Positions 1-64,000 of a stretch of 64,000 nt of DNA are shown here, piece after piece. The position numbers were made by a program, and so were the translations under genes. The notes under the pieces were generated by a model. The model saw nothing but the letters and a program-made list of their open reading frames with translations. It had not been told where the DNA came from and did no database searches. Source of the DNA: Tabrizicola sp. (GTDB taxonomy: Bacteria > Pseudomonadota > Alphaproteobacteria > Rhodobacterales > Rhodobacteraceae); the NCBI RefSeq assembly GCF_022842145.1, contig NZ_JALHQD010000001.1, positions 564,127 to 628,126 on the forward strand, written 5' to 3'. The first letter of the stretch is position 1. The number at the start of each line of letters is the position of its first letter.

Positions 1-614
1 TCGACCCGATCCTGATCCAGGTCGACCAGACGCTTGGCTATCACTGGCCCGGCCTGATTGCGTGGCTGGCCGACTATCCGGTGGCCGCGAAGGCTCTGGG
101 CTATGTCTACCACTCCTCGCTGATCCAGGTCCTCCTGACCATCGTCCTGCTCGCCGCCCTCTCGCGCGAACTGGCGTTGCACCGTTTCCTTCTCGTCGGC
201 ATCGTCACGCTGATCATCGCCGTCGCGATCTGGTGGGTCGTGCCCAGCGTCGGACCCTCGGCCTTTCAGGAGATTCCCGAAGCGCACCGACTGGCGACCG
301 GCCTCTACTACAGCCCCGCCTATGGCGATTATCTGCGTACCCTGGCCGAGGTTGGGCCGCCGGTGATCACCCCCGAGGTCATCACGGGCGTGGTCGCTTT
401 CCCGTCCTACCACATGATCATGGCGCTTCTGGTGGTCTGGTTCACCCGCGGCACCTTCGCCTTCCTGCCCGCCGCCCTCGTCAACACCGCGATGATCCCT
501 GCCACCCTCTCGCATGGCGGGCACCACCTGATCGACCTGGTCGGGGGGCTGGCCGTCTTTGTGCTGGGTGTCTGGATCGCCAACCGCTTGATCCGGCACG
601 AGCCCCAGCCCTAG
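1..614 (+). CDS. PAP2-superfamily membrane phosphatase, 5' end missing
   Basis: The reading frame is open from base 3 into the window edge, so the true start lies upstream; the GTG at 81 is only an internal candidate. At least four hydrophobic segments are visible. The late motif FPSYHM, followed by LSHGGHHLIDLVGG, resembles the histidine-containing phosphatase signatures of the PAP2 / inositolphosphorylceramide-synthase-like family, membrane enzymes that act on lipid phosphates or diphosphates. The substrate cannot be told from sequence. The stop codon overlaps that of the convergent lectin-like gene by 3 to 4 bases. Confidence 0.7.
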   Translation, partial: DPILIQVDQTLGYHWPGLIAWLADYPVAAKALGYVYHSSLIQVLLTIVLLAALSRELALHRFLLVGIVTLIIAVAIWWVVPSVGPSAFQEIPEAHRLATGLYYSPAYGDYLRTLAEVGPPVITPEVITGVVAFPSYHMIMALLVVWFTRGTFAFLPAALVNTAMIPATLSHGGHHLIDLVGGLAVFVLGVWIANRLIRHEPQP

Positions 615-958
615 GCCACGTCCCAGTCGTCCTCGTCACGCGCCTGGCCGATGGCCATCCAGTCCGCCCGGATACGCGCGATGCGGGTGTCAGCCCAGGT
701 TCGGAACACGATCTCGAAGCCCTTTGCGGTGATGTTCTCGGCCGAGATGTCCGCGCGACTGTTTGTCTGGTGGTCGATGTCCCACATCGAGATCCCCACC
801 GTCACGATGGGCGCGGCCACGAAAGGCTCTCTGAACTCCTGCGCCTGTCGGACTTCCCGGGGGCCGGACCCTGTCCACATCGCACCATCGTGCGCGTAAT
901 CCGAGAACAGGATCGTCGACCCCTGTTCGATGCCAATCGGACCCTTGAACCGTCGCAT
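611..958 (-). CDS. H-type lectin domain protein
   Basis: About 115 residues if it starts at the ATG at 958 (MRRFKGPIGIEQG); an in-frame ATG at 991 would add 11 residues with no better ribosome site. The pattern GS..LFSDY..DG.MWTG near the N-terminus, V.VGISMWDID in the middle and W.DTRIARI.ADWMAIG at the end fits the H-type lectin (H_lectin) fold, a carbohydrate-binding beta-sandwich known from snail agglutinins and found as a single domain in Rhodobacteraceae. No signal peptide is visible, so a cytoplasmic or non-classically exported role is implied. The biological ligand is unknown. Confidence 0.65.
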   Translation of the reverse strand: MRRFKGPIGIEQGSTILFSDYAHDGAMWTGSGPREVRQAQEFREPFVAAPIVTVGISMWDIDHQTNSRADISAENITAKGFEIVFRTWADTRIARIRADWMAIGQARDEDDWDVA

Positions 959-1026
959 AAGTAACCTGACACCCAGACCCAACCGAACCATGCTTTAGAA
1001 TTCGGTGAAAGTCATTGAAAAGACGA

Positions 1027-1050
1027 AAGGCCCCGGTTGTCCGGGGCCTT
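1027..1050 (-). terminator. Rho-independent terminator of the atp operon
   Basis: Perfect 10-bp stem AAGGCCCCGG / CCGGGGCCTT with a 4-base loop, followed on the minus strand by the T-rich run TCGTCTTTTC. It lies 30 bases past the atpC stop. Confidence 0.85.
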
Positions 1051-1079
1051 CCTGCATTCCTTCGCAACCTGGGCGTGGG

Positions 1080-1472
1080 TCAGATCCCGGCCTGGGCCCG
1101 CATCGCGTAGAGATCGGCCACCGCCTGGTCTGCAACGTCCTTGTTCGGGTTGACCGCAGCCGCCTCGCAGGCGTCGGCAACCAGCGCGTCCAGTTGCGCC
1201 CCGGTCATCTCGTCCAGCGGAACCGCCTGTTCGGCCAGGACCGAAACGCCCGTGGCGCTGATCTCGGCGAAACCGCCGGTCACGACATAGGCCTTCATGC
1301 CCTCGGCGCTGACGACCTTCAGAAGGCCCGGCCGCAGCGAGGTGATGGTGGCCGCGTGGCCCTCCATCGCCGTCAGATCGCCCATCGCACCGGGGATCTG
1401 GACCTCGGTCGCCGGATAGGACGCAAGGCGCCGCTCCGGGCTGACGAGGTCGAATTGAACCGTGCTGGCCAT
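1080..1472 (-). CDS. atpC: F1Fo ATP synthase subunit epsilon
   Basis: A 130-residue protein with the N-terminal beta-barrel of ATP synthase epsilon (FDLVSPER near the start, [13 protein letters not shown] in the middle). It belongs to the central rotor stalk of F1, couples rotation to catalysis and can inhibit ATP hydrolysis. The C-terminal helical part is present. It is the last gene of atpHAGDC, 9 bases after atpD, followed by a strong terminator. Confidence 0.95.
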
Positions 1473-1481
1473 CTTGCCCCC

Positions 1482-2930
<1,449 letters not shown>

Positions 2931-2944
2931 CTACTCCGGGTTCG

Positions 2945-3811
2945 TCAGAGCGCCTCGGCGCCCGAAATGATTTCGATGAGTTCCTTGGTGATCGCGGCCT
3001 GACGGCTCCGGTTGTACTGGATCGTCAGTCGGTTGATCATGTCGCCGGCGTTGCGGGTCGCGTTGTCCATGGCGGACATCCGCGCGCCCTGCTCCGAGGC
3101 ACCATTTTCCAGGAGAGCGGTGAAGATCTGCGTCGCGACGCCGCGCGGCAGCAGGTCGGCAAGGATCGCCTCTTCCGAGGGTTCGTAATCATACAGCGCC
3201 GTGGCGCCGGTGCTTTCGAACTTGGCCGGGATGACCTGCTGAGCCGTCGGGATCTGGCTGATGACCGACTGGAAGCGGTTGTAGAAGATCGTCACCACAT
3301 CCGCTTCGCCAGCCTCGAAAGCCGCCATGACCTCACGTGCGACGGCCTGCGCATTGGCATAGCCCACGCGCTTCACCTCGCTCAGGTCGACATGGCCGAC
3401 GAAGCTGCTCGCCCAGTCGCGCTTCAGCTGCTCGCGGCCCTTCTTGCCGACGGTGAGGATCTTCACCGTCTTGCCCGCCGCCACCAGCTCGTTCGCCCGC
3501 AGGCGGGCCAGCTTGACGATCGACGAGTTGAAGCCGCCGCAAAGGCCACGTTCGCTGGTCATCACGACCAGAAGGTGCACCTGATCCTGACCGTTTCCGG
3601 CCAGAAGCTTCGGTGCGCCTTCTCCCGTGCCGACACCGGCCGCGAGGGCCGACATCACCGCCGTCATCCGCTCGGCAAAGGGCCGTGCGGCTTCGGCAGC
3701 TTCCTGGGCGCGGCGCAGTTTCGCCGCCGCGACCATCTGCATCGCCTTCGTGATCTTGCGCGTGTTCTTCACGCTTCCGATCCGGTTCTTGAGGTCCTTG
3801 AGGCTGGGCAT
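2945..3811 (-). CDS. atpG: F1Fo ATP synthase subunit gamma
   Basis: A 288-residue protein. The N-terminal [20 protein letters not shown] and the C-terminal stretch ending in [15 protein letters not shown] are the two antiparallel helices of the gamma coiled coil that forms the rotating shaft inside the alpha3beta3 head. The middle holds the Rossmann-like domain with [10 protein letters not shown]. It lies 18 bases after atpA, and its length is normal. Confidence 0.97.
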
Positions 3812-3829
3812 CTGCCTGTTCTCTCAGGC

Positions 3830-5368
3830 TCAGCCGAAGGTCTTGGCGAAAGCGTCGAGTTCCGCACGGATCGCCTTCTCCAGATCGCCCGCCACTTTGC
3901 GGTCGTTCTTGGTGATGTCCTCCAGCAAACCCTTGCCCGCCGACCGCAGGTGGCGCAACAGGCCCGACTCGAACCGGCTGACGTCCTTGACCGCGATCTT
4001 GTCCAGATAGCCCGAGGTGCCCGCATAGATCACGACGACGATCTCGGCGTTGGTCATCGGCGAGTACTGGTTCTGCTTCATCAGCTCGGTCAGACGCGCG
4101 CCGCGGTTCAGAAGCTGCTGGGTCGAGGCGTCAAGGTCGGAACCGAACTGCGCAAAGGCCGCCATTTCGCGGTACTGCGCCAGTTCCAGCTTCACCTTGC
4201 CGGCAACCGACTTCATCGCCGAGGTCTGGGCGCTGGAACCCACGCGCGACACCGACAGACCGGTGTTCACGGCAGGACGGACGCCCTGGTAGAAGAGTTC
4301 CGTTTCCAGGAAGATCTGGCCATCGGTGATCGAGATCACGTTCGTCGGGATATAGGCCGACACGTCGCCCGCCTGGGTCTCGATGATCGGCAGCGCGGTC
4401 AGCGAACCCGAACCGAAGTCGCTGTTCAGCTTGGCCGAACGCTCCAGCAGACGCGAGTGCAGGTAGAACACGTCGCCCGGATAGGCTTCACGCCCCGGCG
4501 GACGGCGCAGAAGAAGCGACATCTGGCGGTAGGCGACGGCCTGCTTGGAAAGGTCATCATAGATGATCAGCGCATGGCGGCCGTTGTCGCGGAAGAATTC
4601 CGCCATCGCGGTCGCCGAATAGGGCGCCAGGAACTGCATCGGGGCTGGGTCCGAAGCGGTGGCAGCGACGACGATGGTATAGGCGTCCGCGCCGGTTTCC
4701 TGCAGCTTCTTCACCAGCTGGGCGACCGTCGACCGCTTCTGCCCGATGGCGACGTAGATGCAGTACAGCTTCTTCGATTCGTCCGAACCGGCGGCGTCGT
4801 TGTAGGCCTTCTGGTTCAGGATCGTGTCCAGTGCCACGGCGGTCTTGCCGGTCTGGCGGTCGCCGATGATCAGTTCGCGCTGGCCGCGGCCAACCGGGAT
4901 CATGGCGTCGATGGCCTTGAGGCCGGTCGCCATCGGCTCGTGCACCGATTTGCGCGGGATGATGCCCGGAGCCTTCACGTCGGCGATGCGGCGCTCGGTC
5001 GCGGCGATCGGGCCCTTGGCGTCGATCGGGTTGCCCAGAGCGTCGACGACGCGGCCCAGAAGGGCGTTGCCGGCCGGCACGTCCACGATGGACTTGGTGC
5101 GCTTGACGGTGTCGCCTTCCTTGATGTCCTGGTCGGACCCGAAGATAACGATACCGACGTTGTCGACTTCAAGGTTCAGCGCCATCCCGCGGATACCGCC
5201 GGGGAATTCCACCATCTCGCCGGCCTGGACGTTGTCCAGCCCGTGGACGCGGGCAATCCCGTCACCAACCGACAGCACGCGGCCAACTTCGGCCACTTCC
5301 GCATCCTTGCCGAAGTTCTTGATCTGCTCCTTGAGGATCGCAGAGATTTCAGCAGCCTGGATTCCCAT
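3830..5368 (-). CDS. atpA: F1Fo ATP synthase subunit alpha
   Basis: A 512-residue non-catalytic nucleotide-binding subunit. The P-loop GDRQTGKT is at residues 169-176. The C-terminal part ends in the helical domain ([19 protein letters not shown]). The ATG at 5368 overlaps the atpH stop (TGATG), implying translational coupling; an in-frame GTG one codon earlier is the less likely start. An AGAGG-type ribosome site lies upstream inside atpH. Confidence 0.98.
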
Positions 5369-5928
5369 CACCCAACCTCTTTCATTGCATTTTGCAGGGC
5401 CGCGAGCTTTGCCTTGACCGAAGTGTCGATCATGGTCGAGCCCAGCTTGACGACCAGACCGCCGATAAGGGATTCATCGACGGTCGTTTTCAGTTTCACG
5501 GTCTTGCCGACGCGGGCTTTCAGCGTCTCGGCAAGCTTGTTCGATTGTGCGGCCGACAGGGCGCGCGCGGCGGTGACCTCGGCGGTCATTTCGCCCTTCT
5601 CCTCGGCGATCATGTCGGCAAGCTGGGTGACCAGTTGCGGCAGCACGAAAAGGCGGCGCTTGTCCGACATCAGCGCCAGAGTGTTCGACATCAGCATGCT
5701 CAGGCCAAGCTTGGCGGCAATCGCGGCGATGACCCGGCCCTGGTCGTCCCGGCTGACCACCGGCGAGGCGATCACGTCCCGAAGCTCTGCACTGGCGGCA
5801 AGAGTCTCGGACAGCGCCGTCGCGTCAGACTCCAGGGCCTGCAGCGCGCCGCTTTCCTTTGCCAGATCGAACAAGGCCGACGCGTAGCGCGCGGCGATGC
5901 CCAGAGAGATCGAAGCTGGTTCTGACAC
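5368..5928 (-). CDS. atpH: F1Fo ATP synthase subunit delta (OSCP)
   Basis: A 186-residue protein starting at the GTG at 5928 ([20 protein letters not shown]), with GGAAGGG as a well-placed ribosome site. The open frame continues about 107 codons further upstream, but that part is arginine/proline-rich and unlike any ATPase subunit, so it is not included. Delta caps the F1 head and joins it to the b-subunit stator; the C-terminal [20 protein letters not shown] is the family signature. It is the first gene of the operon. As is usual in the family, the Fo genes (atpB, E, F) are not here. Confidence 0.93.
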
Positions 5929-6338
5929 GTCAACCCTTCCGCTGTCCTGTGCCCCGGGCTCTTGCGAACCGGGCGTCCCTTTGGCGCATACCTCGACAAT
6001 CGTCTGGGCGGCACCATCCGTCGCGGGGTCCTTAGCAGAGGCTTTCCCACCCCGCAACCGGGTTGCACACGGTTTCTTGAGCCCGCGGACAAGCCAGATT
6101 GTCGCTGTTGGCGCAAACACAGCGAAGGTGGCGCCTGACATACTTGGCCGCGGCGTTTCCTCATCATGCGATCTTGATCGGAAACCGGGACGAAAAGACC
6201 GCGTCCCAGAAACGGACCGCCCAGATTCGGCGCTTTCACATCGGCTCACATAGGCGTCAGACGCGCCTCCCGTCGCTTGACCCTATCGCCTTCAGCCCGG
6301 AGGGTGCGTCCCAACCGAGACAGCGAAAGGCCAGCAAC
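5929..6338. promoter_or_regulatory. Divergent intergenic region between atpH and the L,D-transpeptidase gene
   Basis: About 410 bases between two divergent genes. It must contain the promoters of the atp operon (leftward) and of the transpeptidase gene (rightward), but no convincing -35/-10 pair could be singled out. Reading frames cross it on both strands; their composition (runs of Arg, Pro, Ser) is that of non-coding GC-rich DNA. Confidence 0.4.
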
Positions 6339-6884
6339 ATGACCATCTCCCGACGCGGACTTCTGGGCGCGGCCCTCGGAGCAACCGTCCTCGGCACGGC
6401 AGCACGCGCCGACACGCACGCCGTCAGCAACAACATCTCCAGCTTCGCCATGCAGGACTGGCGCGACCATTTCCCGAACCTGGGCCGCGCCACCATTGTC
6501 GCCGACACCACATCGCGCGCCCTGCACTTCTGGAGCGCGGATGGCGCGGATTACCGCATCTTCCCGACCTCGGTCCCGATTTCCGACGAGCTGACCAAGC
6601 GCGGCTTTACCGAGATCGTCCGCAAGAAGGTCGGCCCCAGCTGGACCCCCACCGCCTCGCAGATGGAACGCTACCCGGACTGGAAACCCATCGGCCCCGG
6701 ACCTGAAAACCCCTTGGGTACCCACGCGATGTATCTGTCCTGGCCCGCCTACATCATACACGGCACCCACGACACGCGGAAGATCGGCCGACGGTCCTCG
6801 GACGGCTGCATCGGTCTTTTCAACGAGAACATCGCGCAGCTGTTCGAACTGTGCCCCGTCGGCACCCAGGTCCGGGTGATCTAG
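6339..6884 (+). CDS. L,D-transpeptidase (YkuD family), Tat-exported
   Basis: A 181-residue protein. The N-terminus MTISRRGLLGAALGATVLG is a twin-arginine signal (SRRGLL), cleaved near ARA-DT. The YkuD domain follows; HGT at 141-143 and SSDGCI at 153-158 form the active site, with Cys157 as the catalytic nucleophile. L,D-transpeptidases make 3-3 peptidoglycan cross-links or attach proteins to peptidoglycan in the periplasm. The start was chosen at the Tat-signal methionine; the upstream in-frame part is intergenic DNA. It is monocistronic, with a hairpin directly after its stop. Confidence 0.88.
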   Translation: MTISRRGLLGAALGATVLGTAARADTHAVSNNISSFAMQDWRDHFPNLGRATIVADTTSRALHFWSADGADYRIFPTSVPISDELTKRGFTEIVRKKVGPSWTPTASQMERYPDWKPIGPGPENPLGTHAMYLSWPAYIIHGTHDTRKIGRRSSDGCIGLFNENIAQLFELCPVGTQVRVI

Positions 6885-7008
6885 GGGTGGGCGGATCGCC
6901 CACCCTACCCCTGCGCTCCGGATCATCTGCCTGCGCGGCCGCCCTCGAGTCCGCTTGGCCGTTCCCCCGCCCGTCGCCGACCGGCGCATGGTGGGCGATC
7001 CGCCCACC
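6885..7008. repeat. Inverted pair of REP-like hairpins
   Basis: Two palindromic units. Unit one starts immediately after the transpeptidase stop (6885-6905; core GGTGGGCGGATCGCCCACC). Unit two is at 6990-7008 (GGTGGGCGATCCGCCCACC) and is the exact reverse complement of the 19-base core of unit one. They are separated by about 85 bases. This head-to-head arrangement is that of a bacterial interspersed mosaic element. It lies between convergent genes and may act as a terminator. Confidence 0.65.
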
Positions 7009-7036
7009 GTCCGGCACGGATCACCCGTGCAAGCCG

Positions 7037-7807
7037 TCAGTCGCCAATGTCCCCACATTTCGCGCGGTTCAACGCCGGTTTCGCGCTGCCCACCCCCTCC
7101 AGCACCCGCAGCGGTTTCTTCACCGCCGCCCGCAGCCCGCCCTGGGTCGGCGCATAGACCTGCTTTGACGCCTCGACCATCAGCACGCCACCCGCAAGCC
7201 AGGGCATCCGCCGCCCGACCCCCTCCCAGAAATCGGCCGAGCGCAGCCAGAACGGCGTGCTGGACGGCGGGGCGAAAAGGACCGAGCAGCTGCGCTCCGG
7301 CGTGAACCCGTGGCGCTTCAGCTGCGCCTCCAGCTGCGCCACCGAATACGGCCGCCCAAAGCCGAAAGGCGTCGCATCGCGCCTGGACCACAACCCCGCC
7401 CGGTTCGGCACGATGAACAGGGCACGCCCCCCCGGCCCCAGCACCCGGGCGGACTCCTCCAGCACCGCCGAGGGATTTTCGGAGGTCTCCAGCCCGTGCA
7501 TCAGCACAAGCCGGTCAACAAGACCCGTCGGCAGCGGCCATGCCGTATCCTCGCAAAGAACGCTCACATTCTCCATGCCCGCCGGCCAGGGCATCACGCC
7601 CTGCGGCCCCGGCATCAGCCCCACGACCCGCCGCGCCTCGGTCAGATAGGGCCGCAGCAAGGGCACCGCGAAGCCAAACCCCGCCACCGTCTCGCCAGTC
7701 TTCGAAGGCCACAGCCGCACGACCTGATCCCGGATCGCCCGCTGCGCCACACGGCCCAGCTGGGTACGGTAGTAGAAATTCCTCAGGTCCAGCACATCAA
7801 GATGCAT
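7037..7807 (-). CDS. Class I SAM-dependent methyltransferase
   Basis: A 256-residue protein. The first third carries a degenerate glycine-rich motif I ([11 protein letters not shown]), then an acidic beta-strand end, and [10 protein letters not shown] plus [18 protein letters not shown], the motif IV and post-motif pattern of UbiE/Methyltransf_11-type enzymes. The substrate is unknown. The C-terminus extends into a region rich in Ala, Lys and Pro. It is divergent from the GFA-family gene, with 61 bases between the starts. Confidence 0.75.
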
Positions 7808-7868
7808 TGCACAGCGGCTCCGCCGGGGTCAGATTGGCCGGATCATACGCACATTGCAGCCCCAGACC

Positions 7869-8291
7869 ATGCCCGAAACCGCTCCGCCAGCCGAACGAGT
7901 GGCCTCCTGCGAATGCGGGGCGCTGAGCCTTCATGTCACCGGCGATCCGGTCCATGTGCACGGCTGCACCTGCACCCGCTGCCAGCGCAGCACCGGCAGC
8001 GTGATGAAACTCTCGGCCTGGTTCGCCGAGACCGGGGTCCGCATCGACGGCCCCTTCACCACCTGGACCTACAGCACGCCGGAAGACCCCACCCGCACTG
8101 CCTGCTTCTGCCCAACCTGCGGTGGCGGGCGCTTCTTCCGCTCTGGCGACTACCTGCGCGGCACCATCGGCATCGCCGTCGGCGGCTTTGCCGATCCCGC
8201 CTTCCCGGCCCCCGATCACATCCACTGGTGGCCTGACCGCCCGCACTGGCTGGGGCATCCCCTCGGCCCGACCCTTCTGGAGGGCAACTGA
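7869..8291 (+). CDS. GFA (CENP-V) family zinc protein
   Basis: A 140-residue protein with the cysteine pattern of the GFA family: CECG (C14, C16), CTCTRCQ (C33, C35, C38) and CFCPTCGG (C79, C81, C84), which bind two zinc ions. The namesake catalyses glutathione-formaldehyde adduct formation, though most relatives are uncharacterised. The start at 7869 is preferred over an in-frame ATG five codons earlier. The stop is immediately followed by the ATG of the glyoxalase II gene, another glutathione-linked enzyme, so a common thiol-detoxification role is a reasonable inference. Confidence 0.85.
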   Translation: MPETAPPAERVASCECGALSLHVTGDPVHVHGCTCTRCQRSTGSVMKLSAWFAETGVRIDGPFTTWTYSTPEDPTRTACFCPTCGGGRFFRSGDYLRGTIGIAVGGFADPAFPAPDHIHWWPDRPHWLGHPLGPTLLEGN

Positions 8292-9056
8292 ATGCTGGAC
8301 CTCGTCACCATCCCCTGTCTCACCGACAACTACGCCTACCTCATCCACGACCCCGACACCGGCCAGACCGCCGTCATCGACGTGCCCGAGCCGGGCCCGG
8401 TCCTCGCCGCTCTGGACGCCCACCACTGGCGACTGACCGACATCCTGATCACCCATCACCACGATGATCACATCCAGGGCGTCGACGCCCTGCGCGCCCG
8501 GACCGGCGCGATGGTCCTTGGCGCCAGCGCCGACGCCCACCGCCTGCCCCGGCTCGACGTTGCACTGGACGCCAACTGCAGCTTCTCGGTCGGCCGCGAG
8601 ACCGCCCGCGTGATCGAGGTCCCCGGTCACACCATCGGCCACATCGCCTTCCACTTTCCCGAAAGCCGCCTTCTGTTCACCGCCGACAGCCTGATGGCCG
8701 GCGGCTGCGGGCGGCTCTTCGAAGGCACCGCCCGCCAGATGCACGCAAGCCTCGCGAAACTCGCCCAGCTTCCGCCCGAGACCCTGGTCTGTTCGGGCCA
8801 CGAATACACCACCTCGAACCTGCGCTTCGCTTTGACCCTTGAACCCGACAATCCGCAGCTTATCTCACGCGCTGCCGAGGTCGCATCCTTCCGCGCCCAA
8901 GGCCGTCCCACCGTGCCTTCGTCGCTTGCGACCGAGCTGGCGACGAACCCCTATCTGCGGGCCCACCTGCCCGCCCTGAAGACAGCAGTCGGCCTGCCAG
9001 ATGCCGATGATGTCACCGTGTTTGCCGAAATCCGGGCCAGAAAAGACAAGTTCTGA
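8292..9056 (+). CDS. gloB: Hydroxyacylglutathione hydrolase (glyoxalase II)
   Basis: A 254-residue metallo-beta-lactamase-fold enzyme. The THHHDDH metal motif is at residues 54-60, followed by PGHT, the ADSLMAGGCGRLFEG loop and GHEYT, all diagnostic of glyoxalase II. The C-terminal helical domain that binds glutathione ends in a basic tail. It hydrolyses S-D-lactoylglutathione to D-lactate and glutathione in the methylglyoxal pathway. It starts right at the GFA gene stop (TGAATG), so the two are co-transcribed. Confidence 0.95.
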   Translation: MLDLVTIPCLTDNYAYLIHDPDTGQTAVIDVPEPGPVLAALDAHHWRLTDILITHHHDDHIQGVDALRARTGAMVLGASADAHRLPRLDVALDANCSFSVGRETARVIEVPGHTIGHIAFHFPESRLLFTADSLMAGGCGRLFEGTARQMHASLAKLAQLPPETLVCSGHEYTTSNLRFALTLEPDNPQLISRAAEVASFRAQGRPTVPSSLATELATNPYLRAHLPALKTAVGLPDADDVTVFAEIRARKDKF

Positions 9057-9215
9057 CCCTCTCATATCACAATCGGCGTGATGATCCGGGGGAAACCCCA
9101 AAATCTGGAAGATTGCGCTTGAAGTGCGGTGAAGAAAACCGAACTTTAAGCTTATGAGGCCACGGTCAGTATCGGGCCCGGGCGCCCGGCTGACCTGCAG
9201 GACAGGAGCACTGAA

Positions 9216-11534
9216 GTGCCATCGTTTTCGACCACGCTTGAACAGGCAATCCACAGCGCTCTGGCCCTGGCCAACTCGCGCCGTCATGAACTCGCCACGC
9301 TGGAGCATCTTCTGCTGGCCCTGATCGAAGAACCCGACGCAGCCCGCGTGATGAAGGCCTGCGCCGTAAATCTGGAAGACCTTCGCAAGACCCTGACCGA
9401 CTTCATCGACGACGACCTGTCGACGCTGGTGACCGATGTCGAAGGCAGCGAAGCCGTCCCCACCGCCGCTTTCCAGCGCGTGATCCAGCGCGCGGCGATC
9501 CACGTCCAGTCCTCGGGCCGCACCGAAGTGACCGGCGCGAACGTCCTGGTCGCGATCTTTGCCGAACGGGAATCCAACGCCGCCTACTTCCTGCAGGAAC
9601 AGGACATGACCCGCTACGACGCGGTCAACTTCATCGCGCATGGCGTGGCGAAGGACCCGTCCTACGGCGAAGCCCGCCCCGTTCAGGGCGCGGACGAACC
9701 GCATGAGACGCCCAAGGCCGAGGCTGGCGAAGCCAAGGAATCGGCGCTGTCGAAATACTGCGTCGACCTGAACGTGAAGGCCCGCAAGGGCGACGTCGAC
9801 CCCCTCATCGGCCGCGAGCCCGAGGTGGAGCGTGCGATCCAGGTCCTCTGCCGCCGCCGCAAGAACAACCCGCTTCTGGTGGGCGACCCCGGCGTCGGCA
9901 AGACCGCCATCGCCGAAGGTCTCGCCCGCAAGATCGTCAACGGCGAGACGCCCGAGGTTCTCTCCAAGGCCACGATCTTCAGCCTCGACATGGGCGCGCT
10001 TCTGGCTGGCACCCGCTATCGCGGCGACTTCGAGGAACGGTTGAAGCAGGTCGTCAAGGAACTTGAAGACCATCCCGACGCGATCCTCTTCATCGACGAG
10101 ATCCACACCGTGATCGGCGCCGGCGCGACCAGTGGCGGCGCGATGGATGCGTCCAACCTTCTGAAACCCGCGCTGCAGGGCGGCAAGCTGCGCTGCATGG
10201 GGTCCACCACCTACAAGGAATTCCGTCAGCACTTCGAAAAGGACCGGGCGCTTTCCCGTCGCTTCCAGAAGATCGACGTGAACGAGCCTTCAGTCCCGGA
10301 TGCGATCAAGATCCTGATGGGTCTGAAACCGCATTTCGAAGAACACCACGACCTGAAATACACCAACGACGCGATCAAGTCGGCGGTGGAACTGGCCGCG
10401 CGCTACATCCACGACCGCAAGCTGCCGGACTCGGCGATCGACGTGATCGACGAAGCTGGGGCCGCACAGCATCTTCTGTCCGACGCCAAGCGCCGGAAAT
10501 CGCTGGGCGTGAAAGAGATCGAGGCTGTGGTCGCCAAGATCGCCCGCATTCCCCCGAAGACCGTGTCGAAGGACGACGCGGAAACCCTGCGCGATCTGGA
10601 AAAGACGCTCAAGCGCGTGGTCTTCGGTCAGGACAAGGCGGTCACCGCGCTCTGCTCGGCCATCAAGCTGGCGCGTGCCGGCCTGCGCGAACCGGAAAAG
10701 CCCATCGGAAACTACCTCTTCGCCGGGCCTACGGGCGTCGGCAAGACCGAGGTGGCAAAGCAGCTCGCTTCGTCCCTTGGCGTGGAACTGATCCGCTTCG
10801 ACATGTCGGAATACATGGAAAAGCACGCCGTTTCCCGTCTTATCGGCGCGCCTCCGGGCTATGTCGGCTTTGATCAGGGCGGCATGCTGACCGACGGCGT
10901 GGACCAGCATCCGCATTGCGTCCTTCTCCTGGACGAAATGGAAAAGGCGCACCCGGATGTCTACAACATCCTGCTGCAGGTGATGGACCACGGCAAGCTG
11001 ACCGACCACAATGGCCGGACGGTGGACTTCCGCAACGTGATCCTGATCATGACCTCGAACGCGGGCGCGCGGGAGCAGTCGCAATCCGCCATCGGCTTTG
11101 GCCGCGAACGCCGCACCGGGGAAGATACCGCCGCGATCGAGCGGACTTTTACGCCCGAATTCCGCAACCGTCTGGACGCCGTGATCAACTTCGCCCCCTT
11201 GGGCAAGGAAGTCATCATGCAGGTGGTCGAGAAGTTCGTGCTGCAACTCGAAGCCCAGCTGATGGACCGCAACGTCCACATCGAGCTGTCGCCGGAGGCT
11301 GCCGCCTGGCTCGGTGAAAAGGGCTACGACGAGAAGATGGGTGCGCGTCCCTTGGGCCGTGTGATCCAGGAGTACATCAAGAAGCCCCTTGCCGAAGAGC
11401 TTCTGTTCGGCAAGCTCGTCAAAGGCGGCGTGGTGAAGGTCAAGACCAAGGATGACGCCATCGTCCTCGATATCGAAGAACCCGCCAAGCCGCGCCTCAC
11501 CGGCCAGAAGCCCCCGCTTCTGACCGCCGAGTAA
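9216..11534 (+). CDS. clpA: ATP-dependent Clp protease ATP-binding subunit ClpA
   Basis: A 772-residue Hsp100 unfoldase. The N-terminal double Clp repeat is followed by two AAA+ modules, with Walker A motifs GDPGVGKT (223-230) and GPTGVGKT (504-511) and Walker B LFIDEIH and [10 protein letters not shown]. It unfolds substrates for ClpP. It starts at a GTG at 9216 with AGGAG at ideal distance. Unlike many relatives there is no clpS next to it: the upstream neighbour is gloB and the 159-base gap has no open frame for the adaptor. A strong terminator follows. Confidence 0.96.
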
Positions 11535-11550
11535 GGCATCACAAGACAGC

Positions 11551-11580
11551 AAAGCCCCCGCCCTCACCGGCGGGGGCTTT
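11551..11580 (+). terminator. Rho-independent terminator of clpA
   Basis: Perfect 12-bp stem AAAGCCCCCGCC / GGCGGGGGCTTT with a 6-base loop, 16 bases after the clpA stop. The A and T ends of the stem make it usable in both directions. Confidence 0.85.
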
Positions 11581-11607
11581 CCTATGCGGTCCCGACCAAT
11601 CGCGATG

Positions 11608-11647
11608 CTGGCCTTTCATCTTTGCCCAAATATCCCCGCCGGAGGCA
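11608..11647 (-). repeat. 40-bp Rhodobacteraceae intergenic repeat, copy 1
   Basis: Read on the minus strand it runs TGCCTCCGGCGGGGATATTT and continues through GGGCAAAGATGAAAGGCCAG. It lies between convergent genes. Related copies are at 19328-19357, 19363-19396, 56924-56963, 60669-60700 and, degenerate, near 63893. The copy inside xdhB (56924) differs at one base in 40. Confidence 0.85.
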
Positions 11648-11660
11648 CTTCCCCTTGCGA

Positions 11661-11698
11661 CGTCTTGTGGTCGCGGCACCCTCCGCGACGAGAAGACG
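11661..11698. repeat. Imperfect palindrome between convergent genes
   Basis: Arms CGTCTT-gtgg-TCGCGG and CCGCGA-cgag-AAGACG pair with an unpaired internal 4-base bulge on each side. Similar GACTTCGTC/GACGAAGTC palindromes stand between genes at 30443 and at 19271. Probably an mRNA 3'-end structure. Confidence 0.5.
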
Positions 11699-11791
11699 AA
11701 GTCGCACGAGGAGCCGTCCCAAGGTTACAAAACCCTCGCCCGCGGAAGCCCTTGAAAAGGATGGCACCTGTCCACCGTGGACCGACCGCAC

Positions 11792-13399
11792 CTACCGCTC
11801 GGTCAGTTTCAACTCGATCCGCCGGTTCAGCGCGCGCGATACTTCGTCGCCTCCGACCGCCACGGGCCGGTATTCCCCGAACCCAGTCGCCGCCATCCGG
11901 TCCGGCGGAAAGCCCAGCTCGTCCTGCATGAAGCGCACCACCGACAGCGCCCGCGCCTGGCTCAGTTCCCAATTGTCGGCGAAGGCCGCGCCCGGGTTGA
12001 CCGGCACGTCGTCGGTGTGACCATCGACCCGGATGATCCAGTCGATCCCCTCCGGGATCTCGGCGCGAACCTCGTCCAGGATGCTGACCACCCCGGCAAT
12101 CTGCAGCCGCCCCTCGAAGGCCAGATCCGCCGACCCCGGGTTGAACAGCACCTCGGAGGAGAACACGAAGCGGTCCCCGACCACCCGCACCCCTTCGCGG
12201 CCTTCCAGAAGGTTCGACAACTGGCCGAAGAATTCGGACCGGAACCGGGCCAGGTCGCGGTTCTCCTCGGCCAGCCGCACCGCCTGGGCCGCTTCCAGAT
12301 CGGCCCGCTTCCGCTGCTCAGCCGCCACCTGGGCCAGGGCCGCGTTCAGGTCCTTCCCCAAGCTTTCCAGCTGCACCTTCGCCGCCTCGTCGCGGGCCTG
12401 CGAGTCGTCCAGCAGCGCCTGCAGGCTGCCCAACTGGCTGCGCAGCGCCGCGACCTGCTGGTTCAGAAGCTCCACCTCCCGCGCGGCGGCCAGCACCTTC
12501 TCCTGTTCCGCCAGCAGCGCCGTTTCAGCCGCCGAAAGTGCCGCATCCTTGGCGGTCGCGCCCTTCGCTGCCTCGGTCCGCGAGGCCGCCAGCAAGGTCA
12601 GCGTCTCTTCCGCCCGCTTCCGCTCTTCTTCCAGGGCCAGCGTCATCGCCGTCAACTCGGTGTCCGCATTGGCCAACCGGTCGCGCAGGGCCTGCAGCGC
12701 AGCCGCATCGGCCAGCCGCGCCGCCTCGGCTTCGGTCACCTCCGCCTGTGCCGTCGCAAGCGCCGCTGCATCCGCGGCACCCTTGGCCTTCTCCTGCGCC
12801 AAGAGCGCCTCCAGCGCATCGCGGCGGGCGGCGGCAAGACGCGCGGCCTCGGCCGTCGCATCCACCTCGTCGCGCGCCTTGGCCAGCGCCAATGCCATCG
12901 CCTCCCCTTCCGAGACCAGCTTGGCCTGCGCAGCCTCCAGGTCGGCGACGGACGCGGTCAGACGTTCCGCATCGCCGCGCGCCCGGTCGCGTTCGACCAA
13001 CAGGGCCGCAACCTGCGCCTCGAAATCGGTGATTCGCGACCTGGCCGCTGTCAACTCGCCCTCGCGTGCGGTCAGGTCCGCGGTCAATGACGCGATCAGG
13101 CCCGCCTGCCGGTCGCCCTCGGCCTGGGCCGCCGCAAGACCGGACTGCAACTCGGCCACCCGTGTTTCAAGGTCCGAGGCCTTGGCCTGCTCCAGCCCCA
13201 GCGCATTGGCCAGCTGTGCGACCTGGGCAGTCAGCGAATCCAGCTCGGTGTCCTGCGTGGTGATCGTTTCCCGCAACACGGACTGCATCACGGTGAAGAT
13301 GGTCAGGACGAACATCAGCACCATCAGCAGCGTCGTCACCGCATCGACGAAGCCTGGCCAGATGATCGAGCTGTCGCGATGCCGACTTCTCGTGGCCAT
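11792..13399 (-). CDS. MotB/OmpA-like inner-membrane protein with long coiled coil
   Basis: A 535-residue protein in three parts. One transmembrane helix lies near residues 14-36 (GFVDAVTTLLMVLMFVLTIF), as in MotB, TolR and ExbD. A very long Ala/Glu-rich coiled coil follows to about residue 370. The C-terminal OmpA-like peptidoglycan-binding domain includes VDGHTDDVPV and LSQARALSVVRFM. It should span the periplasm from inner membrane to cell wall. It starts 1 base past the stop of the ExbB/MotA-like partner, so the two form one complex by analogy with MotAB and TolQR. The function is uncharacterised and is not flagellar by context. Confidence 0.85.
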   Translation of the reverse strand: MATRSRHRDSSIIWPGFVDAVTTLLMVLMFVLTIFTVMQSVLRETITTQDTELDSLTAQVAQLANALGLEQAKASDLETRVAELQSGLAAAQAEGDRQAGLIASLTADLTAREGELTAARSRITDFEAQVAALLVERDRARGDAERLTASVADLEAAQAKLVSEGEAMALALAKARDEVDATAEAARLAAARRDALEALLAQEKAKGAADAAALATAQAEVTEAEAARLADAAALQALRDRLANADTELTAMTLALEEERKRAEETLTLLAASRTEAAKGATAKDAALSAAETALLAEQEKVLAAAREVELLNQQVAALRSQLGSLQALLDDSQARDEAAKVQLESLGKDLNAALAQVAAEQRKRADLEAAQAVRLAEENRDLARFRSEFFGQLSNLLEGREGVRVVGDRFVFSSEVLFNPGSADLAFEGRLQIAGVVSILDEVRAEIPEGIDWIIRVDGHTDDVPVNPGAAFADNWELSQARALSVVRFMQDELGFPPDRMAATGFGEYRPVAVGGDEVSRALNRRIELKLTER

Positions 13400-13400
13400 C

Positions 13401-14576
13401 TCAGACCCGCCCGGCGCTGCGGCCCAGTTGCCGGATCGCGGCGGTCAGCTGGGAGATATCGGACTTGAGGTCGGTCAGCGTCTCCTGCCGCCCCGCCGAC
13501 ATTTCTTCAAGGATACGCAGCAGTTGCACATCGATCGACCGCAACCGCATCCGGCTTTCGGGGTCGGATCCGCTGCCGCCCTCGCCGGACTGCAAGGACT
13601 CCAAAAGCTTCTCCTGCCCCTCGGCGATCCGCCGCAGCAGGGCGGTCTGGCCGCGTTCGGCATCCATCCGGTCGGTCAGCGCGGTCATCGCGTTGACCAG
13701 TTCGTTGATCTTCATTTCAGAGTGAAAGCGGTTCGTCTCGGTCTGGGTCTGAAGCGCCTGCAACTCCTCCATCTGTTGCGCCATGTGGTCGACCAGCAGT
13801 CCCAGCGCATTCTGGTCCGCGCCCTCTCCGTCACCGGCATAGCCAAGCCGGGTGATCGAGGAGAGCCATTCCTCCAGCTCACGGGTGAACCGGTTCTGCC
13901 CGTGGCTGGCGAACAGTTCCAGCATGCCCAGGACCAGCGACCCGGCCAGACCCAGCAGCGACGAGGAAAACGCCGTACCCATCCCGCCCAATTGGCTTTC
14001 CAGGCCCCCCATCAGCTTGCCGAACACGTCCAGCCCGCTTTCGCCTTCCTGCGGCGCCAGCGACCGGATCGTCTCGACCACGGCCGGGACCGTCGTCGCC
14101 AGCCCCCAGAAGGTGCCAAGCAGACCCAGGAAGACCAGAAGGTTGATCAGATAGCGTGTGATGTCGCGCGCCTCGTCGATGCGCTGGACGACCGATTCCT
14201 GGATGGACCGTGAGGACGAGGCCGAAATGGACAGCCGCGCCGTCCGGGTCCGCAGCAGCGCCGCAAGCGGTGCCAGCAAGCGCGGCGGGGCCATGTCCTC
14301 GGTCCCCGGGGTGCCGCGGACGAAGTTCTCGATCCAGTAGACCGACTGCGCCAGAATCCACAGCTGCCAGAAGCACGACAGCACGCCGACCAGAAAGACA
14401 AAGCCGATCACCCCGTTCAGAAAGGGGCTGGTGCTGACGATGTCGATGACCGTGCCGTGAATCAGCCAGGCCCCCGCCCCGACCAGCAGGCAGACCAGCA
14501 GCATCGTGGTGATCGCCCGGATCGGTTGGCTGAAAGTCGTGGCGACCTCGGCACGTCCGGTGTCTGTCTGGGACAT
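13401..14576 (-). CDS. ExbB/MotA/TolQ-like proton-channel protein
   Basis: A 391-residue protein. It has hydrophobic segments near 21-45 and 55-80, a loop, and then paired helices (YLINLLVFLGLLGTFWGL and the GMGTAFSSSLLGLAGSLVLGML stretch), which are the signature of the MotA/TolQ/ExbB proton-channel family. The C-terminal ~150 residues are helical and charged (QQMEELQALQTQTE), probably a cytoplasmic coiled coil. It is first in a two-gene operon with the OmpA-like protein. Likely it couples proton flow to movement of the coiled-coil partner in the envelope. Confidence 0.85.
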   Translation of the reverse strand: MSQTDTGRAEVATTFSQPIRAITTMLLVCLLVGAGAWLIHGTVIDIVSTSPFLNGVIGFVFLVGVLSCFWQLWILAQSVYWIENFVRGTPGTEDMAPPRLLAPLAALLRTRTARLSISASSSRSIQESVVQRIDEARDITRYLINLLVFLGLLGTFWGLATTVPAVVETIRSLAPQEGESGLDVFGKLMGGLESQLGGMGTAFSSSLLGLAGSLVLGMLELFASHGQNRFTRELEEWLSSITRLGYAGDGEGADQNALGLLVDHMAQQMEELQALQTQTETNRFHSEMKINELVNAMTALTDRMDAERGQTALLRRIAEGQEKLLESLQSGEGGSGSDPESRMRLRSIDVQLLRILEEMSAGRQETLTDLKSDISQLTAAIRQLGRSAGRV

Positions 14577-14645
14577 ACTGCCCTCTGGTTCCCCTGCCCT
14601 GGCCGCCGAGTCTAGAGAGGCTGCGGCGGAGTGCCAAGCAAAAGG

Positions 14646-15173
14646 TCAGGCCAGTTCACGAACGCGTTCTGCCAGCCAGTCAAGATCGGGGTCGCGGATG
14701 CCCAGTTCCGCCAGGTGCGCTGCCGTAGACCACAGGTATTCGCAGTTCCGACCCCGTCCGCCGCAGGCTTGCGCGATGATCTGCGCCTGTTCCTCGCGGT
14801 CAAGATGGCAGTACTGCACGTGGTCGGGGTCGATCACATAGGCCACTGCGTCCAGCGCCCCGGCGTCGGTGGTGACGGCGAGTGTCCGCTCCAGATAGGC
14901 CGAGGAAACAAGTTCCCGTTCCCGAAGCGCGAACAGCGTCGCGTTTTCCTCGCCCGGTTCGACCCGGAAGGCGACGCCCGTGCAGCTTGCGCCGTCAGCC
15001 CGGTCCAACGCCAGCACAAGGCCGGGGTTCTCCACGGTGCCGCGATGATGGATCGACCGCATGCAAAAGCTGCGGTGCCAGCCGTCCAGCCGGGCGATGC
15101 GGCGTTCCGCGACCGGAAAGCCGGGGTCCCAGATCAGCGATCCGTAGCCGAAGACCCAAAGCGGTTCCTGCAT
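14646..15173 (-). CDS. Gamma-glutamylcyclotransferase (ChaC-like)
   Basis: A 175-residue protein starting at MQEPLWVFGYGSLIWDPGF. The YGSL motif that binds the gamma-glutamyl group and the following RSFCMRS pattern are those of the ChaC family, which cleaves glutathione to 5-oxoproline and Cys-Gly. The likely catalytic glutamate is in the central part (RERELVSSAYLERT). An open frame continues upstream of the ATG but overlaps the divergent DUF2125 gene, so the ATG at 15173 is taken as the start. Confidence 0.85.
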   Translation of the reverse strand: MQEPLWVFGYGSLIWDPGFPVAERRIARLDGWHRSFCMRSIHHRGTVENPGLVLALDRADGASCTGVAFRVEPGEENATLFALRERELVSSAYLERTLAVTTDAGALDAVAYVIDPDHVQYCHLDREEQAQIIAQACGGRGRNCEYLWSTAAHLAELGIRDPDLDWLAERVRELA

Positions 15174-15236
15174 GACTGGTCCTGTTGCCTTTGGCCCTGT
15201 AAACACCGGAGAACGGGCAATGAAAAGGGCCGCCGG

Positions 15237-16265
15237 ATGCGCAAGCTTCTCTTCCTGATGATCGCGGCCACGGCGCTGTGGTCGGGCTACTGGTTCGTCG
15301 GCTCGAACGCGGTGCGGGACGGGGTCACAAGCTTTTTCGCCGATGCCTCCCGGCAGGGGATCGTGGCCGAAAACGCCGGCATTTCCGTTGCGGGTTTCCC
15401 CAACCGCTTCGACCTGACCATCGACGAGCTGAAGCTGTCCGATCCGGTCTCCGGCGCGGGCTGGCAGGCGCCCTTCGTCCAGGTCTTCGCGATGACCTGG
15501 AAGCCTTGGCACATCATCGCCGCCCTGCCGCCCGAACAGGTCGTAACCCTCCCCGACCAGGTGGTGACTGCGGGGTCAGAGGCGCTGATGGCCAGCCTCC
15601 GCGCCAAGCCCTCGACCGACCTGCCGCTGGCCGAGATCCGGCTGGCCGGAACCTCGCTGAACCTCGCCTCCGACCAGGGCTGGACCCTGGACCTCGGCGA
15701 ATTCACCCTGGGCCTCCGTGCCGATGACGCGCTGGGGCCGACCGGCTACGAGCTTGGCTTCGACCTCGCGCCCCTGACCCCCGATCCCGGCTTCCTGGCC
15801 GCCGTGAAGGCCGTGACGATCCCCGACCTGCCACCCTCGGACCTGCCCGAAGTGATCGAGGCGCTCTGGGGCAGTCTATTCCTGACCTTCTCGGCCCCGC
15901 TTGACCGCAATGCCGGCCAGTCACGCCCCTATCTGCGGCGGGTGGAGATCAACCACTTCAACCTAACCTGGGGTGTCCTGGCTGCCTCGGCCGAGGGCGT
16001 GGTCGAGGCCGACGGCAACGGCTACGCCGCGGGCCGGGTCACGGTCGATGTGACAAACTGGGACCGCCTGCCCGCCCTTCTGGTCGCGGCGGGAGTGGTG
16101 CAGCCCCAGGTCGCGCCGACGATCCTGCGCGGGATGCAGGCGCTGGCCGCGCAGTCCCCCGACCTCAAGGTCCTGTCGCTGTCGCTGGTCCTGGAAGATG
16201 GCCGGATGAGCTTTGGCCCCTTCCCCCTCGGCCCCGCGCCGCTGATGGTTCCACCAAGCGGATAG
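15237..16265 (+). CDS. DUF2125 family protein
   Basis: A 342-residue protein beginning MRKLLFLMIAATALWSGYWFVG, a signal anchor or signal peptide. The remainder (SVAGFPNRFDLTIDELKLSDP, DLGEFTLGLRADD, VEINHFNLTWGVL) matches the DUF2125 family of Rhodobacterales envelope proteins, whose repetitive beta structure resembles AsmA-like or lipid-transfer folds. The function is not known. The start was chosen at the hydrophobic N-terminus, 63 bases from the divergent ChaC gene. Confidence 0.8.
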   Translation: MRKLLFLMIAATALWSGYWFVGSNAVRDGVTSFFADASRQGIVAENAGISVAGFPNRFDLTIDELKLSDPVSGAGWQAPFVQVFAMTWKPWHIIAALPPEQVVTLPDQVVTAGSEALMASLRAKPSTDLPLAEIRLAGTSLNLASDQGWTLDLGEFTLGLRADDALGPTGYELGFDLAPLTPDPGFLAAVKAVTIPDLPPSDLPEVIEALWGSLFLTFSAPLDRNAGQSRPYLRRVEINHFNLTWGVLAASAEGVVEADGNGYAAGRVTVDVTNWDRLPALLVAAGVVQPQVAPTILRGMQALAAQSPDLKVLSLSLVLEDGRMSFGPFPLGPAPLMVPPSG

Positions 16266-16273
16266 GCGTCAGG

Positions 16274-17155
16274 TTAGCGGCAGTACCGCCCGCCCTTGCG
16301 GGCCGAAGTGTCGAAGTGGAAGTGGTCCTCATGGTACCCGTCCGATCCAGGCCCCAGCGTGGTCATGAAGTAGTTGCACCCGGCCTTGTAGATCCGCCGC
16401 AGCAGACGGTTGTAGTCCTGCGAGACGGTCAGCACCTTGCCGTTCGACAGGATGAAGGCCGAGATGTCCACCGCGCGGCCCTTGCCATGCTCGCTGATCT
16501 TCGCGCCCCGGACATTGTTCCGGCTGCGGCAGATGTAATGCGCCGCAATCTGCAACTCGACCAGCCTGCCGTCGAACGCGGGCTGCGCCACCTCGTCCAC
16601 CCAGGAATTAAGCGCCTTGGCGATCGAGCAGTCCACCGTCGCCGCCTGGCTTAGCCGCACCCCCGAAACCGAGGTCACCATCACCGGGTCCTCGATCCCG
16701 CAGCCGCCGACATTGGACCTGATCCGGGCGATCTCCTCGCCCTTGATTGCCGGCACCCCGCACACCGCGCCCTTCATCGAAGCCCGTTCCCGCCGCTTCC
16801 GCCGCTCTTCCTTCTTCGTCGGCGGCGGGATCGCGGCAAGGTCGACATCGTCCTGCGGCTCCTGCCCGGACAGGTCCAACCCCGGCGCGTTCGACGTTGC
16901 CTTCAGACCTGCAATCCGCTCGGCCAGCGCTCCTGGCCGAGGCAGGGGGCGCAAAGACCGCGGCAGAGCATTTTCCGGAATCGTGACGGTTTCGGCGGGC
17001 ATCGCCGCCTCTGCCACCACCACTGGCGCCACGACGGCTTCGGGCGCGGCGACCATCTGCCTGGGATTGGCCAGCGGGCGGGGCGACCGGTCCAGCTCCT
17101 GCGCCGACGCGCCTTGGGCCAGCACAATCGACACTGCCAAGAGCAGGCCCCGCAT
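16274..17155 (-). CDS. Extensin-like family protein (putative peptidoglycan peptidase)
   Basis: A 293-residue protein. A signal peptide (MRGLLLAVSIVLAQGASAQ) precedes a Pro-rich linker to about residue 120. The extensin-like C-terminal domain then carries SEHGKGRAVDISAF and HEDHFHFD, histidine/aspartate motifs that resemble the zinc ligands of LAS/M15-type DD-peptidases. Periplasmic. Cell-wall hydrolysis is an inference from the fold. It starts 5 bases after the tyrC stop, so it is probably co-transcribed with hisC and tyrC. Confidence 0.82.
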   Translation of the reverse strand: MRGLLLAVSIVLAQGASAQELDRSPRPLANPRQMVAAPEAVVAPVVVAEAAMPAETVTIPENALPRSLRPLPRPGALAERIAGLKATSNAPGLDLSGQEPQDDVDLAAIPPPTKKEERRKRRERASMKGAVCGVPAIKGEEIARIRSNVGGCGIEDPVMVTSVSGVRLSQAATVDCSIAKALNSWVDEVAQPAFDGRLVELQIAAHYICRSRNNVRGAKISEHGKGRAVDISAFILSNGKVLTVSQDYNRLLRRIYKAGCNYFMTTLGPGSDGYHEDHFHFDTSARKGGRYCR

Positions 17156-17160
17156 CCGGT

Positions 17161-18081
17161 TCAGCCCTCCGGGACCGGCGGAGGCACCCGGCCGAAGTCC
17201 GGCGCGGCGGTGTCCTGCCCGGCCTCGATGATCCCGCGACGGATCGCGCGGGTGCGGGTGAAATAGGCGTGCAGATGCTCGCCGTCGCCCATCCGGATCG
17301 CGCGTTGCAGCACGAACAGCTCCTCGGCAAAGCGGCCGAGGATATCCAGCACGGCTTCCTTGTTGGTCAGGAACACGTCGCGCCACATCACCGGGTCCGA
17401 TGCGGCAATCCGGGTGAAATCCCGGAAACCGGCGGCGGAGTACTTGATGACCTCGGACTGCGACACCCGCCGCATGTGGTCGGCCACACCGACCATCGTA
17501 TAGGCGATGGCGTGTGGCACATGGCTGACCACGGCCACGACAAGGTCATGATGGCCTACGTCCATCGTGTCGACCTTGGCACCCATCCCCTCGATCAGGC
17601 TGCGCAACCGCGCCAGCGCCTCCGCATCACAATCCTCGCCGGGCGTCAGCAGCCACCAGCGGTTCTGGTACAGCGTCGCAAAACCCGACCGGGGACCGGA
17701 ATACTCCGTCCCCGCCATCGGGTGTCCCGGGATGAAATGCACGCCCGCAGGCAGATGCGGCGCCACGGCGTCAACCACCGCCTGCTTGACCGATCCCACG
17801 TCCGTCACCGTCGCGCCCGGCTTCAGATGCGGCCCGATCTCGGCGGCAACGGCCTCCATCGCGCCGATGGGGACCGCCAGAACCACCAGGTCGGCACCCT
17901 GAACCGCCTCGGCCGCCGTGTCGCAGACCCGGTCGCAGAACAGCTCCTTCGCCACCGCCCGCGTCTCGGGGGACTTGGCGTAGCCCACGATTTCCCCGGC
18001 CAGCCCGCCCGCCCGCATCGCATGCGCCATCGAGGACGCGATCAGTCCCAGACCGATCAGGGCGACGCGCTGGTAGATCAT
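17161..18081 (-). CDS. tyrC: Prephenate/arogenate dehydrogenase
   Basis: A 306-residue NAD(P)-dependent dehydrogenase. The N-terminal Rossmann motif is [13 protein letters not shown], then [15 protein letters not shown] and [13 protein letters not shown], the histidine-containing active-site patterns of the TyrA family. It oxidatively decarboxylates prephenate or arogenate in tyrosine synthesis. The ATG at 18081 overlaps the hisC stop by 4 bases, so HisC-type transaminase and dehydrogenase are translated together. That pairing supports an aromatic role for the transaminase as well. Confidence 0.9.
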
Positions 18082-19163
18082 CGCACACCCTTGAACTGCG
18101 CCACCGCATGGGCGACCTGCCGGCACGAAGATTCATCGCCGATGGTGATCCGCAGGCAATGCGGCAACTTGTAACCCGCGACCCGGCGCACGATCAGCCC
18201 CTGCTTTTGCAGGAAGGCGTCGCAGGCCTCGGCCTCTTCCTGGCTGGCAAAGCGCGCGAGGACAAAGTTCGCCATCGACGTGTCCGAGGGCACCCCGATC
18301 TCGGCCAAAGCATTGGCCAGCCAGCTGCGCATCCGGGTGTTCTCGTTGCGGCACTTGGCCACGAAATCCTGATCGCGTACGGCAGCTTCGGCGGCCTCAA
18401 GCTGGGTGGTCGACAGGTTGAACGGCCCCCGGATGCGGTTCAGGACGTCGATCACGTGGCGGGGGCCATAGCCCCAGCCAATCCGCAACCCGCCAAGCCC
18501 GTAAACCTTCGAGAAGGTCCGGGTCATCACCACGTTCTGCCGCGCATCGACCAGCGCCGCCCCACCGTCATAACCCTCGACATATTCCGCATAGGCCCCG
18601 TCCAGCACCAGCAGCGCCTGAGGCGGCAGACCTTCGGCCAGCCGGGCAATTTCGGCAGCAGAAACCATCGTGCCAGTCGGATTGTTCGGGTTGGCAAGGA
18701 ACACCAGCTTGGTGCGCCGGTTGCACGCGGCAAGAATCGCATCGACGTCCGCCGTGCGCTCGCGCTCCGGCACTTCCACCGGCGTCGCGCCCACCGCAAG
18801 CGACGAGATGCGGTACATCAGGAAGCCATGCTCGGTGAACACCACCTCGTCCCGCGGCCCGGCATAGGCCTGACACAGGAAGGTGATGATCTCGTCCGAA
18901 CCCGCGCCGCAAATGATGCGCGTCGCGTCCAGACGGTGCACCTCAGCAATCGCGGCGCGCAAGTCGGCGTGGTCGGTCACGGGATAGCGGTGCAGCGAAT
19001 GGACCGTGCGCGAGAACGCCTCTTTCGCCTTGTCCGACGGCCCGAACGGATTCTCGTTCGACGACAGCTTCACGACGTTGGCCACGCCGGCAACATGCGC
19101 CTTGCCACCCTCGTAAAGAGCGATGTCAAGGATGCCTGGCTGCGGCTTGATCTGGTCGTTCAT
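18078..19163 (-). CDS. hisC: Histidinol-phosphate / aromatic aminotransferase
   Basis: A 361-residue class I/II PLP aminotransferase starting at [20 protein letters not shown]. It carries NENPFGPS near the N-terminus, [11 protein letters not shown] for PLP contacts and [17 protein letters not shown] with the Schiff-base lysine. HisC converts imidazole-acetol phosphate to histidinol phosphate; fused translation with tyrC suggests it also transaminates aromatic keto acids. The rest of the his genes are not nearby (hisGZS are 12 kb away). A 309-base repeat-filled gap precedes it. Confidence 0.9.
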
Positions 19164-19472
19164 CTGGACCCCCGGGTTGTGGCCCCCTTTACCCGCCAAA
19201 GCGCCTCAAGGCCAGAGGCTTCCACCCGGACCAGCGGTTGTGACGCAGAGCGCATTCGCGCAAGTCTTTCGTCTCGTCGTCGGGCTTCGCCTCCTCCTCG
19301 GCTGACGAGGGGCGCTGCCCCTCGAGCTCCCCGGGATATTTTTGCAAAGATGAAAGGCGGCGTTTCATCTTTGCCCAAATATCCCCGCCGGAGGCAATCT
19401 CCGAGGAGGAGGCGAAGCCCGACGACGAGACAAAAGGCGTGCGCCGCAAGGCGCTCGATTCGAAAGCCGCGG
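19164..19472. repeat. Repeat-filled gap between homospermidine synthase and hisC
   Basis: No gene. The gap holds a nested palindrome. The outer arms, 19271-19301 and 19401-19431, are 31 bases long and perfectly complementary (starting GTCTCGTCGTCGGGC). Inside are two head-to-head copies of the Rhodobacteraceae repeat, 19328-19357 (plus) and 19363-19396 (minus), which pair with each other. The complementary outer stretch extends 5 more bases with one mismatch. The whole could fold into a cruciform or a very stable RNA between two genes of the same strand. Confidence 0.85.
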
Positions 19473-20888
19473 TCAGACGGCAAGGAAGTTGGTGAACTGC
19501 CAGGGATCCGCGTCATCGCGGTCCTCGGCAAAGCTGTTGATCCGGTTCTGGACCGGGGTCCAGTCGGTGTAGTGGCACTCGACGGACCCAAGGTAGGGAC
19601 GCTGGACGTGAAGGCAACGGACATGGTCCATTTCGTCAGCCTCGACAAAGCCCTCGTTCGGGTTTTCAGCTGCCCATACCATCGCGGCCAAGACGGCGCT
19701 GGTGACCTGCATCCCCGTCGCGTTCTGGTACGGCGCCAACTGGCGCGCCTCGTCGCACGACAGCCGCGAGCCGTACCACATCGCGCCCTTGGCATGGCCG
19801 TAAAGGAACACGCCCAGGTCGTCCCCGCCCGCAACGATCTCGTCCGCGGTCAGGATGTGCTGCTCGGGCTGGCGCTTGCCCGCCCCGTTCATCTCGTGCA
19901 TCGACAGGATCGCGTCGTTGCTGGGGTGGTAGGCGTAGTGGCAGGTCGGGCGGTAGACCGCCTTTTCCCCATCCCAGACCGTATAGTAATCCGGGATCGA
20001 CAGTGCCTCGTTGTGGGTGATGACGTAGCCGAACTGCGGACCCACGCCCGGACACCAGGACCGCACCCGCGTATCCGCGCCGGGCCGGTCGATCCAGATC
20101 GCATAACCCGGCCCGTGGGCGAAGGCATGGCCGTTGGGCGGCAGCTTCTTCTCATGCGTGCCCCAGCCCAGCTCTGCCGGCTGGTACCCCTCGGACAAGA
20201 GCCCATCAACCGACCAGGTGTTCACGAAGACCCCCACCGGCTTTGGCCGCGCCGAGACCTGAGTGTCCCGCTCCGCCACATGGATACCCTTGACGCCCAG
20301 CCCCTGCATCAACGCCGCCCAATCCTCACGGGTCTGCGGATCGGCCGTCACCCCGGTATCCGCCGCCAACCGCAGCAGGGCCTCCTTCAGCAGCCACGAC
20401 ACCATTCCAGGGTTCGCGCCACAGCAGGACACCGCCGTCGGGCCACCGACATAGGCCTTCCCCAGCTCCCGCACGCGTTCGCGCAGCGGATAGTTCGTCC
20501 GCTCGGCGTTCGGCAGGGTCGATCCGAAGTAGAACCCCGGCCAGGGCTCCACCACCGTATCCAGGTACTGGACACCCAGCTCCTGGGCCAGCTTCATCAG
20601 CTCGATGGAATCCACGTCCACCGAGAGGTTGACGATCATCCCCTTGCCCTCGGGGAAAAGCCCGCGCAGCACCTTTGCGAAGTTGTCCGGGGTCAGCGCC
20701 ACCTGCAGATGCCGGATGCCATGCTCTGCCAGAAGATGCGCAAACTCCCCCGACGGCTCGATCACCGTGAACCGCGCGCGGTCGAACCCGATGTGCCGTT
20801 CGATCAGCGGCAGCACGCCGCGCCCGATCGATCCGAATCCGATCATCACCAGCGCGCCCTCGACGCGCGCATGCACGGAGTAAGTCAT
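19473..20888 (-). CDS. hss: Homospermidine synthase
   Basis: A 471-residue protein. The N-terminal Rossmann motif MIGFGSIGRGVLPLIERHI, VIEPSGE, and YLDTVVEPWPGFY further on are those of bacterial homospermidine synthase (saccharopine-dehydrogenase-related), which condenses putrescine units to sym-homospermidine with NAD+. It is a typical alphaproteobacterial polyamine enzyme. A strong AAGGAGG ribosome site lies 5 bases before the ATG. The preceding YqhA-like gene is 10 bases upstream. Confidence 0.95.
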   Translation of the reverse strand: MTYSVHARVEGALVMIGFGSIGRGVLPLIERHIGFDRARFTVIEPSGEFAHLLAEHGIRHLQVALTPDNFAKVLRGLFPEGKGMIVNLSVDVDSIELMKLAQELGVQYLDTVVEPWPGFYFGSTLPNAERTNYPLRERVRELGKAYVGGPTAVSCCGANPGMVSWLLKEALLRLAADTGVTADPQTREDWAALMQGLGVKGIHVAERDTQVSARPKPVGVFVNTWSVDGLLSEGYQPAELGWGTHEKKLPPNGHAFAHGPGYAIWIDRPGADTRVRSWCPGVGPQFGYVITHNEALSIPDYYTVWDGEKAVYRPTCHYAYHPSNDAILSMHEMNGAGKRQPEQHILTADEIVAGGDDLGVFLYGHAKGAMWYGSRLSCDEARQLAPYQNATGMQVTSAVLAAMVWAAENPNEGFVEADEMDHVRCLHVQRPYLGSVECHYTDWTPVQNRINSFAEDRDDADPWQFTNFLAV

Positions 20889-20898
20889 CGCAGCCTCC

Positions 20899-21432
20899 TT
20901 ACTTGTAGGATCTGGCCTGCAGCCAATCCATCAGCGCCATCAGCACGCCCGAGACCACGAAGGTCAGATGGATCGCCACCAGCCAGAACATTTCCGTCTC
21001 GCCGAAGGTCGTCGCGGTATCCAGATCGCTGATCTCCATGAACCGCTTCAGAAGATGGATCCCCGAGATCGCCACGATACTCGCGATCAGCTTCATCTTC
21101 AGCCCGCCGAAGTCGACCTTGCCCATCCAGCCCGGCTTGTCCGCGCCCGCGTCGAAATCGAACTTGGACACGAAGCTTTCATAGCCCGAGAACATCACGA
21201 TCAACAGCAGGTTCGCCGCCAGCGTCAGATCGATCAGCGTCAGCGCCACCAGGATCATCTTTTCGGCCGAAAGCTCCAGCACCTGCGGCAGATAATAAAC
21301 CAGCTCCTTGACGAAGATCACCGTCAGCATCGCCAGCGTCACCGCCAGGCCCAGATACATCGGAGCCATCAGCCAACGGCTGGCAAAGAGACTCTTCTCG
21401 AACGTGGTTTCGACACTGGACTTTTCAGCCAT
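20899..21432 (-). CDS. UPF0114 (YqhA-like) membrane protein
   Basis: A 177-residue membrane protein with four predicted transmembrane stretches (near 20-42, 55-85, 110-130, 145-170) and the internal DFGGLKMKLIASIVAISGIHLL pattern of the UPF0114/TIGR00645 family. The function is unknown; it belongs to a family of small conserved inner-membrane proteins. The start at 21432 (MAEKSSVETTFEKSLFASRW) is preferred to an upstream ATG at 21453, which lies in the rpsD terminator region. It is probably co-transcribed with homospermidine synthase. Confidence 0.85.
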   Translation of the reverse strand: MAEKSSVETTFEKSLFASRWLMAPMYLGLAVTLAMLTVIFVKELVYYLPQVLELSAEKMILVALTLIDLTLAANLLLIVMFSGYESFVSKFDFDAGADKPGWMGKVDFGGLKMKLIASIVAISGIHLLKRFMEISDLDTATTFGETEMFWLVAIHLTFVVSGVLMALMDWLQARSYK

Positions 21433-21451
21433 CACTCGCTCCCGAAAACGC

Positions 21452-21480
21452 AAAGGGCCCGCCAGATGTGGCGGGCCCCT
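21452..21480 (-). terminator. Rho-independent terminator of rpsD
   Basis: A 10-bp stem GGGCCCGCCA / TGGCGGGCCC with a 4-base loop and TTTG after it on the minus strand, 22 bases past the rpsD stop. Confidence 0.8.
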
Positions 21481-21501
21481 CCATGCCGATAAGGGGCAGG
21501 A

Positions 21502-22122
21502 TCAGTTCTTCGCGTAGTATTCGACGACCAGGTTCGGTTCCATCTTCACGGCGAAGGGCACATCGCCCAGGCCAGGGGTCCGGACGAACTTTGCCGTCAG
21601 CTTGTTGTTGTCGACTTCGATGTAATCCGGCACGTCACGCTCGGTCAGCTGGATCGCTTCCAGGATCAGGGCCATCTGGCGCGACTTCTCGCGGACCGAG
21701 ATCACGTCACCTTCCGCCACGCGGTAGGACGCGATGTTCACGCGCTTGCCGTTGACCAGGACGTGGCCGTGGTTGACGAACTGGCGGGCGGCGAAGATCG
21801 TCGGAACGAACTTGGCGCGGTAGACCACCGCATCCAGACGACGCTCCAGCAGGCCGATCAGCATCTCGCCCGTGTCGCCTTTGACCCGCTCGGCCTCGGC
21901 ATAGATCTTGCGGAACTGCTTTTCCGTCAGGTCGCCGTAGTGACCCTTCAGCTTCTGCTTGGCGCGCAGCTGCGTGCCGAAGTCGGAAAGCTTGTTCTTC
22001 CGGCGCTGGCCGTGCTGGCCCGGACCGTATTCGCGCTTGTTGATCGGGGACTTCGGACGGCCCCAGATGTTCTCGCCCATGCGGCGGTCGATCTTGTACT
22101 TGGCAGAGGTGCGTTTGGTCAC
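21502..22122 (-). CDS. rpsD: 30S ribosomal protein S4
   Basis: A 206-residue primary rRNA-binding protein. The N-terminal [21 protein letters not shown], the [16 protein letters not shown] region and the S4 RNA-binding domain ([13 protein letters not shown], INxRVN-like [13 protein letters not shown]) are intact. It starts at the GTG at 22122 behind AAGGAG. It nucleates small-subunit assembly and in several bacteria represses its own mRNA. It is alone here, not in an alpha operon with rpoA, as is usual for Rhodobacteraceae. It has its own promoter and a structured leader. Confidence 0.97.
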
Positions 22123-22219
22123 CGCTGATCTCCTTCTATGTTACGAAGGGCGTTGTCCTTTCCGGGTCTCCCCGGCGACAGGCGACTTCTTGCGAAGGCC
22201 ACCAACACCAATGAAAAGC

Positions 22220-22237
22220 CCCGGAATCGCTTCCGGG
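22220..22237 (-). promoter_or_regulatory. Terminator-like hairpin at the 5' end of the rpsD leader
   Basis: Stem CCCGGAA / TTCCGGG with a 4-base loop; on the minus strand it is followed by GCTTTTC. It falls within the first about 20 nucleotides of the predicted rpsD transcript, so it is a leader element and not the end of another gene. It may be an attenuator, an S4-binding site or a 5' mRNA-stability hairpin. Confidence 0.55.
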
Positions 22238-22247
22238 ACGAGGGCGG

Positions 22248-22275
22248 CTTATACAGGGCGAACCGGGGGAGTCAA
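22248..22275 (-). promoter_or_regulatory. Sigma-70-type promoter for rpsD
   Basis: On the minus strand TTGACT (-35, 22275-22270), a 16-bp spacer and TATAAG (-10, 22253-22248), each 5 of 6 matches to consensus. The expected start is about 22241, giving a leader of about 120 nt. Confidence 0.7.
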
Positions 22276-22648
22276 CACCACCGGCCCCGTAGGTTGGGGC
22301 GTGCCCTGACTCCCTGTCATCCATTCACCCCCAAGACACTGCCCGTCACCCTCGCGCCCCCTTGTCATCCCCGCAAAACGGCGACCAATACCCTGCCACC
22401 CCAACCGGACCCCCATCTGCGCGAGAATGCCATGCCCGTAGGGTGCGCTACAGCGCACCAACCTCTGTGATCAACCGGCACCAAAAGAGGCCCGTTTCCG
22501 CCCTCCGTCGGGCGCACCACCACTCGACCCGAAAAGCCTTCTCACCCACACTTCCTCCGTCCGCTCGGGGGATCGAGAGTGACTATCTATTTGCGGGTTA
22601 ATTCCGTGGATGTAGGAGTATGCTGACAAACATGCCGCCTCAGGGTCC
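22276..22648. repeat. Gene-free divergent gap with a REP-like hairpin
   Basis: About 370 bases between the rpsD promoter and the next gene. A REP-like palindrome (GGTGCGCTACAGCGCACC) lies at 22442-22459. The part after about 22560 has lower GC (ctatttgcgggttaattcc) and is likely the promoter side of the islet gene at 22649. No tRNA or small ORF with a plausible ribosome site was recognised. Confidence 0.5.
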
Positions 22649-23287
22649 ATGCCGATGACTGACAAGATCTGGGTTTCCTACGCGCCGCAAGAATCCCAGC
22701 TCGTGCGAGGCTTCTGGGGCGCCCTTCGGCATGAAGAGCCGCCAAACTCGGTAGAATTCAAGGCTCGAAAAGAAACCTGGAAGCAAAACGACTTGGGCCT
22801 TCCTTTGCCCGCCGAAAAGTTTCCTAGAAGCCTCTTCCATGTCAATCCGTGGAAGTTCAAGGAGACAATTCAGCCCCACATGCATGCGGGCTACCAGTTT
22901 GTCCGCGCCGATGCAGCAGAGATTCTGCGACAATACGACCTGGGGCAGGGCGCCCTCTATCCTTGCGCCTTTTATGAGCATGACAAGACCCGACTGGTGA
23001 CGGATCAGGTCTTTTGCCTGAACTACGGCACCGCGAAGGACACCGTGGTGTTGGAAAAGTCAAAGGTCAGACCCTTTCGAGGGTCACCATTTTATCACGC
23101 GCCGGATGCACCCCTCAAAGGTGATGAGATCGTGGTCCGACGCTCTGTCCTTGAAGGGCACGATCTCTGGGTCGACCCCAGGATGGATCGATGCTTCTTC
23201 ATCAGCGACCGGCTGGCGCAGGCGCTGCAGGCGGCCAAGATGAAACGGGCCTTCAGGATTTATCCTTGCACGGTCGATTCAGAGTAA
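22649..23287 (+). CDS. Hypothetical protein, possible Imm11-like immunity fold
   Basis: A 212-residue soluble protein, not firmly recognised. It starts MPMTDKIWVSY; a second ATG two codons on is equally possible. The C-terminal pattern FISDRLAQALQAAKMKRAFRIYP resembles the closing part of Imm11/DUF1629-type proteins (immunity proteins of polymorphic toxins), but the match is weak and no toxin gene is adjacent. Base composition is lower in GC than its neighbours, suggesting transfer. It is convergent with the acuI-like gene, with an 82-bp repeat between them. Confidence 0.6.
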   Translation: MPMTDKIWVSYAPQESQLVRGFWGALRHEEPPNSVEFKARKETWKQNDLGLPLPAEKFPRSLFHVNPWKFKETIQPHMHAGYQFVRADAAEILRQYDLGQGALYPCAFYEHDKTRLVTDQVFCLNYGTAKDTVVLEKSKVRPFRGSPFYHAPDAPLKGDEIVVRRSVLEGHDLWVDPRMDRCFFISDRLAQALQAAKMKRAFRIYPCTVDSE

Positions 23288-23354
23288 GACTCACGCTCCA
23301 GTCGTAAATGGAAAGTGGTTCGTCCTGCTGGAAGTGATGAAACTGCACCCCCAC

Positions 23355-23436
23355 CCCTTAACAAACCCCTAACGCCCACATCTAACCCATTGGAATCCCT
23401 TGCGGCCCCCAGCTGCCCACGCGTGGGCACCCCTCA
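23355..23436 (-). repeat. 82-bp inverted repeat, copy A
   Basis: Matches 34023-34104 in the opposite orientation at 77 of 82 positions. Read on the minus strand it begins with the TGA stop of the acuI-like gene, then the perfect palindrome TGCCCACGCGTGGGCA, and ends in TTAGGGGTTTGTTAAGGG. It separates two convergent genes. Confidence 0.9.
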
Positions 23437-24423
23437 GAGGTTCACATCCACCACCACCCGCCCCTGCACGCCCCCCTTCAGGATCGCCGCGCCCAAGGCA
23501 GGCAGCTCCCCCAGCCCCGCCACCCGGACCATCGCCTCCAGCTTCCCCATCGGCAGGTCCGTCACCACCCGCTCCCAGGCCACCACCCGCCGCACATAGG
23601 GGACCGTCACGGAATCGATCCCCAGCAAGTTCACCCCCCGCAGCAGGAACGGGATGACCGAGGCCGGAAGCGAAGCCCCCCCCGCCAGCCCCACCGCCGC
23701 GACCGACCCCCCGTGCTTCATCTGCCCCAGCACCCGCGCCAGCATCGCCCCCCCGACCGCATCCACGCACCCCGCCCAGGTCTCGGCTTCCAGGGGCCGC
23801 TTCACCGTCTCCGCCAGCTCCTCCCGGGCCACGATCCGGGCAGCCCCAAGGTCGCGCAGATACCCCTCCGTCTCCGCCCGCCCCGTCACCGCCGCGACCT
23901 GGTAGCCCAGCTTCGCCAGCAAAGCGACCGCGACCGACCCCACGCCGCCCGAGGCTCCCGTGACCAGCACCTCGCCCTTGTCAGGGGTCAGCCCATGCTC
24001 CTCCAGCGACATCACCGCCAGCATCGCCGTAAACCCGGCCGTCCCCACCGCCATCGCTTGCCTTGTCGTCAGCCCCGCAGGCAGCGGCACCAGCCAGTCC
24101 GCCTTGACCCGCGCCTTCTGGGAGTAGCCTCCCCAATGCACCTCCCCGACCCGCCAGCCGGTCAGCACCACCTTGTCGCCCGGCTTGTACCGCTCAACCG
24201 AAGACGCCTCGACCACCCCCGCAAAGTCGATCCCTGCCACATGCGGCCAGGCCCGGACGATCCCCCCGCCGTTGGAAGACAAGGCCAGCCCGTCCTTGTA
24301 GTTCAGCGTCGAATACTCGACCGCCACCGTCACGTCCCCCGCCGGCAGCGCGCTGTCGTCCAGCTCGCGGACACGGGCCACGGCTGCGTCGCCTTCCTTC
24401 TCCAGAACCAGTGCGCGGAACAT
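23434..24423 (-). CDS. acuI: AcuI-type acrylyl-CoA reductase / zinc-free MDR
   Basis: A 329-residue medium-chain dehydrogenase/reductase without the structural-zinc cysteines. YSTLNYKDGLAL near residue 45, the nucleotide-binding GASGGVGSVAVALLAKLGY and GAVGGxM-like VDAVGGAML fit the YhdH/AcuI subfamily, which reduces acrylyl-CoA to propionyl-CoA with NADPH and protects dimethylsulfoniopropionate-using Rhodobacterales from acrylate. Start at MFRALVLEK behind GGAGG; an ATG four codons upstream is less well placed. The stop lies inside an 82-bp repeat. Confidence 0.85.
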   Translation of the reverse strand: MFRALVLEKEGDAAVARVRELDDSALPAGDVTVAVEYSTLNYKDGLALSSNGGGIVRAWPHVAGIDFAGVVEASSVERYKPGDKVVLTGWRVGEVHWGGYSQKARVKADWLVPLPAGLTTRQAMAVGTAGFTAMLAVMSLEEHGLTPDKGEVLVTGASGGVGSVAVALLAKLGYQVAAVTGRAETEGYLRDLGAARIVAREELAETVKRPLEAETWAGCVDAVGGAMLARVLGQMKHGGSVAAVGLAGGASLPASVIPFLLRGVNLLGIDSVTVPYVRRVVAWERVVTDLPMGKLEAMVRVAGLGELPALGAAILKGGVQGRVVVDVNL

Positions 24424-24519
24424 GTTCGCCTCCATTTTTGATCGGCCTCAGTCGGCCCGGCGGAAGCCGGATTGTCAACCCGACGCCACTGCCGCACTGT
24501 CCCCTCAAAGGAGACTCGA

Positions 24520-25404
24520 ATGACCCAGGAACACATCGGCTTCATCGGCACCGGCCTGATGGGCCACGGCATGGCGAAGAACATCGTCGAGAAGGGCTAC
24601 CCCCTCACCGTCACCGCCCACCGCAACCGCGCGCCGGTGGACGACCTTCTGACTCGGGGCGCGACCGAGGCTACCATCGAAGACCTTGCCGCCCGGTCGA
24701 CGATCATATTCCTCACCCTCCCCGGCTCGCCCCAGGTTGCCGAGGCCGTGGCAAAGATGACCCCCCACCTGAAACCCGGCGCGGTGATCGTCGACTGCTC
24801 CACCTCTGACCCAACCGTCACCGAACGCCTTGCCACCGACCTTGCGGCCAAGGGCGTCCACTTCGCCGACGCCCCCCTCTCCCGCACGCCGAAAGAGGCC
24901 TGGGCGGGGACGCTCGACTGCATGGTCGGCGCCGAGCCCGAGGTCTTCGCCCGCATCCACCCCGTCATCGCCACCTGGGCCGGGAAGATCGTCCACATCG
25001 GCCGGGTCGGCGACGGCCACCGGATGAAACTGCTGAACAACTTCCTCTCCCTCGGCTACGCCGCGATCTATGCCGAGGCGCTGGCGCTGGCCGCCAAGGT
25101 CGGTATCTCCACCGCCACTTTCGACAGCGTTATCCGTGGCGGCCGGATGGACTGCGGCTTTTACCAGACCTTCATGGGCTACGCGCTGGAGGGCAACCGC
25201 GAGGCCCACCGCTTCACCCTGTCGAACGCCTACAAGGACCTGCGCTATCTGGAGAGCATGGCCAACGCCGCCACCGTCACCACCACGATGGCGAGTGCCG
25301 CGAAGAACAGCTTTGCGGGGGCGGTGGCACGGGGCGGAGCGGGGCCGGAGGATTATGTGCCGCACCTGACGGATTTCGTCGCACGGGCGAATGGGGTGAA
25401 ATAA
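24520..25404 (+). CDS. NAD(P)-dependent beta-hydroxyacid dehydrogenase
   Basis: A 294-residue member of the 3-hydroxyisobutyrate dehydrogenase family. N-terminal FIGTGLMGHGMAKNI binds the dinucleotide, DAPLSRTPKEAWAGTL is the substrate-binding loop and GxGxxMKLLNNFLSLG carries the catalytic lysine. The exact substrate (3-hydroxyisobutyrate, tartronate semialdehyde, glyoxylate) cannot be assigned. It starts at MTQEHIGFIG after AAAGGAG. It is divergent from the acuI-like gene (about 96 bases between). Confidence 0.88.
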   Translation: MTQEHIGFIGTGLMGHGMAKNIVEKGYPLTVTAHRNRAPVDDLLTRGATEATIEDLAARSTIIFLTLPGSPQVAEAVAKMTPHLKPGAVIVDCSTSDPTVTERLATDLAAKGVHFADAPLSRTPKEAWAGTLDCMVGAEPEVFARIHPVIATWAGKIVHIGRVGDGHRMKLLNNFLSLGYAAIYAEALALAAKVGISTATFDSVIRGGRMDCGFYQTFMGYALEGNREAHRFTLSNAYKDLRYLESMANAATVTTTMASAAKNSFAGAVARGGAGPEDYVPHLTDFVARANGVK

Positions 25405-25496
25405 GGAGCTATTCGGATTCTGGAAGACAACCAGTCGTGTAGACGTCTTTAGTGGTGACTGTTTTGTATCCGATCAGAATGGAACCGGTGGACCAT

Positions 25497-26288
25497 CTAC
25501 TGGATGTAACGTGCAGTGTTGTACTCGAGCATTTTGGCGCGAACTGGCTCATTGGACTCATCGTCAGGATCGAAGCCAAAAATGCAAGCCTCCACCCCCT
25601 TTTCATCCAACTCGAGACTAAGGCGGTAGGTAACGCATACTATCAGCATAGGGTGCCCTGAAGTAATACTTCCTTTGTCGGAACGATACGAAAAACCACC
25701 TCGATGGGGTGATACAAATGAAGTTGTCTCTCCCGGAAAAATGACTGGATTTCTTATCCCTCGACGGTGCTCGATACAGTGTGTAGAAAATATCTTGAGT
25801 TGCTCCCACATCTGCTGAAAGTGCGGCCTGCGGATCGCTTCATAGTGGACAGCTACATCGTATGCGGGTGACTTGCCCTTGTTAACAAGATCAAACGTCC
25901 ATTCCAAATAGATGCCTCGATCAGAAATTTGCACATCACAGTATGCTTCCCGCTGCAGAGTCACCCAAGGGCGTTGCTCTGAGCGCATAATGCGGTTGGC
26001 CTCATTCGCGGCATTGGCGGCAGCGACCGCCGCTTGATTAGTTTGAATGGTTTGGGTCAGTGTATCCTTGATCAGGAAGACTGCATATAGACTTATGCCT
26101 GCTGCAATTAGCCCAATGAGAGCCATCACCCATTGTGCGAGGGTGTCCTTAGTTTCAACCAGTACACCATTGTGATCCAACCATGTTTGATAGTCGGGTC
26201 CTATAAGCCAAACACAAAGAGCAAATGTCAGACCAACTCCAATCACTAGGCCAAGCGCAAAGCCGTTCCGCCCGCTGCCACCAAACAT
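25497..26288 (-). CDS. Hypothetical membrane-anchored protein (low-GC islet)
   Basis: A 263-residue protein, not recognised. There are two hydrophobic segments, around 10-30 (LGLVIGVGLTFALCVWLIG) and 52-75 (WVMALIGLIAAGISLYAVFLI), then a short coiled-coil-like stretch (IQTNQAAVAAANAANEANRIMRSEQRPW) and a soluble C-terminal beta-rich domain (WTFDLVNKGKSPAYDVAVHYEA), a layout seen in many accessory-region proteins. GC content is clearly below its neighbours and it sits between two core genes, so recent transfer is likely. The function is unknown. Confidence 0.65.
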   Translation of the reverse strand: MFGGSGRNGFALGLVIGVGLTFALCVWLIGPDYQTWLDHNGVLVETKDTLAQWVMALIGLIAAGISLYAVFLIKDTLTQTIQTNQAAVAAANAANEANRIMRSEQRPWVTLQREAYCDVQISDRGIYLEWTFDLVNKGKSPAYDVAVHYEAIRRPHFQQMWEQLKIFSTHCIEHRRGIRNPVIFPGETTSFVSPHRGGFSYRSDKGSITSGHPMLIVCVTYRLSLELDEKGVEACIFGFDPDDESNEPVRAKMLEYNTARYIQ

Positions 26289-26318
26289 TTCAGCAAACTC
26301 TCCGCAATCGCTTAACCC

Positions 26319-28589
26319 TCACCCACACTTCGAATGCCCGCACGACCCGCAGGTCAAACACCCCTCCACCATGCGCAAGTCATAGCTGCCGCAGGACGGG
26401 CAGGCCTTGCCGCGTGGGGCCTCTCCCACCACCATCAGCTCCGCCTTGGGGTCGGATTTCAGGCCCAGCCCCTCGCCCTCGATGAAGCCGATGTCGATCA
26501 GGTGGCGCTCGATCACTCCGCCGATGGCGGCGAGGATCGAGGGGATGTAGCGCCCCTCCATCCAGGCCCCGCCGCGGGGGTCGAAGACGGCTTTCAATTC
26601 CTCCACGACGAAGGAGATATCGCCGCCGCGCCGGAACACGGCCGAGATCATCCGGGTCAGGGCCACGGTCCAGGCGAAATGCTCCATGTTCTTGGAGTTG
26701 ATGAAGACCTCGAACGGGCGGCGGTGGCCGGCGATGACGATGTCGTTGATGGTGATGTAAAGCGCGTGTTCCGAGCCCGGCCATTTGACCTTGTAGGTCT
26801 GGCCTTCCAGCGCGGCGGGGCGGTCCAGCGGGTCGGAGAGATACACCACCTCGCCCCCCGTCACCGGCTGCGAGGCCACGGGGGCGGTCTGCTTCTCGCT
26901 GACGGTCAGGACGGAGCCGGTCACGTCGTTCGGGCGGTAGGTGGTGCAGCCTTTGCAGCCCTGATCCCAAGCGGCCATGTAGACCTCCTTGAAGTCGTCA
27001 AAGCTGATGTCGACCGGGCAGTTGATGGTCTTGGAGATCGAGGAATCCACCCACTTCTGCGCTGCCGCCTGCATGCGGACGTGGTCGAGGGGCGGCAGGG
27101 TCTGGGCGTTCACGAAATGGTCGGGCAGGGGTGCGTCGCCATGCTTTTGACGCCAGAGGCGGACGGCGTAGTCGACGACCTCCTCCTCGGTGCGGGAGCC
27201 ATCCTTCTGCAGGACCTTGCGGGTGTAGGCATAGGCGAAGACCGGCTCGATCCCGGAACTGACGTTGCCGGCGTAAAGGCTGATCGTCCCGGTGGGCGCG
27301 ACGGAGGTGAGGAGCGCGTTGCGGATGCCGTGCTGGGCGATGGCCTCGCGGACGTCCTTGTCCATCTGGGCCATGTTGCCGCTGGCGAGGAAGCCTTCAG
27401 CGTCAAACAGCGGGAACGCGCCCTTCTCCTTCGCCAGATCGACCGAAGCCAGATAGGCCTCACGCGCAATGGCATGCATCCAGTCTTCGGTCGCGGCCAC
27501 CGCTTCGTCCGAGCCGTAACGAAGGCCGCACATCAGAAGCGCATCCGCAAGCCCGGTGACCCCCAGCCCGATCCGCCGCTTGGCCTGCGCCTCTGCCGCC
27601 TGCTCCGGCAAGGGGAAGCGCGAGGCGTCGACCACGTTGTCCATCATCCGGACCGCTGTACGCACCAGCTTGCCAAGCTCGGTCTTGCAGACATGCGCCT
27701 TGTCTTCGAACGGATACCAGACCAGCGTCGCCAGATTGATCGAGCCGAGGAGGCAAGCGCCATAGGGCGGCAGGGGCTGCTCGCCGCAGGGGTTGGTGGC
27801 GGCGATGGTCTCGACATAGCCAAGGTTGTTCATCGCGTTGATGCGGTCGATGAAGATCACGCCGGGCTCGGCATAGTCGAAGGTGGACCGCATGATCTTG
27901 TTCCAAAGATCGCGCGCCTCGACCGTCCGGTAGACGCTGCCAGCGAAGACCAGCTCCCACGGGCCGTCAGCCTTGACCGCCGCCATGAAGGCATCGGTCA
28001 CCAGCACCGACAGGTTGAACATCCGCAGCCGGGCCGGGTCGCGCTTGGCTTCGATGAAGGCCTCGATATCGGGGTGGTCGCAGCGCATCGTCGCCATCAT
28101 CGCGCCGCGACGGGAGCCCGCCGACATGATCGTCCGGCACATCGCGTCCCAGACGTCCATGAAGCTGAGGGGACCGGAGGCATCCGCCGCCACGCCCTTC
28201 ACCTCCGCCCCCTTGGGACGGATGGTCGAGAAGTCATAGCCGATTCCGCCGCCCTGCTGCATGGTCAGCGCGGCTTCCTTGAGGCCCGTGAAGATCCCCT
28301 CCATCGTGTCCGGGATCGTGCCCATGACAAAGCAGTTGAAGAGGGTGACGCTGCGCCCCGTCCCGGCCCCCGCGGTGATCCGGCCGGCGGGAAGGAACTT
28401 GAACCCCTCCAGCGCCGCGTAGAACTCCGCTTCCCACTTCGCCGGGTCTGCCTCGACCTCGGCCAAGGCCCGTGCGATCCGCCGCCAGGTGTCCTCGACA
28501 CTGCCGTCGATGGGCGTCCCGTCCGCCTCCTTGAAGCGGTACTTCATGTCCCAGATCGACTCGGCAATGGGGGCGTGGAAACGCGACAT
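26319..28589 (-). CDS. nrdJ: Class II adenosylcobalamin-dependent ribonucleotide reductase
   Basis: A 756-residue enzyme starting MSRFHAPIAESIW. It has LFNCFVMGTIPDTMEG with the first redox cysteine, TNPCGEQPLPPYGACLLGS carrying the radical cysteine and glutamate, and PTGTISL, all canonical. The C-terminal zinc-like CPSCGSYDLRM..GCLTCGSCGHSKC is the thiol-shuttle tail. It reduces ribonucleotides using AdoCbl with or without oxygen. An upstream open frame to 28664 has no ribosome site and was excluded. No cobalamin riboswitch is visible in the 110-base upstream gap. Confidence 0.95.
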   Translation of the reverse strand: MSRFHAPIAESIWDMKYRFKEADGTPIDGSVEDTWRRIARALAEVEADPAKWEAEFYAALEGFKFLPAGRITAGAGTGRSVTLFNCFVMGTIPDTMEGIFTGLKEAALTMQQGGGIGYDFSTIRPKGAEVKGVAADASGPLSFMDVWDAMCRTIMSAGSRRGAMMATMRCDHPDIEAFIEAKRDPARLRMFNLSVLVTDAFMAAVKADGPWELVFAGSVYRTVEARDLWNKIMRSTFDYAEPGVIFIDRINAMNNLGYVETIAATNPCGEQPLPPYGACLLGSINLATLVWYPFEDKAHVCKTELGKLVRTAVRMMDNVVDASRFPLPEQAAEAQAKRRIGLGVTGLADALLMCGLRYGSDEAVAATEDWMHAIAREAYLASVDLAKEKGAFPLFDAEGFLASGNMAQMDKDVREAIAQHGIRNALLTSVAPTGTISLYAGNVSSGIEPVFAYAYTRKVLQKDGSRTEEEVVDYAVRLWRQKHGDAPLPDHFVNAQTLPPLDHVRMQAAAQKWVDSSISKTINCPVDISFDDFKEVYMAAWDQGCKGCTTYRPNDVTGSVLTVSEKQTAPVASQPVTGGEVVYLSDPLDRPAALEGQTYKVKWPGSEHALYITINDIVIAGHRRPFEVFINSKNMEHFAWTVALTRMISAVFRRGGDISFVVEELKAVFDPRGGAWMEGRYIPSILAAIGGVIERHLIDIGFIEGEGLGLKSDPKAELMVVGEAPRGKACPSCGSYDLRMVEGCLTCGSCGHSKCG

Positions 28590-28699
28590 GGGGCGAATCT
28601 TCCTTGAAGTTGTGGATAAGGTGGACGAAGGGCCCAAGATACGCCCCTCCCCCCCTCGGGTCAACTTGAAGCCCCCGCGCCAGGCCCTATGATCGGGGC

Positions 28700-29122
28700 A
28701 TGATCAACATCCTGAAACTCTGCGTCGGCGCTGATTCCGTCGAGGACCTGCTCGACTGGCAATCCTCCCAGCGACGGAACTGGCCGCCCGGCCAGGCGAT
28801 CCACGTCACCCGCATGTGGCCCAAGCGTGAGGCCGAGGTGCTGGAGGGCGGGTCACTCTATTGGGTGATCAAGGGAGTCATCCTCGCCCGCCAGCGGATC
28901 ACAGACCTGCAAGAGGTCAACTTGGGCGACGGCATTCCCCGCTGCGCCCTGGTGCTGGACGCCGAGGTCGTCCGCACAGAGGCAGCGCCGCGCCGCCCGT
29001 TCCAGGGCTGGCGCTATCTTGACCCGAAGGATTCCCCCCGGGACCTGCCCAAGGGGCGCGGCAAGGATGATCCCTTGCCGCCCGCCCTGGCACAGGCGCT
29101 GGCCGAACTGGGCCTGCACTAG
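28700..29122 (+). CDS. DUF1489 family protein
   Basis: A 140-residue soluble protein matching the conserved DUF1489 family of alphaproteobacteria (MINILKLCVGADSVEDLLDW, THVTRMWPKR-like VTRMWPKREAEVL, SLYWVIKGVILARQRI). No known function. It is divergent from nrdJ, with 110 bases between the starts. The stop overlaps the convergent hypothetical gene by 4 bases. Confidence 0.85.
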   Translation: MINILKLCVGADSVEDLLDWQSSQRRNWPPGQAIHVTRMWPKREAEVLEGGSLYWVIKGVILARQRITDLQEVNLGDGIPRCALVLDAEVVRTEAAPRRPFQGWRYLDPKDSPRDLPKGRGKDDPLPPALAQALAELGLH

Positions 29123-29475
29123 AAGTTGTTCGGATTCCCCGCGACGATGGTGCCGGTGCCGCCGTCCTTGCCGTCCTGCACCCATGTGACCGAGGTCCCG
29201 TCCAGCCGCACGTCCCAGCAATCCCAGTTCTCGCCGTAGAAAAAGCACATCCCCTCACCTTCGGCCATCCACTTTCCGGTGTAGCCGTCGCCCTTGATCG
29301 TGCCGTCCTTGGCATAGAACTCGGTATAGGCACCGGAGGCGGACATGCTGCCCTGCACCGTGTTGCCCGCAATCGCGGCGTTGATCTGGTCAGTGGTGGC
29401 AAGGGTCTCTGCCTGGCCCGCGCCGGCGATCACGGCGAGAAACAGGGACAGGGTCAGACAGGAACGGGGGATCAT
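29119..29475 (-). CDS. Small secreted hypothetical protein
   Basis: A 118-residue protein with a clear signal peptide (MIPRSCLTLSLFLAVIAGAGQAE). The mature part has four Cys/Trp-containing positions (MCFFYGENWDCWDVRL) and a beta-strand-rich look: G.Y..FYAKDGTIKGDGYTGKW. It resembles small periplasmic lipocalin-like proteins of Rhodobacteraceae, but no family can be named with certainty. It is convergent with the DUF1489 gene. Confidence 0.7.
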   Translation of the reverse strand: MIPRSCLTLSLFLAVIAGAGQAETLATTDQINAAIAGNTVQGSMSASGAYTEFYAKDGTIKGDGYTGKWMAEGEGMCFFYGENWDCWDVRLDGTSVTWVQDGKDGGTGTIVAGNPNNF

Positions 29476-29562
29476 AAGGCCATCTCCAGGTTGGGTGCAG
29501 CGCAGTAACTAGGCGGCCTCACGCAACGTCAACCGGCCTTTTCATTCCCCCGAACAGGGATC

Positions 29563-30432
29563 ATGACTGGCGCCATGTCCCGTCCGCTTCTCCTTGCCGC
29601 GCCATTCATCTTCCTCCTGCTCTGGTCGGCCGGCTTTGCTATTGCCAAGATCGGCCTCCTGCACGCCGGGCCCTTCACGCTACTGGCCCTGCGTTATTGC
29701 ATCGCCGTCCTCGTGCTCCTTCCCCTCATCCCGATCCTGAAGCCGCAGTTCCCGAAAGGCCGCGCCGCCTGGGACATCGCGGTCGTCGGCTTCCTGATCC
29801 AGGTCGGCTATTTCGGCCTGTGCTACATCGCCTTCAAATCCGGCGTCTCGGCGGGCGGGGTCGCGATCATCGTCTGCCTGCAACCCATCCTCGTCAGCCT
29901 GATCGCGCCCTGGATGGTCGGTGAGGCCGTCAGCCGCCTGCGCTGGATCGGCCTTGCCTTGGGTCTGGGTGGAGCGGTCACGGTGATCCTCGCCCGGTCC
30001 GGCATCGCGCATGAGCCGCCACTGGGCCTGCTGGCGGCTGTCGGGGGCCTGATCGGCATGACCGCCGCCACACTTTACGAAAAGCGCTTCGGCATCACGA
30101 CGCATCCGGTGCCCGCCAATCTGATCCAGTACGCCGTGGGCGCGGCCTTCACCCTGCCGCTGGCCCTTGGCACCGAGGGGATGCAGGCCGACTGGACGCC
30201 CGAGCTTTGGGCGGTCCTCGGCTATCTGGTGGTCGGCAACTCGCTGATCTCGATCACGCTGCTGCTCGCAATGATCCGCGCGGGAGAGGTCGCCCGGGTC
30301 TCTGCCCTTTTCTACCTTGTCCCGCCGCTGTCCGCCTTGTTCGCCTGGCCCCTGCTGGGAGAGGCGATGCCGCCCTTTGCCTGGGCCGGGATGGCGCTTG
30401 CCGGGGTCGGGGTCATGCTGGCGCGACGGTAG
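29563..30432 (+). CDS. EamA/DMT family transporter
   Basis: A 289-residue membrane protein with about ten hydrophobic segments in two repeats of the EamA domain (FLLLWSAGFAIAKIGLLHAGPF in the first, LAMIRAGEVARVSALFYLVPPLSALFAW in the second). These drug/metabolite transporters export amino acids or other small molecules; the substrate here is unknown. The start at 29563 (MTGAMSRPLLLAAP) has a weak AGGGA ribosome site, and an ATG at 29575 is possible. It is convergent with hisG. Confidence 0.88.
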   Translation: MTGAMSRPLLLAAPFIFLLLWSAGFAIAKIGLLHAGPFTLLALRYCIAVLVLLPLIPILKPQFPKGRAAWDIAVVGFLIQVGYFGLCYIAFKSGVSAGGVAIIVCLQPILVSLIAPWMVGEAVSRLRWIGLALGLGGAVTVILARSGIAHEPPLGLLAAVGGLIGMTAATLYEKRFGITTHPVPANLIQYAVGAAFTLPLALGTEGMQADWTPELWAVLGYLVVGNSLISITLLLAMIRAGEVARVSALFYLVPPLSALFAWPLLGEAMPPFAWAGMALAGVGVMLARR

Positions 30433-30442
30433 CTCCTCGTTC

Positions 30443-30483
30443 GACTTCGTCTCCTCGCCACCGGAGCGAGGAGTGACGAAGTC
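30443..30483. repeat. Palindrome between convergent EamA and hisG genes
   Basis: Arms GACTTCGTC and GACGAAGTC, with inner complementary CCTCGC / GCGAGG, 11 bases after the EamA stop and 13 before the hisG stop. A likely bidirectional 3'-end structure, although there is no T tract. Similar in wording to the palindromes at 11661 and 19271. Confidence 0.6.
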
Positions 30484-30495
30484 TTCGAAGAGCGG

Positions 30496-31194
30496 TCAGT
30501 AGGGCTGCGCCGGAACGCCCAGCTTCGCCGCAAGACCGGCATAAGTGGCACGGTCCGCTGCTGACCACTCTGCCACCCGGCTGGCCCAGAGAAGCGCCTG
30601 GCTGGAATGGATCAGCCCATCCGACAGGATGCGCAGGTGGTTTGCCCGCAGCGTCTCACCCGACGAGGTGATGTCGGCGATCGCCTCAGCGGTTCCGTTC
30701 AAAACCGTGCCCTCGGTCGCGCCCTGACTGTCGACCAGCTGGTAATCCGCAACCCCTTGCGACTGCAGGAAATCCCGCACCAGCCGGTGATACTTGGTCG
30801 CGATCCGCAGCCGGTGACCATGCGCGCGGCGGAACCCCGCCGCCGCCGCGTCCAGGTCGTCCACCGTCTCGACATCGATCCAGACGTTCGGCACCGCGAT
30901 GATCAGGTCCGCCTGTCCGAAGCCCAGCTTCGCGATCTCGGCCACCTCATCCTCGCCCAACTGCTCGCGCACCAGGTCCGACCCGGTGACACCCAGATGG
31001 ATCCGCCCCGCAGCGAGTTCACGCGGGATTTCGCCGGCCGAGAGCAGCACCGGGACCACGCCCTCCACCCCCTCGACGATCCCGGAATACTCCCGGTCCG
31101 AACCCGCTCGCCGCATTGCCACGCCGCGCGCGCTGAACCAGTCGAAGCAGTCCTGCATCAGCCGCCCCTTGGACGGCACCCCGATCCGGATCAT
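30496..31194 (-). CDS. hisG: ATP phosphoribosyltransferase, short form
   Basis: A 232-residue protein: GVPSKGRLMQDCFDWFSARG at the N-terminus, ELAAGRIHLGVTGSDLVRE for PRPP binding, and GTVLNGTAEAIADITSSGETL. It lacks the C-terminal ACT-like regulatory domain of long HisG and so needs HisZ, encoded immediately upstream with a 4-base overlap. It catalyses the first step of histidine synthesis, ATP plus PRPP to phosphoribosyl-ATP. Last of the hisS-hisZ-hisG operon. Confidence 0.95.
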   Translation of the reverse strand: MIRIGVPSKGRLMQDCFDWFSARGVAMRRAGSDREYSGIVEGVEGVVPVLLSAGEIPRELAAGRIHLGVTGSDLVREQLGEDEVAEIAKLGFGQADLIIAVPNVWIDVETVDDLDAAAAGFRRAHGHRLRIATKYHRLVRDFLQSQGVADYQLVDSQGATEGTVLNGTAEAIADITSSGETLRANHLRILSDGLIHSSQALLWASRVAEWSAADRATYAGLAAKLGVPAQPY

Positions 31195-32288
31195 TGCACC
31201 GCCCCCTTCAGCCGCGCGACCAGACCGGGCCGGATCACTCCGCCCACCGCGGGAATGAAGGCACCTGCACCCAGCACGGCCGTCAGGGCGTCATATCGCC
31301 CGCCCGAGCCGACCGGAGGCAGTCCGTCAGCCAGGAAGCTGAAGACGAAGCCGTCGTAGTACTCCAGCGCCGTTCGGCCGTGGCTGGCCTCAAACGCCAG
31401 GGTTGCCACGTCGACGCCCCGCTCTGCCAAAGCGTCCAGTCGCGCCGCGAACCGGTCCACGGCCGGGCCAATGGCCGGCAGCATCGCGGTAATCCCGCGC
31501 AGGTGGCTAAGCGCATGGGCGGCAGGGGCCTCCAAGCTGAGCAGATCGTACAGCAAAGCCGCTTCGGTCGCCTTGATCGGCGGAGTTTCCGCATCGGCCA
31601 CCAGCGCCTCGGCCCGCGCAGCGATCTCCTCCGCCGAACGCAGTCCGACGAAGGTGCCTGCCTCTTCGATCAGTTGCGACGGACTGCCCGCCTTCAACCG
31701 CTCCAGCAGCCTGACCCGATCCGCAGGAACTGGAGCCCGCCCGGCAAACCTGTCCAGCAGCGCCCTGAACCGCACCGGCCGCCAGACGTGCCGCAGCAAG
31801 GCAGCCTTGCGCCGTTCGGTCGTCTCCAGCCCCCGGACGGCGGCCATCAGGATGCCGATATCCCCGGTGACCGGGCGCAGGTTCAAACCCGCCAGCAGGT
31901 CACGGAACAGCGCGAACACCTCGGCATCCGCCGCCTCCGGTGCGGCCCGGTCGAAGACCTCATACCCCACCTGCAGGTACTCGCTGGCGCGACCCGAACC
32001 GCGCATCTGCTTGCGGAAGACCTCGCCCAGATAGGCATAGCGGGCCGGCTCCGCTCCATGCGCCATGTGCGCCTGAACGACGGGCACCGTGAAGTCCGGC
32101 CGCAGCATCATCTCGCCGCGAACCGGATCGTCCGTCACATAGGCCCGCGCCCGAATATCCTCGCCGTAAAGGTCCAGCAGCGTCCCCGCTGGCAGCAGGA
32201 TATCCGCTTCGACGGGCACTGCACCCGCGGCGACGAACGCCGCGAGCAGCCGCTCGCCTTCTGCGCGGATCGCCGCCTTCTGGGTCAT
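31191..32288 (-). CDS. hisZ: ATP phosphoribosyltransferase regulatory subunit
   Basis: A 365-residue paralogue of the histidyl-tRNA synthetase catalytic core, with class II motif remnants ([23 protein letters not shown]) but no anticodon-binding domain and a degenerate final motif ([14 protein letters not shown]). It forms a hetero-octamer with short HisG and makes it histidine-sensitive. Its stop and start overlap hisG and hisS by 4 bases each, so the three are translationally coupled. Confidence 0.95.
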
Positions 32289-33754
32289 TGGCCCAGCATC
32301 TTTCGGACGGCCGCCACCAATTCAGTCCGCGGCACCTCGACCTGTGCCGGGCGGTCCTTCCATTCCTCCAGCGTCGCGCTTTCGGCGATCTTCGCGCCAA
32401 GGATCAGGTCCTTGAGGATGACCGTGCCCTTCTCGGCCTCATTCCCGCCCTGGATCACCGCGACGGGAGACTGCCGCTTGTCGGCATACTTGAGCTGGTT
32501 GCCGAAATTCTTCGGGTTGCCCAGATAGGCCTCGGCCCGGATCCCGGCCTGCCGCAACTCGCCGACCATGCCCATGTAATCGGCCATCCGGTCTCGGTCC
32601 ATCACGGTTACAACCACCGGGCCCGCGCTTTCGGCCGTGCTGCGCCCCTTGGCCCGAAGCGCGGCCAGCAGCCGGTCCACCCCGATGGAAACCCCGGTCG
32701 CCGGCACATCCTGCCCGGTGAAGCGCTTGACCAGCCCGTCATACCGCCCACCCCCGGCGACCGAGCCGAACTGGCGCTTGCGGCCCTTTTCATCCAGGAT
32801 CTCGAAGGTCAGCTCGGCCTCGTAGACCGGCCCGGTATAGTAGCCGAGCCCCCGCACGACGCCGGGGTCCAGCACGATCCGGTCCGGCCCGTAGCCCTGC
32901 GCATCCAGAAGGGCGGCGATCCCTTCCAGTTCATCGACACCCTCTGACCCGATGACCGAGGCCCCCACCAGCTCGCGCAGCCGGGCGACCGTTGCAGCAC
33001 CCGTGTCGCGCCTGGCGGTGGTGAAGCCCATCACGATTTCGGCCTGTTCAGCTGAAAGACCTGCACCTTTGGTGAAGTCTCCGCTGTCGTCCTTGCGGCC
33101 CTCTCCCAAGAGGGCGCGGACGCCGTCTGGCCCCAGGCGGTCGATCTTGTCGATGGCTCGCAGAACGATGCCGCGTTCGGCGTCCTTGTCGTCCCCGGCA
33201 AGGCCCGCCACTTCCATCACGCCGTTCAGGACCTTGCGGTTGTTCACCTTCACCACGTAGTCGCCGCGGGGGATGCCGACTTCTTCCAGGGCGTCGGCCA
33301 GCATGGCGCAGATTTCGGCGTCGGCGGCGACAGAGGCAGAGCCGACCGTATCCGCGTCGCACTGGTAGAACTGGCGGAAGCGGCCGGGGCCGGGTTTCTC
33401 GTTCCGCCAGACGGGGCCCATCGCGTACCGGCGGTAGGGGGAGGGGAGGTCGTTGCGGTACTGGGCGGCGACGCGCGCGAGAGGGGCGGTGAGGTCGTAC
33501 CTCAGGGCCAGCCAGTCCGCGTCCTCATCCTGCCAGGCGAAGACGCCCTCGTTGGGGCGGTCGACGTCGGGGAGGAACTTGCCGAGGGCCTCCACGGTTT
33601 CGACGGCCGAGGTCTCCAGCGGGTCGAACCCGTACCGGTGGTAGACGGCGGCGATGCGGTCGAGCATGGCTTTCCGTTCGGTGACCTCGGCCCCGAAATA
33701 GTCGCGGAATCCCTTCGGGGTCTCGGCGCGGGGGCGGCGGGGTTTGTCGGCCAT
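32285..33754 (-). CDS. hisS: Histidyl-tRNA synthetase
   Basis: A 489-residue class II synthetase: motif 1 region around [17 protein letters not shown], motif 2 [18 protein letters not shown], histidine-specific [13 protein letters not shown], motif 3 [12 protein letters not shown], and a C-terminal anticodon-binding domain. It is longer than the E. coli enzyme because of an insertion in the middle, normal for alphaproteobacteria. It charges tRNA-His. First gene of the operon, divergent from slyX with 70 bases between. Confidence 0.96.
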
Positions 33755-33824
33755 GGGCGGGACCTTCGCTTTTGATCGGGGTCCGTGTATCCCGTGGGTG
33801 AGGAACGGGCAAGCGGGGGGTGTG

Positions 33825-34025
33825 ATGGACCGGGTTGATGAGCTGGAGGAACGGGTGGCCCATCTGATGCGGGCGGTGGAGGACCTGTCGGACGTGGTGG
33901 CCCGTCAGGCGGGGGAGATCGCGGGGCTGGAGCGGCGGGTCCGGCTTCTGATGGAGCGGGCGGCGGCAGAGGAGGCTTCGGGAGGGGGCTCTGTGGAGGC
34001 GAACGTCCGCCCGCCGCACTGGTGA
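33825..34025 (+). CDS. slyX: SlyX-like small coiled-coil protein
   Basis: A 66-residue protein: a heptad coiled coil ([33 protein letters not shown]) followed by the conserved RPPHW end of the SlyX family. A ribosome site (GGGGGG) precedes the ATG at 33825. The family has no established biochemical role. The TGA stop is the first three bases of the 82-bp repeat copy B. Confidence 0.85.
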
Positions 34026-34104
34026 GGGGTGCCCACGCGTGGGCAGGTGGAGGCCGCAAAGGATTCCAAGGGGTTAGCTGTGGGCGTTAGGGGTTTGTTA
34101 AGGG
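34023..34104 (+). repeat. 82-bp inverted repeat, copy B
   Basis: 77 of 82 bases identical to 23355-23436 in opposite orientation. It begins with the slyX TGA stop, then GGGG and the perfect 16-base palindrome TGCCCACGCGTGGGCA. Base composition drops sharply right after its end, at the edge of the ATPase-nuclease islet. Confidence 0.9.
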
Positions 34105-34155
34105 TTTGGCGCTGTCCTTACAGAGATCAAAACTGATTATTCGACACAAACGGTC

Positions 34156-34184
34156 TTGGAACTTTACGCGAACATTGTGATACT
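34156..34184 (+). promoter_or_regulatory. Putative promoter of the ATPase-nuclease gene
   Basis: TTGGAA (34156-34161), 17-bp spacer, GATACT (34179-34184) preceded by TG in the extended -10 position. It lies in the low-GC DNA right after the repeat, so the islet gene seems to bring its own promoter. Confidence 0.4.
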
Positions 34185-34249
34185 GTGCGGCACTTGCCTC
34201 CTCGCAAACATCTTGGAGTTGAGTTCCCTCTGATATACGGTGTGATCCA

Positions 34250-36190
34250 ATGGAAGAGCTGAGGGTTAAGAATTTGAGTGAGTTGCAAGGCACTCTTTTC
34301 GATGAGCGATTTCTTGGAAAGTACGCTGGTTCCATCATGTCGGACCCAACGACTGCGCTTGTTGAGCTTGTTGCAAATGCTTGGGACGCTTACGCCACAG
34401 AAGTTCATATTTCTTGGCCAGAGCGCGGCAAGAAGGCCTTTTTCTCAATCCGGGATAACGGATGCGGAATGACTAAGAGCGAGTTCTCCAAGCGTTGGAG
34501 AACGCTCGACTACGACAGGGTTACCCATCAGGGGAACATGGCAGAACCACCTTCGGGATTGCCGGGTGCGCGACCGAGACGAGTTTACGGAAACAACGGA
34601 AGAGGCCGCCATGCCGCTTTCCATTTTTCCTCTCCCTATAAAGTAATCACGACCAAGGAAGGCACGCGCTGCACGTTTTCCGTCTCACAGGGAACACTCA
34701 ACCCAATTGAGATTGACTTGGAAGAAGAGACTGCGGGAGATTTCGACAGCGGAACAGAGATACTTGGTTTGAGCCCTATTGGAAGTTCTCTTGCTCCCGA
34801 GGAGGTTCGCAGTATCCTCAGCACAAGATTCCTGCTTGATCCTCAGTTTAAAGTCACTGTTGATGGCATTTCAGTGACATTCTCGGATGTACCACAGGAT
34901 CAAATTCAGGAACTGAAAGTTGATGTCAAAGGCCTTGGCATCGCCATAGTTCGGGTGCTCGACTCCAGTCGGGCAGACCGCACCTCTAAGCAACATGGCA
35001 TTGCGTGGTGGGTCAACAACCGACTTGTGGGAGAGGCAAGTTGGGCAGCCTTTGTTGACAAAGTCATTGACGGCAGGAAAGAAGAAGCAAAGCGATACTC
35101 TTTCGTTGTCGAAGCGACCTTTCTCAAACCAGAAGACGTCCTTCCCGACTGGTCGGCGTTCCGAGATGAGAGCGCAAACTGGAAAATTGCTAAACCAGCG
35201 ATCCATGAGAGGATTCGCGCTGAGCTGGCGGAGCTACTTAGTGCAAAGCGCAGCATTACTCGCAACCAGATTCTTCAAAGCCAAGCGACTAAGGTCCAAG
35301 CTTTACCAAAGTTAAGCCAAGACAGATGGACAGGGATGCTGGATGCCCTCATTGAGCGGTGTCCAAGTCTTGGAGACACACAGATTGCCCAAGTTATGGA
35401 CATTCTAGCGAACATGGAGTTGGCACAATCACAGTACAGTTTGCTCGATAAGCTGCATGGTCTGTCCCCAAATGATCTGGACTCCTGGAACAGTCTTCTT
35501 GAGGAGTGGACAATCAAGGCAGCGAAAGAGGCTTTGGACGAGATTGCTCGGCGGCTCAAGCTGATTGAGGAGATTCGCCAGAAGACTGCGTCCACCTTAA
35601 CTAGAGAAGTCCAAGACCTGCAGCCACTATTCGGGCAATCACTATGGATATTTGGTCCGCAGTTCGAGAGTATAGAGTTTACGTCGAATAAGGGAATGAC
35701 CCGGGTTGTAAATCAGCTTTTCGGATTGAGTGAAGAGGGTTCGCTTCGGAGACCCGATTTTGTTGTTCTTCCAGATAGCACGGTTGGCTTCTACGACCGG
35801 CCAAGCTTTGACCATGAACACAATCAGAGCGGAGTCGATACGCTAATCATTGTTGAACTCAAGCGGCCGGGCGTTCCACTTGGATCGCGGGAAAAGAACC
35901 AAGTTTGGGATTACGTTAAAGAGCTGAGAAATAAGGGGCTCATTTCTTCAGACACTTACGTAACGGGATACTTACTTGGTGATTCAATCGAAAAACAAGA
36001 GTCTGAGCCTTTGCGAGTGGGGGATCGGACAATTATTCGTCCAATGCTGTACAATACCTTTATCGGACAGGCCGAAAAGCGAATGCTTAACTTGCATGCA
36101 AAGCTGATGGATGCGCCATTTATGATTGAAGCGCTGAAGGCTGCCGAACCAGTCCAAGCGGACCTTCTACTGGACCCGACGCTTCAGTAG
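34250..36190 (+). CDS. GHKL ATPase fused to a PD-(D/E)XK-like nuclease (candidate defence protein)
   Basis: A 646-residue protein. Residues about 20-220 form a GHKL ATPase: ELVANAWDA (Glu39 and Asn43, the N box), DNGCGM at 69-74 (G1 box), GNNGRGRHA at 114-122 and SGTEI at 167-171, most like prokaryotic MORC/Hsp90-type ATPases, not histidine kinases. A helical region follows to about 480. The C-terminus has PDFVVLP (Asp503), IIVELKRPG (Glu536, Lys538) and Gln551, the spacing of a PD-(D/E)XK nuclease core. GC content is far below the neighbours, and the gene ends 3 bases from the convergent ParB-like stop. No partner gene (methylase, helicase) is present. A single-gene anti-phage or anti-plasmid function is inferred. 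Confidence 0.8.
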   Translation: MEELRVKNLSELQGTLFDERFLGKYAGSIMSDPTTALVELVANAWDAYATEVHISWPERGKKAFFSIRDNGCGMTKSEFSKRWRTLDYDRVTHQGNMAEPPSGLPGARPRRVYGNNGRGRHAAFHFSSPYKVITTKEGTRCTFSVSQGTLNPIEIDLEEETAGDFDSGTEILGLSPIGSSLAPEEVRSILSTRFLLDPQFKVTVDGISVTFSDVPQDQIQELKVDVKGLGIAIVRVLDSSRADRTSKQHGIAWWVNNRLVGEASWAAFVDKVIDGRKEEAKRYSFVVEATFLKPEDVLPDWSAFRDESANWKIAKPAIHERIRAELAELLSAKRSITRNQILQSQATKVQALPKLSQDRWTGMLDALIERCPSLGDTQIAQVMDILANMELAQSQYSLLDKLHGLSPNDLDSWNSLLEEWTIKAAKEALDEIARRLKLIEEIRQKTASTLTREVQDLQPLFGQSLWIFGPQFESIEFTSNKGMTRVVNQLFGLSEEGSLRRPDFVVLPDSTVGFYDRPSFDHEHNQSGVDTLIIVELKRPGVPLGSREKNQVWDYVKELRNKGLISSDTYVTGYLLGDSIEKQESEPLRVGDRTIIRPMLYNTFIGQAEKRMLNLHAKLMDAPFMIEALKAAEPVQADLLLDPTLQ

Positions 36191-36193
36191 CAA

Positions 36194-37030
36194 TCACCCC
36201 CTCCCAAACCACTCCTCCACCTTGTCCAGCACGTCGTCGATCAGGCCGGGGGACCTCGCCTGGGGGCCGGTGAAGCGGAGGAGCCAGCCGGTGGGGGTGG
36301 GCTCTCGGGTGATCGTCAGGCCTTGGCGGAGGCGCAGCAGCCTGCGGGGGCGGCGGGTGGTGGGGTCCACGGGCTCGCGCGCGATATCCATCAGGACGGG
36401 GCGGAGGGCGGACCATTGGGTCTCGGGTCCCCTGCCCGCGTGCGGGTGGAGGGTGGCGGTGAGGAGGTCCTCATGCCCGCCCATCACGGCGCTGGCGAGG
36501 GTGTCGAGTTGGCGGATGGTCAGGGTTTCGGGGGCGGTGAGGAGGGGGCCGAGCGCCTCGACCACTGTCGCATGGGCGCGGAGGCGTTGGCGGGAGGAGC
36601 GGGGGAGCGAGGGGAAGAGGGCGGCGATGGCGGCGTCGGGGGTGTCGAAGTGGGACTCGGTGACCGCGTTCAGGATGAGGGCGGCTTTTTCCCAAGGCGA
36701 GACGGGCTCGCGCACCTCGTTCTCGGTCACCATGGCGGTGAGGGCCTGGGCGACGGATTGGGGGGAGCGGAGGAAGGCGGGGATGGTGGGGAGGCCGAGG
36801 TGCCCGGCGGCGGTGAGGCGGCGGAGGCCGGAGATGAGGCCGTAGGTGTGGGTTCCGGCCGCATGGGGGCGGGGGGTGGAGAGGGCCCAGACCTCGATCG
36901 GGGTGCGGAGGCCCTCGGTCGCGATGGAGTGCTGGAGTTGGGCGAGGGCTGCGGGGTCCAGCGTGGTGCGGTCGCGGAGGAGGGCGTGGGGGTCGATTGA
37001 GGTGAGGGGAAGGTGGTGGAGGGGGTCCAT
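36194..37030 (-). CDS. Orphan ParB-like protein
   Basis: A 278-residue protein. An N-terminal ParB/Srx-type domain (DPLHHLPLTSIDPHALL, then YGLISGLRRLTAAGHLGLPTIPAFL, with the G.RR..A signature) is followed by a helical KorB/HTH-like region (VSPWEKAALILNAVTESHF, SRQRLRAHATVVEAL) and a C-terminal winged part. ParB family members bind DNA and often CTP; some are nucleases. No parA, parS-like inverted repeat or plasmid replication gene is adjacent, so segregation is not assured. Start at 37030 behind AAAGGAG; a start 11 codons upstream lacks such a site. Confidence 0.75.
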   Translation of the reverse strand: MDPLHHLPLTSIDPHALLRDRTTLDPAALAQLQHSIATEGLRTPIEVWALSTPRPHAAGTHTYGLISGLRRLTAAGHLGLPTIPAFLRSPQSVAQALTAMVTENEVREPVSPWEKAALILNAVTESHFDTPDAAIAALFPSLPRSSRQRLRAHATVVEALGPLLTAPETLTIRQLDTLASAVMGGHEDLLTATLHPHAGRGPETQWSALRPVLMDIAREPVDPTTRRPRRLLRLRQGLTITREPTPTGWLLRFTGPQARSPGLIDDVLDKVEEWFGRG

Positions 37031-37095
37031 GCGTGATGCTCCTTTGGCAGGAGGGAAGCGCATGGGGGTTAAGGCGGCGTGAGGCGGGCGGGCGG

Positions 37096-38085
37096 TCAGG
37101 GTTTGCGCGTCATGCGGCGACGGCGGTCCTTTATGCGGTCCGTGGCGGCGTCGGTGCCGTCGTGGAAGGAGCCGAACCAGCGGTCCCAGGGGACCTCGGC
37201 GGTGCCGTAGTTGCATTCGAAGAAGCGGTGGTGGAGCTGGTGGTGGAAGTCGCCGGCGTTGATGAGGCGGGTGTCCTTTGCGAGGAGGCCCTCGAAGCCG
37301 GCGTGGGAGAAGGAGGGGCCGATCATCTTGATGTAGATGTGGACGAGGAAGATCACCGGGTGGGAGGGGACGATGAAGTGGATGAGGACGGCGGAGGCGT
37401 AGAGGAGGCTTTCGACGGGGTGCATGGAGAGGCCGGACCAGGGGCCGATGTTGATGGAACGGTGGTGGAGCGCGTGGACGCGGGCGTAGAGCGGCGGCCA
37501 GTGCAGGAGGCGGTGGACGAAGTAGAAGTGGGCGGAGGTGAAGATGGGGACGGCGAGGAGCCAGGCGAGGAACCAGAGTTCGTTGCCGGTGAAGGCGAAG
37601 GTGGGGATGACGTTGTTTGCGGTGCCCCACCAGTAGAGGACCTCGAACAGCGTCCAGGCGGCGACGCCGGAGGTGAGGCTGTGGAACATGTTGTCGAGGA
37701 TCTGGTCGCGGAAGGCGAAGGAGCCGTTGTCGCGCATCAGGGGGCGGGCGTCGTATTTCAGGCGGTCGCCCTGGAGGGTGAAGGTGAAGAGCCAGAGGTG
37801 GAGGGTGCCGGCGTAGAGGGTGAGGAGGAGGAGGTTGCGGGCCCAGATGGCGAGGACCCAGCCGGGGGCGAGGGTCTGCATGGTTTCGGGGCTTGGTTGG
37901 AGGAGGGTGTAGACCAGGACCGCGGTGGCGAGGAAGAGGGTGCCGGAGGTCAGCTGGACCCAGCGTTTGGTCAACCACCAGAGGGCGGCGCGGGGGTTCG
38001 GGGGCCAGTGGAAGAGGGCGGAGTCCGGGATGGGGAACTGCGGGTGGTGGTTCCAGATCTCGCGGCGGGGGGGCTCGTCGGGCAT
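37096..38085 (-). CDS. Sterol desaturase / fatty-acid hydroxylase family membrane protein
   Basis: A 329-residue membrane di-iron enzyme. The three histidine clusters are in place, HRLLH, HALHH and HHQLHH, plus a late H near the C-terminus, separated by hydrophobic segments. Family members hydroxylate or desaturate sterols, carotenoids or acyl chains. It starts only 3 bases past the stop of the PanB-like gene, so it is co-transcribed with the sugar operon. A role in that pathway is not obvious, and it may simply be the distal gene. Confidence 0.88.
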   Translation of the reverse strand: MPDEPPRREIWNHHPQFPIPDSALFHWPPNPRAALWWLTKRWVQLTSGTLFLATAVLVYTLLQPSPETMQTLAPGWVLAIWARNLLLLTLYAGTLHLWLFTFTLQGDRLKYDARPLMRDNGSFAFRDQILDNMFHSLTSGVAAWTLFEVLYWWGTANNVIPTFAFTGNELWFLAWLLAVPIFTSAHFYFVHRLLHWPPLYARVHALHHRSINIGPWSGLSMHPVESLLYASAVLIHFIVPSHPVIFLVHIYIKMIGPSFSHAGFEGLLAKDTRLINAGDFHHQLHHRFFECNYGTAEVPWDRWFGSFHDGTDAATDRIKDRRRRMTRKP

Positions 38086-38088
38086 GGG

Positions 38089-38934
38089 TTATCCGTGGAG
38101 GGGGCGGAGGCGGTCGAGGGCTTCGGCGAGTTTTTCGCGCTCCTCGGGCGGCATGGGGATGGAGGTGGCGGCGTCGGGGAACTGGCTGGTGCGGACGGCG
38201 TCGGCGAAGGCGGTGAGGGCGCGGCGGCGTTCGGTGTCGAGGGCGGCGCGGAGGGGTTTGAGGTCTCCGAACGGTCTGGCGTGGCGGGGGAGTTTCGGGG
38301 TGTCGCCGCAGATGTCGGCGGTGAAGAGAAAGACGACGTCGGTGCCCTGGCCGGAGCCGATGCCGTGGGTGATGAGTTTTGTGCGCTGGCTGATGGCGGC
38401 GGCGGCGTCCTCGGCGACGCATTCCAGTTCTACGGCGATGGCCCCGGCGTCTTCCAGGCGGCGGACGTCTTCAAGGATCGATAGGGCCTCGTCGGCGGTG
38501 CGGCCCATGGCGCGGAGGCCGCCGGTGGCGATGGACTTGCGGGGGATCAGGCCGGCGTGGCCCTGGATTGATAGGCCCTCGCGGGCGAGCATCTCGATGA
38601 TCTGCAGGCTACGGATGGTGTAGATGCAGTCGGCCCCGGCGGTGGCGACGCGGAAGGCTTCGCGCAGGACCTCGTCGGGGGTGACGAGGTGCGCCGCTCC
38701 GATGGTGGCGATGATGTACTGGTCGGGGGCGGCGGCACGGGCCTCGTCGTAGCGCAGGGACGTGACGCTCAGGAGGTCGATGCCCGAGGCGGCGACGGCG
38801 GCGGCTTCCTCGGCGATGTCGCGGGTGGCGTTGGCTTGGGTCAGCTTCCGGTGTTCGGCTTTCGCCTTGCGGATGTCGCGGAGCGTCAGGTTCCGTCGGG
38901 CGGGCTGACCGCCGAAGGTGTAGATCGGGGTCAT
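38089..38934 (-). CDS. PanB-superfamily protein lacking canonical metal ligands
   Basis: A 281-residue homologue of ketopantoate hydroxymethyltransferase. Conserved: GHAGLIPRKS (125-134), AMGRTADEAL (142-151), VELECV with the catalytic-type glutamate (168-173), GIGSG (191-195) and DICG (207-210). But the metal-binding places of E. coli PanB (Asp in VGDSLG, Asp in the next strand, Glu in K.EGG) read here VTSL (57-60), IGAAH and YTIRSL. So pantothenate synthesis is unlikely; an aldolase or C1-transfer role on a 2-keto sugar acid is an inference from the operon. Starts with a 4-base overlap to the epimerase gene. Confidence 0.75.
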   Translation of the reverse strand: MTPIYTFGGQPARRNLTLRDIRKAKAEHRKLTQANATRDIAEEAAAVAASGIDLLSVTSLRYDEARAAAPDQYIIATIGAAHLVTPDEVLREAFRVATAGADCIYTIRSLQIIEMLAREGLSIQGHAGLIPRKSIATGGLRAMGRTADEALSILEDVRRLEDAGAIAVELECVAEDAAAAISQRTKLITHGIGSGQGTDVVFLFTADICGDTPKLPRHARPFGDLKPLRAALDTERRRALTAFADAVRTSQFPDAATSIPMPPEEREKLAEALDRLRPLHG

Positions 38935-39926
38935 GTGCCTACCCCGATGCGGTAGTGGGTGATGAAGGGTTCGCCCGGGTAGAAGGCTTGCGCGGTGGGG
39001 ATGCCCATGGAGCTGATCGGGTTCGGGGCGGTGGAGACGGCGGGGCCGAGGTCGAAAGCGGCGCTCACGGGTTCCACGCCCAGGGCGACGTGTCGGCTGT
39101 TCCAGGGGGCGTAGGCGCGGCCCCGGTTGGAGATCCAGAGGAGGAGCGAGGGGAAGTGGGCGGTGTCCCAGTCGAGGGTCACGGTCCAGTTGTCGGGGTG
39201 GTGGAGGCGAAAGCCTCCCGAGACGCCGGTAAGCTGGACGAGTTCTTCGGTGTTCTCGGTCAGGGGGAGGGCGGCGAGAGAGAGGGTGGTCTCCGTGCGG
39301 GTTGGGACTGCCGTGAGAGAGGCGAAGGTGGAGCCGGGTTGCAGGAGACCCTGACTGGGCTCGACGTCGAGGGGGAAGACGCGGCCCTGGCGGAAGGCGG
39401 GCGGATCGAGTCGGGCTTGGGCAGTGGTCGGCAGGCGGAGCGTCGGGTGGAGGCCGATGGGCAGGCGGCAGGGGCGGCGGGCCTCGACGGTGAGGGTGAT
39501 GTTCAGGGCGGGGGCCTGCGGGTCGGCGGCAATGGTGCGGGTGAGGCGGCGGATGGGGTGGGTGTTGGCGTAGTCGCAGGTGAGGGTGATGCGGTCGGGG
39601 GCGGTTTCGGTGAAGACCCACTCGGCGTTGGAGGAATGGCCGTGCGGGACCCCTGCCCCGTCGAAGGTTTCGCCGGTGGCGGACCAGCCTTCGGACAGGC
39701 TGCGGGGGGCGTCGGTGCCGAAGGGGACGCAGGGCCATTCGCCGCGCAGGTCCTGCAGGATGGGCGGTTGGTCCTTGCGGGTCGGGTCGTCGAACCAGGG
39801 GGCAACGTGGAGGGGGGAGACCTGTCGGCCGTCGGGCAGGAGGAAGGTGACGGGGCCGAGCATCCCGCCAAGGGCCTGGACCGAGGCCATGCCATGCGCC
39901 CAGGCGATGGCGTGGCGCTGGGTCAT
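38931..39926 (-). CDS. Aldose 1-epimerase family protein
   Basis: A 331-residue GalM-type beta-sandwich. HGSSNAEWVF near residue 90, PIGLHPTLRLP (the catalytic-type His) and the C-terminal VEPVSAAFDLG are visible; the catalytic glutamate is in the VEP region. It interconverts alpha and beta anomers before oxidation. Its start and stop overlap neighbours by 4 bases. Together with the lactonase and the SDR it points to an aldose as entry substrate of this operon. Confidence 0.85.
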   Translation of the reverse strand: MTQRHAIAWAHGMASVQALGGMLGPVTFLLPDGRQVSPLHVAPWFDDPTRKDQPPILQDLRGEWPCVPFGTDAPRSLSEGWSATGETFDGAGVPHGHSSNAEWVFTETAPDRITLTCDYANTHPIRRLTRTIAADPQAPALNITLTVEARRPCRLPIGLHPTLRLPTTAQARLDPPAFRQGRVFPLDVEPSQGLLQPGSTFASLTAVPTRTETTLSLAALPLTENTEELVQLTGVSGGFRLHHPDNWTVTLDWDTAHFPSLLLWISNRGRAYAPWNSRHVALGVEPVSAAFDLGPAVSTAPNPISSMGIPTAQAFYPGEPFITHYRIGVGT

Positions 39927-40804
39927 CGGACGGCCATCAGGTTTTCGGCCATGCCGGGGGTGTCGACGCGGGTGCGGAAGAGGCTGCCTGCAAGGCGGTG
40001 TCCGGGGGGTGTCACGATGGAGGCGGTGGTGATGTAAAGCGTCTTGAGGTCAGCGCCGCCGAAGACGCATGTGGTGACGTTGGGAACGCCGATGTCGACT
40101 GTCCCTTTGAGTGCGCCATCTGGGCCGACGCGGGCGATGCAGCCGCCGCCAAAGCGGCAGTTCCAGAGGTCACCGGCGGAGTCGATGGCCGAGCCGTCTG
40201 GCAGGCCCCGGTCAAAGCCGCGAAAGTGGTCGCGGCGGTTGGTGATCTGGCCTGCGTCGTAGTCGTAGGCCCAGAGGACGTTGTCGAGCGTATCACCGAA
40301 GTAGAAGGTGCGGCGGTCGGGGGACCAGCAGAGCGTATTGGAGATGCCGAGGCCTTCCACGAAAATGGTGACGCTGCCATCGGGGGCGATGCGGAACAGC
40401 TTGCCCTCGCCCGGACCGGGGTCGCCGAGTTCGCCGTCGGGGAGGACGTTGTTCTTCATCGAGCCGACCCAGAAGTTGCCCAAGGGGTCGGTGCGGCCGT
40501 CGTTGAGGCGGACCCTCGGGAAGCCCTCCAGCCGGAAGCCGTGGTCCTGGCGGCGGTCGGTGGCGGGCCACCACCAGATGAGTTTGGAGGCGAGGCAGAC
40601 CAGCATCCGGCCGGGGTCGGTGGTGAGGGACAGGGCCACGACGGGTTCGTCGAAGAGCCAGGAGCGGGTGGCGGAGGAGGCCTCGTCAAAGCGGTGGATC
40701 AGGAAGCGGTTGATGTCGGTCCAGTAGACCGCGCGGTCGGGGGCGGACCAGACCGCGCCCTCGCCGCAGCGGTCGCCGATGGGGGTTGCGACCTCGACGC
40801 TCAT
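39923..40804 (-). CDS. SMP-30/gluconolactonase family lactonase
   Basis: A 293-residue six-bladed beta-propeller. The metal-site glutamate GEGAVW near residue 14, VRLNDGRTDPLGNFWVGSM in the third blade, ISNTLCWSPDRRTFYFGDT and GLPDGSAIDSAGDLWNC with the catalytic Asp are typical. It opens sugar lactones to aldonates in a divalent-metal-dependent way. It overlaps the neighbours by 4 bases on both sides. The sugar is unknown, but the pathway position is after SDR oxidation of the aldose to the lactone. Confidence 0.9.
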   Translation of the reverse strand: MSVEVATPIGDRCGEGAVWSAPDRAVYWTDINRFLIHRFDEASSATRSWLFDEPVVALSLTTDPGRMLVCLASKLIWWWPATDRRQDHGFRLEGFPRVRLNDGRTDPLGNFWVGSMKNNVLPDGELGDPGPGEGKLFRIAPDGSVTIFVEGLGISNTLCWSPDRRTFYFGDTLDNVLWAYDYDAGQITNRRDHFRGFDRGLPDGSAIDSAGDLWNCRFGGGCIARVGPDGALKGTVDIGVPNVTTCVFGGADLKTLYITTASIVTPPGHRLAGSLFRTRVDTPGMAENLMAVR

Positions 40805-41901
40805 TCCGCCGCCGCCATCAAGCTGCGCGCCGGGCCAAGGGCGTGGGCGTTCTGCACGAGGGCCTTCATGTAGCCGAGCGCGAAGGCCTTCCCGGCGTGC
40901 CAGGAGGCGTCGCAGGTCATTTCGGGCGTGTGGTCGGGGATCATCACGCCCTGGTAGTTCTCGTCCCGCAGGATGCGGACGATCTCGGCCATGTCGATGT
41001 CGCCGTCGTCGACGAAGGTCTCGACGTAGCGGGGGACCTTCCCGCGCACGTTGCGGAAGTGGATGTAGCCGATCCGGCCAGAGCGGGCGAAGCGGCGGAC
41101 GTGGGCGTAGATGTCGGCGCCGGGCATTTCCTGCAAGCTGCCGAGGCAGAGTTCGAGGCCGTTCCTTGGGCTGTCCACGAGGGACATCAGGCGGTCGTAT
41201 TTCTCGGGCCGGTTGACGAGGCGCGGGGTGTTGCGGAGGAGGTCCAGCGGTGGGTCGTCTGGGTGGGCGGCGAGCGTGACGCCGGCCTCTTCGGCGACGG
41301 GGACCATTTCGGCGAGGAAGTGTTGCAGGCGGTCCCAGAGTTCGGTTTCGGTCAGGGAGACGGGGGGTGCGCCGGGCCGTTCGGGGCGGTAGCGCATGTT
41401 CCAGACCATGCCGTCGGGGATGGGGGCATCCAGTTCCGAAGGGGCCATGCCGAGGGCGACGGAATTGGCGCGGCCGCGGGCGTAGGGGCCACGGGTCCAG
41501 CCGTAGACTCCAGCGATGGAGAAGTTGTAGCCGATGCAGGGGACGCCCGCGCGGCCCGCGTCGCGGATCAGCCGTTTGAGGCCCTCGATCTGGGCGGGGC
41601 GTTCGGGGCCGTCGAGGAGGACGTCGTACCAGAAGCGGGGCGAGAAGTTTTCGAGGGCGGCGAGTTCGAGGCCCTCGGCTTTCAGGGCGGCCACGAGGGC
41701 GGAGAGTTCCTCGTAGGTCCAGAGCGTGTCGGTGGAGCAGTCGCCCCAGCCTTGCCGGGGATCGCCGCCGTGGATCTTGGGGTCGCGGCCGGCGAAGTAG
41801 TTGGTCAGGTGGGCGACGACATGGGTGGCACCCGCCTGGACGGCGAAGCGGAAATTGTCGGGGGTCAGCATTTCGCGGTAGAGGCCCAGTCCGATCTTCA
41901 T
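40801..41901 (-). CDS. UxuA-family mannonate dehydratase-like protein
   Basis: A 366-residue TIM-barrel protein of the mannonate dehydratase family: MKIGLGLYREMLTPDN, IGYNFSIAGVYGW, AAHPDDPPLDLL (metal His/Asp), YIHFRNVRGK (His) and MIPDHTPEM. It should dehydrate an aldonate to the 2-keto-3-deoxy acid. It is the more divergent of two UxuA homologues in the locus, so it may act on another stereoisomer. The ATG at 41901 overlaps the SDR stop (TGATG); the GTG one codon upstream is a less likely start. Confidence 0.85.
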   Translation of the reverse strand: MKIGLGLYREMLTPDNFRFAVQAGATHVVAHLTNYFAGRDPKIHGGDPRQGWGDCSTDTLWTYEELSALVAALKAEGLELAALENFSPRFWYDVLLDGPERPAQIEGLKRLIRDAGRAGVPCIGYNFSIAGVYGWTRGPYARGRANSVALGMAPSELDAPIPDGMVWNMRYRPERPGAPPVSLTETELWDRLQHFLAEMVPVAEEAGVTLAAHPDDPPLDLLRNTPRLVNRPEKYDRLMSLVDSPRNGLELCLGSLQEMPGADIYAHVRRFARSGRIGYIHFRNVRGKVPRYVETFVDDGDIDMAEIVRILRDENYQGVMIPDHTPEMTCDASWHAGKAFALGYMKALVQNAHALGPARSLMAAAE

Positions 41902-42677
41902 CACTTCACTCCAATCCCTGCGGTGAGGCCGCCGTCGATGCGGAAATCCGATCCGGTGATGAAACCGGCCTTGTCGGAGGCGAGGTAGGCGACCAGTTCG
42001 GCCACCTCCTCGGGTTCGCCGATGCGGCCGATGGGGTGGGCGGCGCCGAAGCGGGCGAAGGCCTCAGCCTCGGTCACACCCTCGCCGCCGTAGGTGCGGG
42101 CGGCGAGTGACAGGAGCGGTGTGCGGACCGAGCCGGGGGAGACGGAGTTGACGCGGATGCGCTGGTCGGCGTGGTCCAGCGCCATCGCGCGGGTCAGGGC
42201 GTGGATGGCGCCCTTGGTGGCGACGTAGACGGCGACGTTCTGCTGGCAGTTATGGCCCTGGACCGAGGAGATGTTCACGATCGCTCCACCCCCGGTCATG
42301 TGCGGGAGGCCGTGGCGGGCGGTGAGGTAGATCGAGCCGACGTTGACGGCCATGCAGCGGTCCCAGGTGGCGGGGTCGGTGGTGAGGACGGTGCCGAACG
42401 GGTGGATCGCGGCGGCGTTAACGATGATGTCGAGACGGCCGTGGCGGGCGATGCAGTCGGCGACGGCGGCGGCGACCTGGGTGTCGTTGGAAACGTCGCA
42501 GAGGCGGGTTTCCATTGGCAGGTTTTCAGCCTTGGCGAGGGCGTCGAACTCGGCGTTGACCTCGGGGTCGATGCCGAGGGCGAGGACCTTGGCGCCGCCC
42601 TGCGCCAGCCGTCGCGCCGAGGCGCGGCCGATGCCGGAGGTGCCGGTGACGAGTGCGATTTTGCCTGCGAATTCCAT
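41901..42677 (-). CDS. SDR-family NAD(P) dehydrogenase
   Basis: A 258-residue classical short-chain dehydrogenase. TGTSGIG-xA at the cofactor motif (residues 11-18), NAAA, the catalytic Ser-Tyr-Lys set in ISSVQGHNC..YVATKGA, and the C-terminal GSDFRIDGG. The substrate is probably the aldose or its acid in this pathway. It follows the ABC permease by 16 bases, with GAAGGAAAGG as ribosome site. Members of this family oxidise sugars such as fucose, galactose or arabinose. Confidence 0.9.
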   Translation of the reverse strand: MEFAGKIALVTGTSGIGRASARRLAQGGAKVLALGIDPEVNAEFDALAKAENLPMETRLCDVSNDTQVAAAVADCIARHGRLDIIVNAAAIHPFGTVLTTDPATWDRCMAVNVGSIYLTARHGLPHMTGGGAIVNISSVQGHNCQQNVAVYVATKGAIHALTRAMALDHADQRIRVNSVSPGSVRTPLLSLAARTYGGEGVTEAEAFARFGAAHPIGRIGEPEEVAELVAYLASDKAGFITGSDFRIDGGLTAGIGVK

Positions 42678-42693
42678 CTTTCCGCCCTTTCCT

Positions 42694-43683
42694 TCAGCGG
42701 CTGCGGTCGAGCATCTGGTTCAGGAGAACGGCGCCCAGGATGATCGCCCCCCGCACCACGTATTGCCAGTATTCCGAGACGTTCAGCAGGGTCATCCCGT
42801 TCGAGATGCAGCCGAGGAAGATGACGCCAACGAAGGTGCCCCAGATGCGCCCCTTGCCACCGAAAAGGGAGGTACCCCCGATGATGACGGCGGCGATGAC
42901 GTCAAGCTCCATCCCCGTGGCGGTGGTGCCGGTGCCGGAGCCGATCTGCGAGGCGATGAGGGTACCGGAAACGGCGGTGAGGACCCCGGTCAGGGCGAGG
43001 GTCAGGCTTTTGACCTTCCAGACGTCGATGCCGGAAAGCCGCGCGGCCTCCATGTTGCCACCGACGGCGTAGACCGAGCGGCCAAAGCTGGTGTGGTTCA
43101 TCAGGAAGTGCATGGCGACGAAAGTCAGCGCGAAGAGGTAGACCGGGAAGGGGATGCCGAAGAGATAGCCGCCGCCGAAGAAGCCGAAGCTTGAGGGCAG
43201 GTTCGACAGGGGAAAGCCGCCGGTGATCAGGTTCGCCGCCCCGCGCAGGGCGGTGAAGAGGGCCAGCGTGGTGATGAAGCTGGGCACGTTGAACCACTGG
43301 CGGAACTTGCCGGTCATGAAGCCGGTGAAGAAGCCGACGATCAGGGCGGCGAGGAAGCCGATCCCCAAAGCAGCCGTGCCACCCCAGGCTTCGGCGTAGG
43401 TCACGCCGAACCAGGCGACGATGCAGCCGGCAAGGGCGGCCCCTGCCCCGACGGACAGGTCGATCTCCCCCGCGATGATGACGGCGGTCATGCCGAAGGC
43501 GATGATCCCCAGCATGGCGACGGTGCGCAAGACGTTCAGGGTGTTCGCCAAGGAGGCAAAGCCCGGTGCGGTGAAGATCAGGAAGACGACCAGCGCCAAG
43601 AGGATCAGTTCCATCGTGTAGGTGCGCACGAAGGGCATCAGCCCCCCGTTCGCCCGTTGCGCGGTGGTAGGCGCGTCGCTCAT
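42694..43683 (-). CDS. Ribose-type ABC transporter permease
   Basis: A 329-residue membrane protein with eight to ten hydrophobic segments. AGEIDLSVGAGAALAG and the late VIGGTSLFGGKGRIWGTFVG signature match the RbsC/AraH family of sugar permeases. The start is set at MSDAPTTAQRANGG (ATG 43683), overlapping the ATPase stop by 4 bases; the frame upstream is antisense-like. It forms the membrane channel with the ATPase and the binding protein. Confidence 0.92.
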   Translation of the reverse strand: MSDAPTTAQRANGGLMPFVRTYTMELILLALVVFLIFTAPGFASLANTLNVLRTVAMLGIIAFGMTAVIIAGEIDLSVGAGAALAGCIVAWFGVTYAEAWGGTAALGIGFLAALIVGFFTGFMTGKFRQWFNVPSFITTLALFTALRGAANLITGGFPLSNLPSSFGFFGGGYLFGIPFPVYLFALTFVAMHFLMNHTSFGRSVYAVGGNMEAARLSGIDVWKVKSLTLALTGVLTAVSGTLIASQIGSGTGTTATGMELDVIAAVIIGGTSLFGGKGRIWGTFVGVIFLGCISNGMTLLNVSEYWQYVVRGAIILGAVLLNQMLDRSR

Positions 43684-45209
43684 GTCTGATCCTTCATGCA
43701 GAGGGCGTAGAGGTCGTTCAGGGTGATCTCGGTCGGGTCCACCTCGGCCACGATGCGGCCTTGGCGCATCACGAGGATGCGGTCGGCGACTTCCAGGACT
43801 TCTTCCAGTTCGGTGGAGACGAAGACCGCGCCCAAGCCTTCGGAGGCCTTCTGCCAGATGATGTCGAAGATCTGCCGCTTGGCCTGGACATCGACACCGC
43901 GCGAGGGTTCGTCGAAGAACATGACTTTGGGAGCGGTGTTCATCCACTTGCCGATGACGACCTTCTGCTGGTTGCCGCCCGACAGGGACGACACCGGCAG
44001 CAAGGGGTCGGGGACCTTGATCGCAAGGTCCTTGATCTGGCGGTCGACGAAGCCTTGCTCCCCCGCCCGGCTGACGATCCCGGCCGAGGAGATGCGCGCG
44101 AGGCTGGCAAGGCAGAGGTTGTCATGGGTGGAGAGAATCTGAACGAGGCCGGCTTCCTTGCGGTTTTCCGGCGTGTAGCCGAGGCCGGCGTTCTTCATCG
44201 TCTGGAGGTCTGGGCGCTGGAAGCTGCGACCGGCGACTGTCACGGAGCCTGCATCCACCGGGTCGGCACCAAAGACGGCGCGCATCACTTCGGTCCGGCC
44301 CGCGCCGAGGAGGCCCGCGATGCCAAGGATTTCGCCGGGGTGGACCTGAAAGCTGATGTCGGCAAAGACGCCGTGTCGGGTCAGACCCTTGACGTCCAGA
44401 AGCGGCGAACCGCTACGGTCGATCACCTGGCGGGCCGGGCGTTTGGCCTTGGCAGTTTCGCCGAACATCATCTCGACGATGCGGTCGGGGGTGGCCCCGG
44501 CCATGTCGATGGAGCCCGCGAAGTTGCCGTCGCGCAGGACGGTGCAGGTGTCGGCGATCTGGAAGAGCTCGTTCATCCGGTGGGTGATGTAGAGGATTGT
44601 CACCCCGCGGTCGCGCAGGCGGCGGACGAGGGTGAAAAGCAGGTCGACCTCACGCGTGGCAAGGGCCGAGGTGGGTTCGTCGAGGAGCAGGATCGAGGGT
44701 CGGAAGGACATGGCCTTCGCGATCTCGATCACCTGCTGCTGGCCGACCGACAGGGTGGAGACGGTGGCGTGGGTGTCGAGGTCGAGGCCCATCTCCGCGA
44801 GCAGGGTCGCGGCCTCGCGGTGCATCCGGGCCCAGTCAATCACGCGAACGCCAAGGCGACGGGTCATCGGCAGGCGGCCGAGGAAGATGTTCTCGCCGAT
44901 GGTCAGCGAGGGGATCAGTGACAGTTCCTGATGGACGGTCACCACCCCCGCGCCGAAAGCATCGTGCGGCGAGGCGAAGGTGGTATCGGTGCCGTTGACG
45001 CGGAGGGTGCCTTCGGAGGGCTGGATCACTCCGGCCAGGATTTTCACGAGGGTGGACTTGCCGGACCCGTTCTTGCCCATCAGGGCATGGACCTTCCCCG
45101 GCGTGAAGTCATGGCTGAACCGCGCCAGCGCCAGCGTCGGGCCGTAGGCCTTGGACACGGCGTTGAATTCCAGCCGGCCCCGGTCGGTGGGGAGGGAAGC
45201 GTCAAGCAT
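43680..45209 (-). CDS. Ribose-type ABC transporter ATPase (two nucleotide-binding domains)
   Basis: A 509-residue protein with two fused ABC domains. The first has MGKNGSGKSTLVK, the LSVGQQQ signature and LLLDEPTSAL. The second has the degenerate Walker A GLLGAGRTEVMRAVFG, LSGGNQQKV and FFDEPSRGVDV. This duplicated layout is that of RbsA/XylG/MglA. It energises uptake of a pentose, hexose or sugar acid. It is preceded by the binding protein across a 63-base gap containing a hairpin. Confidence 0.95.
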   Translation of the reverse strand: MLDASLPTDRGRLEFNAVSKAYGPTLALARFSHDFTPGKVHALMGKNGSGKSTLVKILAGVIQPSEGTLRVNGTDTTFASPHDAFGAGVVTVHQELSLIPSLTIGENIFLGRLPMTRRLGVRVIDWARMHREAATLLAEMGLDLDTHATVSTLSVGQQQVIEIAKAMSFRPSILLLDEPTSALATREVDLLFTLVRRLRDRGVTILYITHRMNELFQIADTCTVLRDGNFAGSIDMAGATPDRIVEMMFGETAKAKRPARQVIDRSGSPLLDVKGLTRHGVFADISFQVHPGEILGIAGLLGAGRTEVMRAVFGADPVDAGSVTVAGRSFQRPDLQTMKNAGLGYTPENRKEAGLVQILSTHDNLCLASLARISSAGIVSRAGEQGFVDRQIKDLAIKVPDPLLPVSSLSGGNQQKVVIGKWMNTAPKVMFFDEPSRGVDVQAKRQIFDIIWQKASEGLGAVFVSTELEEVLEVADRILVMRQGRIVAEVDPTEITLNDLYALCMKDQT

Positions 45210-45235
45210 GGGTCATGCGGCCTTGGGGTAAGGGT

Positions 45236-45264
45236 GGACCGGCCCGGGGAGCGCGGGCCGGTCC
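45236..45264 (-). promoter_or_regulatory. Intercistronic stem-loop between binding-protein and ATPase genes
   Basis: Perfect 11-bp stem GGACCGGCCCG / CGGGCCGGTCC with a 7-base loop, 8 bases past the stop of the binding-protein gene. There is no T tract. Such structures after ABC binding-protein genes usually protect the upstream mRNA and lower downstream expression. Confidence 0.65.
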
Positions 45265-45272
45265 GGTTCAGG

Positions 45273-46241
45273 TCAGCCGAGGGTCTTCAGCTGTTCGAGG
45301 AAGGCCTTGACCCCGTCGGGATTGCCGCGCGTCAGCGGCAGCACCGGGACGGACTGGTTGGCTTCGACTTCCTTGCCGTCGAGGACAGCGTTGGCGGCCT
45401 CCAGCGCGAGGCGGCCAACCTCGAACGGCTGCTGGGCGGTGACGGCCTGCAGGACGTTGTCGGGGTCGAGCAGCATGTTCGCAAGCTGCTCGGTCCCGTC
45501 GATGCCGAAGACGAAGACCTTGCCTTCGAGACCGGCCTTCTTCACGGCCTGGGCCGCGCCGATGGTGCCGCCTTCGTTGGCGGCGTAGATGATCTCGATA
45601 TCGGGGTTCGCGGTCAGGATGTCCGAGGCGACTGCGACGGCCTTTTCGGCCAGCCAGGCGTCCTGTTGGGCGACGACTTCGACCTGGTCCTTCACCTTGT
45701 CGAGGAAGCCGTTGACGCGATCATCGCTTTGCTCGGGCAGAAGCGACTTGAAGGCCACCGTGGCGATCTTGACCTTGCGGTCGGGGGCGAGGGTCTTGAG
45801 GAAGGCGCTGGCGGCGTCGCCGGTGGCATTGCCGAGGTCGATGTTCGACGAGGTGATCGAGGCCTTGGGCAGGTCGCTGTTGACCGTGGTGCCGAAGGTG
45901 ATGACGGTGATGCCGGCATCGACCGCCTTCTGGATCGCCGGGATCGAGCCGTCAGCCGAGAGGGGCGTCAGCGCGATGGCCTGCACGCCACGGGCGATGT
46001 AGGTGTCGATCAGCTGGCTTTCCTTTTCCAGCTTGTTGTCGCTGTTGGCTTCCAGAAGCTCGACCCCCGAAGCCTCGGCCGCGGCGGCCATGCCCATGAG
46101 CACGGTCCGCATGTACTGGTCCTGCTGGAAGACGATGCCGGCGATGGCGCGGTCCTGGGCAAACACGGCTTTGGGCAGGCCGATGGTGGCTGCGGCTGCT
46201 GCGCCCACGGACGACAGCAGGATACCCCGTCTGGTAATCAT
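45273..46241 (-). CDS. Sugar ABC transporter substrate-binding protein
   Basis: A 322-residue periplasmic binding protein of the RbsB (Peripla_BP_4) type. N-terminal MITRRGILLSSVGAAAAATIG is a twin-arginine-like signal with cleavage near FAQ-DR. VIFQQDQYMRTVLMG-like first strand, NSDNKLEKESQLIDTYIARGV and PLSADGSIPAIQKAVDAGI follow the fold. Strong GGGAGGAG ribosome site. The specific sugar is not readable from sequence. Confidence 0.92.
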   Translation of the reverse strand: MITRRGILLSSVGAAAAATIGLPKAVFAQDRAIAGIVFQQDQYMRTVLMGMAAAAEASGVELLEANSDNKLEKESQLIDTYIARGVQAIALTPLSADGSIPAIQKAVDAGITVITFGTTVNSDLPKASITSSNIDLGNATGDAASAFLKTLAPDRKVKIATVAFKSLLPEQSDDRVNGFLDKVKDQVEVVAQQDAWLAEKAVAVASDILTANPDIEIIYAANEGGTIGAAQAVKKAGLEGKVFVFGIDGTEQLANMLLDPDNVLQAVTAQQPFEVGRLALEAANAVLDGKEVEANQSVPVLPLTRGNPDGVKAFLEQLKTLG

Positions 46242-46359
46242 GATTGAACTCCTCCCGAATGGTCTGTTGTTCGTTGCGCTCTCTTCCTTGGATGCCGGGG
46301 CGCGAGAGCTTCGTTCCGGCCTTGGATGCGCAGTCCACAGGGGCGGGCTGCGCGGCGGT

Positions 46360-47094
46360 TCAGGTCCGTCGGTCACTGGCGCCGGCGACGAAGCGCAGGC
46401 CGAATTCCAGGTGGCGGCTCATCAGGTAGGCGTAGGCGATGCGGTCGCGGGCCAGAAGGGCGGCGACGACTTCGGCATGGGCGGCGTGGGTGTCGGTCTG
46501 CACCGGGCGGGCGGATTTGCCGATCTGCATGACCTCGACGATCACGGGGGACAGCATCCGGTAGGCGGCTAGCGTGGTGCGGTTGCCGCCCAGCGCGATG
46601 ATCGCCTCGTGGAAATCATAGTCGGCCTGGGCGGCCTCGGGGACGGTGCTGGCGGTGATGAGGCGGTCGTTGACCTGGGAGAGGGCGGCGATGTCCGCGT
46701 CGGAGGCTTTCAGGATCACCTCGTCGCCGACGCCCAGTTCAATGATCCGGCGGTAGCCTTGCAGATCGCGGAAGCTGTCCGGCGAGATGCCGTTGTGGAC
46801 GGAGAAAAGCCGCTTGATCGCCTCGCCATGCCCGGCGGCGACCACGGCACCAACCTTGGGGCGAGTCTCGATCAGCCCGTAGGCGCGCAGGACGACCAGC
46901 GCCTCGCGGACGGTGTTGCGGGAGGCCTGGAACATCTCGCCCAGGTCGCGTTCGGTGGGGACGGGATCGCCGATCCGCAGGCCGCGGTCGGTCAGCATCT
47001 CGCGGATCTGTTCGACAAGGCGGTCCACGGCGGAGACGCGGGGGACGTCTGCCCCCGGAGGTCCAACCTGTGTGTTGCTGTCGTCGGCCAGCAC
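46360..47094 (-). CDS. GntR-family (FCD) transcriptional regulator
   Basis: A 244-residue regulator. The N-terminal winged helix ([36 protein letters not shown]) is that of FadR/GntR. The C-terminal FCD domain has the metal/ligand residues in [12 protein letters not shown] and HAAHAEVV. It starts at a GTG at 47094 behind GGAAGGG. It is placed between the two divergent catabolic units and is likely their repressor, released by a sugar acid. ExuR/UxuR/LgoR-like members of this subfamily control hexuronate genes. Confidence 0.9.
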
Positions 47095-47122
47095 GATGAG
47101 CCCTTCCGTTTCACTTTTCTAT

Positions 47123-47133
47123 TTGTTGGTCCA
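47123..47133. promoter_or_regulatory. Operator-like half-site 1 of the divergent region
   Basis: TTGTTGGTCCA, the exact reverse complement of 47239-47249. It lies 29 bases upstream of the GntR gene start. The core TGGTCCA is a short palindrome. Confidence 0.5.
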
Positions 47134-47201
47134 GGATTCGGATTCTGTCAATCCGGTTCGCGCTAGTGTGCGGAAACAGTTGAGGCGTGCCCGAAAAGCC
47201 G

Positions 47202-47229
47202 TTGATTTTCGTGGGCGAGGCGGTATCAA
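47202..47229 (+). promoter_or_regulatory. Promoter of the uxuA-rraA-kinase unit
   Basis: TTGATT (47202-47207), a 16-bp spacer and TATCAA (47224-47229). The operator-like site begins 10 bases later and so covers the expected transcription start. Confidence 0.5.
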
Positions 47230-47238
47230 GAGCCGGGC

Positions 47239-47249
47239 TGGTCCAACAA
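47239..47249. promoter_or_regulatory. Operator-like half-site 2, at the transcription start
   Basis: TGGTCCAACAA, reverse complement of the site at 47123-47133, placed directly downstream of the -10 element and 15 bases before the uxuA start. Its position would allow repression by the adjacent GntR protein. Confidence 0.55.
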
Positions 47250-47263
47250 TAAGAGGCGCAGGG

Positions 47264-48460
47264 ATGGAGCAGATGGAGGAGTGTTTCCGCTGGTATGGCG
47301 ACAGCGATCCGGTGCCGCTGGCGCATATCGCGCAAGCCGGGGCGACGGGGATCGTGACGGCGATCCACGAGATCTACGACGGCTCGCCTTGGCCGGATGA
47401 GGCCATCGCCCGGCGCAAGGCCACCATCGCGGCAGCGGGGCTGCGCTGGTCGGTGGTGGAGAGCATTCCGGTCCATCCGTCGATCAAGCTGGGGACTCCG
47501 GAGCGGGACCGCTACATCGGCCATTGGCAGGATACGCTGGCGGCTTTGGCGCGGAACGGGATCGGTACGGTCTGCTACAACTTCATGCCGGTGGTGGACT
47601 GGACGCGGACGGAACTGCGCCACCCAATGCCGAACGGGGCGCTGGCGCTACGCTTCGACGCGGTGGATTGCGCGGCTTATGACGTCTTCGTGCTGCGGCG
47701 ACCGGGGGCGGAGGGGGATTACTCGGCCAAGCGGCTGGAGGAGGCCAAGGCGCGGTTGGCGTCGCTGGACGAGGCGGCAATTGCCCGCGTCGAACGAAAC
47801 CTGATCGCGGGGTTGCCTGCAACCGAGGTGAAGTATGACCGGGCGGGGTTCCTGCAGGCGCTGGCCGCCTATGACGGGATCAGTCCTGCGGACCTGGCGG
47901 AGAACCTGAACCACTTCCTGCGCGCGGTGGTGCCGGTGGCGGAGGATGTGGGGATCAACCTCTGCATCCATCCCGACGACCCGGCCTTCCCCCTGTTCGG
48001 CCTGCCCCGCGTGGTGTCGGACGCTGCGGACGTGCGGCGCATCTTCGCGGCGGCCGATACGCGGGCGAACGGGTTGACCTTCTGCACCGGGTCCTTTGGC
48101 ACGCGGGCGGACAATGACCTGACGGCGATGGCGAAGGAGTTCGCGCCGCGCATCCACTTCACCCACCTGCGCAACGTGACGCGAGAGCCGGACGGGTCGT
48201 TCCATGAGGCGGATCATCTGGGCGGTTCGTCCGACCTGCCCGCCGTGATCGCGGTGCTGCTGGACGAGCAGGCGCGGCGGCGGGCGGAGGGGCGCAAGGA
48301 CTGGCGCATTCCGCTGCGGCCGGACCACGGTCACCTGATGGCCGACGATCTGACCAAGGATCGGATCAACCCCGGTTACTCGCTGATCGGGCGGCTGCGT
48401 GGCCTGGCAGAACTTCGTGGCGTCATGCACGGCATCGACGTCGCGCGCCGCTTGCACTGA
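47264..48460 (+). CDS. uxuA: Mannonate dehydratase
   Basis: A 398-residue protein beginning [17 protein letters not shown], the conserved UxuA start. [57 protein letters not shown] and [10 protein letters not shown] provide the Mn/Fe ligands. It dehydrates D-mannonate to 2-keto-3-deoxy-D-gluconate. It is the canonical of the two UxuA homologues here. First gene of the rightward unit, behind an AGAGG ribosome site. Confidence 0.93.
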
Positions 48461-48472
48461 AGGGACCAGACC

Positions 48473-49159
48473 ATGCGTTTTGCCGATGATGCCGAGATGT
48501 TCGCCGCGATGAAGCGCGAGTTGTTCACCGCCGTTGTGGGGGACATCCTGGACACGATGGGCCTCTTGCACCAGTTCCTGCCGCCGCGTCTGCGTCCGGT
48601 GCGGGACGACATGGTGGTGCTGGGCCGGGCGATGCCGGTGCTGGAGGCGGATCACTTTGGGGCCTCGGTCGCCGGGCAGAACCCGCTGACGGCCAAGCCC
48701 TTCGGCTTGATGTTCCGGGCGCTGGACGACCTGAAGCCGCACGAGGTCTATATCTGCACCGGGTCCTCGCCGCGCTATGCGCTGTGGGGGGGCCTGATGT
48801 CGACGCGGGCGATCCACCTGAAAGCGGCGGGGGCGGTGCTGGATGGCTATTGCCGGGATACGTCGGAAATCCTGGACCTGAACTTCCCGACCTTCTGCAT
48901 GGGGAGTTTCGCGCAGGACCAGGGTCCGCGCGGCAAGGTGGTGGACTATCGGGTTCCCATCGAGATCGAGGGCGTGGCTATTCGCCCTGGTGATATCGTC
49001 TATGGCGACCGCGACGGTGTGCTGGTGATCCCGGCCGAGGCGGCAGAGGAAGCCATCACCAAGGCCTTCGAGAAGGTGTCCACGGAAAGCAAGGTCCGGC
49101 TTGCCATTCAGAACGGCATGAGCACAGTGGAGGCCTTCGAGACCTTTGGAGTGATGTGA
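48473..49159 (+). CDS. RraA/DlpA-family protein (putative aldolase)
   Basis: A 228-residue protein of the RraA/HMG-aldolase fold: the N-terminal TAVVGDILDTMG, G..V.DG.CRDT in AVLDGYCRDTSEI, and GDIVYGDRDGVLVIP with the metal Asp. Family members cleave 4-hydroxy-4-methyl-2-oxoglutarate-like substrates or bind RNase E. Between uxuA and a PfkB kinase an aldolase/lyase role on a 2-keto-3-deoxy acid or a decarboxylase role is more likely than RNase E control. 12 bases after uxuA. Confidence 0.85.
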   Translation: MRFADDAEMFAAMKRELFTAVVGDILDTMGLLHQFLPPRLRPVRDDMVVLGRAMPVLEADHFGASVAGQNPLTAKPFGLMFRALDDLKPHEVYICTGSSPRYALWGGLMSTRAIHLKAAGAVLDGYCRDTSEILDLNFPTFCMGSFAQDQGPRGKVVDYRVPIEIEGVAIRPGDIVYGDRDGVLVIPAEAAEEAITKAFEKVSTESKVRLAIQNGMSTVEAFETFGVM

Positions 49160-50062
49160 ATGGGCCAGCTTGGCCGGATCGCCTGTCTGGGCGAGGTGAT
49201 GGTCGAGGTTGCCCGCACGGGCGGCGATACGGCCCGGATCGGGGTGGCGGGCGATACGTTCAACACCGCGGTCTACCTGTCGCGGGCCTTGGGCCGGGGG
49301 CGCGTCGCCTATGTGACGGCGCTGGGGACGGACCGGCAGTCCGACCGGATCATCGACGCATTGCGGGCCGAGGCGCTGGACACGGCGCATGTCGCGCGGC
49401 TTCCGGGCCAGATGCCCGGGCTGTACCTGATCGACACCGACGAGCATGGCGAGCGCAGCTTTTCCTACTGGCGGTCGACCTCGGCGGCGCGGCGGATGTT
49501 CGGCCCCGAAAGCAGCCTGAGCCCGGCGTTCCTGGACGGCTTCGACACGCTGTGCCTGTCCGGGATCAGCCTTGCGATCCTTGATCAGGGCGCGCGTGAC
49601 CGGCTGGCGGAGGGGTTGGTCCGGTTCCGCGACCGGGGCGGGCGGGTGGCTTTCGACACGAACTACCGACCGGTACTGTGGCCCGATCTTGTCACTGCGC
49701 GGGAGCAGATGTCCCGTTTTATCGGGCTGACCGACATCGCCTTTCCGTCACGCGACGACGAGGCGGCGCTGTTCGGGGACCGGCTGACCGACGATATCCT
49801 GGCGCGCTATGCCAGGGCTGGCATTCGGCAGGGAGCGCTGAAGTGCGGCGGCGACGGGGCCATCGCCCTGGACGGAAGCCGGACGCACCGGCCCGCTGCG
49901 GAGGACGTGAACGTGGTGGACACGACTGCCGCGGGGGACAGTTTCAACGCCGGTTTTCTCGCGGCGATGGACCGCGGCGCGGAGGTGGCGGACTGTCTAG
50001 CGGCGGCGGCGGGGCTTGCCGAGCGGGTGGTCTCGGTCCGTGGCGCGATCCTGCCGCGCTAG
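49160..50062 (+). CDS. PfkB-family sugar kinase (probable 2-keto-3-deoxygluconate kinase)
   Basis: A 300-residue ribokinase-fold enzyme: GDTFNTAVYLSRALG near residue 30, and DTTAAGDSFNAGFL with the catalytic base Asp260 in an AAGD variant of the GAGD motif. With uxuA immediately upstream, phosphorylation of 2-keto-3-deoxygluconate (KdgK) is the best guess. The ATG follows the RraA stop directly (TGAATG). The stop overlaps that of convergent dnaE by a few bases. No KDPG aldolase gene is in the window. Confidence 0.85.
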   Translation: MGQLGRIACLGEVMVEVARTGGDTARIGVAGDTFNTAVYLSRALGRGRVAYVTALGTDRQSDRIIDALRAEALDTAHVARLPGQMPGLYLIDTDEHGERSFSYWRSTSAARRMFGPESSLSPAFLDGFDTLCLSGISLAILDQGARDRLAEGLVRFRDRGGRVAFDTNYRPVLWPDLVTAREQMSRFIGLTDIAFPSRDDEAALFGDRLTDDILARYARAGIRQGALKCGGDGAIALDGSRTHRPAAEDVNVVDTTAAGDSFNAGFLAAMDRGAEVADCLAAAAGLAERVVSVRGAILPR

Positions 50063-53000
50063 ATTTCCTCGACCGCGAGGACGCCCTGCATGGCCTTGAT
50101 CGCGCCCTTGATCTGGGGGGTCACGGGGTATTGGCCGGGGAGGTCGATGTCGATCTCGCGGCCCTCGGGGTCGGTGACGCAGAGGGTGATCGAGGCGCGG
50201 CTGCGGCCCTCGACCTTGGCGAGGAGGCCGGCGAGGGAGATCGCGGCCTCGGGGCGGACGAGGTGGATGCGGAGGTCCTGCGCGCCGGCGGTGGCAGTGG
50301 CGGCATCGATGGGGGTGATGGATTGCGCCAGGAGCTTGAGCGTTTCGCCTTCAAGCTCGGCCTTGACGGTGAGGACGACGTTGGACCCCGCGTCGAGGTG
50401 GTCGCGGGAGGCTTCAAGGACTTCGGAGAAGCAGGTGACCTCGTACAGGCCGGTCGGGTCGGAAAGCTGGACGAAAGCGAAGCGGTTGCCCTTGGCGGAT
50501 TTGCGTTCCTGTCTTGACGACACCGACCCCGCCAGCTTGGCGATGCAGGGACCGCGTTCGGCTTTGCGGGTGACTTCTGTCAGAGTCTCGACCCCCTTCT
50601 TGCGCAGGGCGGACATGTAGTCGTCGAGCGGGTGGCCGGAGAGGTAGAAGCCGATGGCCTGGTGTTCCTGGGCAAGGCGCTCGACCGGGAGCCAGTCGTC
50701 GCGGAACGGGAGGCGGGGTTCGGGGATGTCGGCGCCGGCGGTGCCGAAGAGGGAAACCTGGGAGGAGGCGGCAGCCTCGTGGATGGCGGCGGAGTAGGCG
50801 ACGAGGGGGTCCAGCGCTTCGAAGACGCGGGCGCGGTTGGGATCGAGCTGGTCGAAGCAGCCGGCGCGGGCGAGCATTTCGAGGGGGCGCTTGCCGATCC
50901 GCTTGAAATCGGCGCGGCGGGCGAAGTCGAAGAGTGTGGCGAAGGGTTTGTCGCCCCCGTCCTTCTGGCGCGCGTTCACAATCAGCTGCATCGCATCGAC
51001 GCCGACGTTTTTCAGGGCGCCGAGGCCGTAGACGAGGGCGTTGTCGCGCACGGTGAAGGTGGCAAGCGAGGCGTTGACGCAAGGGGCGATGGTTTTCAGG
51101 CCGAGCTTGTCGACCTCACGCTTGTAGACGGCAAGCTTGTCGGTGAGGTGGAGGTCGCAGTTCATGACGGCGGCCATGAACTCGGCCGGGTAGTTCGCCT
51201 TGAGGTAGGCGGTCTGGTAGCTGACCACTGCGTAGGCGGCGGCGTGGGATTTGTTGAAGCCGTAGTTGGCGAATTTTTCCAGAAGGTCGAAGACTTCCCC
51301 GGCCTTGGCGGCGGGGATGTTGTGAGTGGACTTGGCGCCTTCGATGAACTTCGGTCGTTCGCGGGCCATTTCCTCGGGGTTCTTCTTGCCCATTGCGCGG
51401 CGCAGAAGGTCGGCGCCGCCCAAGGAGTAGCCCGCCATGACCTGAGCGATCTGCATCACCTGTTCCTGGTAGACGATGATCCCCTGCGTTTCGGCGAGGA
51501 TGTGGTCGATGGTGGGGTGGATCGATTCCAGGTCCTTGAGGCCGTTCTTCACCTCACAGTAGGTCGGGATGTTTTCCATCGGGCCGGGGCGATAGAGGGC
51601 CACCAGTGCCACGATATCCTCGATGCAGGTCGGCTTCATCCGGCGCAGCGCGTCCATCATGCCCGAGCTTTCCACCTGGAAGACGGCGACGGTCTTCGCG
51701 GCGGCGTAAAGGTCGTAACTGGGTTTGTCGTCCAGCGGGATCAGGTTGATGTCGAAGCTGATGCTGCGCAGGGCCAGAAGGTCCATCGCGTTCTGGATCA
51801 CGGTCAGGGTCTTCAGACCAAGGAAGTCGAACTTAACCAGCCCGGCCTGTTCGACCCATTTCATGTTGAACTGGGTGGCCGGCATGTCGGACCTAGGGTC
51901 CTGATAGAGCGGGACCAGCTGGTCCAGCGGGCGGTCGCCGATCACCACCCCGGCGGCGTGGGTCGAGGCGTTGCGGTAGAGGCCTTCGATCTTTTCCGCG
52001 TAGTCGAGAAGGCGGGCGACGACCTCTTCCTTCTTCGCTTCCCGCAGGCGGGGTTCATCGGCGAGGGCCTTGGTGATGCTGACCGGCTTGACGCCTTCCA
52101 GCGGGATCATCTTCGACAGCTTGTCGACCTGACCGTAGGAGAGTTGCAGCACGCGGCCCACATCGCGGACGGCGGCCTTGGAGAGTAAAGCGCCGAAGGT
52201 GATGATCTGGGCCACCTTGTCGCGGCCGTATTTCCCTTGGACGTAGGTGATGACCTCTTCACGCCGGTCCATGCAGAAGTCGATGTCGAAGTCGGGCATC
52301 GAGACGCGTTCCGGGTTCAGGAAGCGTTCGAAGAGAAGCGCGTAGCGCAAGGGGTCAAGGTCGGTGATCGTCAGCGCATAGGCCACCAGTGAGCCTGCGC
52401 CCGAACCCCGGCCCGGACCCACGGGAATGTTGTGGTCCTTGGCCCATTTGATGAAGTCGGCGACGATCAGGAAGTAGCCGGGGAAGCCCATCTTTTCGAT
52501 GATCCCAAGCTCGAAATCCAGCCGGGCCTGGTATTCTTCGGGCGTGGCGGAATGGGGGATGACCTTGAGGCGGGCCTGCAGGCCTTCGTTCGCCTGACGG
52601 CGAAGTTCGTTCACCTCGTCATCGGCGAATTTCGGCAGGATCGGTTTGCGTTTGGCGACGGCATAGGCGCAGCGCTTGGCGATCTCGACCGTGTTTTCCA
52701 GCGCCTCGGGCAGGTCGGCGAAGAGGGCGGCCATTTCCGATTCAGACTTGAAGTAGTGCTGCGGCGTCAGGCGGCGGCGAGGTTGCTGCTGGTCGACATA
52801 AGCGCCCTCGGCGATGCAGATGAGGGCATCGTGCGCCTCGTACATTTCAGTCTTGGGGAAGTAGACGTCGTTGGTTGCGACGAGGGGAAGGCCGAGTTCG
52901 TAGGCAAGGTCGATGGCGCCCCGTTCGGCCAGCGCCTCCTGTTCGGCCAGCGCGCCTCCGGGGCCGGGATGGCGTTGCAGTTCGACGTAAAGGCGGTTGG

Positions 53001-53517
53001 GGTAGATCGTGGTCAGCCGTTCTAGGATGGCGCGGGCCTTGGCCTGCTGGCCCGTGGCGTGGAAGCGCCCCAAGGGGCCATCGGGGCCGCCGGTCAAGCA
53101 GATGAGGCCATCGGCGTTCTGCTGGAGTTCGTCCAGCGTCACCTGCGGCAGGTTGGCCGAGCCGGTCATCGATCCGTCGATGTAGAGCCGGGTGTTGAGC
53201 CGCATCAGGTTCATGTAGCCTTGTTCGGTCTGGGCGAGCAGAACGATGGGCGCGGGCTGGCGGGGTTTCTCGCCGGGCTGGGCGGGGTCGTGGGCGACGG
53301 CGATCTGGCAGCCGACGATGGGCTGCACCCCTGCCCCCATCGCGGTGACCGAAAACTCCAGTGCTGCGAACATGTTGTTGGTGTCGGTTACGGCGACGGC
53401 GGGCATCCCCGCGGCCTTGCAGAGATCGACCAGCTTTTTCACCGGCACCGCGCCTTCGAGAAGCGAGTGTTCGGTGTGGGTGCGAAGGTGGATGAATCGG
53501 GGGTGCGCGCCGGGCAT
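50059..53517 (-). CDS. dnaE: DNA polymerase III subunit alpha
   Basis: A 1152-residue replicative polymerase of the DnaE1 type. The N-terminal PHP domain begins FIHLRTHTEHSLLEGAV. The polymerase palm has GRGSGAGSLVAYAL and MPDFDIDFCMDRR with the catalytic aspartates. The C-terminal OB and helix-hairpin-helix parts include ERGPCIAKLAGSV. Length is normal. It is convergent with the kinase gene with touching stop codons. Start at MPGAHPRFIHL has no clear ribosome site. Confidence 0.97.
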   Translation of the reverse strand: MPGAHPRFIHLRTHTEHSLLEGAVPVKKLVDLCKAAGMPAVAVTDTNNMFAALEFSVTAMGAGVQPIVGCQIAVAHDPAQPGEKPRQPAPIVLLAQTEQGYMNLMRLNTRLYIDGSMTGSANLPQVTLDELQQNADGLICLTGGPDGPLGRFHATGQQAKARAILERLTTIYPNRLYVELQRHPGPGGALAEQEALAERGAIDLAYELGLPLVATNDVYFPKTEMYEAHDALICIAEGAYVDQQQPRRRLTPQHYFKSESEMAALFADLPEALENTVEIAKRCAYAVAKRKPILPKFADDEVNELRRQANEGLQARLKVIPHSATPEEYQARLDFELGIIEKMGFPGYFLIVADFIKWAKDHNIPVGPGRGSGAGSLVAYALTITDLDPLRYALLFERFLNPERVSMPDFDIDFCMDRREEVITYVQGKYGRDKVAQIITFGALLSKAAVRDVGRVLQLSYGQVDKLSKMIPLEGVKPVSITKALADEPRLREAKKEEVVARLLDYAEKIEGLYRNASTHAAGVVIGDRPLDQLVPLYQDPRSDMPATQFNMKWVEQAGLVKFDFLGLKTLTVIQNAMDLLALRSISFDINLIPLDDKPSYDLYAAAKTVAVFQVESSGMMDALRRMKPTCIEDIVALVALYRPGPMENIPTYCEVKNGLKDLESIHPTIDHILAETQGIIVYQEQVMQIAQVMAGYSLGGADLLRRAMGKKNPEEMARERPKFIEGAKSTHNIPAAKAGEVFDLLEKFANYGFNKSHAAAYAVVSYQTAYLKANYPAEFMAAVMNCDLHLTDKLAVYKREVDKLGLKTIAPCVNASLATFTVRDNALVYGLGALKNVGVDAMQLIVNARQKDGGDKPFATLFDFARRADFKRIGKRPLEMLARAGCFDQLDPNRARVFEALDPLVAYSAAIHEAAASSQVSLFGTAGADIPEPRLPFRDDWLPVERLAQEHQAIGFYLSGHPLDDYMSALRKKGVETLTEVTRKAERGPCIAKLAGSVSSRQERKSAKGNRFAFVQLSDPTGLYEVTCFSEVLEASRDHLDAGSNVVLTVKAELEGETLKLLAQSITPIDAATATAGAQDLRIHLVRPEAAISLAGLLAKVEGRSRASITLCVTDPEGREIDIDLPGQYPVTPQIKGAIKAMQGVLAVEEI

Positions 53518-53559
53518 GGGTGTAGGGTTACCCGGCCCGGCGCGATGGGGGAAGACCCC

Positions 53560-54111
53560 TTAGACGTTGGCGTGCGGGATCGGACGCAGGGCGGCGAGTG
53601 CCGCGAGGGCGATGATCGAAGCGATGCCGCCGAAGGCGGCAAAGTCGCTCCACGAGGGTTTCACCACCATCAGGAAGACGATGGCGAACTGGACGGCGTA
53701 GTCCATCATCGCCAGGCGCTGCACGCGGCGGAGGGAGGGGATCGCGGCGTCGGCACCATGGGTGTCGGCCAGTTTCAGAGCGCGCTCGCAGGAGGGGCCG
53801 AGGACGAGGGCGCCGAACCCGGCGGTGAAGATCACTCCGGCCAGGCCGAGGACGGTGAAGGGCTGCCAGCCCCAGCCGGCGACGAAGAGGAGGGTGACTC
53901 CGGTCGCCAAGGTCAGGATGGAAGCCGGGATGAAGAGCCGCGGGGCGAGAAGGACGACCGCCTGGACGATGGCAAGCTGGGTCTGCGCGGTGGAGCGGCC
54001 CGCAAGGACGATGCCGGCGATGATGGTGGTAAAACCGCCGCCGACCCAGAGGACGGCGGCGAGAACGTGAGCGAATTTGAGGGTGGTTTCGAAGTCCATG
54101 GGAAAATCCAT
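53560..54111 (-). CDS. DUF2269-like integral membrane protein
   Basis: A 183-residue protein (179 if it starts at the second ATG at 54099) with four or five transmembrane helices. Its opening FAHVLAAVLWVGGGFTTIIAG resembles DUF2269/CopD-type membrane proteins, which have an early histidine in the first helix. The function is unknown. It is divergent from xdhA with a 285-base gap. Confidence 0.75.
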   Translation of the reverse strand: MDFPMDFETTLKFAHVLAAVLWVGGGFTTIIAGIVLAGRSTAQTQLAIVQAVVLLAPRLFIPASILTLATGVTLLFVAGWGWQPFTVLGLAGVIFTAGFGALVLGPSCERALKLADTHGADAAIPSLRRVQRLAMMDYAVQFAIVFLMVVKPSWSDFAAFGGIASIIALAALAALRPIPHANV

Positions 54112-54274
54112 TTGTGTGTATGCTAACGGTTCGGGGTGTATATACGGGGCCGTTTCCGGGGTGGAGTAAGGATTGCCTTACCTCTGCGTCAGCCTGCAGC
54201 GGCGGCGGGTCTGGCTAATTCCTCGGCATAATCCGGTAACTGCTTCGCCTTTTCCCGAATAGTTTGTTCTTGCC

Positions 54275-54303
54275 TTGAATCGGCAGGCCGCGCTTGATGA
54301 AAT
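54275..54303 (+). promoter_or_regulatory. Putative promoter of the xdh operon
   Basis: TTGAAT (54275-54280), a 17-bp spacer and TGAAAT (54298-54303). The predicted leader to xdhA is about 85 nt. No known riboswitch fold was recognised here. Confidence 0.4.
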
Positions 54304-54396
54304 GATAACCACAAGAAAGGGCGCGTGGGTCGCTTTACGCCGCATCGGGCGACCACGCAGAATGCCTTGAATGGGGAGACCGCGGCGGGCTTGAGA

Positions 54397-55773
54397 ATGA
54401 GCATTGCGTTTCTGTTGAACGGAACGCCGGTCCGCATCGAGGGGGAAGCCCCGACGCGGACTCTCCTGGATTGGCTGCGCGACGTGCGCGGGCTGACCGG
54501 GACCAAGGAAGGCTGCAACGAGGGCGACTGTGGGGCCTGCACCGTCATGGTGACGGATGCGTCGGGGTCCAAGGCGCTGAACGCCTGCATCCTGTTCTTG
54601 GCCCAGCTGCACGGGAAGGCCGTGCGGACGGTGGAGGGTGTGTCGGGGCCGCAGGGTGAGATGCATCCGGTGCAGGCGGCGATGGTGGCGCATCACGGGT
54701 CGCAGTGCGGGTTCTGCACTCCCGGTTTTGTGGTCAGCATGGCGGTTGCGCATCTGAACGGGGCGCGGGATCACGACGATCAACTGGCGGGCAACCTGTG
54801 CCGGTGCACGGGGTATGCGCCGATTGTGCGGGCGGCGGAGGCGGCGGCGGGTGAGGCCGTGCCGGAGTGGATGATTGCGGACCGGGAGGCCTTGGCTGGC
54901 TTTGCGGCGGGGGAGGCGGGGGTGTTCCGGCCTGCGGACTCGGACGCGCTTGCGGAGTGGTATCTGGCGAACCCCGACGGGGTGCTGGTGGCGGGTGCAA
55001 CGGACGTGGGGCTTTGGGTGACCAAGCAGCTGCGGGAGTTGGCTCCGGTGGCGTTTCTTGGCGGCGTCGAGGACCTGAAGGGAATCGAAGTGCAGGCCGG
55101 GCAGCTGCATGTGGGCGCCTGCGTGACAATCAGCGCGCTGCGGGACGCGGTGGCGGAGCGGTTGCCGTCGTTTGGTGAGCTTTTGCGGCGGTATGCCAGC
55201 GTGCAGGTGCGGAACGCGGCGACGATCGGGGGGAACATCGCGAACGGCTCGCCCATCGGGGATGGGCCACCGGCGCTGATTGCGCTGGGGGCGACGCTGC
55301 ATCTGCGGCGCGGGGACGAGATGCGGGTGATGCCGCTGGAGGATTTCTTCCTGGAGTATCGCAAGCAGGATCGGCGGTCTGGGGAGTTCGTGGCGGGGGT
55401 GTCGTTCCCGGAGTTTGCCCCGGCCCTGCGCTGCTACAAGATTTCCAAGCGGTTCGATCAGGACATCTCGGCGGTCTGCGGGTGTTTCAACGTGACGGTT
55501 GAGGGGGGCTTGGTGACCTCGGCCCGGATCGCGTTCGGGGGCATGGCAGGGGTGCCGAAGCGGGCTGCGTTGGCGGAGGCGGCTTTGGTTGGGAAGGCTT
55601 GGACCGAGGCTTTGGTGGAAGCGGCGGCGGAGGCGATGGCGGGTGACTTCTCTCCGTTGTCGGACATGCGCGCCAGTGCGGGCTACCGGATGCTGACGGC
55701 GCAGAACCTGTTGCGGCGGTATTTCCAGGATCTCAACGGCGTGCCGGTCTCGGTGCTGGAGGTGTCGGCATGA
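54397..55773 (+). CDS. xdhA: Xanthine dehydrogenase small subunit (2Fe-2S and FAD)
   Basis: A 458-residue protein. The N-terminal plant-type [2Fe-2S] domain has C40, C45, C48 and C64. The second [2Fe-2S] domain has CGFC (104-107) and CRC (135-137). A FAD-binding domain follows, with [28 protein letters not shown] and a CO_deh_flav_C end. It passes electrons from the molybdenum centre in XdhB to NAD+. The start [12 protein letters not shown] is chosen over an upstream ATG (54325) that has no family similarity. Confidence 0.95.
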
Positions 55774-58193
55774 GCATGGGCAAACCGCTGCCGCATGACG
55801 CCGCGCCGCTGCATGTGACGGGTCAGGCGCGGTACATCGATGATCTGTCGTTCCCGGCGAATGCGCTGCATCTGGCGTTCGGCTTGTCTACGGTCGCGCA
55901 TGGCGAGATTACCGGGCTGGACCTGTCTGCGGTGCGGGCGGCTCCGGGCGTGGTGGCGGTGCTGTCGGCGGAGGATTTGCCGGAGATGCCGGATTGCAGC
56001 CCTTCCGCGCATGACGAGCCGCTGCTGGCGGTGGGAACGGTGCATTACGTCGGGCAGCCGGTGTTTCTGGTCGTTGCCGACAGTCACCTTGCGGCGCGGA
56101 AGGCGGCACGGTTGGGGAAGGTTTCCTACCGGGAGCTTCCGGCGCTTTTGACTGTCGATGACGCCTTGGCGGCGAACAGCCGGTTCGAGCAGGGGCCAGT
56201 GGTCTGGGCGAAGGGGGATGCGTCGCGGGCGATCTCGTCTGCGCCTCGGGTCGTCGAGGGGTCCTTCGAGGTCGGGGGGCAGGAGCATTTCTATCTGGAG
56301 GGGCAGGTCGCGGCCTGCCTGCCGCAGGAGGGGGGCGACATGGTCGTCCACTCCTCGACCCAGCACCCGACGGAGGTGCAGCACAAGGTGGCGCACGCCT
56401 TGCATCTGCCGATGTCGTCGGTGCGGGTCGAGGTGCGCCGGATGGGCGGGGGGTTCGGCGGGAAGGAGAGCCAGGGGAACGCGCTGGCGATTGCCTGTGC
56501 GGTTGCGGCGCGGCTGACGGGGCGGCCAACCCGGATGCGCTATGACCGGGATGACGACATGGTCATCACGGGGAAGCGGCATGACCTGCGGATTCTGTAC
56601 CGCGCGGGGGTGGATGACGAGGGGCGCATCCTGGGCTTGGAGTTCACGCATCTGTTTCGCTGCGGATGGTCGCAGGATTTGAGCCTGCCGGTGGCCGACC
56701 GGGCGATGCTGCACTCGGACAACTGCTATCACCTGGCCCACGTCCGGATTGAATCGCACCGACTGAAGACCAACACCTGCAGCGCCACGGCCTATCGCGG
56801 GTTCGGCGGGCCGCAGGGGATGGTCGGGATCGAGCGGGTCATGGACCACGTGGCGTTTGTCGTGGGACGCGAGCCGCTGGAGGTGCGCAAGTCCAACTTC
56901 TATCGCGCGATGCAGGCGGCGGATGCCTCCGGCGGGGATATTTCGGCAAAGATGAAAGGCCAGGGGAGTTCCAAGGGCGGGGAGGTCGATCTGACCTCGC
57001 GCGGGGCGGCGGCTCCGGTGGGGTCACATGCCTTGCCGCCGGACGGGCGGGTGCAGACGACGCCGTACCATATGCCGGTGGAGGATTTCATCGGGCATGA
57101 GCTGGTGGCGGAGCTGGAGCGTTCGTCGGACTACCGGGCGCGGAAGGCGGAGATCGCCCGGTGGAACGCGGGTTCGCCGGTCTTGAAGCGCGGGATCGCG
57201 CTGACGCCGGTGAAGTTCGGGATCTCGTTCACGCTGACCTGGCTGAACCAGGCGGGGGCGCTGGTGCATGTGTACCAGGACGGCTCCATCGCGTTGAACC
57301 ACGGCGGGACCGAGATGGGACAGGGGCTGTTCCAGAAGGTGGCGCAGGTGACGGCCTCGGTCTTTGGCGTCGATACGGCGATGGTGAAGATCACGGCGAC
57401 GGATACGGGGAAGGTGCCGAATACCTCGGCCACAGCGGCGTCTTCGGGGTCGGACCTGAACGGAATGGCGGCGAAGGCGGCGGCGGAGACGATCCGGGGG
57501 CGCCTGGCGGAGTTCATTGCCGAGAAGCATCAGGTGGAGCCCTCCGCAGTGCGGTTCGTGGATGGCACGGTGCGTGTGGCGGGCGAGGTCTATGATTGGG
57601 CACGCGTGGTGGCCTGGGCCTATCAGGCGCGGGTATCGCTGTCCTCGACGGGGTATTACGCCACGCCAAAGATCATCTGGGATCGGGTGAAGGGGACGGG
57701 GCGACCGTTCTTCTACTTCGCTTACGGGGCGGCGGTGACCGAGGTGGTGATCGACCGGCTGACCGGGGAGAACCGGATTTTGCGGGCTGATCTGCTGCAT
57801 GACACGGGGACCTCGCTGAACCCGGCTTTGGACATCGGGCAGGTCGAGGGCGCCTATGTGCAGGGGGCCGGGTGGCTGACGACGGAGGAACTGGTCTGGG
57901 ACGGGAAGGGTCGGTTGGCGACACATGCGCCGAGTACCTACAAGATCCCGGCCTGTTCGGACCGGCCGGATGTGTTCAACGTCGCGCTCTGGGGCAAACC
58001 CAACCGCGAGGATGCGGTGGGCAAGTCGAAGGCGGTGGGAGAGCCGCCGTTCATGCTGGGGATTTCGGCGCTGTACGCGCTGTCGGATGCGGTGGCGGCT
58101 TGCGGGGATGGATCGGTGTATCCGGCGCTGGATGCTCCTGCCACGGCGGAGCGGGTGCTGATGGCGGTGCGGAGGGTCGAGGGCCGTGTTTGA
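55770..58193 (+). CDS. xdhB: Xanthine dehydrogenase large (molybdopterin) subunit, with in-frame repeat insertion
   Basis: An 807-residue Moco subunit: [34 protein letters not shown], the conserved [11 protein letters not shown] loop, [15 protein letters not shown] and VGEPPFMLG (catalytic-type Glu758). It hydroxylates hypoxanthine and xanthine to urate. It is about 30 residues longer than the well-studied Rhodobacter capsulatus subunit as I recall it. The excess is in residues about 386-429, where DNA 56924-56963 is a genome repeat read in frame. It overlaps xdhA by 4 bases and xdhC by 8. Confidence 0.93.
56924..56963 (+). repeat. 40-bp genome repeat inserted in frame inside xdhB
   Basis: 39 of 40 bases identical to the intergenic copy at 11608-11647 (which is on the other strand) and 33 of 34 to 19363-19396. 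Translated as [14 protein letters not shown] within XdhB, followed by about 30 further low-complexity residues before the conserved [10 protein letters not shown]. Confidence 0.9.
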
Positions 58194-59106
58194 CCTCGGG
58201 GCACTGACGGCGGCTTTGGCGACGCACGGGCGGGTGGCGCGGGTGGTGATCGCGGGCGTGGAGGGGTCTTCCCCCCGTGAGGTTGGGGCGTCGATGCTGG
58301 TCTTTGCAGACGGGCAGTCGGGGACGATTGGCGGCGGGGCGCTGGAGTTCGAGGCGGCGGCGAAGGCGCGGGCGATGCTGGCTGGTGGCGGACGCGCGGT
58401 GGAGCGGGTGGCGTTGGGGCCGTCGCTGGGCCAGTGCTGCGGTGGGGCGGTGGTGCTTTGGACCGAGGTGTTCGGGGCGGTGCCGGAGGTCGTGGCGGGC
58501 GTCGTGGTGCGGGGTGCCGGGGAGATGCCGCTGGCGGTGAAGCGGGTCTTGGCGGCGGCGCGGGGGCAAGGGGTGCGGCCTGCGACGGCACTGGCGGCTG
58601 GCTGGCTGGTGGAGCCGGTGGCGGAGGTGGAACGGCAGGTCTGGGTCTGGGGTGCGGGGCATGTAGGGCGGGCGTTGGTGTCCGTGCTGGCTCCGCTGCC
58701 GGGGATTGCGGTGACTTGGGTGGATGTTGGGCCTGAGCGGTTTCCGGCTGTGGTGCCGGAGGGGGTGACGGTGGTTCCGGCCAGTGATCCGGCTTTGGTG
58801 GCGGATCATGCGCCTTTGGGAGCGGAGCATCTGGTACTGACCTATTCCCACGCCCTGGATCTGGAGTTGTGTCACCGGCTGTTGAACCGGGGCTTCATGG
58901 GGTTGGGGCTGATCGGGTCGGCGACGAAGTGGGGGCGGTTCCGGTCGCGGCTGAAGGCGCTGGGGCATTCCGGCGAGGCGGTGGCGCGGATCAGGTGTCC
59001 GATTGGCGATCCGGGGTTGGGCAAGCATCCGCAGGCGATTGCAATTGGTGTGGTGGCGGAACTGTTGAGGGCGCCCAAGACGGCGGCAAGGGAGATGCGG
59101 GCATGA
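58186..59106 (+). CDS. xdhC: Xanthine dehydrogenase accessory protein XdhC
   Basis: A 306-residue protein starting at the GTG at 58186. VEGSSPREVGASMLVF and the CCGG motif (residues 84-87) lie in the first, sulfur-handling domain. The second, Rossmann-like domain has VWGAGHVGRALVSVL and PIGDPGLGKHPQAIAIGVVAELL. It binds the molybdenum cofactor and helps insert its sulfurated form into XdhB. It overlaps xdhB and the transporter ATPase gene, so it is translationally coupled to both. Confidence 0.93.
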   Translation: MFDLGALTAALATHGRVARVVIAGVEGSSPREVGASMLVFADGQSGTIGGGALEFEAAAKARAMLAGGGRAVERVALGPSLGQCCGGAVVLWTEVFGAVPEVVAGVVVRGAGEMPLAVKRVLAAARGQGVRPATALAAGWLVEPVAEVERQVWVWGAGHVGRALVSVLAPLPGIAVTWVDVGPERFPAVVPEGVTVVPASDPALVADHAPLGAEHLVLTYSHALDLELCHRLLNRGFMGLGLIGSATKWGRFRSRLKALGHSGEAVARIRCPIGDPGLGKHPQAIAIGVVAELLRAPKTAAREMRA

Positions 59107-60629
59107 CGCGACCGGAATTGCTGCGAGTGGAGGGGATCACCAAGGCCTATCCCGGGGTGGTGGCGAACAGTGACGTCACCTTTTCCATCGGTGAGGGGGA
59201 GATTCACGCGCTTCTGGGAGAGAACGGGGCGGGGAAGTCGACCATGGTCAAGATGATCTATGGTCTGGTGCGGCCCGACTCTGGCCAGATGACGCTGCGG
59301 GGGCAGGCCTATCAGCCGTCGAAACCGGCAGAGGCGCGGCGGCTGGGGGTGGCGATGGTGTTCCAGCACTTCAGCCTGTTCGAGGCGCTGAACGTGGCGG
59401 AGAACGTCGCGCTGGGGATGGAGAACCCGCCGCCGATGCGGGAGCTGGCGGCGAAGATCCGGGCGGTGTCGGAGGAGTATGGGCTGCCGTTGGACCCGTC
59501 GCGGATGGTGGGGGATCTGTCGGCGGGGGAACGGCAGCGGGTGGAGATCATCCGGTGCCTGCTGCAGGACCCGAAGCTGTTGATCATGGACGAGCCGACA
59601 TCTGTTCTGACACCGCAGGAGGTGGAGATCCTGTTCAAGACGCTGCGGCAATTGTCCAGCGAAGGGACGGCGATCCTGTATATCAGCCACAAGCTTGAAG
59701 AGATCAAAAGCCTTTGCGACGAGGCGACGATCCTGCGGCGGGGGAAGGTGGTGGCCACCTGCACCCCGCGCGAGAGGACGGCGCGGGAGATGGCGGAGCT
59801 GATGGTCGGGCAGGCGCTGAAGACGCCCGAGCGGCGGTTGGGGGCGAAGGGCGAGGTGGCGCTGGGGGTATCGGACCTGTCGGTGGAGTCGCCGATTCCG
59901 TTCGGGACCTCGTTGAAAGGGGTCAGCTTTACCGTGGCGAAGGGTGAAGTGCTGGGGATCGCGGGGGTCGCCGGCAACGGACAAGATGAGCTTTTGCTCG
60001 CATTGTCGGGGGAGCTGCGGGCTTCTGCGGACAAGGTGCGGATCGCCGGGCAGCCGGTGGGCGACCGTGGGCCGGTGGAGCGTCGGCGCGCGGGGTTGGT
60101 GGCAGCACCGGAGGATCGGTATGGACATTCCGCGGCGCCGGACATGTCCTTGGTCGAGAACGCTTTCCTGACGGCGGGGGTCCGCAAGGGGCTGACGAAG
60201 AACGGGTTCGTCGACTGGGCCGGAACGCGCAAGTTCGCGGAGGAAATCATCGCGGCCTATGATGTCCGGACTCCGGGGCCGGATGTGGCGGCGCGGGCCT
60301 TGTCGGGCGGGAACTTGCAGAAGTTCCTGATGGGGCGCGAGTTGATGCAGGGAGCGAGTGTCATCGTGATCAACCAGCCGACCTGGGGCGTGGATGCGGC
60401 GGCGGCGGCACAGATCCGGCAGTCCATCCTGGATCGGGCGGGCGAAGGAGCGGCGGTGGTGGTGATCAGCCAGGACCTGGATGAGCTGCTGGAAGTGGCG
60501 GATACCTTTGCGGTCCTGAACGAGGGGCGGCTGACGAAGCCCCGGCCGACCGAAGGGCTGACGATGGACGAGATCGGGCTGATGATGGGCGGGGCGCATG
60601 GCATGGAGGTTGCGCATCATGTCGCGTGA
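59103..60629 (+). CDS. BMP-type nucleoside ABC transporter ATPase
   Basis: A 508-residue protein with two ABC domains: LLGENGAGKSTMVKMI, LSAGERQRVEI and LLIMDEPTSVL in the first; GVAGNGQDELLLALSG, LSGGNLQKFLMGREL and INQPTWGVDA in the second. It groups by order with the YufO/NupO-type ATPases of purine nucleoside/BmpA importers. The ATG at 59103 overlaps the xdhC stop by 4 bases, so purine uptake and oxidation are co-expressed. An upstream extension of the frame inside xdhC is not coding. Confidence 0.93.
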   Translation: MTRPELLRVEGITKAYPGVVANSDVTFSIGEGEIHALLGENGAGKSTMVKMIYGLVRPDSGQMTLRGQAYQPSKPAEARRLGVAMVFQHFSLFEALNVAENVALGMENPPPMRELAAKIRAVSEEYGLPLDPSRMVGDLSAGERQRVEIIRCLLQDPKLLIMDEPTSVLTPQEVEILFKTLRQLSSEGTAILYISHKLEEIKSLCDEATILRRGKVVATCTPRERTAREMAELMVGQALKTPERRLGAKGEVALGVSDLSVESPIPFGTSLKGVSFTVAKGEVLGIAGVAGNGQDELLLALSGELRASADKVRIAGQPVGDRGPVERRRAGLVAAPEDRYGHSAAPDMSLVENAFLTAGVRKGLTKNGFVDWAGTRKFAEEIIAAYDVRTPGPDVAARALSGGNLQKFLMGRELMQGASVIVINQPTWGVDAAAAAQIRQSILDRAGEGAAVVVISQDLDELLEVADTFAVLNEGRLTKPRPTEGLTMDEIGLMMGGAHGMEVAHHVA

Positions 60630-60668
60630 TCTTTTGCGGCGGCGTTGCAGTGGGGGCCAGCACCCACA

Positions 60669-60700
60669 CCCCCGGGATATTTTTGGACAGATGAAAGGGC
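60669..60700 (+). repeat. Genome repeat supplying a ribosome binding site
   Basis: Copy of the GGGATATTTTTGGACAGATG-type repeat. Its AAAGGG (60694-60699) stands 7 bases before the ATG of the next gene (60707), the ideal Shine-Dalgarno distance. Confidence 0.7.
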
Positions 60701-60706
60701 GGTCGC

Positions 60707-61786
60707 ATGTTCAGGCTTGAAAAGCGTCCCACCCCCAGCAAGTTCTGGCTATATGCGACGCCGCCCGTCGCGGTGATCCTCACGATGATAGCGGGGGGTA
60801 TCCTGTTCGCCGCGATGGGCAAGAACCCGTTCGAGGTGATCCGCACGATCTTCTGGGACCCGGTCTTCGGCGAGTTCGCCTTTTACCTGCGCGGGCAGCT
60901 TCTGGTGAAGGCGGGGCCGCTGATCCTGATCGCCATTGGCCTCGCCTTGGGGTTCCGGGCGGGGATCTGGAACATCGGGGCCGAGGGTCAGTACATCATG
61001 GGGGCCATCGTCGGCGCCGGGGTGGGGCTGGCGGTGTTTCCGACGGAAAGCCGCTGGATCTTTCCGGTGATGGTGGTTGCCGGCGCATTCGGTGGCTGGG
61101 CCTGGGCGATGATCCCGGCCATCCTGAAGACGCGGTTCAACACGAACGAGATCCTTGTCAGCCTGATGCTGGTCTATGTGGCCGAGACCATCCTGGCCAA
61201 GGCCTCCACGGGTTTTCTGAAGAACCCCGAAGGGATGGGCTTTCCGGGAAGCCGCAACTTCTCCAGCTATCCGGCGGCGGAGAACGCGTTCCTGTATGAG
61301 CCCTTGGGCCTGCATTGGGGCGGCGTGGCCGCACTGGTGACGGCGGTCCTGGCCTATATTTTGCTGACGCGGCACCAGGCCGGGTTCCAGATCAAGCTGG
61401 CAGGACAGGCCCCGCGGGCAGCGCGGTTCCACGGGGTCAACCCGGCGCGGTTGGTGGTGATGTGCATGGGCATATCGGGAGCGCTGGCGGGGCTGGCGGG
61501 GCTGTTCGAGGTGACGGGGCCGGCGGGTCAGATCAGCATCGACTTCAACACGGGGTACGGGTTCACGGCGATCATCGTCGCGTTCCTCGGGCGGCTCAAT
61601 CCGCTGGGGATCGTGCTGGCGGGGTTCCTGATGGCGCTGACCTATGTGGGGGGCGAGATGGCCTCGACCAACCTCGGCCTGCCGGATGCGGCGATCCAGG
61701 TGTTCCAGGGGATGCTGCTGTTCTTCCTGCTCGCGGTGGATGTGCTGACGAATTATCGGTTCCGACTGCATGTGGGGGCGCACTGA
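60707..61786 (+). CDS. Nucleoside ABC transporter permease 1
   Basis: A 359-residue permease of the BPD_transp_2 family: a first helix after MFRLEKRPTPSKFWLYATPPV, then GLALGFRAGIWNIGAEGQYIMGAI (family signature), TRFNTNEILVSLMLVYVAE and GFTAIIVAFLGRLNPLGIVLAG. This is the NupP-like partner of the ATPase above. The ribosome site comes from a repeat. Followed after 1 base by the second permease. Confidence 0.92.
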   Translation: MFRLEKRPTPSKFWLYATPPVAVILTMIAGGILFAAMGKNPFEVIRTIFWDPVFGEFAFYLRGQLLVKAGPLILIAIGLALGFRAGIWNIGAEGQYIMGAIVGAGVGLAVFPTESRWIFPVMVVAGAFGGWAWAMIPAILKTRFNTNEILVSLMLVYVAETILAKASTGFLKNPEGMGFPGSRNFSSYPAAENAFLYEPLGLHWGGVAALVTAVLAYILLTRHQAGFQIKLAGQAPRAARFHGVNPARLVVMCMGISGALAGLAGLFEVTGPAGQISIDFNTGYGFTAIIVAFLGRLNPLGIVLAGFLMALTYVGGEMASTNLGLPDAAIQVFQGMLLFFLLAVDVLTNYRFRLHVGAH

Positions 61787-61787
61787 G

Positions 61788-62720
61788 ATGGACATTGGCG
61801 GTATCAATCCGGTCATCCTGATCGCGACCCTGATGGCTTCGGCGGTGCCGATCCTGCTGGCGGCGCTGGGAGAGACGGTGGTGGAGCGCTCGGGCGTGCT
61901 GAACCTGGGCGTCGAGGGCATGATGATCATCGGCGCTTTGGGCGGGTTCGTCGTGGCGGTCGAGACGGGGAGCCCGGTCATCGGGTTCTTCGGCGGGGCG
62001 GCGGCGGGCGCGTTGCTGAGCCTGATCTTTGCGGCGCTGACCCAGGTGTTTCTCGCGAACCAGGTGGCGACGGGCTTGGCGCTGACGCTGTTCGGGCTGG
62101 GGGTGAGTTCCCTGGGCGGACAGGGCTACAACGGGATCAAGCCGCCGCCGACCGAGCAACTGCTGCCGGATGCGCTGGCGGACCTGCCGGTGGTGGGGCC
62201 GATCCTTTTCGGGCATGACTGGGTGGTCTATTTCAGCATCCTGATGACGGCTGTGTTGTGGTGGGTGCTGAAGGCGACCCGGGTGGGGCTGATCATCCGG
62301 GCCGTCGGCGAAAGCCATGAGGCGGCGCATGCGCTGGGGTACAAGGTCAACCGGATCCGGCTGATGTGCATCGCCTTTGGCGGGGCGATGGCAGGGATGG
62401 GCGGGGCCTATGTCAGCCTCGCGCGCGTGCCGCAATGGGTGGACGGGATTACGGCGGGGGCGGGCTGGATCGCGCTTGCCATCGTGGTCTTTGCCAGCTG
62501 GAAGCCGTGGCGCGTGTTGATCGGAGCTTATCTTTTCGGCGGGATAACTGTCTTGCAGTTGAACCTGCAGGTGGCGGGATCAGGCATCCCGGTCGAGTAC
62601 TTGTCCATGGCGCCCTATTTGATAACCATCCTTGTGCTGGTCATCATGTCGGCGGGACGCAAGGGCAAGGCCAACGGGGCTCCGGCTTCGCTGGGCCAGA
62701 ACTTTCACGCCTCGCGCTGA
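61788..62720 (+). CDS. Nucleoside ABC transporter permease 2
   Basis: A 310-residue permease starting MDIGGINPVILIATLMASAVP. GETVVERSGVLNLGVEGMMIIGAL is the paired signature of the second permease (NupQ-like). Late VGESHEAAHALGYKVNRIRLM is the cytoplasmic loop contacting the ATPase. Forms a heterodimer with permease 1. An ATG six codons upstream is inside the preceding gene end and less likely. Confidence 0.92.
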   Translation: MDIGGINPVILIATLMASAVPILLAALGETVVERSGVLNLGVEGMMIIGALGGFVVAVETGSPVIGFFGGAAAGALLSLIFAALTQVFLANQVATGLALTLFGLGVSSLGGQGYNGIKPPPTEQLLPDALADLPVVGPILFGHDWVVYFSILMTAVLWWVLKATRVGLIIRAVGESHEAAHALGYKVNRIRLMCIAFGGAMAGMGGAYVSLARVPQWVDGITAGAGWIALAIVVFASWKPWRVLIGAYLFGGITVLQLNLQVAGSGIPVEYLSMAPYLITILVLVIMSAGRKGKANGAPASLGQNFHASR

Positions 62721-62772
62721 GGCATCAACTTGCGGGGCCGCAATGGCGCCGCCACTACGGGGAGTATCAAGA

Positions 62773-63861
62773 ATGAAACGCAGAAATCTGCTGGCCACCG
62801 CTGCCATGGGGCTGCTGCTGGCTTCGGGCGGCGCATTTGCGCAGGGCATGGACAAGGTGAAGGCCTGCTTCGTCTACGTCGGCCCGATCGGCGACGGCGG
62901 CTGGACCTTCCAGCACCACGAGGGCGCTCTGGCCGTCCAGGAGAAGTTCGGCGACAAGGTCGAGATCCAGTGGCAGGAAAACGTGCCGGAAGGCGCGGAT
63001 GCGGAGCGCGTGCTGACCCAGATGGCCTTGGGCGGCTGCAACATCATCTTCACGACGTCCTTCGGCTTCATGGACCCGACCAACGCCGTCGCGGCCAAGT
63101 TCCCCGACGTGAAGTTCGAACATGCCACGGGCTTCAAGCGCGACAGCGCCAACGTCAGCACCTACAACGCGCGCTTCTATGAGGGCCGCGCGGTGCAGGG
63201 CCACATCGCGGGCAAGATGACCAAGTCGAACAAGATCGGCTACATCGCGTCGTTCCCGATCCCCGAAGTCGTCATGGGGATCAACAGCTATTACCTGCAC
63301 GCCAAGAAGGCCAACCCGAACGTCGAGCTTTCGGTCGTCTGGGCCTTCACCTGGTTCGACCCGGCCAAGGAAGCTGACGCTGCCAAGGCGCTGATCGATC
63401 AGGGCGTGGACGTGATCGCGTCGCACACCGACTCCACTGCTCCTCTGGCCGAGGCGGCGAAGACCAATGGCGCGGTGATCGGCTTTGGCCAGGCCTCGGA
63501 CATGGCCGAGTACAAGGACGGGCCGCGGGTGTCGTCGATCATCGACAACTGGGCGCCCTACTATGTGAAGCGCGTCGGTGCGCTTCTGGACGGGACCTAC
63601 GAGCAAGCCGACGCCTGGGAAGGCATCGCGGGCGGCGAGGTCGAGATCGGCGAGATCACCGCGGCGGTTCCGGCCGAAGTGAAGGCCGAGGCCGAGGCGC
63701 TGCGCGATTCCATCGCGGCGGGGACCTACCACCCGTTCACCGGGCCGATCAACAAGCAGGACGGCTCGCCTTGGCTGGCCGAGGGCGCGACCGCTCCCGA
63801 TGGTGACCTGCTGGGGATGAACTTCTACGTCGAAGGCATCACCGGCGACATCCCGCAGTGA
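62773..63861 (+). CDS. BMP-family substrate-binding protein
   Basis: A 362-residue lipoprotein-like/periplasmic binding protein of the BmpA/PnrA family. Signal peptide MKRRNLLATAAMGLLLASGG, cleavage near AFA-QG; there is no lipobox cysteine. FVYVGPIGDGGWTFQHHEGA binds the ligand base, TSFGFMDPTNAVAAKFPDVKFEHATGF and IDNWAPYYVKRVGALLDG complete the fold. The usual ligands are purine nucleosides; with xdhABC upstream, a purine or nucleoside is expected. Last gene before the terminator. Confidence 0.93.
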   Translation: MKRRNLLATAAMGLLLASGGAFAQGMDKVKACFVYVGPIGDGGWTFQHHEGALAVQEKFGDKVEIQWQENVPEGADAERVLTQMALGGCNIIFTTSFGFMDPTNAVAAKFPDVKFEHATGFKRDSANVSTYNARFYEGRAVQGHIAGKMTKSNKIGYIASFPIPEVVMGINSYYLHAKKANPNVELSVVWAFTWFDPAKEADAAKALIDQGVDVIASHTDSTAPLAEAAKTNGAVIGFGQASDMAEYKDGPRVSSIIDNWAPYYVKRVGALLDGTYEQADAWEGIAGGEVEIGEITAAVPAEVKAEAEALRDSIAAGTYHPFTGPINKQDGSPWLAEGATAPDGDLLGMNFYVEGITGDIPQ

Positions 63862-63912
63862 TCCGGGCGGGGGTTCCGGCCCCCGGCGTCTTCGGATATC
63901 TGGACATGAAGG

Positions 63913-63946
63913 AAGGGGCACGGGTTTTCCTGTGCCCCTTTTTCGC
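63913..63946 (+). terminator. Rho-independent terminator of the xdh-transporter operon
   Basis: 12-bp stem with one G-T pair, outer part AAGGGGCAC / GTGCCCCTT, loop TTTT, then TTTTTC. It starts 51 bases after the binding-protein stop. A degenerate copy of the genome repeat (GGATATCTGGACATGAAGG) lies between the stop and the stem. Confidence 0.9.
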
Positions 63947-63961
63947 AGCGGGAGGGTCGGA

Positions 63962-64000
63962 ATGGACGCGGATTTCCTGATTATTGGCGGCGGGATCGCC
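63962..64000 (+). CDS. FAD-dependent oxidoreductase, 3' end beyond window
   Basis: Only 13 codons are inside the window: MDADFLIIGGGIA, the start of a DadA/GlpD-type flavin-binding Rossmann fold (GGGIA of the GxGxxG motif). Ribosome site GGAGGG before the ATG. The family and substrate cannot be decided from this. Confidence 0.75.
   Translation, partial: MDADFLIIGGGIA

Follow-up and report, generated by a model that had tools for sequence, protein, structure and literature searches.

The window (the whole stretch of 64,000 nt that was analysed) contains a low-GC islet with a single gene, whose 646 aa product is probably a paraMORC3-type effector that works against phages as a single-gene system, i.e. 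a GHKL clamp-nuclease; the gene is kept as cargo in a slot of the chromosome. What is new is the location: the slot has exchangeable low-GC cargo and is bordered by a repeat. A defence role is predicted for the gene and is strongly suggested. It is the most economical account, since the protein has an architecture with a tested analogue, the distribution is sporadic, and the slot is used for defence in related species.

The islet gene, its protein and its family

The GC content of the islet is 0.49–0.52, versus 0.65–0.71 in the nearest 5 kb on either side (1-kb windows). Low-GC DNA starts at 34103, straight after the border repeat (34030–34102). The sequence-only reading of this DNA had placed the start at 34105, which is about right, and it correctly described a single 646 aa open reading frame in low-GC DNA (measured here at ~50% GC) with a stop 3 bases from the next gene: the stop codon occupies 36188–36190, and the stop of the convergent ParB-like gene lies at 36194. 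The promoter-like sequence that it had assigned to the gene did not hold up. A scan of 2.6 kb for promoters of the sigma-70 type gave one site, at 36026 (1.2 expected), and none upstream of the gene. The features are collected in Table 1.

Table 1. Positions in the window of the features of the slot, the islet gene and a second slot
Feature	Position	Strand	Basis or remark
hisS, conserved core gene left of slot	32285–33754	-	TIGR00442; congener synteny
slyX-like gene, left neighbour of slot	33825–34025	+	reading frame kept in each of the 27 hisS loci read; name presumed from length and C-terminal RPPHW
Palindrome of border repeat, TGCCCACGCGTGGGCA	34030–34045		sequence
36-bp core of border repeat	34067–34102	+	unrelated cargo from next base
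GHKL ATPase-nuclease gene, paraMORC3-like, 646 aa	34250–36190	+	open reading frame, translation, HATPase_c_3, family alignment
GHKL ATPase domain, residues 34–147	34349–34690	+	PF13589 match, E = 1.2e-17; invariant motif residues
C-terminal PD-(D/E)XK / SduA_C-like region (predicted), residues 450–630, with E453, D503, E536-x-K538, Q551	35597–36139	+	alignment, Shedu profile comparison; fold without Foldseek confirmation
ParB-like gene (ParB_N), right neighbour of slot	36194–37090	-	PF02195 match; mechanical open reading frame 36194–38422, start approximate
Second, inverted border-repeat copy	23357–23429	-	core 23357–23392, palindrome 23414–23429
212 aa open reading frame, second-slot cargo, low GC	22649–23287	+	no PADLOC match

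The GC skew changes sign at the slot (window 33000–36500) and is positive further right, although the genes to its left and right are mainly on the minus strand. A replication origin at the slot was considered and dropped. The skew has no clear halves in 20 sampled stretches of a congener chromosome, and the congener dnaA lies ~255 kb from its slot, so that the position of dnaA gives no explanation for the sign change.

The N-terminal half of the protein matches the Pfam model HATPase_c_3 with 64.6 bits against a cut-off of 25. The GHKL motifs listed in the sequence-only reading (Glu39/Asn43, DNGCGM, GRGRH, SGTEI) are present, and E39, N43, D69, G71, G73, G117 and G119 are invariant in the 28 aligned family members; the H of GRGRH is not conserved. 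For the whole chain, AlphaFold gave a model (mean pLDDT 76, pTM 0.53) that matches Hsp90 and MORC ATPases. Residues 183–289 display alpha/beta elements in this model, the matches to Hsp90 and MORC being at chain level and not for the S5 region separately. PHROG family 6203 (phage proteins, function unknown) matches residues 16–216 (window 34295–34897, E = 7.9e-38), thus some phages carry a related GHKL protein; phage records gave nothing but short GHKL matches.

In the C-terminal half, E453, P502, D503, K538, Q551 and Y555 are invariant in the 28 aligned members and position 536 is E or D, so the D503 / E536-x-K538 / Q551 core proposed from the sequence stands, with an E/D exchange. Pfam shows a weak HSDR_N_2 match at residues 529–574 (E = 0.02) and no match of the window protein to SduA_C (PF14082 / DUF4263) at E = 0.1; SduA_C is found in three of the 28 aligned relatives at E ≤ 0.05 (best 3.1e-6). 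A profile of the nuclease region aligned with five Shedu proteins (hhalign probability 63, E = 6.8e-5, 74 columns, without a negative control) shows the motif order E/Q..DF..ExKxP. More remote relatives from plasmids, which share 22% identity with the window protein, can be aligned to two Shedu proteins at ETNxWxxG, D-L/F and ExKxP; in this comparison the sequence of L260 begins at the match and not at its start codon. The C-terminal nuclease fold is thus favoured by SduA_C in relatives and by the Shedu profile, and not by structure comparison. No Foldseek hit reaches E ≤ 0.001 for a separate model of residues 450–630 (pLDDT 76), the top ones being SAM synthetases, with restriction enzymes weakly; the evidence for a nuclease therefore comes from the sequence. 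A profile search of PDB sequences with the nuclease domain gave no relative.

A species-level genome collection yielded 72 matched loci. Twenty-six (L021–L046) are family members, with record titles that name alpha-, beta- and gammaproteobacteria; the remaining 46 are short GHKL-only matches and are not counted. Among plasmids, 21 records matched, 13 with at least 80% coverage, the best eight at 46–57% identity. The alignment includes six of these 13 and, from the 26 loci above, excludes L026, L027, L034, L040 and L045, which are cut or interrupted. Full-length homologues (42–70% identity) retain the ATPase and nuclease residues, with E/D at 536 as the sole exchange. Among 390 genomes of the order, four have a strong match, this genome included; a full-length match was seen in 0 of 60 relatives searched. 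The homologue in genome G416 is split in two pieces on two contigs (L133, L134), by an assembly break or an insertion.

The sequence-only reading expected homologues among defence genes and not in the position of a core gene. This agrees with what is found: the gene is not core, and defence genes occur near plasmid homologues and in congener slots. A defence-type gene lies within 10 kb of a close homologue in five of five annotated plasmid contexts. In L093 the stretch shown has an MmeI-like enzyme and Cas9, and in L094 the gene immediately upstream encodes an AbiEii-type protein. L095 combines a restriction endonuclease with a UvrD-type helicase and a protein of the AbiEii type, L096 has a HepT-like ribonuclease nearby, and in the Rhizobium plasmids L097 and its near-copy L098 a Shedu nuclease gene comes directly downstream, with a 10-base gap in L097 (7980–11385). 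RusA is preceded by a HepT-like or same-sized gene in L095 and L096; the recurring pairs are from Rhizobiaceae. A DEAD/DEAH helicase occurs in the neighbourhood of L097 and L098, and also next to two distant relatives, L099 and L257. No neighbour is common to all homologues, and the islet here holds the GHKL-nuclease gene alone. The suggested stand-alone action fits the one-gene islet, but not as readily those homologues with recurring neighbours (HepT-like/RusA, DEAD/DEAH helicase).

The slot and its border repeat

Stretches around the ParB-like gene, which displays 61–87% identity in congener hits (L101–L118), were taken from 16 congeners. In 14 of these, a gap of 1.8–3.1 kb lies between hisG-hisZ-hisS on one side and the ParB-like gene on the other, with a GC content lower than that of its locus in 14/14; L142 and L149 have no hisS in the stretch. 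A second set of 12 congener stretches contains three, L155, L157 and L160, with the same arrangement (the ParB-like gene is cut by a contig end in two of them), and three, L151, L161 and L162, that are too short to read the slot through. Thus 17 congeners and the window carry the slot. The other six (L152, L153, L154, L156, L158, L159) lack a ParB-like gene in the stretch next to hisS; GC does not fall below 0.59 there in any 500-bp bin, and slyX is not followed by the repeat. On the far side of the ParB-like gene, 15 congeners form three groups, none of which the window fits. Genome G019 has the order core, cargo, ParB-like gene without slyX ahead of the core. Integration at a tRNA was rejected, since neither the window nor any of 14 congener loci contains a tRNA or tmRNA. 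The scans gave no integrase match for slot cargo.

The 18 cargoes, main open reading frames included, are unrelated in pairwise comparison at E = 1e-5. Similarity is limited to the last ~550 bp beside the ParB-like gene in eight congeners, where REP-like palindromes are found. Cargo GC is 0.48–0.57, and the length from the core to the stop of the ParB-like gene is 1432–2776 bp at the 17 sites with a core. REP-like palindromes of the types GGTGCGC..GCGCACCCTACG and GTCGGGC..GCCCGACCTACGG are seen near the right border of several islets (L135, L137, L143, L144, L146, L147, L148, L155) and at window positions 22438–22460.

PADLOC matches (PADLOC 2.0, PADLOC-DB of 2023; E limit 0.01 for slot cargoes and 0.001 for other repeat copies and controls; open reading frames called mechanically, small ones scanned in part) are present in 8 of the 17 congener slot cargoes. 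They are Drt4/6 (E = 1.2e-164), ThsB/TIR (3.7e-39) together with PDC-S60, PDC-M48A/B (5e-146), PtuA-like (3.5e-25), ShosA/ShosT (7e-96), PDC-S13 (4.5e-14), dGTPase (4.4e-95) and PDC-S06 (1.7e-134). The nine without a counted match are L135, L137, L138, L140, L141, L144, L145, L146 and L148; L141 matches Phage_Mu_F, and L144 has a weak HTH match (E = 0.0042) that was left uncounted. One slot cargo we take to be a sulfotransferase and a glycosyltransferase. As a control, 0 of 10 nearby genes of normal GC match PADLOC; this is a small set, not GC-matched, and includes the first genes after repeat copies that have no low-GC block (L218, L221, L225, L226).

The border repeat has a length of ~70 bp and consists of a hairpin and a 36-bp core. 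After the slyX stop the order is the palindrome, a spacer and then CAAGGGGTTAGCTGTGGGCGTTAGGGGTTTGTTAAG, with cargo unrelated from the following base; the core ends in GTTAAG. The window has a recognisable repeat, as do 16 of the 17 congeners. L141 retains the hairpin only, and the core of L146 has two mismatches. When loci of one site are compared, the left-hand homology extends across the core, stops at most 24 bp past its end, and resumes beyond the cargo. The copies compared for core conservation were selected by their last 16 bases, the hairpin and the preceding 20 bases being unselected, so that this conservation is partly by construction.

Of the 32 genomes of the genus, 29 contain a 16-base core pattern with up to two mismatches; the total is 227 matches, versus 16 for the reversed control pattern. 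Outside the genus, a 21-base core was detected in 4 of 293 genomes, with one 2-mismatch copy each. Viral contigs gave no exact match of 21 bases to the repeat, E. coli genomes gave no DNA match, and the single Rfam match is below the gathering score and is taken as chance. One of these four, L242, has the hairpin and a 2-mismatch core with low-GC DNA on the same side; the low-GC open reading frame after the core is presumably a P-loop, KAP-type protein. From L242, the repeat platform may extend beyond the genus. The literature searched for the border repeat and for defence hotspots of this group, with subscription journals mostly outside its scope, gave no description of the repeat.

This genome has nine copies of the core. 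GC is 0.58 or less in the 800 bp on the cargo side in 5/9 and on the other side in 0/9; the background rate of such windows is 5.5% for the window and 6.5% for a congener that was sampled. Among 22 further repeat sites, the 800 bp that follow the core have GC ≤ 0.58 at 17 but not at the other five (L218, L221, L225, L226, L229). Nearby open reading frames match PADLOC in 7 of 16 other-copy cargoes scanned: dCTPase (dCTP deaminase, E = 9e-154), AbiLi/AbiLii (4e-91, 1e-27), PDC-M55C (5e-80), Old (6e-218), Old/GajA-like (4e-61), PDC-S33 (4e-10) and a type II methyltransferase (4e-128). Because 9/17 slot cargoes and 9/16 other-copy cargoes have no defence match, the slot is not exclusive to known defence.

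One of the copies forms a second slot in the window (22400–23430). The inverted repeat lies behind the 3′ end of an open reading frame at 23434–24435 and is followed by the 212 aa open reading frame and then by one of 206 aa, which we take to be rpsD-like. The cargo region differs among congeners (L222, L233, L234, L235, L236), and L235 has a type II methyltransferase. Another low-GC open reading frame in the window (25497–26288, minus strand, 263 aa, within 25405–26318) has no repeat core beside it in the sequence read.

Possible roles of the gene and the slot

In the proposed mechanism, the N-terminal GHKL module would bind ATP and dimerise, and the helical middle (residues ~309–447) and C-terminal parts would clamp shut on foreign DNA. 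Clamp closure would activate a PD-(D/E)XK nuclease of the Shedu/SduA_C kind, which would cut the invading DNA. The gene is one interchangeable cargo of the slyX/ParB-like slot, where related species have other compact defence genes. The open reading frame, its motifs, the family with its scattered occurrence, and the slot with what it contains are observed; for the 646 aa protein we infer an ATP-gated clamp, nuclease activity, a DNA target and an anti-phage effect. Defence, as put forward by the sequence-only reading, is the best-supported role, with a conserved sporadic family, a fit to paraMORC3 and VcSduA, and defence cargo in congeners; the nuclease fold is the part that Foldseek does not confirm.

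The protein could be a solitary restriction enzyme related to BbrUII/HgiDII that cuts at a sequence or a modification, its methyltransferase lost or never needed. The best curated match is indeed to the NCBIfam model of these enzymes, NF050001, and PADLOC gives weak matches to REase_II (E = 1.1e-8) and MzaB, again N-terminal. The NF050001 match, however, covers residues 34–214 only, with 81 bits against a cut-off of 550, and leaves the C-terminal half unmatched. The islet has a single gene, no methyltransferase is present among the scanned neighbours, and a sequence-specific enzyme lacking one should harm its host; we regard this origin as unlikely. A modification-dependent enzyme would not harm the host, and this form is therefore close to the main reading. 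It is very improbable that the protein is a MutL-related one for DNA repair or chromosome maintenance, with no defence role. MutL is the nearest by sequence to the GHKL half among solved structures, but the MutL equivalog model gives 39.5 bits against a cut-off of 180, and this genome has a separate MutL-like GHKL protein of 647 codons on a different contig. In addition, the gene is present in 4/390 genomes of the order and lies in a slot used for unrelated cargo.

A horizontally acquired gene may also be idle here, or serve another conflict, e.g. with plasmids or as one component of a larger system whose helicase or other partner is unlinked. The helicases near some homologues point this way, as do related families that the accessible part of Iyer et al. 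ties to helicases and restriction systems (PMC2292703). The open reading frame is intact, however, with every catalytic-site residue kept, the islet has no helicase, and the single-gene VcSduA works alone according to the accessible text on it (PMC12137116). This makes an idle or differently employed gene improbable, and a single-gene anti-phage effector remains the preferred reading.

As to the slot, there is about an even chance that the repeat is linked to terminators at tolerant sites of convergent genes and is not an exchange site, cargo having entered by homologous recombination in the flanks. The hairpin sits after stop codons of genes, copies without low-GC cargo occur (5/22 sites read, 4/9 in this genome), and no recombinase was found with the border repeat. 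On the other side, a core of ~36 bp is conserved at unrelated loci, homology between loci ends so close to it, and the six congeners without slot cargo are also without the repeat. Possible agents at the core are a recombinase and the ParB-like protein; alternatively, the repeat could mark tolerant sites.

A more tentative view, which we hold at somewhat less than even chances, is that compact defence genes are acquired or exchanged in this genus through a dedicated platform, marked by the ~70 bp element. The element, at 3′ ends of core genes, would mark several slots per genome. Single systems, mostly of 0.7–2.8 kb and integrase-free, would start one base after the core and be swapped between species. 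The ParB-like gene would always accompany the element at the main slot and may act on it. Delivery might be by particles of small capacity (gene transfer agents) or by natural transformation. A GTA_TIM gene is present in 29 of 32 genomes of the genus, with no match in the whole genome studied here (G000). Gene transfer agents, common in the genus and not found in this genome, are thus a possibility as carriers.

The slot matters more than the protein. With a short DNA signature that points to the sites of compact defence systems, unnamed cargo genes, such as those of 9/17 congeners at the main slot, would become candidates for defence. The slot also raises the question of how defence genes without an integrase begin at the same base across species. 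Defence surveys would miss the branch of the window protein, since Pfam SduA_C, PADLOC 2.0 and NCBIfam leave it unnamed.

Relation to known systems

The paraMORC3 family is a computational prediction (Iyer, Abhiman, Aravind 2008, PMC2292703). In the accessible part of that paper, it has GHKL, S5 and a C-terminal RE-fold nuclease with E-D-ExK, and is sporadic, with a subset that stands alone without conserved neighbours, in proteobacteria and Bacteroidetes. By this description the window protein is similar, having GHKL motifs and a conserved C-terminal E-D-ExK; its family is likewise sporadic and proteobacterial, and the gene is single in its islet.

The closest tested analogue is VcSduA of Vibrio cholerae, with GHKL and DUF4263 in one gene. 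The accessible text states that phage defence is lost with E27A or K557A, and its authors relate VcSduA to paraMORC3 (PMC12137116). In the literature searched, the name paraMORC3 is used by this paper and that of Iyer et al. alone. By that description the likeness is of one gene with an N-terminal GHKL ATPase and a C-terminal PD-(D/E)XK, the latter predicted here from the sequence; E39 and K538 are likely the counterparts of E27 and K557. DUF4263 is recognised in VcSduA, as described there, whereas the window protein is below the reach of that model. Because VcSduA protects alone with GHKL and nuclease in one gene, the single-gene proposal has a tested precedent in another protein.

Shedu SduA shares the motif order and profile similarity with the family of the window protein. 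It differs in that the window protein has a GHKL ATPase ahead of the nuclease and does not match PF14082. The BbrUII/HgiDII enzymes share a GHKL-type N-terminal region with the window protein, in contrast to their unmatched C-terminal half and to an islet that lacks a methyltransferase.

Defence hotspots with interchangeable cargo are present in E. coli prophages and islands. The slot resembles these in that one chromosomal place has varying defence cargo among related genomes. Unlike them, it has compact cargo of 1.4–2.8 kb, no integrase match, and a repeat border that recurs in the genome.
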